A DNA stretch of 64,000 bases, from positions 1-64,000 of the forward strand of contig LODT01000035.1 in the NCBI GenBank assembly GCA_001606155.1, given 5' to 3'. Below, in pieces: positions 1 to 64,000 of the stretch; within the stretch, counting starts at the first letter, position 1; each line of letters opens with the position of its first letter. The DNA comes from Tieghemostelium lacteum (Eukaryota; Evosea; Eumycetozoa; Dictyosteliales; Raperosteliaceae). The position numbers were made by a program, and so were the translations under genes. The notes beneath the pieces were generated by a model. The model saw only the letters and a program-made list of their open reading frames with translations. It was not told the origin of the DNA and did no database searches.

Positions 1-115
1 TACCCTACCCTACCCTACCCTACCCTACCCTACCCTACCCTACCCTACCCTACCCTACCCTACCCTACCCTACCCTACCCTACCCTACCCTACCCTACCC
101 TACCCTACCCTACCC
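1..115. repeat. Telomeric repeat array (TACCC)23
   Basis: Twenty-three uninterrupted copies of TACCC run from the first base; the next bases (accta, aacctatcct) are only degenerate. Read outward, the G-rich strand is (TAGGG)n running 5' to 3' toward the window edge, the orientation expected for a left chromosome end. The unit is five bases, one T shorter than TTAGGG. True length is unknown because the window or assembly ends here. Confidence 0.95.
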
Positions 116-1852
116 ACCTAAACCTATCCTTCACTAACCTACCCTCTCTACAGCGAAATTAGATACAATTCTAATATATGAATAGAATATATAAGCCCTA
201 TAACTTTCTCTTAGCTATTGGTACCTAATTCATAGACCACCATAATTTTTTTCAATTTATCTACAGATAGACATTATTTATATGAAAATATTATTATAAT
301 TACATTCTTACTTGATAATATTTTATTGATCACTCCCTATTTTCTATTACAAATACTTTTCTCTTATAATATACCCACTTTACTCAAGAAAATTTATACA
401 GATAAATTCATACAGTTAATCTCTATCTGTAGATTATCTGTTTTTTTTATAAATCGAAAATATCTCGTACAAATTACATAGAAAATATACCCTTATTAGT
501 TTGATATTCATGTAAAAATGGTATCTATAACTTTCTATTAGCAATTGGTACTTAATTCCGAGATAATACATTTTTGAAATGTAGATTGTAATATTATTTG
601 TAAGGAAATATTTTTAAAATGAGCTTTTTAAGTAATTATGTTGATGTTATCACACTCCATTTGCTAATATCACCACTTTTCTCTTATAATATACCAATCA
701 ATAACCTTATGTATTAGTGTGAAAGCCTTCTGGATATTTATTGTTGTAGGTCACCCCGGGTAACATAATTGTTTGAGGTTGTTGCTTGTTTTTAGAAGGT
801 GTAGGAGATTGAAGGAGGTTGTTGGTGCTCATTGGAAGGTTTTGGAGTTTATTGAAGATTGTTTGTGGTTGTTTGAATGTTTTTGAACATTAGTTTAATC
901 AACATTTATCCAACTATATCATCAAAATATATTTGAAATCTCTTGATGCTGCTCTTGTTTTTGAAATTGAAATCATTTGATCACAATATGAGACAACATC
1001 TATTATACAATATCACTTAATATTAATGAAAATATTTCAATATTCATTAATATTAATTAATATAGATCTAATGTTGCTAGTTGAGTTGTTGAATTCAATC
1101 TCTGCTGTATTCTAGAGATAATTCCAATACCGAATATAATGAGAAATTGATATATATCTATCAAATCCAACAACTATTAACACCATTCCAATACAATTTT
1201 CCAATCAACATATCTATAGTTGATAGGTGAGAAGGATGCATGGCTGAGGAAAAAGATGTTGTTGTTGTTGAATTAGTTGTGAATTGTGGTGATGATGTGA
1301 TGATGATGATTGTCATCTTCACTACTACTATCAAACTGTGTCTTCTATAACACCTAGAACTGACCACTACGACCCTTCTTCAACTGTTCATCTAATTTCA
1401 CTTTTTGTTAACTTTTCTTTTTCTCTCGGCTTATGACTCAGAAGTTCTGAACGTGCAATCTGGTAGTATAGATTTTGGTTCATTACATTCAGCCATGCAT
1501 CCTTCTTTCTCTACAATTTTTAATCTATTCATTTTTCACTTCTCTTTTCATTGCTATCTTCAACTTTTCCTGTGCTATTTGTAAGTTTTACCTGCTTTAA
1601 ACTCTTGATCTTTATGGTTATAGTGAAAATACTCATATAATATTTCATGATATCACTAGCTGAGTTTTTGAAATAGACCTCTGAATAATACTATTGAATG
1701 AATATTGATGTTAGGTCAAACTTTAAATCCGTAAATGCTTTAAATACTTTATGAAAAAAAAAAACAAATTAATATAATTGTAATTATTATATAAAATATT
1801 TTATTTATAGTTAATACACTATGGTAATATAATATTGATGACTTTATAAAGA
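116..1852. other. Subtelomeric gene-poor region
   Basis: No convincing gene is seen. The first ~30 bases hold degenerate telomere-like words (aaccta, aacctaccct). Two diverged copies of a ~320-bp block follow (see the repeat entry). At 259-270 and 423-434 there is an exact 12-bp inverted repeat (atctacagatag / ctatctgtagat). From about 771 to 880 the plus strand is strongly G+T-biased with recurring GAAGG/GGTTG words. At 1019-1054 a perfect 12-bp stem with a 12-nt AT-rich loop could form. A 68-codon minus-strand frame at 1161-1367 has no recognisable features and is treated as chance. Confidence 0.7.
198..695. repeat. Diverged ~320-bp tandem duplication
   Basis: Copy A (198-376) begins ctataactttctcttagc and ends acttttctcttataatatac. 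Copy B (525-695) begins ctataactttctattagc and ends with the same 20-base word. The shared words lie 320-327 bases apart and in the same order, with a related TCACTCC/TCACACTCC word between them. This is typical of subtelomeric duplication that has since diverged. Confidence 0.6.
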
Positions 1853-4376
1853 TTATAGTAATGATAAAATAATTAATGAAATTATTGTAGTTATTGAATA
1901 TTTTAATGCAGATGAATCACTGCTGTTATCACCGCCAACTGGTTCAAGTGTTGGTGTTTCGGATGATTCCTCTGATGACTCTGTGGTTGGTGTTGGTGTA
2001 ATTCTTCTACCTGTAGTTGAAGTACTACTTGTTGTTGTTCTGGATGAGGTACTACTGCTGGTGGTAGTTTTTGGAATAGTGGTTGGTTGTGAAGTTGTTC
2101 CAGTGGATGATGAACCAGTTGCAGTTGATGTACCAGTAGCAGTTGATGTACCAGTTGCAGTTGATGTACCAGTAGCTGTTGATGTGCCAGTGGCTGATGT
2201 ACCAGTAGCTGTTGATGTGCCAGTTGCTGTTGATGTGCCAGTTGCTGTTGATGTGCCAGTTGCTGTTGATGTGCCAGTTGCTGTTGATGTACCAGTTGCT
2301 GTTGATGTACCAGTTGCTGTTGATGTGCCAGTTGCTGTTGATGTGCCAGTTGCTGATGATGATCCTGTACCAGTGGCTGAAGATGATCCAGTACCAGTTG
2401 CTGAAGATGATCCAGTACCAGTTGCTGAAGATGAACCTGTACCAGTTGCTGATGATGATCCAGTACCAGTTGCTGATGATGATCCAGTGGCTGAAGATGA
2501 TCCAGTGGCTGAAGATGAACCTGTACCAGTTGCTGATGATGATCCAGTACCAGTTGCTGATGATGATCCAGTGGCTGAAGATGAACCTGTACCAGTTGCT
2601 GATGATGAACCTGTACCAGTGGCTGATGATGAACCTGTACCAGTGGCTGAGGAGCTACCAGTTGGGCCTACTGTAGATGGACCAGTGGCTGATGATGATC
2701 CAGTGGCTGATGATGATCCTGTACCAGTTGCTGATGTTGATCCAGTGGCTGAAGATGAACCTGTACCAGTTGCTGATGATGATCCTGTACCAGTGGCTGA
2801 TGATGATCCAGTACCAGTTGCTGAAGATGAACCTGTACCAGTGGCTGAAGATGAACCTGTACCAGTTGCTGATGATGATCCAGTGGCTGAAGATGAACCT
2901 GTACCAGTTGCTGATGATGATCCTGTACCAGTGGCTGAGGAGCTACCAGTTGGGCCTACTGTAGATGGGCCAGTTGCTGAAGATGATCCTGTACCAGTGG
3001 CTGATGATGATCCTGTACCAGTGGCTGATGATGATCCAGTACCAGTTGCTGATGATGATCCAGTACCAGAAGAAGAGTGTCCAGAACTAGATGAACCAGA
3101 ACCAGTTGCTGATGATCCTGTTCCAGAAGAGTGTCCAGAACTAGAAGATGAGCCAGTACCAGTTGCTGATGAACTACCAGTTGCAGAAGAGCTACCAGTT
3201 GGGCCTACTGTAGATGGACCAGTACCAGTGGCTGATGATGATCCAGATGATGATCCAGATGATGATCCAGATGATGATCCAGTACCAGAAGAAGAGTGTC
3301 CAGAGCTAGAAGAAGAGGAGCCAGAACCAGTAGCAGAAGATGATGAAGAAGAATGACCAGAAGAATGATGAGTAGAAGAGTAAGTACTAGCACTAGTAGA
3401 ATCATGGTCAGTATCAGTATCAGTATTTGTATAATCAGAATCACTACCATTATCGATACAATCTTCAGGGGTCCAAGGTTTACCACCACACTGATTGTTG
3501 ATTGTCAAAAATCTTAAAGAACCATGATCAGGATAGGAATAAGTTCTCTTACCAACAATGAATAAGAATTTATATTTATCACAAGCTATATAGTTTCTTA
3601 GTGGATAATGGAAAACCATATTATTTTCAGTTTCATTACAATTTCCTTGATAGAGTAATTTCATATTGAAATGTTTACCATTACCAAGAATGACCATAGC
3701 ACGATCAGGTTTACGATCACCATTCCAAGTTGCAATAAAAGAAGCCTTATTTGAACTTGGTTCAAAGTAATGAGAAGCTGATACGATTGGGTTATCTTGT
3801 TTCAATGGGCAATGACAATAGGCAGTTGACATATCTTGAGTCCAATATCCATTATAATAACCAAAACCACAAGATTGAAATTCTTTGGCAGTTAGAATAT
3901 TTCTGTGAATAAGTTCAACATTATCATCTTTACAATAATAATTATCACTTTTTGGAGACTCACAAATCCAATTGTTTATCATATCGAGACCAGTAAATTC
4001 ATTACGACCAATGTTCTCAGAGATTTTACCACTACAGGTTTCCCAACGTTTATATCTCTGTGATTGCATTGTACCATTACAGTCATCCAATGTAAAACAA
4101 TGGTTATCCAACATATCTAATGTATGTGATCTTGCCATTCTATTTAATTCATTGTCATAGTAGACTTGGGATGTTGGGTTATGTTTAACCAAAACATTAT
4201 CCAGATTTTCATAGTAATCCTTCATAAAGTATTCTTTATATTTTTGTGGGTTAACTCTTAGTGCATTTAAAATTACATGTCCCTCTCTTTCCATCCAATT
4301 TGGGTGACCTATTAATATATTAAAAGTATTACTAACAAAATTCCACCTTTATTTTAATTTTTTTTGAATACGCACC
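1853..4376 (-). CDS. GPI-anchored CAP-domain protein with long Ser/Thr/Gly repeats
   Basis: Two exons are visible on the minus strand: 4376 and upstream, joined across a 67-nt GT..AG intron (4309-4375) to 1853-4308. The upstream exon encodes a hydrophobic stretch (LIIIFALFVLINKVYS), a good signal peptide, but no in-frame ATG precedes it, so the start probably lies in a further exon or is damaged. A CAP/SCP/PR-1 domain covers about the first 165 residues after the intron (ARSHTLDML, ISENIGRN, YWTQDMS blocks). A Cys-containing beta-rich segment follows. Then come about 450 residues of SSSATGTG, PSTVGPTG and TSTATG repeats. The C-terminus ends in a hydrophobic tail after small residues, as in a GPI signal. 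It is probably a surface or extracellular-matrix protein; its ligand is unknown. It is the gene closest to the telomere. Confidence 0.8.
2101..3360. repeat. Coding minisatellite (Ser/Thr/Ala/Gly-encoding)
   Basis: About 1.26 kb of 15-24-base units inside the CAP-domain gene, written on the plus strand as variants of ccagtagctgttgatgt and ccagttgctgatgatgat. A longer unit encoding PSTVGPTG recurs four times, which points to block duplication as well as unit slippage. Bias in the repeat also keeps a 457-codon antisense frame open, which is a by-product. Confidence 0.9.
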
Positions 4377-4994
4377 TGTTGAATCAGTTTCACCATATGA
4401 ATAAACTTTATTTATTAATACAAATAAAGCAAAAATTATAATTAATTTAGGCTTCTATTTTGTTTCTAATTTTGTTTTTGTTGTTGTTGTTGTTGTTATT
4501 GTTATTGTTATTGTTGTTATTGTTATTGTTATTGTTGTTATTGTTATTGTTATTGTTGTTATTGGATTTAATAAAATAGAATAAAAGAAAATTTGAATTT
4601 AAATGTTTTATCTCTTGAAGAGATATTAATTATTACTTAAATTTCATTTTCAATTTCAAGAAATTATCCATTGGTGTGTGGTGTGGTTTCTAATTCACTG
4701 CTATGGATATTTTTTCTAGAATTTCTTTATATTTCCACAGTAGATTCACTTTTTCAAAGTTTGAATGATAGCTATAACATTAACACATTTCCATAACAAC
4801 AATAACAAAATTTCAAAAAAATTTAATTGTAATTTGTAAAATGTGTGTTTGGTGGTAAGACAATAATTATTGAATTTTAACTTAATATCTGGATGTTCTA
4901 TTGTAATTATCTTTCCTATTAAGGGGAATAATGAAAAGTTTGATGATGGTTTGATGAGAAATGAAAAAAAAAAAAAAAAACTCATTTTGATCAC
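4377..4994. other. Intergenic / 5' region with 21-bp trinucleotide higher-order repeat
   Basis: After the signal-peptide exon (to about 4446) no gene is evident. A TTG/TTA tract at about 4479-4563 contains three perfect 21-bp copies (4498-4518, 4519-4539, 4540-4560). The rest is AT-rich with a T/A run near 4970. An 82-codon minus-strand frame at 4746-4994 overlaps the start region of the downstream plus-strand gene and is treated as chance. The missing first exon of the CAP-domain gene may lie here. Confidence 0.6.
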
Positions 4995-6094
4995 ATGGAA
5001 CCAAATAATAAAAAGATATTTTTAACAGGTAATATCAACAATAAATAGTAATAATAATAATAATAATAATTATAATAAGATAAAATATTAATATTAGTAA
5101 AGGTGGTAGTGGATTTTTAGGAAAATATTTAATTGAAAAATTTCTTGGTAGTGGGTACCATGTTAGAGCACTCAGTCGATCAAAAGAATCTTCCAATATA
5201 ATTACAGAAATCGGTGCTGAAGCAGTTCAATGTAATTTATTTGATTTGGAAGAATTATCTAAAGCCATTAGTGGATGTGAAATTGTAGTACATTGTGCAG
5301 CAAAATTAGAAACTAATGCCAACTCGGTTGGGGAACTCTTTAGAGATAATGTTGAGGGGAGTGAAAATCTATATAATCAATGTAAAAAAGAAGGAAGTTC
5401 AGTTAGAGTTTTTATATTTATCAGTTCAGAAGGTGTAATTATGAATGGCAAAGATATTACAGATGCCGATGAAAATATTGCCATTAGTGATTTGAAAGAA
5501 CTAGGATATTACAATCAATCGAAAGCCATTAGTGAACAATATATTTTAAATCAAAGTAAAAAGAGTGAAGTCTCAAAGCAAATGAAATCTATAATTATTA
5601 GATTACCACTAGTATGGGGACACGGTGATAATGTATTAGAATACCTATGTAATCTAGGAAATACACTAAGATGGTTTTGGATTGGAGGTGGAAATAATCA
5701 ACTATCCATTTGTCATGCAGAGAATGCAGCACATGGTATATTGTTAGCCATTGAAAAAGCAGAGAACTCTGAAATATTTTTCCTAACTGATGGTAAATCA
5801 GTACAGTATCGTCAATTCTTTACCGATAGATTCATAGCTAAAGGTGTCAGTAAATGGAAATTACACATGTCAATACCAATTTGGATGGCATGGATTACTG
5901 TTTTTCTTATGGCAATAGTTTGGAAACTATTTAAACTACGTGGATTACCTCTATTGACAAAAACTGGTCTTATTTATTCTTCAAAAAATTTTACAGTCTC
6001 TGATGAAAAGGCTAGATCACTTTTAAACTATCAAAATGTTATAGATTATAAACAAGGTATGAAACAAATAAAAGATGAAAATATAAAAAAGTAA
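4995..6094 (+). CDS. 3beta-HSD/NSDHL-like short-chain dehydrogenase (extended SDR)
   Basis: Two exons, 4995-5028 and 5103-6094, joined across a 74-nt intron give about 341 residues beginning MEPNNKKIFLTGGSGFLGKY. The join restores the NAD-binding TGGxGFLG motif that is missing from the downstream frame alone. The catalytic YxxxK appears as YNQSK, preceded by a serine-rich strand (ISSEGV). A hydrophobic stretch near residues 250-275 (IPIWMAWITVFLMAIVWKL) matches the membrane segment of sterol-type 3beta-hydroxysteroid dehydrogenases. These act on steroid or sterol substrates at the ER with NAD(P). The exact substrate is inferred from family only. It is divergent to the CAP-domain gene and convergent with tubulin cofactor B. 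Confidence 0.85.
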
Positions 6095-6134
6095 TAGTTA
6101 TATATATGTATATTCTTAAATTTTCGAATACTGT

Positions 6135-7011
6135 TTAAAGTTCTTGCTCAACAACAAGATTTTCTTGATTTTGTAAAATATTTCTTGCTCTAACAAAGCA
6201 GCCATAATTTGGTTGACAACTAAAGTACGATTTACCCTTTACAGATCCATCATTTTTACCTAAAGGTTGATTTAAAATTACACCAACCCAATAACCACTA
6301 CTGAATTCGGTTTGACCAATAAAAGCAATAATACCGAGTCTAGTTGAACTATCATCTGATTTTACTAAACATTTTTCACCAACTTTTAAATGTGATGGTT
6401 CTTGATTATCAGAAATTTCTTGTTGTTCTTTTAATTGTTGTTGTTCTAGTTTTTGTTTTTCCAATTGTTTCTTTACAGTATTTTCTCTCAGATCATATTC
6501 AGCATCGGACATTTTAACTTTTTCAGCTTTTGATGTATCTACCAATTCCATTATATATTGATTTGGATCCTTATCTATAATATGAATGTTCATACCATCA
6601 ACTAATGATAATGAATCTAGTGTCACAGATTCCTCTTGATTTAAATCAATATCTTTTATAATATCTCTGTCTGGACCACTTCTAAATTGTAAATGCATCC
6701 ATTTAGTGTCTGTACCTGCAAATCTATGTAACTATTCAATATTTTTCAATCAGATATTTATATTCATTATATATAATGTATGCGCACTGTTGAAGTGAGA
6801 AGTGACTAACTTTTTCTTTAAATTCTTTAATACTTAGTGTTAATGGAAAATTCTTAAAATTATTTGCTCCTAATAATTGATCAGATAAGACTGAGTGTGT
6901 AATTTCAAGTCTAACATTTCCTTCAGGTGCTTTTTGTTTATGTATATTTTGTTCTTCTGTTCCCAAAATATAACTTCTCAAAGCCAACTCATCACTAGAT
7001 AGATTTTGCAT
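6135..7011 (-). CDS. tbcb: Tubulin-folding cofactor B
   Basis: The first exon (from 7011) encodes a ubiquitin-like N-terminal region (VRLEITHSVL...LSIKEFKEKV). The second (ending 6135) continues it (KWMHLQFRSG), then a Glu/Gln coiled-coil-like segment and a C-terminal CAP-Gly domain with GYWVGV, GKNDGS and YGCFVR. It ends in an acidic EL tail like other TBCB proteins. TBCB binds alpha-tubulin and helps fold and recycle tubulin heterodimers in the cytosol. About 240 residues fits the family. The intron lies between about 6713 and 6810; the acceptor tttgcag is clear, but no donor with strong consensus gives the required phase, so the junction is left open. Confidence 0.85.
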
Positions 7012-7079
7012 TCTAAATTTTTAAAAAACAAAAAAAAAAATCATGATTTGTTGTGGAGATTCAAGTATAAATTGATTTT

Positions 7080-8684
7080 TTAAATGTAGAAATTTTCATA
7101 TTTATTTTCGACATATGGCGGTACAGAGGGTTCTTGTGCTTGATAGTGTGTGACTGGTTGTGCATGTGGCACATAGGGAGTAACTGTAATATTCTCAACA
7201 TCATTATTATTATTAAAATTATTATACAAATTGGTAGTTGTTGTTATATTTTGTGTTGTTGTATTATTTGATGGTTCCTGATCAAAACTACTACTACTAC
7301 TACTACTACTATTACTATTCCTATCTTTTTCTAAATTATTATTATTATTAATATTAATAATATTATTATTTTTAGAATATAGATGACTTTCATAATTTAT
7401 AGGACTCTCTTTTGTTGAATAAGATGGAGTTGTCATTTCTATATTATTATTATTTGATTTAAAAATTTTAATATTATTGTTATTATTATTTTTAAATTTG
7501 TTCTTTAACTTTTTATATCTTATAATTAGAGATATAATGATAATGGCAGTAATAGCGGCACCAGCAACAACAACAATAATAGTAGCATATTTAGGCCATT
7601 TAGTTGAATCATGTATAAAATAACTATCATCTAAAATAGCAGATAGATGAGGTAAAATTTGATATCTAACACAATATTGAGGAATTGGAGCACAAGGATA
7701 ATCATCTTGATAACATTGCGAGAAATGATTACAAATCTCTTCATCACAATATAACATTGCACAAGTTTCATTATAGTAAAATGTTGGGTAGTCACTAAAT
7801 GGTACACAATTATTATCTTCTAAACAGAAGTCTTTAGCTGATTCAGCATTTTTACACTCTGCAGTAAATTTATAGATTGGTTTACATGATTTTGAATCAA
7901 AATCACAATATTCAATATATTGTTGACAGGTGATATCAGAATCAGGACCACAAGTACCATTTGTTTTAGAATAGGATAGACATTGGTGGTCACCAATATT
8001 TTCATTCCAAGTGCAAGTTACATTATTACTACCAGGATTACAAGCTACACGTTTATATTTATCAGAAAAACCACCACAAAACTTTGATTCTGGTATAGCA
8101 TATTTATTAGAACATGTTTGTCCCCAACACATACCTGAGATACCACATTCTTCAGAATAGGTACATTCAGCATATCTAATAGTGTATGTCTCACATTCAC
8201 CATGTCTATTACAATAGGATCTTGGTGGACATTGGTAATTTTGAGAGCATGAATCTGAAAAATCTTTTCCTAAACACGTACTTAATTGACAAAATAGACC
8301 TTCAATACATTGTTCAGTTGTGTTACAATTGTAACCATGTTGAACAAAATTATTATTTTGACAAATTTCATCTAGTTGGTTACAAACTAAACCTTGTTGA
8401 CATTCGTTGTTTTCTTGACAATCTTTTCCTGCTACTTGTGTATTTCTATCAATACAAATGCCATCTTTACATGCTGAATCATAAATACATTCTAATACAA
8501 TATCATCAGTATTTATATCACATTTTCCATTGATATTTGCACATGACCTATATTCATTAGATGCTTCTACTAATATTGGTACAAATATTTTTTGACTTTT
8601 TTCTAATAATAATAGTAGGACAATTAAATATTGAAATTTATAAATAAAATTATAATTCAAATGTATAAAATGAAAGTATAGCAT
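7080..8684 (-). CDS. Cys-rich type I membrane protein (dictyostelid surface-protein family)
   Basis: One 534-codon frame. A hydrophobic signal or anchor lies near residues 10-30. About 300 residues of closely spaced cysteines follow (C-x-DS/EN-x-C and C-x-NG-x-C spacing, like the small Cys-rich modules of dictyostelid extracellular proteins). A clear transmembrane helix follows near residues 365-390 (TIIVVVAGAAITAIIIISLI), then a basic stop-transfer KKLKNK. The cytosolic tail is Asn/Ser-rich and ends with Pro-rich PYVP/PPYV motifs that could bind WW or SH3 domains. A related but GPI-tailed protein lies at 35293-36456. The ligand is unknown; a surface receptor or adhesion role is inferred. Confidence 0.75.
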   Translation of the reverse strand: MLYFHFIHLNYNFIYKFQYLIVLLLLLEKSQKIFVPILVEASNEYRSCANINGKCDINTDDIVLECIYDSACKDGICIDRNTQVAGKDCQENNECQQGLVCNQLDEICQNNNFVQHGYNCNTTEQCIEGLFCQLSTCLGKDFSDSCSQNYQCPPRSYCNRHGECETYTIRYAECTYSEECGISGMCWGQTCSNKYAIPESKFCGGFSDKYKRVACNPGSNNVTCTWNENIGDHQCLSYSKTNGTCGPDSDITCQQYIEYCDFDSKSCKPIYKFTAECKNAESAKDFCLEDNNCVPFSDYPTFYYNETCAMLYCDEEICNHFSQCYQDDYPCAPIPQYCVRYQILPHLSAILDDSYFIHDSTKWPKYATIIVVVAGAAITAIIIISLIIRYKKLKNKFKNNNNNNIKIFKSNNNNIEMTTPSYSTKESPINYESHLYSKNNNIININNNNNLEKDRNSNSSSSSSSSFDQEPSNNTTTQNITTTTNLYNNFNNNNDVENITVTPYVPHAQPVTHYQAQEPSVPPYVENKYENFYI

Positions 8685-8845
8685 CTCTTAGTTTTAAAAA
8701 AAGACTCTACTTGAAATTAGGTTTTCATAAAAAAATAACACACCCTTAACAACGACCTTTCATTTTTAAAAAAAAATTTTTAAAATAAAGAAATCTATGC
8801 AATAATAATAATATCTTGATTGATAAATAAATAATTGAAGCTAAA

Positions 8846-11451
8846 TTATTGTCTAAAAAATTTATAAATTTCATTTGATTTGATTAAGGCCTCCGAAGAA
8901 TTTTCATGAGCTTGTTTTTTGTTTTTAGCCACAGCTGTAAAGGTTAAATGATTTAGAGTGAGAGTAGAATGAAAAGATGGATCATGGTCAGAGGTGTTTG
9001 GAACTCTATTTTCTCTAAATAGTAAATTGATTGGTAAACCAATAGTTGACATTCTTTGGCAAAGTTCTTCAACTTCCATTTTAAAGCTACCACTATTTGG
9101 TAGTATACGCGGTGGTAAGTGTGTTGGTAGTGTTCCATTAACCAAGTATTCGATTGCCTCACCAAGAAGTATTTCCTGATTTTTAAATAGATCATAAATA
9201 TATTTATCTTTACTCTTTATAATGGAAAAGAAATGTGAATCTTTTGATCTGAGACGACCACGACTCTGAATGAGAGCAGTAATGGTAGCAGGTGGATCAA
9301 CTCTAATGACAAGATTACATTCAGGTACATCAAAACCCTCTTCCACAACACTAGTAGAAACAATGACATTACATTGTTCACCGGTTCTAAATTGATCAAT
9401 AATGTCTTTTTGTCTACGAATGGTCATGCCTTGGTGTCCGACTAAATGATTAGAACGAATAAAAGAGTATTTTTGATGTTTTGCGAGATGATTGAGATAT
9501 TTGTTTAGGATATCAGCAGAATCTCTAGTTTTTGTAAAGATAACAGCTCTAAAATCCTTTTTTTCAATAGTATTGAATCTTGTTAGAATTTCAACAACTT
9601 TTTCCATTTTTGAAACACATTCCATGGAGGCATTAGGGATGCATTGGGTGAATTCCAATAATTTGTCTCTGAGAGCTGAAGGTGAGAGTCTATCAATTTC
9701 ATATTGAATGAATTGACGTACCTCAGAGGGCATATTATTTTCAAAACTGCCAAAAAACAATGAAGTTCCAAAGGTAATGTGAATATAGATTTTCTCAGAG
9801 ATTGTATTTAGAAATTCAAAGAGAGTAGTGTGATCTTGTGGTGAGATATTGGGTTTTATATTGGCAGTACCAGGTGGAAATGCATAGATTTCTGGGTAAC
9901 TATTCTGATCAAATATATCCGATAGGAAACAATTTTCATTTATACGAATATTATAGTAATCCAAAATATTCTTTATAAATTGATAGTACAATGGCTCAAA
10001 GCCAATTGGTTCCATATGGATAACTTCACTCTTGTGTGTCTGTAGATAAGGTTCAATACTGTCATTGGATGGTTTAACCAACTGACATTTACTGAGCATT
10101 GCCATACGTTTTATATTGATCAGAGTAGCAAAGAAACCATTATTTCCAATTGGACTGGCAGTAAGACCCAATATCTTTGGTGCTTCTCTTATTGTTGGAT
10201 ATTTCTCTCTCATAATGACTGCAAATGGATGATTCTTTACAATATGATGTGCCTCATCAAAAATCAATAGACCATATTCATTCAAATCTATTGCGCCTTC
10301 ATTTACCTGATTAATTAACAGTGATGAGATGATGACCAATACTTGAAAATCTTTCTTTAAATCTTTACTTTTAAACTTTTCACCAATGGCCTGAAGTGTT
10401 TTCAAACCAGTCTCTCTTTCAATAACTCTAGCTTGTTGGTCTACCAATGGAATTCTTTCAACAATAAACAATAATTTTTTGTGTGGATTAAGATATTTCA
10501 TTCTACTAATTACTAAACAACTGATTAATGTCTTTCCTAAACCAGTTGGTAAGCAAACTATAATATCTGATTCCATTGATTTTTTATACATTTCAACTTG
10601 ATATTCTCTGGGTGAACTTGTATTCAATTTTGGTACTGGTGAATTAATTTCAAATTTTTGAAATTCTCTATTACCATTAATATTATTATTATTACTACTG
10701 TGATTTGAGATGGATAATGAAGATAAACCCACATTATAGAAATCATCAGTATCATTAGGATCCATATCATCAGCTTCAGTTGGTAGAGTAGGTGGTTGTA
10801 ATAGTTCTTTTTGATATTTTTCAAACATTTTCTTTTTAATAAAACTATCAATTCCAATCTCTAGATAATCTTCACGTGTAATTTCCAATAAAACCAAACC
10901 ATTAATTTTTAATGATTTAAATGAATCTACAAGACATTCTAACTGGACTGATCTAAGCCATACTAATACTTGATCATTTGACCATTTTTCAATTTCATCC
11001 CTTTTTTTTTTAATTAGCATTTGTGTACTACGATTACTGCTGCCTGGGTTACTTGAATTACTTTTACTATTGTCACTAGTATTGCTCTTATTACTATTAT
11101 AACTAATATTATTACTAGATGCTGTTGTACTATTTATAGAAGATGTGGTAATACTTTTATTATCATGATCATATCTATAATTATTAGTATTATTATTATT
11201 ATTATTATTATTAAAAAATGTTATTTGATCAAGATTTGGTGATTCTGTAGTGTTAGTCTTGGTGATAGAACTAAAATTGTTATCTTGTTTATCAATACCA
11301 TCTTCAAAATTTTCATCAATGTATTGTTTTTTGAAATCTCTATGAAATGAATAGCTGTCCATTGTATTATTAAAACCATATGTTGTAGGAATGTCTATAT
11401 TTGAGTTTTTAGGTGATGTTGTTATTATTTGTTGTTGTTGATATTGCTGAT

Positions 11452-11529
<78 letters not shown>

Positions 11530-11747
11530 CTTGTTGTTTAATATAGTTTAATACCAAACGAGCACAATGTTTTTCAGAATTCCTTTTTTTTAGAGAACCA
11601 ATCAGAGTTGAATATTTTATTATCATGGATTAATGATGATCTGTGCTCTTTATTGTGTGCTTCCCCCCTATCAGTGGTTTGGTATGTTGGTATTAATTTA
11701 CCATTTTTCTGAAAGTGTTCCTGTAATTGGTTCTTTTCGGAAGACAT
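8846..11747 (-). CDS. Dicer-type RNA helicase with flanking dsRBDs and a SAM domain (HelF-like)
   Basis: The main frame (11626-8846, 926 codons) has a poly-Gln tract (residues ~31-60), a SAM domain (~205-272, EKWSNDQVLVWL), a helicase of the RIG-I/Dicer/FANCM group with LPTGLGKT near 365, DEAH near 457 and motif VI QSRGRLRS near 790, and a C-terminal dsRBD-like fold (KNKKQAHENSSEAL). Upstream, another frame starting MSSEKNQLQEHFQKNG at 11747 encodes the first part of a second dsRBD, whose last helix (SEKHCARLVLNYI) is in the main frame. So the gene probably starts at 11747, and the frames part at a run of eight A (plus-strand T, 11583-11590). There is no RNase III domain. D. discoideum HelF is a Dicer-related helicase that suppresses RNAi; orthology is inferred. 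Confidence 0.8.
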
Positions 11748-11929
11748 TAGAAATTTTACCCACAAGTAATAGAAAAAGAAAAAAAAATCAAAAAAAATCA
11801 AAAAAAGTTGCCTAAAGAACAAAAATTATTATCAATTTCAAATTCAAATATTTATTGCAATAAAAAAAAAAGGTTTATAAAAATGTTTTAAAAGATAAAT
11901 GGCAATTTCAAGTTAAAAGGATAATCCAG

Positions 11930-12865
11930 TTATTGTTTGGATGGTTGTTGTTGTTGTTGTTGTGGGGCAAAGTTTGGGTACATTGGTTGTTGATGAATAA
12001 TGAATGGTTGTTGTGGTTGTTGTGGAAAAGTATTCATCATTGGAACTGGAATGTACATATGACCATTCATAAAGATTGGTTGGAGTACATTTGGATTTGG
12101 TTGTTGTTGCTGAATTGGTTGTGGTTGTTGAACTGGTAATTGTTGTGCTTGACCTGGGTAAATTGATGAGGATACTTCATATCTCATGATATTTTCGTTG
12201 GTTGGTTGTTCAACAATAGTTTCAGCAGATGTAGATTCGCAAGTGCATTCACCAACTTCTACGGAATATTAGGATATAATTGTTAGTAGTGTGTTATGAT
12301 GTGTAAAAAGTATAGGGAAAGCAATACAAACTCTTTACTAAAATTTTGCAGTAAGTTACATAGTTTCTGAGGGTAATGGCGAATAAGAAAAGGAAAAGAA
12401 CAGAGGTGATGGCAAATACAATACCAAAACCAATATCATTACCAAAACAGGAGACAGTTGCAACTGATAAAAATACAGAATAAACAAGATAAGTCAATAC
12501 TGCTGAAATGAAATGCTAAAAAGTATTAAATAGATGATTAATATGTGTTTGTATGTGTTCTTTTCATTTCTTTTTTTTTTAATACATACTAGAATGGTAA
12601 AGAATTTAGATTTTGAGATTAAGGCAATTAAACCCAAAAGTGGTCCTAATAGTGTTACCCAACCAGCACCAACTATCAATTGTAAAATGGAAGGTACAAT
12701 GATAATCAATCTCTTTTTATTAATGTCTTTTTCACGTTGACAAGATTCACATGGTGGTGAAGCAATAATTGTAATTAACTCAGCCTGTGACTCATCACCT
12801 ACTATAATTTCCTCTTTTGGTTCCTCTGTGGGAAGTGGTTGATATTCATCATCTTTAAATCCCAT
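11930..12865 (-). CDS. Multi-pass membrane protein with Pro/Gln-rich tail
   Basis: Three exons, 12865-12590, 12515-12332 and 12258-11930, joined across short GT..AG introns give about 262 residues. An acidic N-terminus with a CESC pair is followed by three or four hydrophobic helices (RLIIIVPSILQLIVGAGWV, HFISAVLTYLVYSVFLSVA, IGFGIVFAITSVLFLFLF). A cytosolic tail rich in Pro and Gln follows, with MYIPVPMMN-type repeats and a final poly-Gln. The overall plan resembles tetraspan proteins, but no family is recognised. The second donor (GTTTGT) was chosen because it alone keeps the frame. Confidence 0.75.
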
Positions 12866-13231
12866 TCTTAATAGCTTGTTATTTTGTTTTGTTTGTGTTA
12901 TAAATAAATTTTACAAATTTAATAGATCTATAATAATAAAAAATATATTTGTTGTGTTGCAAAAAAAAGAGAATATTAAATATAAGGGACTAAAAAAAAA
13001 AATAAAAAAAAAATAAAAAAAAAAAATAAAAGATTTTTTGATGATTCTTTTCATTGTTTCTTCTAAATCAACAGTGTTGTTTCAAGTTGTATTTGAATTA
13101 CCTATTACACTTTTAATTTATTTATTTTTAAAAGTGTTTATTATAATAGAATAATATAATTGATTATAATTGTATTTTTTTTTTTAGTTGTTATTTTTTT
13201 TAAGTTTAATTGGGATTAATTAATAGATGTT
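12866..13231. other. Intergenic, A/T homopolymer-rich
   Basis: Between two minus-strand genes: 5' region of the multi-pass membrane protein and 3' region of the Rap-like GTPase. It contains A runs broken by single T near 12990-13030 and T runs near 13175-13200. No gene or RNA is recognised. Confidence 0.6.
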
Positions 13232-13919
13232 TTACATAATGATACATTTTTCTTTCTTTTCTTTTGTTGGAGGACCTTCTTTTTTATATTTCTCTTTGAT
13301 TCTTCTGATGATACTGAAAAATACGTTGTCTACATTAATTCTTTCTTTTGAGGAAGCTTCGTAAAAATCACAATTGGGGTAAGAAGCAGCTAATTGTTTA
13401 CCATCTTGAGTTGATACCTCTCTATGGCTGTCCAAATCAATTTTATTACCAACTAAAACAATTGGGACCTCATCTTCATCTTTTACTCTAAATAACTGTT
13501 CGACAATATCTTGTATCTCATAAAAGGTTGATTTTACAATGATACTATATACCAATATAAAACCTTCAGCTGACTTCATATACAGTTCTCTCATTGCAAC
13601 TAAAACTTCTGAACCTGCTGTATCTAATACCTCTACTGTAACTTGATCACCATCTAATTCCAATGTCTTTTGATAGGTATCCTCTACTGTTGGATCATAC
13701 TAATGTTTGTAAAAATTTATAGTTAGAATAAAATAATCCAAAAAGATGTTATAACTTAATCAAAAATCATCATACTTTATCTACAAAAATACCTTGAGTG
13801 AATTGTACAGTTAATGCAGATTTACCAACACTACCTGCACCCATAACTGCAACAAAAAATTTATTTTTATTAGAATTGGCAGAAGATTTATCTGCCTTTT
13901 CTTTGTCTTTTTTACCCAT
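13232..13919 (-). CDS. Rap/Ras-family small GTPase with CAAX box
   Basis: Exons 13919-13776 and 13699-13232 give 203 residues. The join is confirmed by restoring the effector loop [10 protein letters not shown]1 is [10 protein letters not shown]3 DTAGSE, G4 NKID, G5 near EASS. The segment [20 protein letters not shown] is closest to Rap proteins. A Lys/Ser/Asn-rich N-terminal extension of about 20 residues precedes the G domain. The C-terminus has a polybasic stretch and CIIM, a prenylation box, so it should be membrane-anchored. The residue at the Gln61 position is Ser. Rap-type GTPases control adhesion and cytoskeleton in dictyostelids; the specific pathway is not evident. Confidence 0.9.
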
Positions 13920-14233
13920 TCCTGTTTATATTTTGATGGTTAAATATGTAATGATAGCAAGAGTAATATTACTAATTTTTTAGATATCTTTTTTGGGCTT
14001 ATTGTAAAAATTATAAAAAAAAAAAACAAAACTAAAATAATATTTTATTTGAATAATCATTTTGCCGTTATCAAATTTGATTATTTATTATTATTATTAT
14101 TAATTTCTATCCAACATTTAAAGTTTTAAGTTTTAATACTCGTTTAATCCTATTGTAAAACCTGCTAATCTATTTTTTTTAAAAATTCAATATTTTTATT
14201 CCCAATTTTTTTACATGCATTATTAATCAAAAT
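13920..14233. other. Shared promoter region between divergent genes
   Basis: AT-rich DNA between the divergent Rap-like GTPase and XLF-like genes, with A and T runs and an (ATT)n tract near 14085-14102. No ORF or RNA is recognised. Confidence 0.6.
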
Positions 14234-15639
14234 ATGAATATTAATGAATGTTCGAATGTTTTAAAAGATATTGAATGGAGAGCCTTAGAAATAAATCAAG
14301 GAGAGATCTTCTATGTTAAATTTAAAATTAGCAAAGATAGCTACTATCTCATAATTACAGATTTAATAATGGTTTGGTGGAGGTATTCAAATCCAGAACA
14401 AACTGAATTAGATCAAAGTAAATACAACTCTCATTTAGACTCACCAACAGAAAACACTTTAAATCGTTTAAAGGAGAAATTATCAGAAAAGAATCTTGAC
14501 ACAATATATAAATCAACTATACAATCAGTAAGTTATTTAAGAAAATCAACTTTACACTAACAAATTAACTAACAAAGCACAAATAACAATTACCCACATA
14601 CATTGTGTTATTAAAGAATTTTTATTTACAAATTATAATATCAACCAAAATATCATTTTACACATTCAAATGGGTTTTTGAATTGGAACCAATAGAAAAA
14701 GATACCATATTACGTGTTGAATCAAGAAAATCACATTCCATATTCATCAGAGATAACTTTATTATGCCATTAATGTTTGTTCAAAAGCAATTACAATTAA
14801 AATCGGATTTGTTATCTGAACAAAAATTATATTTAGAATCTATTGTTAATGATCAAAATTCAAATAGCCCTCAAATTAATAATAATAGTAATACTAAGCA
14901 ATCAACCACAACACCAGCATCATTATCATCATCATCATCATCATCACAAGCTTCAGAACTTAGAAATTCTTCTACTTTGACATTACCAACATCAACATCA
15001 CTTGCAATTACAACCGTTCAAAAGAACTCAGAAAAGAGACCACGAAATCACAACATTTTAGGTAAAAAATTATATCACCCAATACTTCAGCAATCATTAG
15101 ATTTTCCAATGGACTTTGATAAAACTGATCAATTTAATTTAAAAAATCAAATATTTGAACAATATTATAATCATAAATATAATATAACTGATAAAAAACA
15201 ATCAAATAATGATGATGATGATGATGATGAAAATTCAGATTTAAATACTACTATAGATTATGATTATGATGATAATAATAATAATGATAAAAACGACAAA
15301 GATGAAGAACACAAAAACAAACAAAATTCATTATTTTCACTGAAATCTGAACCTACCACCTTGAGTCTAAAATATAAGGGTACTCCACAAAAATCAAAAC
15401 CAACATTAGTTTATCAATCGACTATTCTTGATGAAAAAAATATAAATAATAATAATAGTATTCTATCAATGAGTGGTTCTAGTATTTCACTCTCACAAGA
15501 TAAATTAAATTCGCAAGATACTCAATTAGATCTCAATAGTAATGCAATTGAGATTGAAATTAAAAGACGTTCTGAAATTAAAGAAAAAATGGAAGAAAAG
15601 AAATTAAAATCAAAGAAAAAGAAAATAAAATTTGTCTAG
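14234..15639 (+). CDS. nhej1: XLF/NHEJ1-like non-homologous end-joining factor
   Basis: Exons 14234-14527 and 14617-15639 give about 438 residues. The N-terminal ~190 residues match the XLF head: W-x-x-L with FYVKFKISKDSYYLIITDL (human equivalent ends YALLVSDL) and VWW, then FYTFKWVFEL and FIMPLMFVQKQLQLK leading into a coiled coil. The tail is long, low-complexity and acidic (poly-Asp, poly-Asn, poly-Ser), but the last residues are strongly basic and end KKKKIKFV. XLF bridges DNA ends with XRCC4-ligase IV and Ku, and its extreme C-terminal basic-aromatic motif binds Ku. Dictyostelids are known to use NHEJ, so the identification is plausible, though overall identity is low. Confidence 0.75.
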
Positions 15640-15682
15640 GCAATCATTTAATTAACAGTAAAGAGAGTGGTTACTGTTTTTA

Positions 15683-17164
15683 TTATTTTGAAATAATTGA
15701 GGATTTCTTTTTATATTTTGCTAAAGAATCACTTGCCATTAAATTAAAAATATGTGATTGTGCCTTATTAAAAATAGATTGCAGCTTCTCTTGATCTACA
15801 CTTGATAACAATTCTAATTGCTCAGGTGAAGCTGTTGACATGGTTAATGAAACTGGTGATGATGTTAATGGTGGTGGTGTTGATGATTCAAATGATCTTG
15901 AACTTGATACTGTAATTGAAAAATTATTATTATTATTATTATTATTAATATTATTATTATTATTAATATTAGTATTATTATTATTATTTTGATTATTGTT
16001 ATTTAATTTTAAAAATGAAGATGAAGAAGAACTAGTGGTAGTTCCATTTGAAGGATTATTAGTGGTTAATGATGGTGATGGTAAAAATTCATTTAATTCT
16101 TCTAGAGTTGGTAAATTTTTTGTAAAATCAATAACTTCTTTTTTAACAATATGTGGTACATTAATTTCTGATGTAGAGTCATTAATGATATATTTTTCAA
16201 ATATTCTATAAAATTCTTTTAGAAGACGTATTTGATCTACTTTTAAAAATTTAAAAGCTTCAACATCTTGCCAAAAAGAGATATTTTCTTCACAGTAGAG
16301 GTCAACTCTAAGAAAAATTCTAAAATCCTCACGAAGAGTAGGATTCTGTAGCAGTGCTAATAGTTCAGTAGCATTGGTATTCGTTAAATCAGCACCCTCT
16401 TTAAGAAGGTCAGCTAATTTTGTAAAATTTTCTTCAATGGCAATCTGGTAGAGTGGTTTATTATCTTTGGCTAGAGCATTCTTATCAGCGCCATACTGAA
16501 GTAGGATAGAGACTAAATCAGCTCTACCCATTCTAACACAATAGTGAAGAGGTGTTTCACCATTCTTATTGGATACATTAACAGTGGCACCATTTTCCAA
16601 TAAAAGGGTAACCATTTGCTGTGCATTATTAGTGTTAAAGCAAGCTTTATGAAGAGGCGACTCACCATTCTTATTGATAACATTTACATCAACATTCTTT
16701 CTAATCAGTAATTCAAAAAGATCTTTGAATTGTTGATTATTGGAACATTTAAATTTCTGACAAAAGTAGTGAAATGGTGTATTGAGATCTCTATTGGTAA
16801 TGTTCATTTGTAGATCATCTGTTGATAGTAATATCATAAACATTCCAATATCTAGATCATTTAATGAAGAAAAATGGTGTAGACAAGTATATCCATTCTT
16901 ATCTGGTGTATTTATATCTACTTTTAAATGCCTATAAAAACTGAGTACCAATTCAAATAACTCTACATTATTAGATCTGGCTGCTATTATCAATGGTATC
17001 TGATCTAATTCGTCCGGAGATAAAATTAACTTTGCCTTCTTATGATTGGAAAGTAACTTTTTTATCTTTTTAACATTACATTCTTTTATGGATTTATGAA
17101 GAACTCTTGAATCACTTTTAAATTCTTCCTCTGTGTAATCACCCAACCCAAAAAAGTTTAACAT
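15683..17164 (-). CDS. Ankyrin-repeat protein with C-terminal RGS domain
   Basis: Single exon, 493 residues. About six ankyrin repeats span residues ~50-255 (NGESPLHKAC, NGETPLHYC motifs). From ~268 an RGS domain starts with LLQNPTLREDFRIFL and EENISFW, the conserved G-alpha contact region. Its final helix, AQSHIFNLMASDSLAKY, is separated by about 100 residues of Pro/Ser/poly-Asn insert. RGS domains speed GTP hydrolysis by G-alpha subunits; the ankyrin part probably docks it to a partner. It ends close to the XLF-like gene (tail to tail). Confidence 0.85.
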   Translation of the reverse strand: MLNFFGLGDYTEEEFKSDSRVLHKSIKECNVKKIKKLLSNHKKAKLILSPDELDQIPLIIAARSNNVELFELVLSFYRHLKVDINTPDKNGYTCLHHFSSLNDLDIGMFMILLSTDDLQMNITNRDLNTPFHYFCQKFKCSNNQQFKDLFELLIRKNVDVNVINKNGESPLHKACFNTNNAQQMVTLLLENGATVNVSNKNGETPLHYCVRMGRADLVSILLQYGADKNALAKDNKPLYQIAIEENFTKLADLLKEGADLTNTNATELLALLQNPTLREDFRIFLRVDLYCEENISFWQDVEAFKFLKVDQIRLLKEFYRIFEKYIINDSTSEINVPHIVKKEVIDFTKNLPTLEELNEFLPSPSLTTNNPSNGTTTSSSSSSFLKLNNNNQNNNNNTNINNNNNINNNNNNNNFSITVSSSRSFESSTPPPLTSSPVSLTMSTASPEQLELLSSVDQEKLQSIFNKAQSHIFNLMASDSLAKYKKKSSIISK

Positions 17165-19521
17165 TCTGCTTTCTCTATTAATTACTAGATTATTATTATA
17201 TATTTATACCGATTATATATTTATATATTTACTGTTGATTAAATAAATATATATTTATATAAATACTAATGTTACAATAAAAAAAAAAATATTAAAAAAA
17301 ACAATGAATGTTTTTAAGTTCTTCTTTTAAGTTAATTCTCTTTCTACTTTGATTATTATAAAATTAGAGTAAGAATAAATGTTGTTGTTGTTGCTATTGT
17401 TATTAATAATATTATTATTGGTGTAAGTGGGTTTTGTGTGAGTGTGGTTTGTAAAGAGATTAACCTTATAGCTAAATTTATTATTGTTTTTTGTTCAATG
17501 ATATATTGTTATTATGGATTAATCCTAGGTGAATGGAGAAAATATTAGGTGTAATGAAAAACACTTGTGGAGCCTTTATAAATCTAAAAAAAAAAAATTC
17601 ACTTTCAAATCTTTTCAAAAAAATCTAAACGTTGGTTTGATCATGTAAAAAAAAAAAAAAAAAAAAAGTGGATGACAATAAATAAGTGATTTTATTTCTG
17701 TTAATAGGCACTAAATATCTATAGATATTTAAAACTTTGAGAAAACTGGTGAATGTGAAGTTTTTGTGGGTCGATTATATACAAACTAGATTATTATATC
17801 TAGTTATTGTTTTGGTATTGTTTTTGTTTTTGATATTAGTTGTTGGTGGTTATCTAAAAATTGTTGTGTACATTTCTATCTATTTGATAAAATTTTATGA
17901 TTACTATTACAATAAAGGTGATTCTTCATATTCATCCATCATATTATAACCAGGGTTAGATTTTGACGATGTCTTCTTTCCTCCTCTAATATGTAACTTG
18001 ATTGCAACTTTATTCCACAACCATTTAACAATATTTTTAAAATTTAGATTTAAATATTGCACTTTTTTTTCAATGAAATTAAAGAAGTTGATTTTCTTTA
18101 ATTATTTATCTCTATGGAACCTATATAAAATTTTTTAAAATAAAAAAAAAAAAATAAATCGACTTTAAAATTGTTAAATTTTTTTTTTGAAATTGTGGAA
18201 TATCAATATTTTGAAATAAGGTCACATTTTGATAATTTATAATGCTGAAATAATTTAATCAAAATATAATTTATCACTTATTTTTCTGCGCGTGAGAATA
18301 ATTCAATATTGAAATTTTGTAAATAATTTTAATTTACCCAATATTTTTTTACCAATTTAATAGTTAATGATTTATGATACTTTAGTAAAATCAAAGTTGC
18401 TTCACCAAAAAAAAATAGAGTAAATTAAAATTGATGATAGTCAAAAATTCTAAATAAAATAAAAAAAATAAATTCATTTAATAATTAACCAAAATTTATT
18501 CTCTAATTTATAAATTTATTTTTGATTTATAAAAATTTAATCATTTGCAATGGACACTTGAAAGAAATATTCCAAAAAAGAAACTGACCGATTTCTTTTC
18601 CGTTGTGATTTATTTTTTGTTTTTTTTTTTTTTTTATATTTATATGTTTCTATAATTTAGATTTTTTTAACATACAAAAGTAGAGTATACATATACATTA
18701 TTTAATTTCTATATCGTATTGTTTTGATATTTATTGAAGTTATCACACTACCCACTTGGTAATAACTTTTCAAAACATTTTAAATCAAAATAACACACCC
18801 CCAAACAAACACACTGCTTGAAAATATATATAATTTTAGATTTAGCATATTTTAATTTAATTATTTAGAAGATTATAAGCAAAAGGGAAGATTTAATTTA
18901 TATATTTTCACTATTATTATCTTTGTGGATAATAATAATAATAATTAAAAGGTAGATAAAAAAAAAGAGAATTGTGTTTAAAAAAAGGGGGAAATATTAG
19001 ATATTAAAGATTAATTCTTTATTTGTTATTTGTTTAAGATCAAAAGTTTATTGGTAGCAAATAATTTAGATGTATATTCAATATTCTTTACCTCAACAAA
19101 ATTCAATTTCACGGAGAATTTTAGAGAGTGATTCATCATAATCAATACTTTTACTCTCTTTTTTTTTCCCTCCTTAGTAAATACATATATTTATATAACA
19201 CTTTGTGGTTTAGTCTTTTTGAGAGGATATTTTAATTTATTATTTATTTTTAACAATATACATCACTGTTTAATAACATAATATTAACTTTAATTAACAA
19301 AAAAAAAAAAAAACCAGTCTTTTTTATTTTGACTAGTTCTCTTTCAAATAGAAATAGCAGCATCTCTTCAATAACAATTATTATTGGTTTTTTTTTTTTA
19401 GATTTTTAATATCATCAACAACCAACACAGCAGTGTGCAAATCAAAAAATAACTAGTATTTTTTTTTTTTTTTTTGGTAACAAGATTTGCATAAAAAGTT
19501 TATAGATATAAAGATATTTTT
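17165..19521. other. Long intergenic region (2.36 kb)
   Basis: The longest gap in the window. It is very AT-rich with many A/T runs, a perfect 18-bp palindrome at 17713-17730 (aaatatct / atagatattt) and (ATT)n stretches. It presumably holds the promoters of the divergent ankyrin-RGS and oxysterol-binding genes. A 70-codon hydrophobic frame at 17737-17949 has no recognisable motif. No tRNA or conserved RNA is seen. Confidence 0.6.
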
Positions 19522-20925
19522 ATGGATCCTCTCCCATGCATAAATAATATTGATAAAATGCGTGATGAATCTACTTTAAGCAATAGTATCACCAATTCTG
19601 GTGGTATGAATGAAAACAAAATTAAAAAATCAGGTGATAAAATAGAACAACAACAGCAGCAGGATGCTATACCAAGTACAGATGATCAAACAACAGAGGT
19701 ATTAGAGGAGGAACCAAGAAATCTTTTAATTTCATTATTATCCGAGTTAAAGATTGGGGTTGATCTTTCAAAAGTACCATTACCAACATTTATATTGGAA
19801 CCTCGATCATTGTTAGAAAAATTTACAGATTTTATGATACATGGTGACTTGTTATGTGGTGTCAGTAAACTACAAGATCCATTAGATAGAATACATCAAA
19901 TTACTAAATGGTATCTCTCTGGATTCTATTTTCGTCCAAAAGGTGTAAAAAAACCATATAACCCCATTCTAGGTGAGATATTTAGATCTAGATGGGATTT
20001 TGGAACAAATAGTAATAATAATAGTAGTAGTAGTAGTAGTAGTAGTAGTAATGGTAATGGTAATAATAATGAGGGAACAACAGCATTTTTAGTAGCAGAA
20101 CAAATTAGTCATCATCCACCAGTAAGTTGTGTATATATATCCAATAGAAAAGATGGATATACCATGAGTGGAATTATAAATCCACGATCGAAATTCCTTG
20201 GAACTTCAATGGCAGTAATTGTTGATGGATCAATTACACTAACGTTGCACGAGCACCAGGAAGAATATGTAATCACATTTCCCACCGCCTATGCAAGGGG
20301 AATACTTTTTGGAACACTGCTCACAGAAATCTGTGGAAGTACAAGCATCACCTGTAAAAATACTCAATACAAAACTGAATTGGATTTCAAATCTAAACCA
20401 TTCTTTGGCGGTGAATACAATGTAGTCACTGGTAAAATTAAAAAAAAATCAGAGACATTTTACCAATTCTCTGGAAAATGGGATGATAGAATAGATATTA
20501 CCAATACCAAAAAAAAGACAACTGAAACATTCTGGGATGTATCTGCCCAAAAGAGAACACCACGTATTGTTAGAGCTCTTCAAGATCAGGTAGAAAATGA
20601 ATCTCAAAGACTTTGGCAAAAAGTCACTCAAGCAATCATTAAAAAGGATCAAAAAGAGGCTACTGTGGAAAAGAATCGTTTAGAGGATGAACAAAGAAAG
20701 TCAGTTCGTCAGAGAAAAGAACAAAATATTGATTGGGAACCAAAATATTTCAAAAAGGTTGGTGATCAATGGGTTTATAAATATTCAAATACTTCTTTAT
20801 ATTCTCCTTCTGAGCCTATTGAAATTGAAGAAAATGGTATTATTCAATTTAAAAATTCTTCTTCTTCATCCTCATCCTTTTCCTCTCCTTCTTCTTCTCC
20901 AAATGGTGCCAACTCTCCAAAATAA
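19522..20925 (+). CDS. Oxysterol-binding protein-related protein (ORP)
   Basis: Single exon, 467 residues. After a ~65-residue low-complexity N-terminus, the ORD lipid-transfer domain runs from residue ~70 to ~400. The OSBP fingerprint EQISHHPPVS is present, with KPYNPILGE upstream and KWDDRIDI and a W-x-VS block downstream. A poly-Ser/Asn insert lies just before the fingerprint. No PH domain or FFAT motif is obvious, so it is a short ORP that probably moves sterols or PI4P between membranes in the cytosol. The C-terminus is Ser-rich. Confidence 0.95.
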   Translation: MDPLPCINNIDKMRDESTLSNSITNSGGMNENKIKKSGDKIEQQQQQDAIPSTDDQTTEVLEEEPRNLLISLLSELKIGVDLSKVPLPTFILEPRSLLEKFTDFMIHGDLLCGVSKLQDPLDRIHQITKWYLSGFYFRPKGVKKPYNPILGEIFRSRWDFGTNSNNNSSSSSSSSSNGNGNNNEGTTAFLVAEQISHHPPVSCVYISNRKDGYTMSGIINPRSKFLGTSMAVIVDGSITLTLHEHQEEYVITFPTAYARGILFGTLLTEICGSTSITCKNTQYKTELDFKSKPFFGGEYNVVTGKIKKKSETFYQFSGKWDDRIDITNTKKKTTETFWDVSAQKRTPRIVRALQDQVENESQRLWQKVTQAIIKKDQKEATVEKNRLEDEQRKSVRQRKEQNIDWEPKYFKKVGDQWVYKYSNTSLYSPSEPIEIEENGIIQFKNSSSSSSSFSSPSSSPNGANSPK

Positions 20926-21734
20926 TAGAAATACTTCACAGTTATACACATTTAAATTATATATAAATAGAATAGAATTCTTTTTTTTTAATTAAAAAAA
21001 ACCCCAAACATTACGAGATTCCTCTCCTTTGTTACAATGAATAAAAGGATTAATTCAAAATTTGAATTTAATGTATCAATCTCCACTATTTTTTGACCTG
21101 TAGTTATAACTAGCAATAAGCTAGTACTACGTTTATTGAGAGGTATTATCTATTAAAATTGTATTGTGGTATTTATCGTATGTTTTTATCAATAAAATGG
21201 TTATTGAAAAAAGTTCGATCTTTTGATTTTTGTATTAGGATTGGATTTGTTGAGAGTAATCTGAATTAAGTTACAGAGTTGGCCTACTCTGTCCAGTGTA
21301 TCTAACTTCATATAATTCAACTGCCACTATGGATTTCCAGCCACACATGTAGATTTCATTCAGCTGCATTTAATTGAGTTGCACTCTATTAAATTTCACA
21401 ACATCTCTATGCTTCTGACATGCAGGTTCAATTTCTGGTACCATGCACCTGTTTTTAACAAGTTTCCCACCTAGAGATTATTCGGCAGCTCAGACCTTCC
21501 CATACCATATTGATTATTTATCAATTACCTTTTTTTTTTGCGATTTGTTTGGTTTTACACTAGTTTCATCAAATCCATTTCACTAATTAAAAATCTATAG
21601 ATCTCCCCCAATTTATGTAAAGTCATTTAAATCAAATATAAAAAGTTAATCTAAAAACTAATCTTCTTTTTATGGTAGGATTAGGGCAAAAAAACTGCGT
21701 TTTTTTTTTTTATTCTTTCAATATTAATATCATA
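20926..21734. other. Intergenic with a GC-richer island
   Basis: 3' flank of the ORP gene and 5' region of the Tsr3 gene. The stretch 21240-21510 is clearly less AT-rich than other gaps here and lacks homopolymer runs. It has a perfect 7-bp hairpin (acagagt / actctgt, 21273-21292, loop tggcct) and a gcaggttcaatttctggtacc segment. No long ORF is found. It may be an unrecognised ncRNA or an old repeat. Confidence 0.5.
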
Positions 21735-22832
21735 ATGTCGAGTAAATCAAAGAATAATAAAAATAAACAAGTTAAACATAGCTCTAGGCATAAAGAAAAA
21801 ATATTCAATGATGGTGGTGGAGAAAGTGAAAATGATAAAAAACAAATAATAAAAGGTGAAGAAAAACATAGGATAATGGCACAAAGTTATCCCATTAAAT
21901 TGGTGATGTGGGATTTTGGTCAATGTGATTCAAAAAAATGTACTGGTAGAAAATTAGAGAGATTGGGTTATATAAAATCAATTAATCTTACCAATAAATT
22001 TAGAGGTATTGTTTTGACACCATCTGCAAAACAATCTATATGTCCATTGGATAAAGAGATTGTTCAACAACTTGGTATCTCTGTTGTTGATTGCTCTTGG
22101 GCAAAATTAGATACAATACCATTTGGAAAGATGAGAGGTGGTCATGATAGATTACTACCATTTCTCATTGCTGCCAACCCTGTAAACTATGGTAAACCTT
22201 TTAAATTATCTTGTGTTGAGGCTGTTGCTGCATGTCTCTACATTACTGGTTTTGATCAAGAAGCTCATCAAATTTTAGGTGGTTTTAAATGGGGTCCTTC
22301 ATTTTATAAAGTGAATAAGGATCTTTTTGAAAAATATTCACAATGTAAATCAAGTGCTGAAGTAGTTCAAGTTCAAAATGATTTCATTGCAAAATGTGAA
22401 GAGGAAGCTATTCAAAGAGATAAAGATCGTCTAGAAAATCAAAAATCAATTGAAAATTTAGTAAATGATAGTGATGATGAAAATAATGATAATAATGATG
22501 ATTTTGGTTTAATTGTAAATCCAAATAGACATTTAAATTTTAATAATGATGAAAATGATGAAGATGAAGATAAAGATGATGATGATGAAGATGATGATGA
22601 TGACGAAGAAGATGAGGATGGGGAGGATGGTGATGAGGAAGAAGAAGAAGAGGATATTGATGGGAATAAACAAGAAGAAGAGGAAGAGGAAAATGAATCT
22701 AATGATGAAGAAGAAGAAGAAGAGGAAAGTAGTGAAGATGAAAAATTAAATTATAAAAAGAAAAAAGAGATACAAAAGAAAAAACAAGAAGAGAGAGTTT
22801 TAAAAAAGATGGCAAATCTTAAAGTAAAATAA
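21735..22832 (+). CDS. tsr3: Tsr3, 18S rRNA aminocarboxypropyltransferase
   Basis: Single exon. The ATG at 21735 (MSSKSKNNK) is preferred over an upstream in-frame ATG at 21672, whose 21 residues look like AT-rich leader. The conserved core lies at residues ~45-225: MWDFGQCDSKKCTGRKLERLG, LTPSAKQSICPLD, DCSWAKLD, RLLPFLIAANPVNYG, LSCVEAVAACLYI, FKWGPSFYKVN. Tsr3 adds the aminocarboxypropyl group of SAM to a hypermodified uridine in small-subunit rRNA during late 40S maturation in the cytosol. A ~130-residue Asp/Glu-rich tail, common in eukaryotic Tsr3, ends in a basic patch. Confidence 0.95.
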   Translation: MSSKSKNNKNKQVKHSSRHKEKIFNDGGGESENDKKQIIKGEEKHRIMAQSYPIKLVMWDFGQCDSKKCTGRKLERLGYIKSINLTNKFRGIVLTPSAKQSICPLDKEIVQQLGISVVDCSWAKLDTIPFGKMRGGHDRLLPFLIAANPVNYGKPFKLSCVEAVAACLYITGFDQEAHQILGGFKWGPSFYKVNKDLFEKYSQCKSSAEVVQVQNDFIAKCEEEAIQRDKDRLENQKSIENLVNDSDDENNDNNDDFGLIVNPNRHLNFNNDENDEDEDKDDDDEDDDDDEEDEDGEDGDEEEEEEDIDGNKQEEEEEENESNDEEEEEEESSEDEKLNYKKKKEIQKKKQEERVLKKMANLKVK

Positions 22833-22946
22833 TTATAATAACTAAAGTGATTACATGAAATCTTAAACTGATGAGTCATCTAAAAGCTATAAAAAATTTA
22901 ATTTTTTTTTTTTAACCTTTTTTTTATTCAGAAAGTGAACAGCATA

Positions 22947-24530
22947 ATGAGATTAAAATATATAATTTCATTAATAGTTTATTTATGTATTATTAAAAAT
23001 TTTGTTTTATCTTATGAAACAGCAGGTTGGTAAATGAAACACAAAGAATGTTTAATAAAACAAAGAGAGACTAATAATAAATGTTTTTAAAAAAACAATG
23101 TAGATGTTGATAATTTAATAAAAGATGGTGATGATTTATTTAAGGGGGGTAAATATGATCAATCATTAGAAAAATTTACTAGTGCAATTGATATGATTGG
23201 ATCAGATAATGAGAATCAACACATTGTCAACATTCTATTTAAAAGAGCTGGTATCTATCAGATTAAAGGTAAAAATATATTAGCATTATCAGATGTAAAC
23301 AGAGCTATAGAGATAAACCCAACCAATTTTCATGCAAAAATTAAGCGAGCTAAAATACAAACATCATTAGGAAGATTTCAACAGGCTATTGAGGAGTACG
23401 AAAATATTCTCAAAACAAAACCTGATAATAGTATGGTAAAAAAATCATTAGACGAGGTTAAATCCTATGAAAAGTCACTATCAGAGGCCAAAGAACTAAT
23501 AGAATCAAAGAAATATCAAGAGTCAATAGTCATACTCACAAAGATACTTGAAAAGATTTCAGATCTAAAAGAGGCACGTCTACTTCGTTGCCAATGTAAC
23601 TATTACCTTGGTGAATATAGAAAGGCAATGGATGATACCATGTCAATTTTAAAATCTGAACCAACTTCTATTGATGCACTCTATTGGAGAGGTCGTTCAT
23701 TCTTTAGTTTTGGTGAAAAAGATGCTGCAATGAGATTCTTAAAAGAAGCTTTAAAATTTGATCCTGAAAATCAAAAGAGTAAAGATATGATTCAACTCAT
23801 TGCAAAGTTTGAAAAATCTAGTGCCAATGCCCAAGAATTATTCAACCAACAGAGATATGATGATGCACTCGGCCAAGTAAACCAAGCATTGGATATTGAA
23901 CCAAAGAATCCAACATTTTCACCTGGTCTCCTGGTGTTGAAATGTAAAATCCTTTTAAAACTTAAAAAGGCAAAGGATTCAATTCAAGCCTGCTCTTTGG
24001 CAATTGAACTGGATGACCAAAATGTTGATGCCTATCTAAACAGAGGTGAGGCCTGGATGTTTGAAGAAGACTACCAAAAGGCTCTTAATGATTTCAATAA
24101 GGCCAAGGAATATAGACCCAATGATGGAACTATTCATGAGGCAATAAGAAGAGCTACTAAGGCCCAAAAAATGGAAGCTAGAAAAGATTATTATAAGATT
24201 TTAGGTGTAACCAAGAGTGCAACTGAGGGTGAAATCAAAAAAGCCTTTAAAACTTTAGCCAGAACTAATCATCCTGATAAAGTACCAACTGAAGAACGTG
24301 AAATGGCTGAAAAGAGATATATGGATATCAATGAGGCTTATGAAGTTTTATCTGATCAAGAGAAACGTGATAAATATGATCGTGGTGAGGATTTACAAGA
24401 GATGCACCAAGGACATCATGGTGGTGGTTTCCCTTTTAATCCATTTGGTGGTGGTTTTGGCCAACAACATCATGGTTTTGGTGGTCAACAAGGTGGTGGT
24501 GGCTTCCATTACACATTTAATTTTGGTTAA
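22947..24530 (+). CDS. dnajc3: DNAJC3/P58-IPK-like ER co-chaperone (TPR + J domain)
   Basis: Exons 22947-23025 and 23104-24530 give 501 residues, close to the human length. The first exon supplies a signal peptide (MRLKYIISLIVYLCIIKNF), placing the protein in the ER lumen. About nine TPR repeats fill residues 28-375. The J domain follows with DYYKILGV, the HPD triad and a DPxxKRxKYDRG-like end, then a short Gly/Phe/His-rich tail. P58 binds unfolded proteins and passes them to the ER Hsp70 BiP. No KDEL is present, as in other family members. Confidence 0.95.
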
Positions 24531-24609
24531 TAAAAATGTTTATTATATATAAAATTATGAAAAAGATTTATTTCAAAAGATATAAATGAAGAAAAATAGG
24601 TTTAAACAC

Positions 24610-25382
24610 CTATTGTTGTGGTTTTTCAATTGTTGGATAAAATGATTTATCAGACATTAGAGATATAACGGTATCATCTTCGGTTTGATCAAAATCCTGA
24701 TAAAAACATCCAACTGCCTCAAAAATTTTTGGAGTATATAAACATTCAATGTGTGAAACATCACCACTAGATTTCAATTCTTTTAATGCGTCTTTTGGGG
24801 CTACAGGTACAGCTACAATAATTTCTTTTGGATTTTTTACTTTAATACTTGCAATTGCAGCTTTAATAGTTGAACCTGTTGCAATTCCATCTTTGGAAAA
24901 AAATTTTCAAATGTGTAAGTATGGTAAAAATAGAAAAACTATAGTTTATAAATTGGTGAAATCATACCATCTACTAGTATAATGATTTTATTTGTGAAAG
25001 CAGTTGGTGGTCTATCACATCTATAGATTTTTTGTCTTCGTATAGATTCATCTCTTTGTTTTTTCATTTCTGATTCTAAATAATCTGAAGGTATATTGAT
25101 AGCTCTAATAACCTCATCGTTTAGGTAACCATCGCCATTCTCTGCAATAGCGCCTATTGCATATTCCTTATTGAATGGTGCCCCAATTTTTCGAGGTGCT
25201 ACAATATCCAATGGCAAAGATAACTCTTTACAAACTTGATAGGCCACAGGTACTCCACCTCTAGGTAGTGCAACAATAATTGTATCTGAACTACGACCTT
25301 TAAATTGATTTAATGCCTGTGCTAATTTTTGACCTGCATCTTCTCTATTTAAAAATTTTGAAAGTCTATTACTAATAAACAT
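24610..25382 (-). CDS. Bacterial-type phosphoribosyltransferase (COG1926-like)
   Basis: Exons 25382-24968 and 24890-24610 give 231 residues. The order of motifs matches predicted bacterial phosphoribosyltransferases of the COG1926 type: NREDAGQKLA, ALPRGGVPVAYQV, APRKIGAP, YAIGAIAENG, RPPTAF, then the PRPP-binding loop IILVDDGIATGST (restored by the intron join), AVPVAPKDAL, CLYTPKIFEAVGCFYQDF. Substrate is unknown even in bacteria. The family is rare in eukaryotes, so acquisition from bacteria followed by intron gain is inferred. It is convergent with the DNAJC3 gene. Confidence 0.9.
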
Positions 25383-25634
25383 GTTTCTGGTGAACTTGAG
25401 AAATTTAAAAAAAAAATAAAATTTTTTTTCTGTTCTCCAGATACTTGAAAGTTTAATTACCTCTTAAAGATTTGAATCCAAATAGGGACACTTTAAGTTC
25501 TTTTCTTTTGATAATGTTAAATGTTATAAATGATTGTTCAAAATGAATTGACAATTATAACTAATGTATATTAGTCAATTGAGTTTGTTTGAGGTTTAGC
25601 ATTTTTAACCTACATGAAATTTGAGTTTGAATAA

Positions 25635-25874
25635 CTACTTTTGAATTTTTGGAGATGCTGAAGGTGAGGATGTAAAATAATGACGAAGTCTTGGTGAATT
25701 TATATTAAAACTATTTCTTCTCTGCCTAAGATATTGTGTTGCATCTCTATGATATGGCGCTAAATTTACAATTAATACCATTGATATAAATATTAAAAAG
25801 AGTGTTTCACAAATGGACAATGGTGAGAAGTATGATATTGACACTATTAATGCCAAAAATATAAATGTAACCAT
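25635..25874 (-). CDS. Small membrane protein, function unknown
   Basis: A 79-codon frame with a proper ATG. The first ~40 residues form one or two hydrophobic helices (MVTFIFLALIVSIS, ETLFLIFISMVLIVNLA), followed by a basic segment (YLRQRRNSF) and a Ser/Pro tail. Its base composition is more coding-like than the surrounding AT-rich DNA, and it occupies its own interval between two minus-strand genes. No family is recognised. It could be a real micro-membrane protein or a chance frame. Confidence 0.5.
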   Translation of the reverse strand: MVTFIFLALIVSISYFSPLSICETLFLIFISMVLIVNLAPYHRDATQYLRQRRNSFNINSPRLRHYFTSSPSASPKIQK

Positions 25875-25998
25875 TTATTAAAGATATATTAATTAAAATG
25901 TGTGTGAAATGACAACAAATAAAAAAATTAAAAAATAACAAAAAAATTAAAAAAAACTCAAATTTTCAATTTTTATTAAATTATGATTTGATACCTTT

Positions 25999-27144
25999 TT
26001 AATTATCTTTATTTGAAGGATTTTTCATGTGATAACTTATCCAATTTGAAAAAAAAGCGGAGGCATCAAAATCTGGTTCACCATAGAGCTGTGAGAGGTT
26101 AATTTCAACTTTTGTGGTACCAGGTATGACTTTACTTGCTTCTAGAATCTTTTTTTGATGTCTCAATTGGGTGAGAAGCGTTTCATCAGCGGGTTCAGAT
26201 TTCCATTTGGATAGGATAGATTCAGCCTTGTTTACGGCATTTATAGCTTTTGAAGGTTCAGCAGCATTTACATAGATAGTTGCCAACTTTGTCCATTCTC
26301 TACCAAGTTCTGCAAAGTGAGTGTGACCATAACGATTCTTTAATACACTGACAACCTTTTCAGCATTGGGTACAGCTTGTTTATAATTATCAGTAGTGAC
26401 ATAGTAACGAGCTAGTAAGTCATAGACTTCACCAATTTTTAGAGAGTTTTCTTTGTAAATTTGAGAACGAATCTCCAAACATTTACTGAGCATTTCTTGA
26501 GTGTCTTTAGTTACTCTATCATCCATCATTGTTTTTGATGCCATATTAAATAGTGAATTTGCCATTACACTAATACTAGTTAGCATAAATAAATCGTCAC
26601 TGGTCAGTTCATAATCACATTTTGAACAAATAAATGTTCTACCTTCATAGTCTTCAAATGTAGTCTTATTGTTGATTGCATAGGTTTCATTGGACTTGTT
26701 GGCAGCTCTCTTATAGACTCTACTATTTGGATTGTAAAGTTTAGATTCATCAATTTTTTCCATTAGAGTACCACTACATTTTGCATCTTTGGCTAAACCA
26801 GATGACTGAGTAGGTAGTGCTGAACATTGTAATGGATTTGGAGTTCTTTTCTCTCTACATGCATTACATTCACATGTAAAGAAATATCTTTCTTTTAGTG
26901 CACGTATACGTTCATACAATTCCTCTTGATAGTAATGACAATTGGCATAGCATGTAGATATTTCACCACCTTTACTAATATCCTTTAATGCTTTTACTCT
27001 AATGGTATTACCAACAAATTGTACTGTAGTATTACTATCACATGAATGATTTAGAAAATTAAATAATGAAAATATTCCATAATATATATTAATCTTTAAA
27101 ATTGGTAATGTACCATCTCCATGATGATTATTATGATTGTGATC

Positions 27145-27186
<42 letters not shown>

Positions 27187-27635
27187 ATGTTGATGATGTT
27201 GATGATGATAATATAAATGATGATGTGATAATAATTCAGAAGATGGTAAATAGCTAACTTCATTGGCAGATAAATAGGTTGATAGTTGACAAAAATGTCT
27301 AACCAAAATTGGTAATGATACATCAGATTTTTGTATATTTAATTCCTGATGGAATCTTGAAAGAAATCTTTCAATTACTAAACATTCTAAAATGGCATCA
27401 ACCAATTTCTTACTTGAATGATCCGAAAAATGTGGATCATAACTATAAATGGTTTGATATTTACTCTGATATAGATTATAACTAACAATCTCTTGTATTG
27501 TTGTACCATGTTGATTATCAATACTCTTAGTTATTGTTTCATTATCAACTTCACTATTTATAGTTTCAAATGATGAATCTACCTTTGGTATATATCTTTG
27601 ATCTATATCTGTGAAATCTGTTATTAATTTTTTAC

Positions 27636-27694
<59 letters not shown>

Positions 27695-28866
27695 TGTAAT
27701 TCCTTATTCTTTTTAATTAAAATACGTATTACAATTAAAGATTCAATTGAACAAATTCTAAGGAAACCTTTACCACATTCTAACTTGTGAAATTCCATAC
27801 TATCTAATTTTAAACATTTATCAGAACAATATTGAGCATCACAACATTTTGGACAAAATATTGGTGAGAATATTTCTTTATAGCATTGGTGACATCTATT
27901 TGAAAATTCAATCTTGTTGAGAGCACTGACATAACAACGTTCTTGTATTAGATGAGTACCAGCAGTCAGCAAATCATCAGCTTGTGCTATTCTACCAGAG
28001 TATGCAGTGGAGTTTATAAATTTTACACGACTATCTACCAAAGAATGACTGGCCATAGCTCCATGTAGGAATTGGTGAAATTGGTGGCTATTATCTATAG
28101 ATTCTAGACCATCAGTATCAGGAGATGAGGAGGAAAGGGAATCATCATCCATTACAATTTTTAATTTTGCAATTTTCTCAAGATAGCTGTCAATGGATTG
28201 AGTGTCAATGACACCCATACTAGTGACCAATCGATGTGCCTCCAGAAAATCCTTTTTGGCCTTTATATATTTTTTCAGATTAAAATAACATATACCTCTT
28301 CGATAGTAAAGTTTATGTATGAGATGATCATCAGCAGCTTTACATTCAATTCCACGAGTTGACTCTTTTGCACCTTCCGCATACTTTTCCAAATTGACCA
28401 AGCACAATGATCTATTGGAATAGAGCTGAGATTGAAATTGAGGATCTTTATTCACCTCCATAGAGTACAATCTCAATGCCTCTGAATATAATAGTAGTGC
28501 ATTTAGATATTGTTTCTTTTGAAACAATTCATTTCCTTTGGTTTTGTAGGTTTTACTATTTTGTTCCCATGTGAATGATGTTCTATTCTGATACTCATAC
28601 TGTTTTATCAATTGAGTAGTTGAAGAGTTTATAGCCGAATCCATAACCATAGTTCTCTTTTCACCCAACATTGTCAACCAAATTGTCTTTATCAACTCAA
28701 TCTTTTCATTGACAGAGTTTACTCTTTCAATATTTTTTATCAATATCTCTCTTTGTGAATCTTTTAAATCCAATGTCAGAATTGGTAGAGATCTAGATAG
28801 TCCTTTTAATAATTTATAATCATATTGTATAAATATGTTTTGTGTCTTTCCATTTGTACCACTATT

Positions 28867-28925
<59 letters not shown>

Positions 28926-29166
28926 GATGGTTATGTACTGAATGTGGAGAATGATGATGGTGGTGGTGGTGGTGGTGGCTATGTTGCTGTTGTTGTTGGT
29001 GGTGATGGTGATGACTATCAAAATTTGGAGAAGATGAAGTTGCGTTTTTTGTAAATGTAAATGTATGTGAAAAATTATTACCACTACTAGTTGAGTTTAT
29101 ATTATCTTTTTGTGGATTCGAACTATTATTTGAATTCTTTTGTTTTGATTTCTTTTTTTGAGTCAT
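25999..29166 (-). CDS. SMYD4-like TPR-MYND-SET methyltransferase
   Basis: Single exon, 1055 residues. Low-complexity His- and Gln-rich start (poly-Q, poly-H, residues ~55-105). TPR repeats lie at ~205-320, the first half of a split SET domain from ~390, a MYND zinc finger at ~420-465 (CHQC, CPKCC, YCSDKC, H-x3-C), and the SET core with NHSCDSN near 707 and ISTCYAN, then the post-SET CECNAC near 765. The C-terminal ~250 residues are helical, TPR-like. This order is that of SMYD4-type proteins, which methylate lysine on histone or other targets. Three poly-Asn or poly-Gln inserts interrupt it. Confidence 0.85.
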
Positions 29167-29300
29167 TTATAAATATATATCAGTAGATCTCATATGTTGT
29201 GGGGGAGAAAAAAGATGTAAAAATAAAAACAAAAAAAAATCCAAAAAGCATGAAATTACGAATTTAGTGAGAGATTATAATTATTGTCAATTTATTTGAC

Positions 29301-31442
29301 TTATTCCCATATTTTAGAGTCTCTTTTGATATGGGTAATTGCAGATTGAATAAACCAATCAGTAACCTCTTGTACAATTTTAAGTTTTAATTGACGAGAG
29401 GTTTTGAAAGGTTTTGAATTATGTTTAGAAAAAATACTTGTATTTACTTTTATGAATAGATGGTACCAAGTTGGAAAAGCCTCATAGGATGATGCATAAT
29501 CATTGAAAGACACAAGTAAAATTTCTTCTTGAGAAGTTTTAGTATTGGTTACAGAAATGTTATTACCAGTAATAGAAATGGAGAAATTTTCCTCTATTTT
29601 CTCTTTAGATACTGGCTTGTTATCATTCATTGTTTTTACAATAAACTCTTGAATTAAATCATCCCTTGTATCTGGGGTCATTGAAGTTAATTGGAATTTA
29701 ATATGTGGACCATTATGCATTCTATTTCTATTAAACTGATTTGGTATTAATGGTAACAATTGTGATTCAATCTTTTGATAGAAGGTCAATTGTGAGGAAT
29801 TTTGTGGTACTGGTATAAATTTCCAAAACCATGGCCATGTGTATATATTGTTAGATATTATCCTTTCAAATGGCATTTGAAATTCAATGTCATTTAGAGA
29901 GTACAATGATATAATTGACGATTTTCCACTGAATATATCATAGATGAATTTGTTATTATATGAATGTGAAGCCCATTCACCCATAATCTTTTGGAAATTA
30001 GTGTAAAAGTAATACTGTAGTACTGGTAGACATCTAATGTATTTATCCACTGAAAAAGCATTTCTAAAGAACTGATTATGATCAATGGGTATATTCTTAC
30101 AACACAGGTTCTTGTCACCAATTTTCCAAACTATAGTTTGTAGTGCACTTAAACGTGGAGGACTATGATGAGCAGAGTCAAATAGCTTTTTCAAAAAGAA
30201 CATTGGATCGACTTTCTCCTTTTGTGGTACACCTCTCCAAAAGTTATAGTAAAACTTTATAAATGTATCCGATGCATATACTCTTGGCATGATTAGGTTA
30301 TTCATATCATCAGCAGAGATGAGATTATATTTTGAAAGAAACTTTAAATTGACAATCTCAATATGCTGAATAGTGAATCTAGTTAGATCAGATGGTATAC
30401 CTGACAGTTTGGTTACCACCCAATCAACTAGAGTATATACTTTTGATTTAGGTTTAAATAGTGATTTTCCAATGAGTGCTATTGACTCTAAATCACCAAC
30501 ACTTATAAAATAATAGACCCATGGTTGTATTCTATGTGGTAATATCAATTCTTTTTCCAACAAGAATTTAATAAATTCTTTTGGATCTTCATATTGACTT
30601 GGAACAGCCTCAAAGGTAAATTCAAACTTGTCACAAGAGATTTTTGTTTTGGAGCCATCAAAATCATTTGAGTAAAAATCTGGGAATTTTACTTGGAATT
30701 CATCTCGTTTCTCTAGTAGATATTTTATCATTAGCCTTGAGGTTATATAAAATGCATTGTAATATCTTCTTTGATCAGGGTCATCCAATGTAAGATGTTC
30801 ACATAGTAGTTCAAACATTGGTATAGATGCTTGTCCCAATGCACATTGGAAAGCCATATCTTCAAATTGTTCTATTCTATCTTTTCTATGTAGCAATAGA
30901 GCAGTGGCAATATCATACTGTTTAAATGCAATTGCATAATCAACTATTGAACGTCCTTCAAAACTGATTGTAGCTACCAATTTCACTTGAGATACAATAT
31001 ATAAAAATGTGTGATATTCATAACCCAAGAATCTATTACCCCCATTTTCCATATTGAATTTTCTAAAATTAATATTATCAATTACTAAATGCACTGTTAT
31101 ACTGTGTTTTGATAACTGTTCCAAAACATAAACTACCAATTGATAAGATGCCTTATATAATACTTTTGAAAGCTCTAATGAGCTAAAGTATTTTGGATTC
31201 CACATTTCAGATACTAAAATTTCACATACAGCTGGCATATTATTTTTAGAAATCTCACCATACAATAGATTTTGGTAATCAAACTCTACTCCTTTTGGTT
31301 TAATGGGATGGTTTGTTTTTGGAGTATGAATTTCATCATTACCGTAATCTAGTTTGTAATAATCACTGTCATTATCATCACCATATATATCCTCATCATA
31401 TTGATTTTCAATATCAATATCCCCTATCTGGGATGAATTTTG

Positions 31443-31501
<59 letters not shown>

Positions 31502-32558
31502 CATTGTCTATATCATTTTGGGAGGTATTATTATTGATATCAGAGGTATCATTTGACAGTTTAGTAGAAGCAAATTGATTAGGATATTGTTCATTTGGTT
31601 CTTCCTCATTGTTATAATTATTATTATAAAGAAGTACTGCGGCATGGGAACTATTGGTGTTATAATATAAAGAAGATTCTAAAATTTTCTTTACTTGTAA
31701 TGATTTTACCTTTGGTCTCTGAGTAACATGATATAGATGTGGATATTCATCTAATAGATATTGAACTATATCAACACAATCACTAGAAATTGCAAGCTCC
31801 AAAGGAACTGAGTGAATTGGGGTAATGATAAGATTGGATTTTGATAGTAGTTTTACCATTTCTAAATGACCAAATTTAGTAGCTTCAATAATTGAACCAA
31901 CTGTTAATGGTGAAATTAGATTTGGATGATATTCAATGAGAAAACTAATCATTTCCAAATGATTTCTATGTATTGTTACAAATATTGCTTGTTTTGGTAT
32001 GGAAAGCAACTGAAGTTTACCATATTTAAATAGTCTGAGACTAATTAAAAATTGGAATAATTTAACATGACCATTTTTCACAGCAATAATTAGACTATTC
32101 TCACTGATTGGGAATTTATATGGCACTGATAGAAGGAATTCAACAATTTCAATAGAACCACTATTACATGCCAAATCCAATAGAGTTGAACTTTTAGATT
32201 TATTATGAATTCTCTTTCTACTGGTATTATAAAATACCTGGTATTCTAAATCGTAGATCTTTCTGAATAGTTTATAATCACTATTACGTTTTAACAGTGA
32301 TCTTACAGCTTTAAATGACAAGTTAAAACAATAGTTATGAACTCTAGCATGTTCAATTTTATCAGCAATCAAATGGTAGTATCTATTGGATGCTGCCCAT
32401 GTTGATGTTAACCCTATATCATCATAAAAATAAATTTTTGGTTGTTTTGTTGCTTTTTTATGATAGATCTCTATTCTAAATTTTTGAGTCTTTACATAAC
32501 TAAATATTTTGTTTTTAATGTATATATTTCTAAATATTGTTAAAAAATTTATTTCCAT
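29301..32558 (-). CDS. Large dictyostelid-type ankyrin-repeat protein
   Basis: Single exon, 1085 residues. It opens with FLTIFRNIYIKNKIFSYV, the F-box-like N-terminal signature common to a very large dictyostelid family of ankyrin or leucine-rich proteins. Ankyrin-like repeats occupy residues ~125-290 (TLLDLACNSGSIEIVEFLL, IIEATKFGHLEMVKLL). A poly-Asn tract follows near residues 353-372. The remaining ~700 residues are helical and lack a recognised domain. A role as substrate adaptor is possible by analogy but unproven. Confidence 0.8.
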
Positions 32559-32871
32559 TATTACCGATTAACAAATATAAAAGTGAAGAAATGAAAATAA
32601 AAATTTTTCTGATTTCTTTAAAAATACAATGACAAGATTTTCTAACAAATTTCTATCTATTTGGGCTTTTTAAAGTTCTTTTTATTCATTAGTTTTTTTT
32701 ATAAATTATCTTTTATGTAAACAAGTTAACAGTCATTCAAAGGATCCTCAACTGGAAAAAACCAATTTTTGTAAAAAAAACCCATCCAATGTCATTTTCA
32801 ATTAATTGATTCATTTTAAAATTTTTTTTAAACAAATAAAAATTTTTTTATATTACATTCATTATTAATCC
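32559..32871. other. Shared promoter between divergent ankyrin genes
   Basis: AT-rich DNA between the large ankyrin gene (-) and the small ankyrin gene (+), with T runs near 32695 and 32825. Nothing else is seen. Confidence 0.6.
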
Positions 32872-33395
32872 ATGGAAACAGCAGAATCTTCATATGAAGA
32901 CGCTTGGTTTGCAAACTCTAAATCAGGTAATGTCACAGATGTTCAACAAATTATTCAATCAAAAAAAGTAAAAGTTGATATGAGTGACCATTTAGGAAAT
33001 ACTGCACTTCACTATGCAGCAAATGCTGGTCACACTGAAGTAGTTCAAGCTTTAATATCTGGTGGTGCAAATCTTAATGCATTAAATAAACATGGTGATA
33101 CACCATTACATAAAGTATGTTTATATAACTATTAGATAATAACTATAAGTTATATTAATAAAATGTATTTTAGGCTGCAGGTAGAAATAGATTAGAAACT
33201 GTTAAACTTTTAGTAAAATTGGGAGCATCAATTGATGCTATAAATGAAGATAAAGAAAAACCAATCGATTTAACTAGTAACCAAGATATTAAATTGGAAC
33301 TCTTACCAGTTGTTGAAGATATTGATGACGATGATGATGATGATAAAAACAATGATGACGATTATAATAGTGATGATGAAGGTGATGATGCTTAA
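32872..33395 (+). CDS. Small ankyrin-repeat protein with acidic tail
   Basis: Exons 32872-33114 and 33174-33395 give 154 residues. Three ankyrin repeats are visible (LGNTALHYAANAGHTEVV, HGDTPLHKAAGRNRLETV; the second is restored only by joining the exons). An Asp/Glu-rich tail of about 30 residues follows. The compact ankyrin-plus-acid-tail layout resembles small chaperone-like ankyrin proteins, for example yeast Yar1, but the link is only structural. It is tail to tail with the dTDP-glucose dehydratase gene. Confidence 0.8.
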
Positions 33396-33524
33396 AATAT
33401 CAAATTCTGTAAATCTCTCCCACTCACCGATTTATTTATAAAATAAAAAAAAAGAAATATTTGTTGTAATTTTAAATTATTTAAATAATTAATAAATAGT
33501 TTTTATTAGGTTAGGGAGGGCTAA

Positions 33525-34697
33525 TCATCCTTCTGAATGACAGATAAAAGATAATCCATTAGGGTGATTATTAGTGGTAGTGTCGTTTGATGGTAAAATA
33601 GTTTTATCCCAATAATTAATATTAGCAAGATACCAATTCAATGTTTTCTCTAAACCTTCTTCCCATGTTATATTTTGTCTCCAACCCAATTGTTTTAGTT
33701 TTTCAAAATTCAAGTTATATCGATAATCATTAAATGGTCTATCCTGTACAAATTTAATTAGACTTAAAGAATCAAATGGTTTCTCTGGATTTCTACTTTG
33801 AAACATTTCTAAAAGTTTTTTGGTCAGGTTGAGGTTACTGATTTCAAAATCTGTTCCTATATTATAAATTTCACCAATTACACCTTTATGTAATATGATA
33901 TCGAATGCATCAACCATATCACTAACATAAATAAATGATCTCATATTCTTTCCACTTCCATGAATAGTACATGCTTGTCCAGATGATAACAGTGTAATGA
34001 ATTTTGGTATAATCTTTTCAGGATACTGAAATGGTCCATATACATTATTTCCCCTAGTTATAATAGTCGGTAGTCCAAATGATCTCTGATATGCTTGTAC
34101 TAATAGTTCAGCAGCAGCCTTACTAGCGCTATAAGGATTAGTTGGTTGTATTCTAGTTAACTTTTCACAAGCTCCTCCATTAGCATTTTGTTGTTGCTGT
34201 TCTTTATCAGATATCATTTCACAACCATACACCTCATCTGTACTAACATAGATAAACCTTTTTACATTATGCTTCTTTGAGCATTCTAAAATTACATTGG
34301 TACCCATTACATTATTTTCAGTGAATCGAATACTGTTACTAAATGAGTGATCAACATGAGTGTATGCAGCCAAATGCAAAACAACATCAATTTTTTCATT
34401 CAAAAAGATGCTATCTAACAATTCAAAATTCAATATATTTCCATGATAGAATTTAAAGTTTCTAGCGCTACTAATTTCACTAATGTTCTTTTGGTTTGAG
34501 CTATAATCTAGTTTATCTAATACTATTATATTATAAAATGGGTACTTTTTTGTTAAAAATATTGAAAGATGGGAACCTCTACAAGTTTATTATTTATATA
34601 AAGATTGTTAACAGACTATTGTAATGGTGATGATGATTTGATGTGATGAAATGTAAACTTACATAAAACCTAAACCACCAGTTACCAATATATTCAT
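33525..34697 (-). CDS. tgds: dTDP-D-glucose 4,6-dehydratase
   Basis: Exons 34697-34663 and 34578-33525 give 362 residues. The 35-nt first exon encodes MNILVTGGLGFI, and the join gives the complete TGGxGFIGS NAD-binding motif. Further signatures: HLAAYTHVDHS, YVSTDEVYG, PYSASKAAAE (catalytic YxxxK), RGNNVYGPFQYPEKIIP, HGSGKNMRSFIYVSD, NIGTDFEISN, DRPFNDYRY. The enzyme converts dTDP-glucose to the 4-keto-6-deoxy sugar, the precursor of rhamnose-type sugars. A short Gln/Asn insert is specific to this copy. Length is normal. Confidence 0.95.
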
Positions 34698-35292
34698 TTT
34701 AAATACTAATATACAAACAACATTAAAAAAAAAAAAAAGTAACAAACTTCACCAATTAAACCCTACACATAAATCTAAATAATAATTATAAAAAAAAAAA
34801 ATTAAAAATAATATTTGTTAAATTTTCTTTTTTCACCACATTCACATTAATTATTTGTTTTTATTTCTGTCAACCTCAATGGTGAAATGAGAAAATGAGT
34901 TTTTTGATAACTTTTTGAGAACAACCAAAAATAAGTGAAATTTTGAAACCATCATACACCTGAAAAGCAAAGAATTAGTGAAATTGGGGCTTAGTTTGCC
35001 TCAATTAAAAAAACTTGTGAAAAATAGGGCAAATTGCTTATTTTTTAATTATAGTTTTGATTTTTTTATGTGAAAAATTAAATATCAAAAAAAAAAAACC
35101 AAAATATCTTCACAATGTTGACGCATCCACATCCAATTTGGTCAAAAGACAAAAAATTAAATTCAAATTTAATCATATAATTAATTTTAATTTAATATAT
35201 TTTTATCTAAATTTCACTATTTAAACAGTCGATTTTCATTCAATCAATGTATCGATCAACAATAACAAATATTAATAACAAAAAGTTATACA
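34698..35292. other. Intergenic promoter region
   Basis: About 595 bases between the divergent dehydratase and Cys-rich surface-protein genes. AT-rich with A runs near 34725, 34790 and 35090. A less AT-rich patch at 34860-35010 has no ORF or structure that I recognise. Confidence 0.6.
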
Positions 35293-36456
35293 ATGAAACT
35301 ATTAAATTTTTCATTTAAATTGGCACTGGTAATGTATCTATTCATTTTTTGTAATATGACAGTGATGGTATTGGGAGACCTATGTTATGACTGTGTTTCT
35401 AATGGACAAAGCTGTGGTACCGATACAGCTACATATAATAATGTCTGTCCTGGTAATTCTCAATGTTCAACCTCTGGTAATTGTACAGCATTAGCAGGTA
35501 AAGATCAATCATGTCAACAAGATTCCGATTGTCTACCCTATCTATCGTGTGTGGAGACAACTAGTGGTGGTCCAAAGTTCTGTAGAGTTTTGCATTATCT
35601 TTCCAATGGTAAAGTTTGTAATACAAATTCTGAATGCATAGGTCCAAATCCAGTTATTGGTGCTGGTAGTCAATGTGTCGATGGTCATTGTCAGGATATG
35701 AGTATATATGGTTGTTACTATGATTACCAATGTTTATATTCACAATATTGTGATGTTTCTACAAAGGATTGTGCTCCCACAGCTGGTATAGGTGCTACTT
35801 GTTATAGTAATAATAATTGTTTATCTGGTCTCTGTGATACTAGAAATACAGTTCAAAAGTGTGTTTATAAAAACCAAGGTCAGGTAGATAGCTATTGTGC
35901 AGGTGTTGGTTGGTGTGATTTTACACAAAATCTAACATGTATAAATAATATGTGTTCAATTTATACTCCTACTGTACTTCCAACTCAAGATTGTACTGAA
36001 TCAACTGGTGTTTGTCAATCTGGTCAATATTGTGATTGTGATAGTAAAAGATGTAAATTTTCAATGACACCAACAACTATTCAATGTGCAAACAGTAGCT
36101 ATGAATTGGATAATTGCGTTTCAACTTATATGTGTATTAAACTTCCACAATTATCATCAAAAACATGTTGGATGGCTAATTGTGGTAGACAGTATTGTCA
36201 ATATCTAAAGAATTGTAATCAAGGTATTTGTAATAGAGAGTATAATCAATTATCATGTAACACCTATATTGGTGGTGGTGGTAGCAATGTAGGTGGAAGT
36301 TCTTCAAGTCAAACTACCAATCCGACTTCATCTTCATCATCACAATCAACAACATCTACAACATCTTCTAATAACAACCCATCCTCATCAATTCAACTAT
36401 TACCAAGTATTTCATTATCATTATTATTAATTTCAATTATTAACATTGTATTTTAA
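35293..36456 (+). CDS. Secreted Cys-rich protein with GPI-type tail
   Basis: Single exon, 387 residues. Signal peptide at residues 1-28 (LALVMYLFIFCNMTVMVLG). About 300 residues of Cys-rich modules follow (LAGKDQSCQQDSDC, C-x-NG/DG-x-C spacing), related in pattern to the membrane protein at 7080-8684, including the AGKDC/AGKDQSC element. A Ser/Thr/Gln-rich stalk leads to a hydrophobic C-terminus (SISLSLLLISIINIVF), a likely GPI signal, so the protein is probably a surface-anchored ectodomain. Function unknown. Confidence 0.75.
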   Translation: MKLLNFSFKLALVMYLFIFCNMTVMVLGDLCYDCVSNGQSCGTDTATYNNVCPGNSQCSTSGNCTALAGKDQSCQQDSDCLPYLSCVETTSGGPKFCRVLHYLSNGKVCNTNSECIGPNPVIGAGSQCVDGHCQDMSIYGCYYDYQCLYSQYCDVSTKDCAPTAGIGATCYSNNNCLSGLCDTRNTVQKCVYKNQGQVDSYCAGVGWCDFTQNLTCINNMCSIYTPTVLPTQDCTESTGVCQSGQYCDCDSKRCKFSMTPTTIQCANSSYELDNCVSTYMCIKLPQLSSKTCWMANCGRQYCQYLKNCNQGICNREYNQLSCNTYIGGGGSNVGGSSSSQTTNPTSSSSSQSTTSTTSSNNNPSSSIQLLPSISLSLLLISIINIVF

Positions 36457-36661
36457 TTTGATATAAATAAAATCAAATCTTTAAATTTCAAATACAAACT
36501 TTTGAAATTTCACTTGAATAATAAAAAAAATCAGAATTCCATCAACATAGGTTTCCAAATTTGAATTTAAAAAAGTGAATAAATATATCTAATTTTAAAA
36601 AAAAATAACAAAATTGTAAATATAATGTTATTGTTTGAGAAGTGGTTTTATTGTTTTGTTT

Positions 36662-38986
36662 TTATATTTTAGATTGTTTAATATAATTTAAAGCAGAACC
36701 AGCTTTGAACCATTGAATTTGACCTTCATTAAAGGTATGGTTAACAGTGATTTTGAAACTAGCAGAACCGTTAGCTGGTTTAACTTCAAGAGTTAATGGT
36801 TTACCAGGGATAAAGTCTTTAAGACCCAAGATGGAGATACGGTCATCACCAGTAATTCTGTCGTAATCTTTTGGATCAGCAAAAGTTAATGGGAGGACAC
36901 CTTGTTTCTTTAGATTAGTTTCATGGATACGAGCAAATGATTTTACAAGGATAGCTTTACCACCGAGATGTCTTGGTTCCAAAGCAGCATGTTCTCTACT
37001 TGAACCTTCACCATAGTTTTCATCACCGATAACTAACCAATTGACACCACGTTTCTTGTAGTCTCTGGCAACCAATGGAACTGGTTGAGTTTCACCAGTG
37101 AATTGATTGAGTACTGCATTAGCTTTACCATTCTCAGCATTGATAGCACCAATGAGCATATTATTTGAGATATTATCCAAATGACCTCTGTATTTCAACC
37201 ATGGACCAGCCATAGAAATGTGATCAGTAGTACATTTACCTTGAACTTTAATGAGAACTTGCATATCAACTAAATCCTTACCATCCCATGGTTTGAATGG
37301 TTCGAGTAATTGTAAACGTTGAGATTGTGGGTCGACAACCACTTTACTTGGTGATTTTGATGGTGGTTGATAGGTATCTTCACCTGGAGTGAAACCTTTT
37401 GATGGTAATTCATCACCAGTTGGTGGTGTCAATTTAAATTTATTACCATTGGCATCAGTAAGGAAATCAGTTAGTGGATTGAAACTCAAGTCACCTGCCA
37501 ATGTCAATGCTGTTACAATCTCTGGTGAGGCAACAAAGGCATGAGTCATTGGGTTACTGTCGTTACGACCAGTGAAATTTCTGTTATAACTGGTGATAAT
37601 GGAGTTCTTTTCACCTTTAGCAATATCTTCTCTCTTCCACTGACCAATGCATGGACCACAAGCGTTAGCTAACACAACACCACCAACATCTTCTAAAACT
37701 TTCATTTGACCATCTCTTTCAATGGTAGCTCTAATTTGTTCAGAACCTGGAGTAATTGTGAATTTACTCTTGGCTTTAACACCTTTATCCAAAGCTTGTT
37801 TGGCAACTGAAGCTGATCTGGACATATCTTCATAGGAACTGTTAGTACATGAACCAATGAGACCAACTTTCAAATCAGTTGGCCAGCCATTCTTTTTGAC
37901 AGCTTCAGAGAATTGAGAGAGTGGATGACCTCTATCTGGGGTGAATGGACCATTGACGTATGGTTCCAAGGTATCCAAATTGATTTCAATCAATTGATCA
38001 TAGTGAGCATTTGGATCAGCTTGTAAGTTGTGTTTGTAAGAGTTGGCATAGTTTGCGATATTATCACGACCAGTTGATTTCAAATAGGTGGCCATTCTGT
38101 GATTGTATGGGAAGAGAGAGGTAGTAGCACCAATTTCAGCACCCATATTACAAATGGTGGCCATACCAGTACAAGACATGGATTCAACACCTGGACCAAA
38201 GTATTCAACAATGGCACCTGTACCACCTTTAACAGTGAGGATATCAGCAACACGGAGGATAACATCTTTTGGAGATGACCAACCTTTTAGAGAACCAGTT
38301 AATTTAACACCAATAATCTTTGGAGCTTTCAACTCCCATGGAATACCAGCCATAACATCGACAGCATCAGCACCACCAACACCAACTGCAACCATACCCA
38401 AACCACCAGCATTTGGAGTGTGACTGTCAGTACCAATCATTAAACCACCTGGGAAAGCATAGTTTTCCAACACAATTTGATGAATGATACCTGAACCAGG
38501 TTTCCAGAATCCCATACCAAAGTTCTTGGCAGAGCTACTGAGGAAATCATAAACCTCTCTGTTAATATCTTTAGCAGTGCTAAGATCTTCTTTTCCACCC
38601 TTGAAAGCTTCAATTAAATGATCACAATGAATGGTAGTTGGTACGGCTGTCTCTGGTAATCCGGCTGACATAAATTGTAAAACTGCCATCTGTGCTGTGG
38701 CATCTTGCATTGCAACACGATCTGGGTTCAATTTCAAATAGGTAATACCTCTTTCAACTTTGGTTGAGGTATCAACTAAATGACCATATAAAATCTTTTC
38801 TGCCAATGTCAATGGTTTATTGTGATGTAATCTAAATTCTTTAATTTTACGATCCATCTCGTCATATCTAATTGGTTTAGTTGGTTCAAATTTACTCATT
38901 GGTGCTTGGTTTGAACCACTTGAGTAATTTCTGATAATATTTAAAACATTACCACTTTTTTTATAAATTCTACCAGTTAACATCAT
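36662..38986 (-). CDS. aco2: Aconitate hydratase, mitochondrial
   Basis: Single exon, 774 residues, near the usual ~780. A basic, Ser-rich presequence ([20 protein letters not shown]) predicts mitochondrial import. The [4Fe-4S]-binding cysteines are in [10 protein letters not shown] and [11 protein letters not shown]. Other signatures: [37 protein letters not shown] split over the swivel domain, and [14 protein letters not shown]. It interconverts citrate and isocitrate in the TCA cycle. Base composition is markedly richer in G and C than its neighbours, as expected for a highly expressed gene. Confidence 0.97.
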
Positions 38987-39780
38987 CTATAGACAAATTA
39001 TTTTTTTTTTTTTTTTTATTTGTTAATTCTTTAATTGTCTTTGAAAATACAACCTACTACTCTCTTTATAGTACTATTACCTACTTTTGATTTTCGAATA
39101 TATTTATAAAGTCTAAATAATATTTACAAAGATTTTAACTATATATTTAAATATTCAAAGATGATTTGTTTTAAAAAAAAATCTAAAGATATTTTGTATT
39201 TATAAATAAATTTTAATATATAAATGAATTGTAGATGATGAAGAAGAGGAATTAGGATTGGGAAAATGAAATGTTAATATCTTTAAAAAAAAAAAAGCAA
39301 ATCATTTGATGTAATTACCTTTTTGTCTGTGAGTGACAGAATTTTTACAGGTTCGAAAAAAAAAACTAAAAAAAATTTAATTTTTATCTTCATTGATCGA
39401 TTAATTCGTTACTCACTCACAATTCTGTTGTTCACTTTTTAAATATTTTTATATGTTCATATGTTTATATATGTTTTTATTTTAACCATTGTGAATAATA
39501 TAAAATTAATAAAAATTTATTAAAATTTCAAAACCTTAGCGCTTGCAAGTGTTGAGATTAAAATTTATATATTTGCAAGAATATAAATTTTGATTGATTG
39601 AAGATTTTTAATTAAAATGTTCAGTCAATGAAATTACCAGATCTAAAGAAATTATAAAGAAGATCAGAACACAAATGCTTAAATATTTAATTTTATATTA
39701 ATATTTCGAAAAAATAAAAAAAAAAAAAAATAAAAAAACGAACGATTTGTGTTTTTTGATTGTTTATTGTACCCTTAAAA
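38987..39780. other. Shared promoter region between divergent genes
   Basis: About 790 bases between aconitase (-) and Noc1/CEBPZ (+). It contains A/T runs, a GC-richer word ccttagcgcttgcaag near 39533, and a perfect 11-bp stem with a 10-nt loop at 39560-39591 (aaaatttatat / atataaatttt). No ORF is convincing. Confidence 0.6.
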
Positions 39781-42700
39781 ATGAAACCAACCAACAACAA
39801 TAAAGGAAACAACAAATCAAAAAGCAATTTTTCCAAAAAGCATGATAATAGCAAGCCTAAATCTTCATTAAGCAATGGTGATGTTAGAACTAAAACAAAA
39901 ACCAATAATGTAGACAAGAATGATAATAAAGAAAATAAAGAAGATAATAATAAATTTAACTCTAAAGTTGATAATAAAAATGGGAGCAATAACCATAGTT
40001 ATAAAAATACTAGAGTAAACAATAAAAATATAAATAGTAACAACAACAACAACAACAACAATAAAAACAAAGATAAAGTAACAACAATAACAAACAAGAA
40101 ATCAGTAGATGATAATAAAGATAATATTAGCAACAACAAATCAGTTAAAAAAGAAAATGAAGAAATTGAAATTGAATTACCAACAACACCAAAAGGTGCA
40201 CACTATGCTAGAGCAGAAACACTCTATAAAAAGAAATGTGAATATTATATAGAGGATTTCGAAAAGAATGCTACTAGAGATGACATGTGGAAAGAGAAAA
40301 TCAAGAGTAGTGGTACTAGTAAAGATAGAATTTCTGCAATTACTTTACTCATTCAAAAAGCACCAATGTACAGACTCTCCTATTTAGATCAATTATTACA
40401 TTTGGCTGCAAAGAAATCTGAGAGAGATAGAGAGTTAGCTGTAGAGGCTCTTAAAGACCTTTTTATAAATTCACTACTACCAAATTCAAAATTAAAGTAT
40501 GTTGGGGATAGCTTTTAATAATAGAAGTAGTAATAATATATATATTAATATTTATAAAAATTTTATAGGAAATTAACAGAAAGATTTGGACAAATGGATA
40601 AAGCAACTAATGATGAAATTATTCAATGGTATTTTGAAGATTTACTAAAGAGTAGATATCAAGCATTTATTGGATTACTTGAAAAGCTATCAAAGAACTC
40701 ACAAGCTAGAGTTCGTATGATTTCAGCAGCAACTATTCAATATCTACTACTAAAGAAACCTGAACAAGAAGAAGTTCTCTTACAGTTACTTATCAATAAG
40801 ATTGGTGATGAGGATGGTTCAAACAGTGAAAAAGTAATTAAATTACTTAATAAACTGCTAGAGGCACATCCAGGTATGACTATTGTAGCCATTAAGGAAA
40901 TTGAATCATTCTTACACAGACCAAACAATTTACCAAAAGCACAATACAAGGCATTGTATTTCCTCAATAGTCTACAAGTTTTTATTGACAATGATAGAAA
41001 TACAACCACCACTGAAAAACTTCAATATGCACACAAATTAATTCAAATTTACTTTTCATTTTTCCAAGTCTTAACCAAAAAGAAACCTGTAAATCAAAAT
41101 CAAGAGAGTTCTGGTGATTCTTCACTCTCTTTGATACTTTTTGGTATTAAAAAAGCTTATGAAATTTCTAAAGATACTTTTAAATTGTAAGTTTGAAACT
41201 TCTTCTTCTTCTTCTTCTTTAAATATCTATATATCAATATTAACCATTTGTATTTTAATTTTAAAAAGGGAACCTGAATTAATTAAAGATCTATTCAAAG
41301 TTGCTAAAAATAGTACAATTAATAAGACTATTAAAACATTATGTTTAATTTATGAAGTTGCTCAACATCACACTGTATGTATAAACAATCATTCATAACT
41401 ATTTATTCTTTTTGTTTTTTTATTTAAATTTATATTAATAATTTTAAATATTTATGTTATAAAATAGGACATAAATAATGAATATTTTAAAACATTATTT
41501 ATGACATTATCAAGATATGAAAGATTATCACAATTTGATCAAACATCATTTTTAAATTTGATATTTAAATCAGTTAAAGGTGATAGTAATACAAGTAGAG
41601 GTAAAGCAATTTTAAAGAGATTGTTACAATTTTCAATGTTCCAAAATCCATCATTTGCTATGCAATGTCTGATATTACTTTCAGAGTTAGTCAGTTTGAA
41701 TGCACAATTTGGAACACTAATTCAAAATGCAGTAAATTTGAGTTCAGATGAAATTGAAAGTAAAGGATATAACCCCTACTACCATGACCCATCTGGTGCA
41801 AATGCTGATAACTCTAACATGTGGGAACTTAACTTCTATCAAGACCATTATCATCCAAATATCAGTACCTCAACTCAATCACTATTCAATGAAGAGAAAG
41901 TTGATAATAAGGGTAATCCAGCTGCAATGTTTACTCTACATGGTTTCTTGGAGAAATTCGTATTGAGACGTGCAAAGAAAGTTGATGCTGGTCAACAATT
42001 TCATATTCCAAAACAATCTGTTAAATCAAAGTATCTAGATGGTAAAGATTCTGATGATGATGATGAAGAAGAAGAGGAAATTGTACAACCTGATGAAAAG
42101 TATCTTAGCACTTTTAATAAGATGGCTGGTACTGGTGATAAGAAAAAGAAATCAAAGAAAGATGATTTGGAATTTGTAGATGATGATGATGAAATTGATA
42201 GAGTTTTGGGTTTTAAAGCTGAAGATGCTGGAAACCAAGACTCTGATGATGAAGAGGATGATTTCTCTGGTAGTGAATACAGTTATGAAGATCTAAAAGA
42301 TGAAGATTTTGAAGATGATGATTTAGAACAATCTGAAAAACCAAAGAAATTAGCTAATGCTAAATCAAAGAAGTCTTCAAAAGCTACTCAAGAAGAAGAT
42401 GATGATGATAATAATGAGGAAGATGATCTAAATGAAGATGATTTACAAGATGATGAAGATCTAGAAGATGAAGATGGTGATGATACTCAATATCCTGATT
42501 TTGGTGATGAAGAAGTTGACCCAGAAGATGATGATGAAGAAGTAATGCCAGAAGACGAAGATGATGAAGATATGAACGATCTATTAGGTGATGATTTAGA
42601 TGATTTAGATGACGATGATGATGATGATGATGATGAAATGTCAAAGAAGTTTAAAAAACAAATGAAATCAGATGGTTTTATGGATGCTGATGATTTTGCT

Positions 42701-42832
42701 AAAATGTTAGAAACCTCTGGTAAAGATGGATATAGTACCGGTAAAGATAAATCTGATTTCAAAAAATCCAAATCTAACAAATCATCATTTAAAAAACCAA
42801 CTCAAAACAAAAGAAAGAGATCCACTAAATAA
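39781..42832 (+). CDS. cebpz: Noc1/CEBPZ (Mak21) ribosome-biogenesis factor
   Basis: Four exons, 39781-40496, 40569-41186, 41269-41374 and 41468-42832, all with GT..AG ends and matching phases, give 934 residues. The N-terminus is Lys/Asn-rich. The conserved CBF/Mak21 region spans residues ~145-640 (HYARAETLYKKKCEYY, APMYRLSYLDQLL, KYGNPAAMFTLHGFLEKF-like end in exon 4, FVLRRAKK). The last ~250 residues are alternating acidic and Lys-rich. Noc1 pairs with Noc2 on pre-60S particles in the nucleolus. The ATG at 39781 is the first one in frame. Confidence 0.93.
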
Positions 42833-42877
42833 ATTATTATTTTAAATATTTTTAGAGGTAATTTATATATTGATTTT

Positions 42878-43535
42878 TTACAATTCGTCTTTAGTTTTTT
42901 CGGATGGTTTTTCAGTTGGGGTTGAAGTTACAGTATTAGATTTATCTTCAGATGTTGCGTTAATATCAGGTAATGGTGTACCTGGGAATTGACATTGTTC
43001 GAATTTCTGTAATAAATCATCTAGATCAAAATAATCTTTTAGAGCTTTAATTTTGAAAGCACTGTCATAGTTGATAGTTACAATACCCTTATTTACAAAT
43101 CTACAATTATTTTTTGTAACAAAAAGAGTTGCTCTCTCGAAAGCTGCATTGTGACCTACAATTTGTGGTACACCAGTAATATAATTTACCATTTGTGAGA
43201 AATTTTCCAAAATGAAAGCTTCACATCTACCGTAGATTCTCTTGTGCCCTCCACTAATAACATGCTTACCAACTGGATATTCAACAACACCATCACTTGA
43301 TAGTGTATCAACCATTTTTCTACAATTGATTGGGAATCCGCTCCAATTATTTTCCCATACTTTTAATTCATCTAAAACTCTTTCTTCAACAGTTTGGTTG
43401 GTACTCCTATTCCAAAATATTTGTTAGTTCAAAACTTGCTCTATTATAACAATATAGATTTGATATTTACTTTGAGTAAACAATACAATTTGAAACAATA
43501 GATAATAATAAGATAACAGATAATATAAGTTTCAT
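42878..43535 (-). CDS. ER-luminal protein with C-terminal KDEL, function unknown
   Basis: Exons 43535-43471 and 43406-42878 give 197 residues. The first exon encodes a clean signal peptide (LILSVILLLSIVSNCIVYS). The mature part contains two cysteines in a compact region (GHNAAFERATLF, VTKNNC) and a Ser/Thr/Glu-rich tail ending in KDEL, the ER-retrieval signal. No known domain is recognised. Secretory-pathway residence is well supported; its activity is not. It is convergent with Noc1/CEBPZ, with only about 45 bases between. Confidence 0.8.
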
Positions 43536-43841
43536 TCTAGTTTTTTTGAATCCTTTGTCGATATATAAAAATGACTCAGCACTATTGTGGTCTCTAACTG
43601 AAAAATATAAAAAAAAATAAAAGTTCTTTAACAGATTTGGTCGAAAAAAATATCTTTTGAAATTTCAAATGAGTTTGGTGAATGAAAATTCACAGTGATT
43701 CAATTGAATTGGAACTTAATCAATGGTTACCATGTATACATTATTTTTGATGGTGGGTGATTTGTACATTTATTTAAGTGGTGATATTATACATTTGATA
43801 TTTTTGTAAGGGTATTGTGATTTGTTTAATTGATATCTCTT
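43536..43841. other. Intergenic
   Basis: About 306 bases between the start of the KDEL-protein gene and the end of the RBR ligase gene. AT-rich; nothing recognised. Confidence 0.6.
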
Positions 43842-45746
43842 TTAAGAATATTGTTTACAAATTTTATTATTTGTAAAGTGACCTGATTTATAATCAACAC
43901 CACATAACCAACAGAATTGGTGTTTACACTATTATAATAAGATTTAAAATTAGTAAAATGCTTGTTATCATCTATCATAAAGAATCATTTAATACACCAA
44001 CTTTTATACAAGTCATATGGTTACAACCATTGTTCTTTTCAATTAATGCTTTACACTTTGGACACGGTTTAGTGTGTAATTTTGCCCAATCTCTAAATTT
44101 GTTTTCAGATTGATCATTTTCTTTTTTCCAATCTTGATATTGTTCACAAGTGATATCAGCATGCCATTCCTCTCTACAATTGAAACAAAATGTAAATCTA
44201 CATCTATCATTACCACAAACCATCATTGGATGATTAGGATCACCAATCATCGCATTACCACAACCAGGTCTTGGACAATGTCTACAATCCTTTTGTTCAC
44301 CAACCCATTTCTCCAAGAGGAAATCTTCATATTTTGTGAGTATTCTCTTGTCACAACATTGCATAATTTCATTATAGGTAACTTGACGTTTACATTCTAA
44401 TTTTGGGCAACGAATATCCATAACATTACCATCATTGATATTTACCTCAAAATGAGATCTAATACAATCAAAGCAATATCTATGATAACATTCATCCAGA
44501 GTATAAATTTCCTCAATCTTATAATCAGAGAGGCAAATTTCACAAGCATAGGTCTTATTTTCTAACTCCATTTGTTTTTTCTTATTCTCTTCATCAAGTA
44601 TCTTCTTAAGCATTTCTTCATTTCTCTTTAACTCTAATTGTCTTTCTCTTTCCTCTTCCTGTTGTACTTGTAATATTGTTTTAATTAAATTATCATTTTC
44701 CAATGTTGATGAGTTTTCATTTTGTTGTCTAATAGATATACATATATATTTATATTAGTTGAATATAGGTCATTAAAATGATATATTTATATATAGATAA
44801 CATACAATTGTTTTTCTTGTTGAAATAAAGATAAGATATATTTCATTGATTGATCTTCTTGGTCTGCCATTTTTTTCATTCTCTCTTCTTCTTCTAACTT
44901 TTCTTTTTCAATTAGTGCTAATATCTCTAATTGTTCTGGATCTAATCCAAAGTTGTTTTGTACTTTATTCTTATTATTACTATTATTATCATTATCATTA
45001 TCATCATCATCAGTATCACTATCGGAATCATTAATATTATTATTATATTTTGAAGAAGTTGTTGTTGTAGTTGTGGTTGTTGTAGTAGTTGTAGTAGTAG
45101 TTGGATTTTTATTGTAATCAACAGATATTGAAATATCGATATCTTGATTATTTATATCATTTGGTTCAAGATCCATTAATACAAAATCTAATTTTGTAAT
45201 ACTATCATTTAAAATTGTATCATTAGTTGTAGTTGTAGTTGTAGTTGTATTATTATTATTATTATTATTGTTATTATTATTATTATTATTAATGTTAATG
45301 TTATCATTATTGTTACTTGGGTTAATAGTGGCTGAGGTTGTAGCAGTTGTATTACTATTGTTATTATTATCACTATTACTATTATTATTATTTAATGAAA
45401 TTAAAATTGGGGAATCAAAATTTTGATCCACAAAAGTAGTAGTAGTGGTATTATTGCTTTGCTCTGATTGTTCATTTAAGAGGAATGCAATAATTGTATC
45501 AATATCATTGAGGTCTTGTACAGCTTTAAGTGCAGTTGATAACTCGATCTTTGGTAAAATAGAAGCAACTGCTTCAAGCCATTTGAATCTTTGTTCAAAT
45601 TTAAGTAATTGTTGATGATATTGCTGTTGTTGTTGTAATAAATGTTGCTGTTGAATTTGTTGATATTGTAGTTGTTGTTGTTTATCAACTACCATATATT
45701 CCATTGATCCATTATCAACTTCAATATAAGGTTGACTAAAATTCAT
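43842..45746 (-). CDS. RBR-type E3 ubiquitin ligase
   Basis: Exons 45746-44806, 44728-44002 and 43928-43842 give 584 residues. The last small exon was found by completing RING2: it adds CKHQFCWLCG, so the full RING1-IBR-RING2 module is present at residues ~370-580. RING1 begins CEICLSDY; the IBR has CRFTFCFNC; the RING2 catalytic cysteine is the C of NNGCNHMTC, which would receive ubiquitin as a thioester before transfer. Near residues 50-95 a CUE/UBA-like helical segment (AVASILPKIELSTALKAVQ) could bind ubiquitin. Poly-Gln, poly-Asn and poly-Thr tracts and a charged coiled coil lie between. Confidence 0.9.
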
Positions 45747-46452
45747 CTCTTTGATATAAAATAGTAAATCAAAAAATAAAAAATAAAAAAAAATTATAGC
45801 TTGATTAATTTCAGTTTCTGTGTTTTTTTCAGATTTTTTTGTAATTTTAAACTTGAAATGATGGGAAATGTGTTTATTTTTAAAAGAGATACACTGGATA
45901 TAGATATTATTTTTATATTTATATATTTTATATATATTTTTTAATTATTATTTTATTTTATTTTTCAAAAATGAAAAGGTAATAGGATTCGGTTGATACC
46001 ATTGTTCACAGAAATATGCAAATATCAGTTTTTTATAAACTTTTATTTTTTTTACATAAATAAATTACCACCAATAAAAAAATTAAAAAATAATTTGGTC
46101 GATCAAAATTTTAACAGATATTTTTAGATTGATTACTGTGGTTTAATGCCAGTGGTTTCCCTGAAATCGGGATCCCAATAGGATCATAAATTAATTTCTG
46201 CAATAATGTTTTTTTTCCACCTACTACAATCTTTTCTTCATCTGTATCATTTCATATACAAACGTCTTGATTATAAAAAATTTTAATCAAAGCCCCAGAG
46301 TTATTTAAATAATTCCCATTGATAATTTCAAACATCAACATTTCTCCCACATTAGCCTCATTACGATTGTTGACTATTTTATTTATATCACATATAAAAA
46401 TATAAAATAATATTTTATATCTATAAATAGAAATAGTTTTATAAAACAAAAA
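45747..46452. other. Intergenic containing a gene relic
   Basis: About 700 bases between the divergent RBR ligase and 7-TM genes. The part 46113-46380 is less AT-rich and reads as protein on the minus strand (see the pseudogene entry). The rest is A/T runs. Confidence 0.6.
46113..46380 (-). pseudogene. Possible gene relic, family unknown
   Basis: On the minus strand about 80 codons read like ordinary protein (NVGEMLMFEIINGNYLNNSG, then EEKIVVGGKKTLLQ and YDPIGIPISGKPL) in one frame with a single in-frame TGA. The upstream end coincides with a possible splice acceptor (aaaatag). Codon usage resembles real exons here and differs from the surrounding AT runs. I do not recognise the family. It may be the remnant of a lost gene, or an exon of an unannotated gene; selenocysteine at the TGA is conceivable but unsupported. 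Confidence 0.4.
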
Positions 46453-47700
46453 ATGGCAATGACACCAGATTCATTTACAGAAAATGATACTTATGATATA
46501 TTAGTTACCATTTATCTGATTGTAAGAATAGTTTTAAGTTTTTTAATTTCCACATTATGTGGTTGGCAAACGGTATTAGAATTTAGAGTGTTAAAACAAA
46601 TGAAAAGACAACTCATAAATCCAAGAACACTTACTTGGATATCTTTAACAATGTTTCCAATTTGTATGTAAATTTATAAATTGATGATATGTGATATATC
46701 TTTGTTAACAAACCTCTTAAATTTCATTTTATAGTTAGAATTTTATATTCAGCAATTATATTTAAAACCAAGAATTTTGATTTTGGATCTACTGTTGTAT
46801 ATTTAGGAATGTGGACAACTTTTTTTATTTTTAATATCTGGATTTGGATAAGTTGTGTTTGGTAAGTATTTCTAAATGATAGAGTGGTAGATAAATATTA
46901 ACATTGCATTTAAAAAAACAAGGATGCAACTATTATATACATTCTTTATATCTAAAGAAATTAGATTAAGAAATACTGTTAAAGTTTGGTATTTTTCATG
47001 GTTTGTTTCATTTTTAGCGTTATTGTATACGATAGCCTATACAGTATTATCAAGATTTAGCTATAATTCAGCAAAAACATTTTATACAGCTGGATTTTTA
47101 ATTATTATAGTTGTATTTGGTATCACTTTGATTATAAATGGTTTAATTCTCAGTAAAGAAATTAAAAAACATGAAAAGAATAGTGCAAATTCAGAGAAAA
47201 TGACATCTTCTGTATCTAAAATTAGAAGATTAGCATTTACACTTCTATTTACAGTTGTTGCTGCGTTAGTTAGAGATTTGGTATTTTTATTTGTTAAATC
47301 AGGGCCATTAGATAATATAAAAACATTTTCAGCATTTTATACATTTGTATTAGAAACTGCACAAGGGGTGATTGTAATGTTTGCGCTTGCTGATAAACCA
47401 ATCAACTATATAAAATTCAAGAGGGTATACAGAAGTCATACATCACAGAGTAATAGTTCAAATAATAGTTCTGGAAATGTTGTACAAAGTGGTAAAAATA
47501 ATACTCTTGACGAATCCAGATATAACTCTGGAAATTCTGTAAACTCTGAATCCAATTCTATTAATATGACAAATGTAAAGATATACGAACCTGAAATTTC
47601 AGAATCAACCAATAATCTAATTGAAAATCAAAACATTGATTCTTCAACTGTAACTGTTTCAATTCAAGAAGAATCCATTTCGAATAATAATAATGTATAA
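46453..47700 (+). CDS. Seven-transmembrane protein (THH1/TOM1-like or receptor-like)
   Basis: Exons 46453-46663, 46735-46861 and 46923-47700 give 371 residues. Seven hydrophobic helices are visible: TIYLIVRIVLSFLI, ISLTMFPIFRILYSAII, MWTTFFIFNIWIWISCVW, WYFSWFVSFLALLYTIAY, FLIIIVVFGITLIINGLIL, FTLLFTVVAALVRDLVFLF and FVLETAQGVIVMFALA. A Ser/Asn-rich cytosolic tail of ~110 residues follows. The layout resembles plant THH1/TOM1/TOM3 proteins and some orphan receptors; I cannot choose between them. Confidence 0.8.
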
Positions 47701-47752
47701 ATAATTTATAATAATGTATATTTTAATTAATTTTTAGGGAAATAAGGGAATC

Positions 47753-47805
47753 CAAAGCCGAAATCGCCTGTTTTTTAATATAAAAAAAATTTTTCATCGG
47801 CTTTG
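47753..47805. promoter_or_regulatory. GC-rich stem-loop upstream of the purine gene
   Basis: A perfect 9-bp inverted repeat, caaagccga and tcggctttg, with a 35-nt AT-rich loop. It lies 115 bases before the PurC start codon and about 50 bases after the 7-TM stop codon. GC-rich stems are rare in gaps of this window. It could be a transcript-end or 5' regulatory structure; no function is shown. Confidence 0.35.
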
Positions 47806-47919
47806 TTTGAACACCTTACACACCACCTTAACAAATTACATTTTTTTTTTCTTTGTATATTTTTATAAACATTTATATTTATATGTTTTTTGTGGAATAA
47901 GATAGAGATTGAAAAAAAT

Positions 47920-50900
47920 ATGAGTAGCTCTTCTATAAAGATTAATGATATAAATGATGTTACATTTTTAGCAAGTGGAAAGACTAAAACAATTTATCAA
48001 CTGAATAAAGATGACCAATATGTTTTGATTGAATCTAATAGTTCAATTACAGCTGGTGACGGTGCTAAAAAAGATACTCTACCAAACAAGGATTTATATT
48101 CAACAACCACAACTTGCAATGTATACAAGACATTACAAATCGCAGGTGTAGAAACACATTTTGTCAGACAAGAGAGACCTAATGCATTTATTGCCAAGAG
48201 ATGTGCAATGATTCCTCTAGAGGTCATTGTTAGACGTTTAGCTACTGGTTCTTATCTCAAAAGAAATCCACAAGTTGCTGAAGGTACTCGTTTTTCACCA
48301 TGTCTAACTGAATTCACATTTAAAGATGACTCTCAACATGATCCATTAGTTACTGAACATGACATTTTAGAGATGAATCTAAAAATTGGTGGTATTCCAA
48401 TTACAACTAAAGTACTATCTCAAATTAGACATATTGCAACTCAATCGTTTGAAGTCTTAGAAAGAGCTTGGAAATCATTAGATGTAGTTTTGGTTGATTT
48501 TAAAGTAAGCTTTTTTTTTTTAAATTCCATCTCTATTTAACATATTTTAATATATATTTATAATGCATTAATACTAGGTTGAATTTGGAGTTTCAGTTAG
48601 AGGTGAATTGATTTTAGCAGATGTTATCGATAATGATAGTTGGAGAATTTGGCCACATGGTGATAAATCACAAATGAAAGATAAACAAGTATACAGAAAT
48701 ACACCAATTCAATCATCATCCAATACTGAAACCAATGCAACTACCAAAGTAAATACACTAACAAATGACCAAATTTCACAAATTGAATCCAACTATAGAT
48801 GGGTTGCTGATCAAACTCAAAAACTCTATGAATTTACTCAAGCAAACCCAATTCAAGTTACACCATCGGTATAATATCTTTTCCACTCATAAAAATAAAT
48901 ACTCATCCCTCCCCATCCCAAAAAAGCCCTCAAATATTAACATCATTCCCTTCTTCACTAATTTATAAACCCCATTTTCTTTTTAATTTAATCTATTATA
49001 ATACAGAGATATTTAAATATAAATAATAATTATACAATGTCACCAAGTTCAAGTTCTGGACCAAATTCACCAATGTCTTCTCAAGTTCCTATTGGGTTGT
49101 CTAATTCCAATAGTGGTTTAGGATCTCATTTAAATAGTAGCACCAACAATACTAATCAATTTAATAGTAATAGTTCATCATCATCAATTCACTATAACCC
49201 TAGTACCTCAAATAATAATATTTGTACTACAACAGCAGCAGCAAAAAATGAAAAAGTACTAGTTGGTGTTATTATGGGTAGTCAATCAGATTGGGAAACA
49301 ATGAAACATAGTACCAATACACTAACAACACTTGGAATTCCATTTGAATGTAAAATTGTTTCAGCTCATAGAACACCAGATAGATTATATGAATATGCAA
49401 AAACTGCAAAATCTAGAGGATTAAGAGTTATAATTGCAGGTGCCGGTGGTGCTGCACATTTACCTGGAATGGTTGCTGCATTAACTTCAGTACCAGTTTT
49501 TGGTGTGCCTATTCAATCTAAGGCCTTATCAGGTGTTGATAGTCTTTTATCTATTGTACAAATGCCAGCAGGTATACCAGTTGGTACTGTTGCAATTGGT
49601 GTTTCAGGTGCTGTTAATGCTGCACTGTTAGCTGCTTCTGTTTTGGCACCATATCATTCTCATATTGATAGCAATCTAGAAGCATATAGAAAGAAACAAA
49701 CTGATGCTGTTAATGATTCTCCTGTTGATTTACCTTCATCTCATGATACCATTTCACATAATACCTCAAATATTTCAACTATTCTATCAGTTGGAGCAAG
49801 TCAACAAAATATTCCAGTAATTCATCAACCACAACCACAACAACCACAATCACAATTATTAAATAATCTAAACAACAACAACAACAATAATAATAATAAT
49901 AATATTAATAATAATGTTGCAAGAGTTAGTTCACCACTTCCAATAACACCACCAACACCAATGTTATTAGATAAACAACCAATGTCTACATATATATTAT
50001 CATCAATAAGATCATCAGGATTGGTATTACCACCAGGATCAACTATTGGTATATTAGGTGGTGGTCAATTAGCTAGAATGACTGCAATTGCAGCTGCTCA
50101 ATTGGGATATAAAACACATGTATATTGTCCAGAACCAGAACCTTCTGCTGGACATGTATCAACACATGTCACAAGATCTGCATACAATAGTTATGCTGAT
50201 TTGGATAGATTTGCACAAAAAGTAGATGTCATTACCTATGAGTTTGAAAATATAATGTGTGAGCCAGTTGAATATCTGTCTAGAAAAGTTGCAGTTTTCC
50301 CAGATCCAAAGATTCTAAAGACCTGTCAAGACCGTGTACTTGAGAAGACTTTTGTTCAAAGTTGTGGTATTCCAACTGCTAGATTTGAGCCTGTTGATAG
50401 TTTAGATATGCTTCGTGGTGCTATAAAAAAACTTGGTTACCCTTCCATTTTGAAATCTAATACCATGGGTTATGATGGTAAAGGTCAAGTTAAGATTGTA
50501 GAAGGTATGGATTTAGAACAAGCTTGGAAAACTGTAACTCAGAATATAACTTCTTCCATCAAGGCAATCTTGGAAGAGTATATTGAATTTGAATCTGAAG
50601 GCTCTGTAATTGTTGCTAGAGGTTTAGATACCAATTGCGAGCAAGTTACCTATCCACTGGTGCAGAATAAACACAAGAACCATATCCTTCGTCAGACTAT
50701 TGCACCATCACCTCTACCTGATTACATTCACCAAGAGGCTAAAGAAATCTCTAAAAAGATTAGTAAATCTATTCATCTGGTTGGTATATTGGCAATTGAA
50801 CTCTTTATTGTAAAGGATAAACAAAGTGGTAACTATAGACTACTAGTCAATGAATTAGCACCACGACCACATAATTCTGGACATTGGACTATCGAAGGTT

Positions 50901-51166
50901 GTGCAACCAGCCAATTTGAACAATTAGTACGTTGTATCTGTGGTCTTTCTCTTGGTTGCGTTGATTTTATGAAAAGAGTACCAGAACAAGAATACATTTC
51001 ACAAAAATTACAACCAATTATTATGAATAATCTATTAGGTCAAGACGTTGATCAATGGGAGAAACAAATTCACAACAAATCCTCTCATTTGCACATTTAT
51101 GCTAAAGGTGATGCAAAAGAAGGTCGTAAAATGGGTCATGTAACAATTTTACCTGGTTCAAATTAA
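47920..51166 (+). CDS. Purine biosynthesis fusion: SAICAR synthetase-PurE-PurK
   Basis: Three exons, 47920-48504, 48578-48868 and 49007-51166, give about 1011 residues. PurC (SAICAR synthetase) occupies 1-290 ([20 protein letters not shown]-like [22 protein letters not shown]). A Ser/Asn linker leads to a class I PurE at ~373-525 ([40 protein letters not shown]-like IQSKALSG). A Gln/Asn linker follows, then PurK (N5-CAIR synthetase) from ~635 ([38 protein letters not shown]). Together they convert AIR to SAICAR. The last intron (48869-49006, GTATAA..ACAG, phase 0) is what joins PurC to PurE-PurK. If it is not spliced, PurC ends at 48874 and PurE-PurK would start at 49037. Confidence 0.85.
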
Positions 51167-51211
51167 AAAAACATAGGAAATAATTACATTAATTATTATT
51201 AATAATCCATT

Positions 51212-51235
51212 CATCTATATATATATATATATATT
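51212..51235. repeat. (TA)n dinucleotide run
   Basis: About 12 TA repeats in the 3' flank of the purine gene, likely AT-rich intergenic slippage. Confidence 0.7.
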
Positions 51236-51341
51236 ATATGCTTTTCAATTAAAAATAAAATAATTATCATCATTATCAATAATTTTGTTTACTTTGTTCT
51301 CAACTATTTACAATATTTTATTTGAAAGGTGCTATGTGGTA

Positions 51342-52149
51342 TTATAATTCATTTTCAATGATTCTAGCATTCTTTTTTAAATTATCTACTAGCCATTTTA
51401 TACCATCATCTAAACCTTTACTATTACTATTTATTGCTATTAATGATTGTAATTGAATATTAATTGATGTTTGACTATTGCTACTACTAACAATAGAAGA
51501 GTTATTATTATTACTACTGTTACTACTACTGGCAGTACTTTTTAAAATTACACTTTGAAATAATGAAGATAGAAAATCAATGGATTCGGCATTTGGTAAA
51601 TCTTGTTTGTTAAAAAATAATAGTATAGGAACATCTTTTAGTTTATCGTGACCTATAATCATCTCTAATTCATCTTTTGATTCTTTAAATCTCTCTTTAT
51701 CACTACTGTCTACTATATATATAACTGCATGAACATCTGCATAGTATTTATCCCAAATAGATCTAAGTTGTAATTGACCACCTAGATCCCAAAACACTAA
51801 TTTTACACCTTCATATAATATTTTTCCAACTATTTTAATGTTTGTTAGTCAAATGATCATAGTACAGTAAGCACAAAAGTCTAAAACATACTATTTAAAC
51901 CAACAGTCGGTATGATATTTGACGGAGATAATCCTGGAATTTTTGTATATCTTGTCTTTATTGCTTCTAATAATGTCTAATATTATTTGAATAGGGTGGA
52001 GGGTATTATTAATTATCATTGTACTAATGATGATGAAGTTTTGTGTAGCAACATACTGTTTTACCAGCACCGTCTAATCCTAAAATTAATATAAAATATT
52101 CAGACTTTTGAAACATATACTTCCATAGGCCATAAAATAAACTAAACAT
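51342..52149 (-). CDS. arfrp1: ARFRP1, Golgi ARF-related GTPase
   Basis: Exons 52149-52057, 51976-51892 and 51829-51342 give 221 residues. It begins MFSLFYGLWKYMFQKSEY, very like human ARFRP1 and without the usual ARF N-myristoylation glycine. G1 is GLDGAGKT (restored by the first intron join), switch I ends PTVGLNIG, G3 is WDLGGQLQLRSIWDKYY, G4 NKQD. A Ser/Asn-rich insert of about 30 residues lies before the final helix. ARFRP1 works at the trans-Golgi, recruiting ARL1 and golgins. Confidence 0.93.
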
Positions 52150-52914
52150 AGCTTGTCAACTATGACCGCCAAACTACACAGTTGTTGGTGAAAATTGAAC
52201 AAAAAAAATTTTTTTAAATAATTGTACAAAAATAAACTTTCTATTTAGATATAGCCTAGTAAATGGTTTAACCTAAGGAACTCTGTAAGGATCTTATAGA
52301 TACTGGTAAAATTAAAATTAATGTTTGTGATACTTGGAGATGTAAATACTCTTTCATTTTGGTACCATCCAACAGAATTTACAGTTTTTCTACCATATTG
52401 CTCATATAGTAGTCCAATCCTGGTAGGACCCTTTTTGGTTTATCAATACGTAAATATATTTAAGATCTAGATGACGCAGGAGAGGTTATAAAATCAAGAA
52501 ATAAAAGTAAAATCACATGATGTTTCTCTAATGGTTTGATGGTATCTTGTCTTCATCTATTGTAAAAATCTCCAAGAGGTAGGATATACCAATGACCTGA
52601 TTTTTTCTTAAAAGCAAGTTTAGATATTCTCTTACTGTGCAAAATGCAAGAAGTTCATGGGTTTGAGTGAAAATATCCGAAAACTATTTTTTTTTTTTTT
52701 CATCCATTTTCTAGACACCTACTCAACATAAAATTATAATAACATTTATTATTATTTAAGAATTTCTAAGACTTTTTGAATAATGTAAAATCTAAATTTG
52801 GTGTGGTGAGGGGTGAAACCAACCAAAAAAAAAACAAGAGACTTTTTTTTTTTTTAATTTAATTTAAAAGTTGTAATTACATAAAATTATTTGATATAAT
52901 AATAATTACGGCAT
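52150..52914. other. Intergenic holding a protein-like relic
   Basis: About 765 bases between the divergent ARFRP1 and zinc-transporter genes. The part 52240-52690 is less AT-rich and shows protein-like readings on both strands (see the following entry). The rest has T and A runs. Confidence 0.6.
52240..52690. other. Unidentified protein-like relic (possible retroelement or gene fragment)
   Basis: On the plus strand a short segment (KELCKDLIDTGKIKIN, then W and FILVPS) recalls the beginning of reverse transcriptases of LTR-type elements. On the minus strand a ~65-codon stretch (RIGLLYEQYGRKTVNSVGWY) is also open and protein-like. Composition differs from neighbouring gaps. It is old and broken in either reading, and no terminal repeats are seen. 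Neither identity is secure. Confidence 0.3.
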
Positions 52915-54420
52915 ATGGATAACAATACTATTCACTATGGTGATCAAGAAGACTATGATGACCATGATGATAATTCAAAATTAGTTTCCGTTGATCAAGA
53001 GGAATTAGGTACTACCTCAAATAATAATATTAATAATAATAATAATAATAATATAATACTAAATAACAATGATAACCATGAGCATGATAATGATAGATCC
53101 GTATTACAAGAAATTGAAGATGCTTTAGCTTTAGTTGAAGAAGGAGGAAGTAGTAAAGATAAAAAGCATAAACATGGTCATAGTCATAGTGGAAAAGAAA
53201 AGAAATCAAAAAAAGATAAAGAACATGGACATAGTCATGGTCATAATGCGTATGACCATTCTGAACATGGTCATAGTCATAGTCATAGTGATCATAGTGA
53301 TGATGAAAAACATATGCTATCGGGATCTGGCAAAAAAGGTTTCTTTAATATGGATAAAAAGAAGAAAGCTAGAGTATCTTTGTTATTGGCTTTATGTTTA
53401 ACTACTATATTTATGGTTGGTGAAGTCGTTGGTGGATATCTAGCAAATTCATTAGCGATTATGACAGATGCAGCTCATTTGTTAACGGATATTGGTGCAA
53501 TGTGTCTAAGTTTATTTGCCATGTGGATTGCTAATCATCCTCCAACTGGTTCAATGAGTTTTGGTTTCCATAGAGCTGAGATTCTAGGTGCACTAGTTAG
53601 TGTTCTTATGATTTGGGCATTGACTGGTGTTTTAGTTTATGAAGGTATTCAAAGAGTTATGCATCCACCGGAGGTTGTAGATGGTAAAATTATGTTTATT
53701 ATCGCATGTGGTGGTTTGTTAATTAATGTAATTGATGCTATTATTCTTCATTGGGGTTCTGGTGGTCATGGTCATAGTCATGGATTAGGTGGTGGTGGTG
53801 GACATAGTCACGGTCCTTCAAAAAAAAAGAAAAGTAGTACATTTACAGATAGAGATATTGAAAATCTAGATGGTCATGAACCAAAAAGAGAAATTGAGAA
53901 TATCAATGTTCACTCTGCATATATTCATGTTTTGGGTGACTGTTTACAATCTATTGGTGTAATGATTGCATCTGTTCTCATTTGGATTAAACCTAGTTGG
54001 AAGATTGCGGATCCTATAACTACATTTATATTCTCAGTCATTGTATTGTTGACTACAATCAAACTTCTCAGACAGAGTTTAGGTGTGTTAATGGAAGCTG
54101 TACCACAAGAAATTGATAGCTACCAAGTTCAATCTGATCTCTTTGATCTCGAAGGTGTCGAAGAGGTGCATGATCTACATATCTGGTCAATTACAGTTGG
54201 TAAACCAGCACTCTCAGTACATTTATCTATTCGTGAGGGTATTGATCCTGACCAAATTCTACAAAATGCCAATAGACTACTAGCTGAATATCATTCAATT
54301 ACACATACGACCATTCAAATTGAGAAACCTAAAGGTGACTCACAATGTAGAGATAATAGTTGTCCACCACCTACAACTAGATCTAGAATTCTTGGTGGTC
54401 CAATTGTTCCAGAACATTAA
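52915..54420 (+). CDS. ZnT-family zinc transporter (cation diffusion facilitator)
   Basis: Single exon, 501 residues. An acidic, Asn- and His-rich cytosolic N-terminus (repeated HGHSH) is followed by six transmembrane helices. The metal-site motifs HLLTD (TM2) and HVLGD (TM5) are intact. A second His-rich loop (GGHGHSHG) lies between TM4 and TM5. A C-terminal CDF domain ends with HITIQIEKPK-like HTTIQIEKP. This is the ZnT2/3/4/8 type, which exchanges cytosolic Zn2+ for protons into vesicles or out of the cell. D. discoideum has several such zinc transporters. Confidence 0.95.
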   Translation: MDNNTIHYGDQEDYDDHDDNSKLVSVDQEELGTTSNNNINNNNNNNIILNNNDNHEHDNDRSVLQEIEDALALVEEGGSSKDKKHKHGHSHSGKEKKSKKDKEHGHSHGHNAYDHSEHGHSHSHSDHSDDEKHMLSGSGKKGFFNMDKKKKARVSLLLALCLTTIFMVGEVVGGYLANSLAIMTDAAHLLTDIGAMCLSLFAMWIANHPPTGSMSFGFHRAEILGALVSVLMIWALTGVLVYEGIQRVMHPPEVVDGKIMFIIACGGLLINVIDAIILHWGSGGHGHSHGLGGGGGHSHGPSKKKKSSTFTDRDIENLDGHEPKREIENINVHSAYIHVLGDCLQSIGVMIASVLIWIKPSWKIADPITTFIFSVIVLLTTIKLLRQSLGVLMEAVPQEIDSYQVQSDLFDLEGVEEVHDLHIWSITVGKPALSVHLSIREGIDPDQILQNANRLLAEYHSITHTTIQIEKPKGDSQCRDNSCPPPTTRSRILGGPIVPEH

Positions 54421-54996
54421 TTATTTTTAAATATATATACAGCAATCTACTTTTTCTATTTGTACAAAAAAAAAAAACTAGTATCATCATTAAATTCCAT
54501 CACATGAAAACACACCTGGTAGAATTGTCAATTGTAAAAATAAACAACCACCTTTTTTTTTTGATCAATTGAAATTTCATATTTCGAACAGGAAGTAGGA
54601 TTCTGAATTCCGAAACGAAGGTTTTGTTTTTTTAAAACTTATTTTAATTTACTATTTTCCTTTGACTTTTGCTAAAACATGATATTTTCTTGATATTTTC
54701 ATAAATTATCTCCTATCATATTTTTTTTTTTTTTAATATTTTTCATTATCAATAGTTCTTGTTTTTGTATAACTTTTGTTTTATTTTTTTTAACAGATAT
54801 ATTATTGTTTCATATTGATCATTCATCGTTAGTTTACATTATATTATTTAAAATTACATATATTTAAAATATTGTATAATCATATTGTCAAGTACCAATA
54901 CTTATAAACAGAACAGAAAAAAAGAGAGGAATTTATACAACAAAGAATCTAACAACGAAAAATCGAAAGAACAAAATAAATTAGATAAAGTAGAAA
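54421..54996. other. Intergenic promoter region
   Basis: About 576 bases between the zinc-transporter and ChaC-PUA genes. A less AT-rich stretch near 54585-54630 (cgaacaggaagtaggattc) has no recognised structure. T runs at 54720-54735 precede an A-rich leader to the ATG. Confidence 0.6.
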
Positions 54997-56103
54997 ATGT
55001 GTGAAGAATTATTAGTTTACTTATTTGGTTATGGCAGTTTAATGTGGAGACCTGGTTTTAAATATGTTAGAAAATTCAATGCCTATATAAAGAGATACAA
55101 AAGAGTATTTTATCAAGGAAGTACAGATCATAGAGGAACTGTAGAGGCACCTGGTAGAGTGGTGACTCTTATTAAACAACCTGAAAGTAGTACACAGGAT
55201 GAAAGTTTAAGTGTTGCTGCTGTTCCTGGTGGTGATAACCAAGATCAAGAGGAATGGATAACATGGGGTACTGTATATTGTGTCTCTGATGATGACGCTG
55301 TTCAAATTCTAAAGAATTTGGATTATCGTGAGAAGGGTGGCTATGAAAGACATGAATTAGAGGTATTTGTTGACGATAAACAAGAGAGTGTTGGTAGTGC
55401 TATTGTATATTTGGCAACTACTGAAAACTCTGAATATCTAGGTGAAGATTCTATAGAAAATATTGCAATGCAGATATTCAAATCGGTGGGACCTTCTGGA
55501 AGAAATATAGATTATCTTTTAAAATTGGCAAATTCTCTACATGAAATTAATGTAGTTGATGATCATGTTTTTAGTATAGAAAAAGAGGTGTTGGCACTAA
55601 TGGAAAAGTATCAAATAACTGATGGTTTCATCCATAATTCAACTAGTGTAGCTACTAGTATCATTAGAAGTGGTTCTCCAGATGGAAAGAGAACTGTTAC
55701 AGCTACTAGTAGTGCAACTTCAACTACAACATTTACATTAACAAATAGTAGTAGTAATAATACATCAGATATTGCATTACAACAGGTACTTGAACATAGA
55801 AAGTTCTATCAAGATCCTAAAGGTAAAGTAGTTATTGATGATGGTGCTGTCGAAGCTATCAGTCAGAGAGCTAAATCTCTCCTGCCCATAGGAATTGTTA
55901 AAGTAATTGGTGATTTTCAACCAAACGAATTAATATCAATATTTGATTCCAATTCTCAAGAAATCTCAAGAGGTATTATAAATTATAGTAGCAAAGATTT
56001 ACAATTAATCATAGGAAAACAATCAAAAGAAATACCAACTATTTTATCAAAAAAAGACTTCTCCGAAACTGTGATCGATCAAAAAAATTTAATATTACTT
56101 TAG
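54997..56103 (+). CDS. ChaC gamma-glutamylcyclotransferase fused to a ProB-type PUA domain
   Basis: Single exon, 368 residues. Residues 6-205 form a ChaC domain: VYLFGYGSLMWRPGF, STDHRGTVEAPGRVVTL, the catalytic-glutamate region DYREKGGY, and AIVYLATTEN. ChaC enzymes split glutathione into 5-oxoproline and Cys-Gly. After a Ser/Thr/Asn linker (~220-265), residues ~275-368 match the C-terminal PUA domain of bacterial glutamate 5-kinase: KVVIDDGAVEAISQRAKSLL, PIGIVKVIGDF, EISRGIINYSS, and a final VIDQKNLILL. The kinase part is absent. No in-frame break or intron separates the parts, so the fusion looks genuine. The PUA role here (RNA or protein binding) is unknown. Confidence 0.9.
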   Translation: MCEELLVYLFGYGSLMWRPGFKYVRKFNAYIKRYKRVFYQGSTDHRGTVEAPGRVVTLIKQPESSTQDESLSVAAVPGGDNQDQEEWITWGTVYCVSDDDAVQILKNLDYREKGGYERHELEVFVDDKQESVGSAIVYLATTENSEYLGEDSIENIAMQIFKSVGPSGRNIDYLLKLANSLHEINVVDDHVFSIEKEVLALMEKYQITDGFIHNSTSVATSIIRSGSPDGKRTVTATSSATSTTTFTLTNSSSNNTSDIALQQVLEHRKFYQDPKGKVVIDDGAVEAISQRAKSLLPIGIVKVIGDFQPNELISIFDSNSQEISRGIINYSSKDLQLIIGKQSKEIPTILSKKDFSETVIDQKNLILL

Positions 56104-56324
56104 ATTATATTATTTAAACAATAAAGAATTTATGTACATAGAAAGCCTTCTCATTAAAATAATAATTATTTTTTGTTTAAAATGTGTATTGGAGTCTAAG
56201 ATCTTCAAAAAAAAATATCTGTGCCACAAAATTTTCAAATAATGATTTATTAAAAATTAAATAATTGTAAATATTATTAGAGTCTCTCAATGTCTGCTAA
56301 TAATGAGGATTAGCTATTATTAGC

Positions 56325-56831
56325 TTATTGTTGGTATGGTTGTGGTTGATATGGTTGTGGTTGATATTGTGGATCTTGTGGTGGATAGCCTCCTTGTTGT
56401 GGTGGATAGCCTCCTTGTTGTGGATAACCTTGTGGTGGTGGTGGTTGGTATACTGGTTGAACAACAGTAGTGTTAACAACAACACCTGGACCAGAACTCA
56501 TTTGACGTAATTTGGCATTTTCTTAATAATCACAAAAATAAAAAAAAAATGTTAGCAGTGAAAGATATACCAATGTAAATATTTTTTAGATCCCACTTAC
56601 CTGATTCAACCATACCTGGAATGAGACACAAGTCAACACAGAACCCAATGAAAAAGATACCAAGGGTGAATAAGTAGATAACACCTGAGCAAGTTCTATT
56701 CAAGTAAAATCTGTGAATACCAAATAGTCCAAAAAAGAACCACAATAAATATGCTATAAATAGATTGTTAATATTATTCAACTATGGTTATAAAGAGTGC
56801 TTTAATACTTACCAACTCCCATGCTCTTCAT
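56325..56831 (-). CDS. TM2-domain membrane protein with Pro/Gln/Gly/Tyr tail
   Basis: Exons 56831-56813, 56753-56601 and 56521-56325 give 122 residues. The start MKSMGVAYLLWFFFGLFG leads straight into a TM2 domain: two helices joined by GIHRFYLNR and ending DLCLIPGMV. The tail has repeats of GYPPQ and YQPQ. TM2 proteins are small two-helix membrane proteins of largely unknown role; the QP-rich tail resembles those of dictyostelid and bacterial TM2 proteins. All three exon junctions were phased by hand. Confidence 0.88.
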
Positions 56832-57377
56832 TTTTAAATGATTATATTATAGTGTAAAGTTGTTACAAAAAAATTATAAAATAATAAAGTTATTGATGTT
56901 TAACAAAAAAAGAAATGAACAAAAATAAGAAAAAAAAAATTTTTGAATTAGAAAATTTGAGTTTTGTTTTTTTTTACAAGAACACCTCTTATTTGTAAAT
57001 GAAAATTATTCACACACTTTGATCAAAATTTTTTTTTATCAAATTTCAAGAAATTTACTATTTTTAAAAATTTAATGTGTTTAAAATAGAATCAAACTGA
57101 TAATATACCCCCCTTCATATAAAATTGATGGGTGATATTGATTAAGATTACTTTTAATTTTCATATACTTTTTATTTGAATTTGCAATGAAAAACACTTT
57201 CGCACACACACAAACAATTTTTAATTTTTAAATATTGTTAATAAATTTATTATGATTATAATTAATGAGAGTTTTAATTTTGAGTAATATTTCATTGTAT
57301 CATTTTCAATAATTGATTAAAAAAAATTTTTTTTAAGATTTTTTCTTTACACACTTCTCAAAGTGGTGATAATAAAT
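56832..57377. other. Shared promoter between divergent genes
   Basis: About 546 bases between the TM2 gene (-) and CRNKL1 gene (+). AT-rich with T runs, a C run (57110-57115) and a short (CA)n near 57195-57208. Nothing else is seen. Confidence 0.6.
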
Positions 57378-59378
57378 ATGGATGGAAATAGCTCAAATAG
57401 AGTGAAAAATAAATCAGCAGCACCTGTTCAGATTACAGCTGAACAGATTCTAAGAGTAGCATTAGAGAATCAACAAACATTAAAATCAGGACCAAAACAA
57501 AGAATTGATGATTTAGAGGAATTAGAGGATTATCGTATTAGAAAGAGACAGTCATTCGAAATATCAATACAAGGAAATAAGAGAGTATTGGCAGTATATT
57601 ATAAATATGCTGATTGGGAAGAGGGTCAAAAAGATTTCACTAGAGCAAGATCAGTTTACGAAAGATGTATTGATATTGATTATCGTACTCCAACTACTTG
57701 GATTCGTTATGCAGAGATGGAAATGAGAAATAAGAATATAAATTTAGCAAGAAATATATGGGATAGAGCAATTGGACTACTACCTCGTGTCAGTCAGATT
57801 TGGTTTAAATATTCATTTCTAGAGGACATGTTGGGTAATTATCCAGCTGCTAGAGCAATTTTTGAAAGATGGATGAAATGGCATCCAGAGGAACAGGCAT
57901 GGAATGCCTATGTTAAATTTGAAACTCGTTTGAAACTTTTTGATAATGTTAGAATGGTCTTTGAGAGATATATCATTGTACATCCTCGTATAAAAGTTTG
58001 GATAAAATATGCAAAATGGGAAGAAAAAGTAGGTGGTGATATATCTCAAGCCAGAACTGTCTATGAAAGAGCTGTAAAGTTTTTTAGTGAACATTCTCAA
58101 ATTGTTCAGGACCAAGATGATGAAGTTCAACTATTTATTACATTTGCAAAATTTGAAGAGAGATATAAGGAGATTGAAAGAGCTAGAATCATTTATAAAT
58201 ATGCCCTCGATAATATACCAAAACACAAGGCAAAGGATTTGTTTAGTACTTTTAGTAATTTTGAAAAACAACACGGTGATCGTGTTGGTATTGAAGATGT
58301 AATCATTAGTAAAAAGAGATTTCAATACGAAGAGGATTTGAAAAAGAATCCTAAAAACTATGATACCTGGTTTGATTATAGTAAATTAGAGGAGTCCAAT
58401 GGTGATCTATCAAAAATTAGAGATATATACGAACGTTCTATAGCTCAAGTGCCACCAACCAATGAGAAGAAACATTGGAAACGTTATATCTATCTGTGGC
58501 TCAATTATGCAATCTTTGAAGAACTAGTTGCAAAAGATTTTGATAGAAGTAGACTCATCTATCAGGCATGTCTAAAACTGATACCTCACAAACAATTCTC
58601 ATTCTCAAAGATTTGGATAATGGCTGCAACTTTTGAAATTAGACAATTACAATTGGATAAGGCACGTTTGATCTTTGGTAATGCTATTGGTAATCACCCA
58701 AAATCAAAGATTTTTGATAAATATATACATTTAGAATTGGAACTGGGTAATTTTGATCGTGCAAGAAAATTATATGAAAAATGTCTAGAATTAATGCCAG
58801 ATAGTTGTGTGGCTTGGAATGAATTTGCTCAATTGGAGGCTAGATTGGGTGAAAAGGAAAGATCAAGAACAATCTATGAGATTGGTGTTTCCCAACCAAC
58901 TCTTGATACTCCAGAGTCATTGTGGAAGAATTATATTGATTTTGAAGTTCAAAACAAAGCCTATGATAATACCAGAAAGCTATATAGAAGACTATTGGAG
59001 AGAACTAATCATGTTAAAGTTTGGATAAGTTTCACTCAATTTGAATTGAAATCTAATAAGACTTCAGATGCTTGTAGATCAATCTATATGGAGGCACATA
59101 AAGCTCTACAACAATCGGATAAAGAAGAAAGATTATTATTACTAGAGAGTTGGAAACAGTTTGAAGATACTCATGGTACTAAAGAACAACAAGAACTGGT
59201 ATCTAAAAGAATTCCCAAAAGAATTGTCAAGAGAAAAATTATTAAATTACCTGATGGTTCAGATGGTCCAACTGAAGAATACTATGAATATATTTTCCCA
59301 GAGGAACAAGCTTCAAATCCTGGATTAAAACTCATGGAAATGGCCCTAAAATGGAAAAGAGATGGTGTTAATAAATAA
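57378..59378 (+). CDS. crnkl1: CRNKL1/Clf1 (Syf3) pre-mRNA splicing factor
   Basis: Single exon, 666 residues from the ATG at 57378 (MDGNSSNRVKNK). HAT repeats run almost end to end, each with the W-x-x-Y/F-A and A-R-x-I-Y/W-x-R-A pattern (RARSVYERCIDIDYRTP, LARNIWDRAIGLLPRV, HPEEQAWNAYVKFE). This closely follows human CRNKL1 and yeast Clf1, members of the NineTeen complex needed for spliceosome activation. A short basic, acidic-ended tail follows (KRIPKRIVKRKIIKL). Confidence 0.95.
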   Translation: MDGNSSNRVKNKSAAPVQITAEQILRVALENQQTLKSGPKQRIDDLEELEDYRIRKRQSFEISIQGNKRVLAVYYKYADWEEGQKDFTRARSVYERCIDIDYRTPTTWIRYAEMEMRNKNINLARNIWDRAIGLLPRVSQIWFKYSFLEDMLGNYPAARAIFERWMKWHPEEQAWNAYVKFETRLKLFDNVRMVFERYIIVHPRIKVWIKYAKWEEKVGGDISQARTVYERAVKFFSEHSQIVQDQDDEVQLFITFAKFEERYKEIERARIIYKYALDNIPKHKAKDLFSTFSNFEKQHGDRVGIEDVIISKKRFQYEEDLKKNPKNYDTWFDYSKLEESNGDLSKIRDIYERSIAQVPPTNEKKHWKRYIYLWLNYAIFEELVAKDFDRSRLIYQACLKLIPHKQFSFSKIWIMAATFEIRQLQLDKARLIFGNAIGNHPKSKIFDKYIHLELELGNFDRARKLYEKCLELMPDSCVAWNEFAQLEARLGEKERSRTIYEIGVSQPTLDTPESLWKNYIDFEVQNKAYDNTRKLYRRLLERTNHVKVWISFTQFELKSNKTSDACRSIYMEAHKALQQSDKEERLLLLESWKQFEDTHGTKEQQELVSKRIPKRIVKRKIIKLPDGSDGPTEEYYEYIFPEEQASNPGLKLMEMALKWKRDGVNK

Positions 59379-59515
59379 TAATAAACTATAATTTATAAAA
59401 ATATAAAACCTAACTTTTTTAAAAAGAATTTATACTTGTGAATAAATATTAGTTTTTTTTTTTGTAATTTATTTGAATAAACAAAATAATTTTTATAATG
59501 TTTAAGCTGCTAAAC

Positions 59516-62220
59516 TTAAACTCTCAAATCCCATTTTTTTGTTTGTTTTTTTGTAAGGTATTGTTGGTGGCTTACATTTACCATTTCTAGTATTTGTGAG
59601 TGATCAGGTGAATCAATTTCCATTGTAAAATCATTATCGGCACTAGTATTTAAATCTGTAGTTAATGATGGAAATTTAATTGGAGTTTTATCAAATGTTT
59701 CATTGTTGAATCTATTCTCTTGACCATGGTTAGCAAGTGGTGTTTGGAATCTTGTTGAAGATCTTTTAGATTCTGAATTTTCAACTCTTTTATATTGGTT
59801 ACCACCTTTGATAGTGATTGGAGTTGATGTATTAGTGAGTTTTCTCTCTTTTAGAGGTGTTGAAAATTCTTTCAAGAATTGTTTTTCATCGAGTGAGGGT
59901 GAGAATATTTGTTGTGGTGAATTAAATGAAACTTGATTTTTTAAATCATTTTCATCTGTAGCCTGTACCCAATTCCATTTAATCTTATCGAATGGATTAT
60001 TATTTAACATTTGATGATTTGTAATACTGCTCATTATGCTATTCTTTGGTGGTGTCATCATTACCTCTTTTATAAATTCAATAGATTTTGAGATGGTTGG
60101 TTTAGTTGGTGTGGTTTTCATTGGTGATAGAAATTGATTATTCATAATATTATTATTCTTTTTCAGTGGTGAATTTGAATTTATACTGAAATTATTACTC
60201 ATAAAGTATGGTGATTTCAAATTACCAATACTACTATTAAATAAATTGGATGAAGATGTTGATGTACTATTTGAAATGGATGGTGGTGGTTTAATATGTT
60301 TAAAACTTGATGGGGACATTGGAGATGATAGATATGATGTTGTATTACTATATATTAAACTTTGTTGACTAATAATATTATTATTATTAATTAGTGTTGG
60401 TTTAATTGGTGATTTAATTTTGAATTCACTTTCCATTTTATAACTTTCAATAATATTAATATTATTGGTAGTAGTAGTAATAGTTGTGGTAATTGGTAGT
60501 GGATCAGTTTGCATTGAGATTTTAGGTGTAATTGATGGTCTAATAGATCTTCTAGGTTTACCAATTGATTTTCTACCAGAAATTGATTTTCTAGAGATTG
60601 AGGCTCTTGGTTTTTTACCAATGTTGGTAGAGTTAGAAGTTGCATTGTTTTTGGGTATAATGGATGGTCTTCTTGCTACCGATTTTCTTGATTTCTTTTG
60701 TTCTAATATTACATTACATGGTTGATATTTATTGGCCGATGGTATTAGTTTGCTTTTGATTCTATTGGATATCTCTTTAAGTTTATTTGAGAATAAACCA
60801 TTAGATTCTTTAACTGGTGTTTTTAATATTACAGGCTGTGGTTGTTGATGAGTATTATTACTATGGTGTTGATCTTTAGTTTTTCCAATAGAATCTTTTT
60901 CAACAGTAGCTTCAATTTCATCCTCATTAGTGAATACTTTAATAAATTTATCAAAAACTGATGGTTCACTGTTATTAGTAACATTTGACGATGATCTTGA
61001 CAGAGTTGGTGCCTTTTGCTGTAGCTGTTGTTGTTGGAGTAATTGTTGTTCTTTTTGTTGTTTTAATAATAACTGTTGTTCTAACTCTATCTTTTGTAAT
61101 TCTTTTGCTCTTTGAATCATCTGATTGATTGGTAATTCAATAGATGATTTTAAAATTGAATTTACACCACCAATATCATCAAGTGGTGGTCTAAGAAGAT
61201 ATGGTAATAAACCATCAGCACCCTTCTTTTTCAATAGTATTTCAGAAGAATTTCTTAGAATAATTAATGATATTCTAAAAAGTGCATTAACACCTTCAAA
61301 AATAATTAGATCCCAAAATCTCATAATGGCACCCCAATCTACAAATGTAGTAAAAAAACACATCCACCATGGTGTAACATATAATAATGGATCCATTCCA
61401 TTTGATTTCTAATTAAAATAAAATTAAATTAGAAGTTTGTGGTTACTAAATTTGTCAATTATAAAACATACCAAATGATTTGATAATTGTTGATTTTCAA
61501 TATCTAATAATTTTTGAAATAGTATAGAATCGGAAATTAATTGTGGCATACCAGACATATAGTAACCCATAGTTTCTCTTTCCAATAATGATACCAATAA
61601 CCAAAATGTCTCTTCAGGTGAACAATAAATTAAAAATACACCAACTATATAACTCATCCCTTGACAGTATCCAACTTTGGCATTATGATAGGAATAGGAT
61701 TGTAATACATTCAAAAGATCATTTTTACCTTTTTTTGTAAAAAATCTTTTATGATTTGGATAGGTTCTTGGTATATCTAATTCAATTTGTTCGGTATGTT
61801 CATTACTTGGTTTTGAACATAATTCCTAAATTAAAATTTTTAAAAATTATTAATAATAAAATACTATTTAATAATTTTGAAGTTTCTTACATTAAAATAA
61901 TTTTCTGGATATTGTGATTTATAATAATTGATATTTAACATTTTTCTCCAAACCAGTGATCTATATTTCTGAGGAATTCCTTTAGAGCAGAGATTAACAA
62001 TTCTCTCTGGATAATTTATTGATAAATCCTGATAGTTTTGAATAACAGTAACCCATTTTTGTTCTCTAGATATTCTCTTTCCTGCTTGTTTTGGTGTCTC
62101 TGGTGGAGGTGCTTTATAGGTTGCCAATTCATTGGCAGGTATTACAAAACCATGTTGATCTAATTTTGCAAATTTTTTAGCTGGTGATTCAATTTCTTCA
62201 AATTCATCATCAATATCCAT
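59516..62220 (-). CDS. TBC-domain Rab GTPase-activating protein
   Basis: Exons 62220-61891, 61825-61472 and 61408-59516 give 858 residues. The TBC domain (residues ~80-330) has both catalytic fingers: IELDIPRTYP (Arg finger) and YCQGMSYIVG (Gln finger), with PWWMCFFTT and MRFWDLIIFEG near its end. A Gln/Leu-rich coiled coil follows, then ~400 residues of Ser/Thr/Pro- and Asn-rich sequence with many S/T-P sites (MSPSSF, TPTKPT), suggesting phosphorylation. TBC proteins switch off Rab GTPases; the target Rab is unknown. Confidence 0.92.
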
Positions 62221-62522
62221 TTTTAGTACTAAACCAAAGTGTTAATCAATGAAAAGATAATTATTCTTTTCCGATTAATTTAAAAAAGTGTGTTCACAAC
62301 AATGTTGGAAATAAAAAATTCTTTGGGAGGTAAAAATATTTTTTGAATTTTATAACGGTCATAAAAAAAATTTTTTTAAATTTTTGAAATAACTGATTAA
62401 AACTATAGTTTTATAAACATGTTAATAAAAAATAAATAATGATATTTATGACTAATTTTATGTTTTATATTATTTATAAATATATGGTTTTTGTGGGGTT
62501 GATGGTATAGAGTGTAAAATGA
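62221..62522. other. Intergenic
   Basis: About 302 bases between the start of the TBC gene and the end of the cyclin gene. AT-rich; nothing recognised. Confidence 0.6.
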
Positions 62523-63888
62523 TTAATTTGATGGTACATTGGGTGAGGAAGAAGAAGAGGAAGGAGAGCTACCATTCAACTTTTGTGATTGTAGTTTGGA
62601 ATAACTGTTGGATCTATAACGTTGTTTTAGTGATGGTGAAATAAACATTTGTTGTGGAAATTTAGTTTTAAATAATATATCTTTGTTATCTAAACTGTTA
62701 CTAATGGCAATAGAAGATGATTGTTTTCTTTTGAGTATAGAAATAGCATTACTACTAGATCCCATTGGATTCTTTTGTAATGTTTCCATGCTAGATCTAA
62801 TTGTAACTGGAATAGATGATGATGATAGTGATTTATCATGTAAATGATTGGGAAAGTATTTAGTTGTTGGTGTACCACTACTAGCACTACTAGTAGAATT
62901 TGTACTATTATCACTACTATTACTAATTTTAATGGTAATTGATTCTCTATTTGTATTTTTACCAACTTCATCTGGTAAATCATCACTAGTAGATGAAGGT
63001 GATCTTTTTACATTTTCATGAATATCTTCTTCTTTAGTATTCTGATCTTCTTCATCAGAGTTCTCTTCATCATCAGATTCATCATCTACATCAGAAGACT
63101 GATTTTCAATATCCATCTTTATATAACTTCTTTGATCCATATAATATAGATAATCATTAAATTCATTTAATTGAATATTTACATTAAAATCCAAAAGTTC
63201 AAGTAGATAACTTTCCATCTTATTTGTCTCCTGAGTTGATACACCACCAACTATTATTAATTAATATATTAGTTTACTCTTCTATTAAAACAGTTATATC
63301 TATCTACTAGTAAACCTACCCCTTGCATAAATATGTACTGGATAAAAAAAGTCATCAAAAAACTTAATTGATACTAATATACAAGTAAAATACAATCTAT
63401 GTATATTATAAGAATTTACATTGTATTTCTTTTCTTTAATGATTCTATCTATATAAATTAATGCTATTATAAAACAACATTTACTGCACCCTAAATATTT
63501 TACTAATCTTTTTATATAATCTATAATAGATATAGATGGTTTGATACCTGATGGATTATAAAATGCACCTATAGGTGAAAACTTTTTCTTGTGATTTTTT
63601 ATAATGTTAAAAATAACAATTATATACCATAATGTAATTGAGTTTAAACAAAAGACTTACTTGATCACCATAATCAGTAATGGATACTAAAATTCTACAA
63701 ATTATAAATTCAATTGGGTCTTCATTTATAACATATTCAGAATCCCATAATTGTGTTACTTCTTTTTGACTCTTGTTGGATATGATTTTAAGTATAGTTG
63801 GTATATTTTCTGCTTTTAATAGAGTATTGCTATTGTTGTTATCATTGTCACTAAAAGATTTAAATAGATTGGTTTCATTTTCTATCAT
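62523..63888 (-). CDS. PHO80-like cyclin
   Basis: Exons 63888-63661, 63581-63320 and 63250-62523 give 405 residues. The second exon is absent from any long single frame and was found by completing the cyclin box: PSISIIDYIKRLVKYLGCSKCC, ALIYIDRI, HRLYFTCILVSIKFFDDF, then in exon 3 MESYLLELLDFNVNIQLNEF. This is the PHO80/PCL-type (cyclin U/P) box. A long tail is acidic and Ser-rich with S/T-P sites. Such cyclins activate Pho85/CDK5-type kinases in nutrient or cell-cycle control. Confidence 0.88.
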
Positions 63889-64000
63889 GACAATTGACGT
63901 GTAAGGTTCCTTATTTTTAAATAAATGTGTAAAAAGAAAAAAAAAACTAAAACTAAAAAAAATCAGGCAGATTTTTTGATAATCGACGGGTAAAAAAACC
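63889..64000. promoter_or_regulatory. Upstream region of the cyclin gene
   Basis: 112 bases of A/T-rich DNA upstream of the cyclin start codon (minus strand), with an A run near 63938-63946. The window ends before any further gene. Confidence 0.5.

Follow-up and report, generated by a model that had tools for sequence, protein, structure and literature searches.

The window analyzed here, a stretch of 64,000 nucleotides from Tieghemostelium lacteum, contains a gene in which a ChaC domain is joined in a single reading frame to a PUA domain of the type found in bacterial glutamate 5-kinase (ProB). We consider it very probable that this fusion is real and derived in part from ProB. Overall, we lean towards a product that combines a working ChaC enzyme with a ProB-type PUA domain acting as a tethering or self-association module.

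Reading frame and ChaC domain of the fusion

The fusion gene lies at 54997..56103 (+ strand) and runs from ATG to TAG as one uninterrupted frame of 368 codons plus stop, with no internal stop. A preliminary description of this DNA had placed a complete ChaC domain and a PUA domain in a single frame and had suggested a profile search of the protein. The open reading frame and Pfam confirmed this arrangement, with both families (PF04752 and PF01472) scoring above their curated cut-offs. The motifs that it had singled out, YGSLMW, DYREKGGY and KVVIDDGAV, were all found in the translation.

The ChaC domain spans residues 8-199 (55018..55593, + strand) and matched the gamma-glutamyl cyclotransferase family PF04752 over profile positions 2-174 of 176 (E-value 6.6e-55; 186.3 bits against a curated cut-off of 21). 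It was the only PF04752 match found in a profile search of the whole T. lacteum genome (23,333,832 bases in 43 contigs). The glutathione-specific gamma-glutamylcyclotransferases human CHAC2 (PDB 6ky0, 6k95) and 5hwk, presumably from yeast, have in common with the fusion the whole ChaC domain, the YGSL motif, the catalytic glutamate and the other residues checked. In contrast to human CHAC2 and the two bacterial ChaC proteins that were aligned, the fusion carries ~23-25 extra residues within the ChaC domain (residues 64-88; 55186..55260, + strand). It further differs from CHAC2 by the addition of a C-terminal linker and the PUA domain.

For human CHAC2, PMC7022552 describes seven active-site residues as strictly conserved and also discusses Glu83 and Glu74. 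In our alignments the seven (Tyr6, Gly7, Ser8, His39, Tyr87, Tyr109 and Tyr144) correspond to Tyr12, Gly13, Ser14, His45, Tyr116, Tyr138 and Tyr173 of the fusion, and the equivalent of Glu83 is Glu112 (codon 55330..55332, + strand). Given that all eight of these residues are present, the ChaC part is in all likelihood an active enzyme, as far as sequence can indicate. We counted one residue against this reading, the second glutamate (Glu74 in CHAC2), which aligned with Gln103; the E74Q substitution in CHAC2 lowered activity and did not abolish it (PMC7022552).

ChaC and PUA are connected by a linker rich in serine, threonine and asparagine (residues 210-255; 55624..55761, + strand) with AlphaFold pLDDT values below 50. 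Residues 205-260 scored 0.594 bits per codon in frame 0, whereas the two alternative frames gave -0.139 and -1.647; this is a rough test, because the codon model was trained on 13 further frames in the window and the background consisted of four stretches presumed to be spacers. The GC content of the linker (32.1%) was above that of the spacers upstream (21.0%) and downstream (17.4%). By this rough test, the linker reads as coding and in frame. Among the 234 GT..AG pairs of 40-270 bases in the interval 55560-55830, none had a GC content below 25%, and none started with any of six donor hexamers taken from recall. These results bear on the alternative that two genes have been wrongly joined, either by an intron or gene end hidden between ChaC and PUA or by an assembly artefact. 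The linker frame is open with coding-like codons and offers no AT-rich GT-AG candidate, and the gene is complete from start to stop and flanked by AT-rich spacers, making such an error highly improbable.

Just downstream of the fusion gene and convergent with it is a frame encoding a TM2 domain (56530-56781, - strand). Elsewhere in the window, a CAP (cysteine-rich secretory) domain precedes a Ser/Thr/Gly/Ala repeat of great length (1853-4294, - strand), and the strand opposite this gene is also open, for 457 codons. Another frame (8846-11626, - strand) combines a SAM domain with a DEAD/ResIII helicase and has a long run of glutamines close to its start. Two purine genes are close neighbours: one frame encodes SAICAR synthetase (47890-48537, + strand), and the other links AIR carboxylase (PurE) with PurK-type domains (49037-51163, + strand).

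Type, conservation and placement of the PUA domain

The PUA domain comprises residues 276-350 (55822..56046, + strand) and matched PF01472 over its entire profile, positions 1-74 of 74 (E-value 1.1e-19; 70.5 bits against a curated cut-off of 24.8). The alignment with the ProB model TIGR01027 (NCBIfam) paired residues 234-366 with positions 239-362 of the 363-position model and scored 80.2 bits. This score of the whole fusion protein is below the TIGR01027 cut-off of 186, as expected because the kinase part is absent; no amino-acid-kinase domain was found by Pfam. When the PUA part was searched alone (a 107-residue fragment), the ProB model scored 81.5 bits and the next model 26.9, in agreement with the proposal in the preliminary description of a ProB-type PUA domain lacking the kinase. 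The nearest solved structures to the PUA part are glutamate 5-kinases. In an AlphaFold model built with 26 ProB fragments, block means of pLDDT were 95-98 for residues 271-350; the final two blocks averaged 88 and 95. Note that the alignment contained relatives for the PUA part only; this part alone was modelled well, and the model of the ChaC part is uninformative.

The alignment with ProB extends beyond the PUA core on both sides. The fusion can be aligned with bacterial ProB (PDB 2j5t, 4q1t) from the junction, with its Arg-Lys, through the core into the C-terminal tail, with an identity of up to 50% to a ProB PUA. It lacks the amino-acid-kinase domain and the tail's His-Arg-Asp, and the PUA is joined to an unrelated enzyme. 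Residues 263-275 (55783..55821, + strand) appear to be a remnant of the ProB kinase-PUA junction, with Arg268-Lys269 kept and the tryptophan replaced by Tyr271; in 113 ProB rows the Arg, Lys and Trp are conserved in 92%, 95% and 96%, respectively. It is shown by sequence comparison that the PUA part begins at what would be the former kinase-PUA junction of ProB. The tail of ProB type (residues 351-368; 56047..56100, + strand) carries Asp-Gln-Lys (361-363) in place of His, Arg and Asp, which are conserved in 96%, 98% and 82% of the 113 rows. The earlier statement that the match to ProB continues to the last residues needs correcting for these three.

Thirty columns were at least 80% conserved in the 113 ProB rows. 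The fusion PUA keeps 21 of them, including the Arg-Lys junction and most of the core, and has lost nine, the tail's His-Arg-Asp included. This is the lowest retention among the 114 rows (the lowest ProB rows keep 23 of 30), although the columns were picked on ProB rows and so favour them. The PUA of the fusion also sat on a long branch in all three trees that were built. Low retention and a long branch could mean relaxed constraint on the sequence. They also speak for the PUA being a mere passenger, in which case a piece of ProB would have landed behind ChaC by accident and persisted although it does nothing; the low-confidence linker points the same way. Against this, the frame is intact across the whole PUA, where stops or frameshifts would be expected of a functionless stretch, and 21 of 30 conserved positions as well as the complete PUA profile are retained. 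We regard a mere passenger as rather unlikely.

Three other PUA family matches were found in the T. lacteum genome, which we take to be dyskerin, an MCTS1-like and an NSUN6-like protein. The last of these (L005, genome C42:537306-537422) reads as an NSUN6-like PUA-methyltransferase, with a PUA match covering profile positions 2-40 of 74, and was left out of the first tree (95 rows). In that tree, a branch with support of 99/94 separated the PUA domains of dyskerin and the MCTS1-like protein from both the fusion PUA and the ProB rows. The fusion PUA thereby grouped with ProB in the tree that had been proposed as a check.

The donor of the PUA domain was considered in these three trees. In the first tree the nearest row was cyanobacterial (91/86, not starred). 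The second tree held 25 cyanobacterial rows, 24 of them picked as best matches to the fusion PUA; 11 rows were dropped (L023, L024 and L042 for long branches, L106-L113 as duplicate genomes), and identical rows were also removed. Here the fusion PUA shared a starred set with 20 of the cyanobacterial rows (96/89). It did not form one clade with the cyanobacteria in the best tree, but a constraint uniting them was not rejected (p-AU 0.217). In the third tree, six rows (best matches) from the phylum of genome G012 were added, and the fusion PUA moved to a starred set of three (97/82) with one row of that phylum and one other row. The best row of this phylum (L149; 92.2 bits, 50% identity) was the top PUA match across the searches of prokaryote genomes. 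Since the placement shifts with sampling, we claim no donor. None of the sets included fungal or other eukaryotic ProB.

Occurrence of the fusion and of ProB and ProA

Comparable fusions were sought in prokaryotes, viruses, plasmids and the genome of T. lacteum itself. Searches of 12, 398, 194 and 199 prokaryote genomes, with three genomes included twice, covered 800 in total, and reading by eye revealed no ChaC and PUA in one frame among the matches listed. Note that only the best candidates per genome were scored, with strict limits of 1e-6 and 1e-12 in the searches of 194 and 199 genomes, so that weak ChaC matches are missed and the count is not a full one. None of the 202 plasmid records with a match, and none of the five matching phage records, covered 80% of the fusion query in one place. 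A search for relatives of the whole protein gave 13 pattern matches in genome contigs and one in viral contigs, and a search with the ChaC alignment gave 32 in viral contigs; none was confirmed.

The preliminary description knew of no described ChaC-PUA architecture. In the open-licence literature this stands, in that papers mentioning ChaC together with a PUA domain were unrelated by title, and for broader terms it applies to the matches listed only. Among the matches listed for pairings of gamma-glutamylcyclotransferase, PUA and "domain fusion", the enzyme name was absent, and among those for Dictyostelium ChaC (titles and abstract starts) the term mostly denoted the disease ChAc. In the same literature, nothing related by title was found for Dictyostelium glutamate 5-kinase, and nothing at all on Dictyostelium proline auxotrophy or on Dictyostelium glutathione together with 5-oxoproline.

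We searched the T. lacteum genome, exon by exon, with the ProB model and the general amino-acid-kinase model and found no ProB kinase. The ProB model matched the fusion PUA and, weakly (32.2 bits), one frame resembling isopentenyl phosphate kinase. The amino-acid-kinase model identified three genes, none of them ProB by reading; presumably they encode isopentenyl phosphate kinase, N-acetylglutamate kinase/reductase and N-acetylglutamate synthase. The first corresponds to L008 (genome C11:262255-263028, - strand). No ProA was found above the cut-off of 317; its model gave weak scores of 22-26 bits in three frames, all of which look by reading like other aldehyde dehydrogenases. P5CS was sought through its two halves, the ProB kinase and ProA, without a model of its own. 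As a control, the ProB and ProA models each exceeded their cut-offs in 12 of 14 genomes, all prokaryotic. In a published survey (PMC11061531), ProB, ProA and P5CS gave no significant BLAST result in four Dictyosteliomycetes, and loss was inferred. The case for absence is strong but short of proof, because the search proceeded by exon and the assembly may be incomplete. The fusion PUA is the sole piece of ProB found in the genome, carried on the sole ChaC found.

Genes for proline synthesis from ornithine were found. Ornithine aminotransferase scored above cut-off (672.4 bits), and the ProC model matched two separate stretches with 91 bases between them (90 and 77.6 bits, both below the whole-model cut-off of 196.75), the pattern that an intron in the gene would produce. 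An oxoprolinase-type gene was also present (PF02538, 699.1 bits, above cut-off). This family also includes hydantoinases; the length of the frame, 1251 residues, presumably suits 5-oxoprolinase.

With no ProB kinase or ProA found in the genome, and with genes of the ornithine route found, a direct connection between the fusion and the making of proline from glutamate is not supported, and the PUA has probably ceased to take part in proline synthesis. In a wider version of this idea, raised in the preliminary description, the PUA would tie the degradation of glutathione to proline metabolism, perhaps as a sensor of proline or glutamyl phosphate. Gamma-glutamyl compounds are handled by both parent enzymes, and this type of PUA occurs in the proline pathway and influences allostery in ProB (PMC10380284). 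However, besides the missing ProB kinase and ProA, which are likewise not reported in the four Dictyosteliomycetes (PMC11061531), deletion of the PUA from E. coli ProB does not abolish proline feedback (PMC6099280). Since this feedback survives, the PUA is unlikely to be the proline sensor, and a tie to proline metabolism seems very improbable.

Possible roles of the PUA domain

With its active site intact, the ChaC part would cleave glutathione to 5-oxoproline and Cys-Gly, and 5-oxoproline would probably return to glutamate via the oxoprolinase-type gene. The ProB-type PUA, carried behind a flexible linker, would most likely play an accessory part, either anchoring the cyclotransferase to RNA or a ribonucleoprotein or driving its self-association, and could thereby set where or when glutathione is degraded.

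What the PUA does in ProB itself is called "unclear" in PMC10380284 and "unknown" in PMC6099280. These papers also report that the PUA influences activity and allostery and that E. coli ProB binds RNA in vitro (PMC10380284), and that PUA deletion abolishes the higher oligomers (PMC6099280). Because of this literature, we place tethering to RNA or ribonucleoprotein first among our guesses, self-association second and a passenger third. Tethering is a tentative reading, by analogy with ProB: the RNA binding of the parent enzyme is specific, but it is weak and its site unmapped (PMC10380284).

Self-association, in which the PUA would mediate ChaC oligomers as it does for ProB, without RNA binding, draws on the higher oligomers of E. 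coli ProB, which are induced by proline and need the PUA (PMC6099280), and on the retention of the PUA core positions. The ProB shift, however, involves proline and the kinase, which the fusion lacks, and the conserved C-terminal His-Arg-Asp is lost; we judge this role possible but doubtful. A function other than tether, self-association or passenger is unlikely.

Returning to the tether, we suggest with considerable reserve that an ancestor lost, or never kept, its ProB gene and that the PUA survived by fusion to ChaC, where it may now put glutathione degradation under RNA or ribonucleoprotein control.

In conclusion, a known enzyme, ChaC, occurs here in a new form; what is new is the PUA tail of ProB type, whereas searches of the genome revealed neither ProA nor any further ProB. 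The fusion is a natural separation of a ProB-type PUA from its kinase, onto a different enzyme, and lets the PUA's own role be asked. Amoebae of this group are open to genetics, and CRISPR editing has been reported in dictyostelids (PMC13046832). The finding suggests that a domain can outlive its enzyme of origin. If the reading as RNA control is true, a metabolic enzyme would have taken over, second-hand, the RNA-binding module of a ProB of bacterial type.
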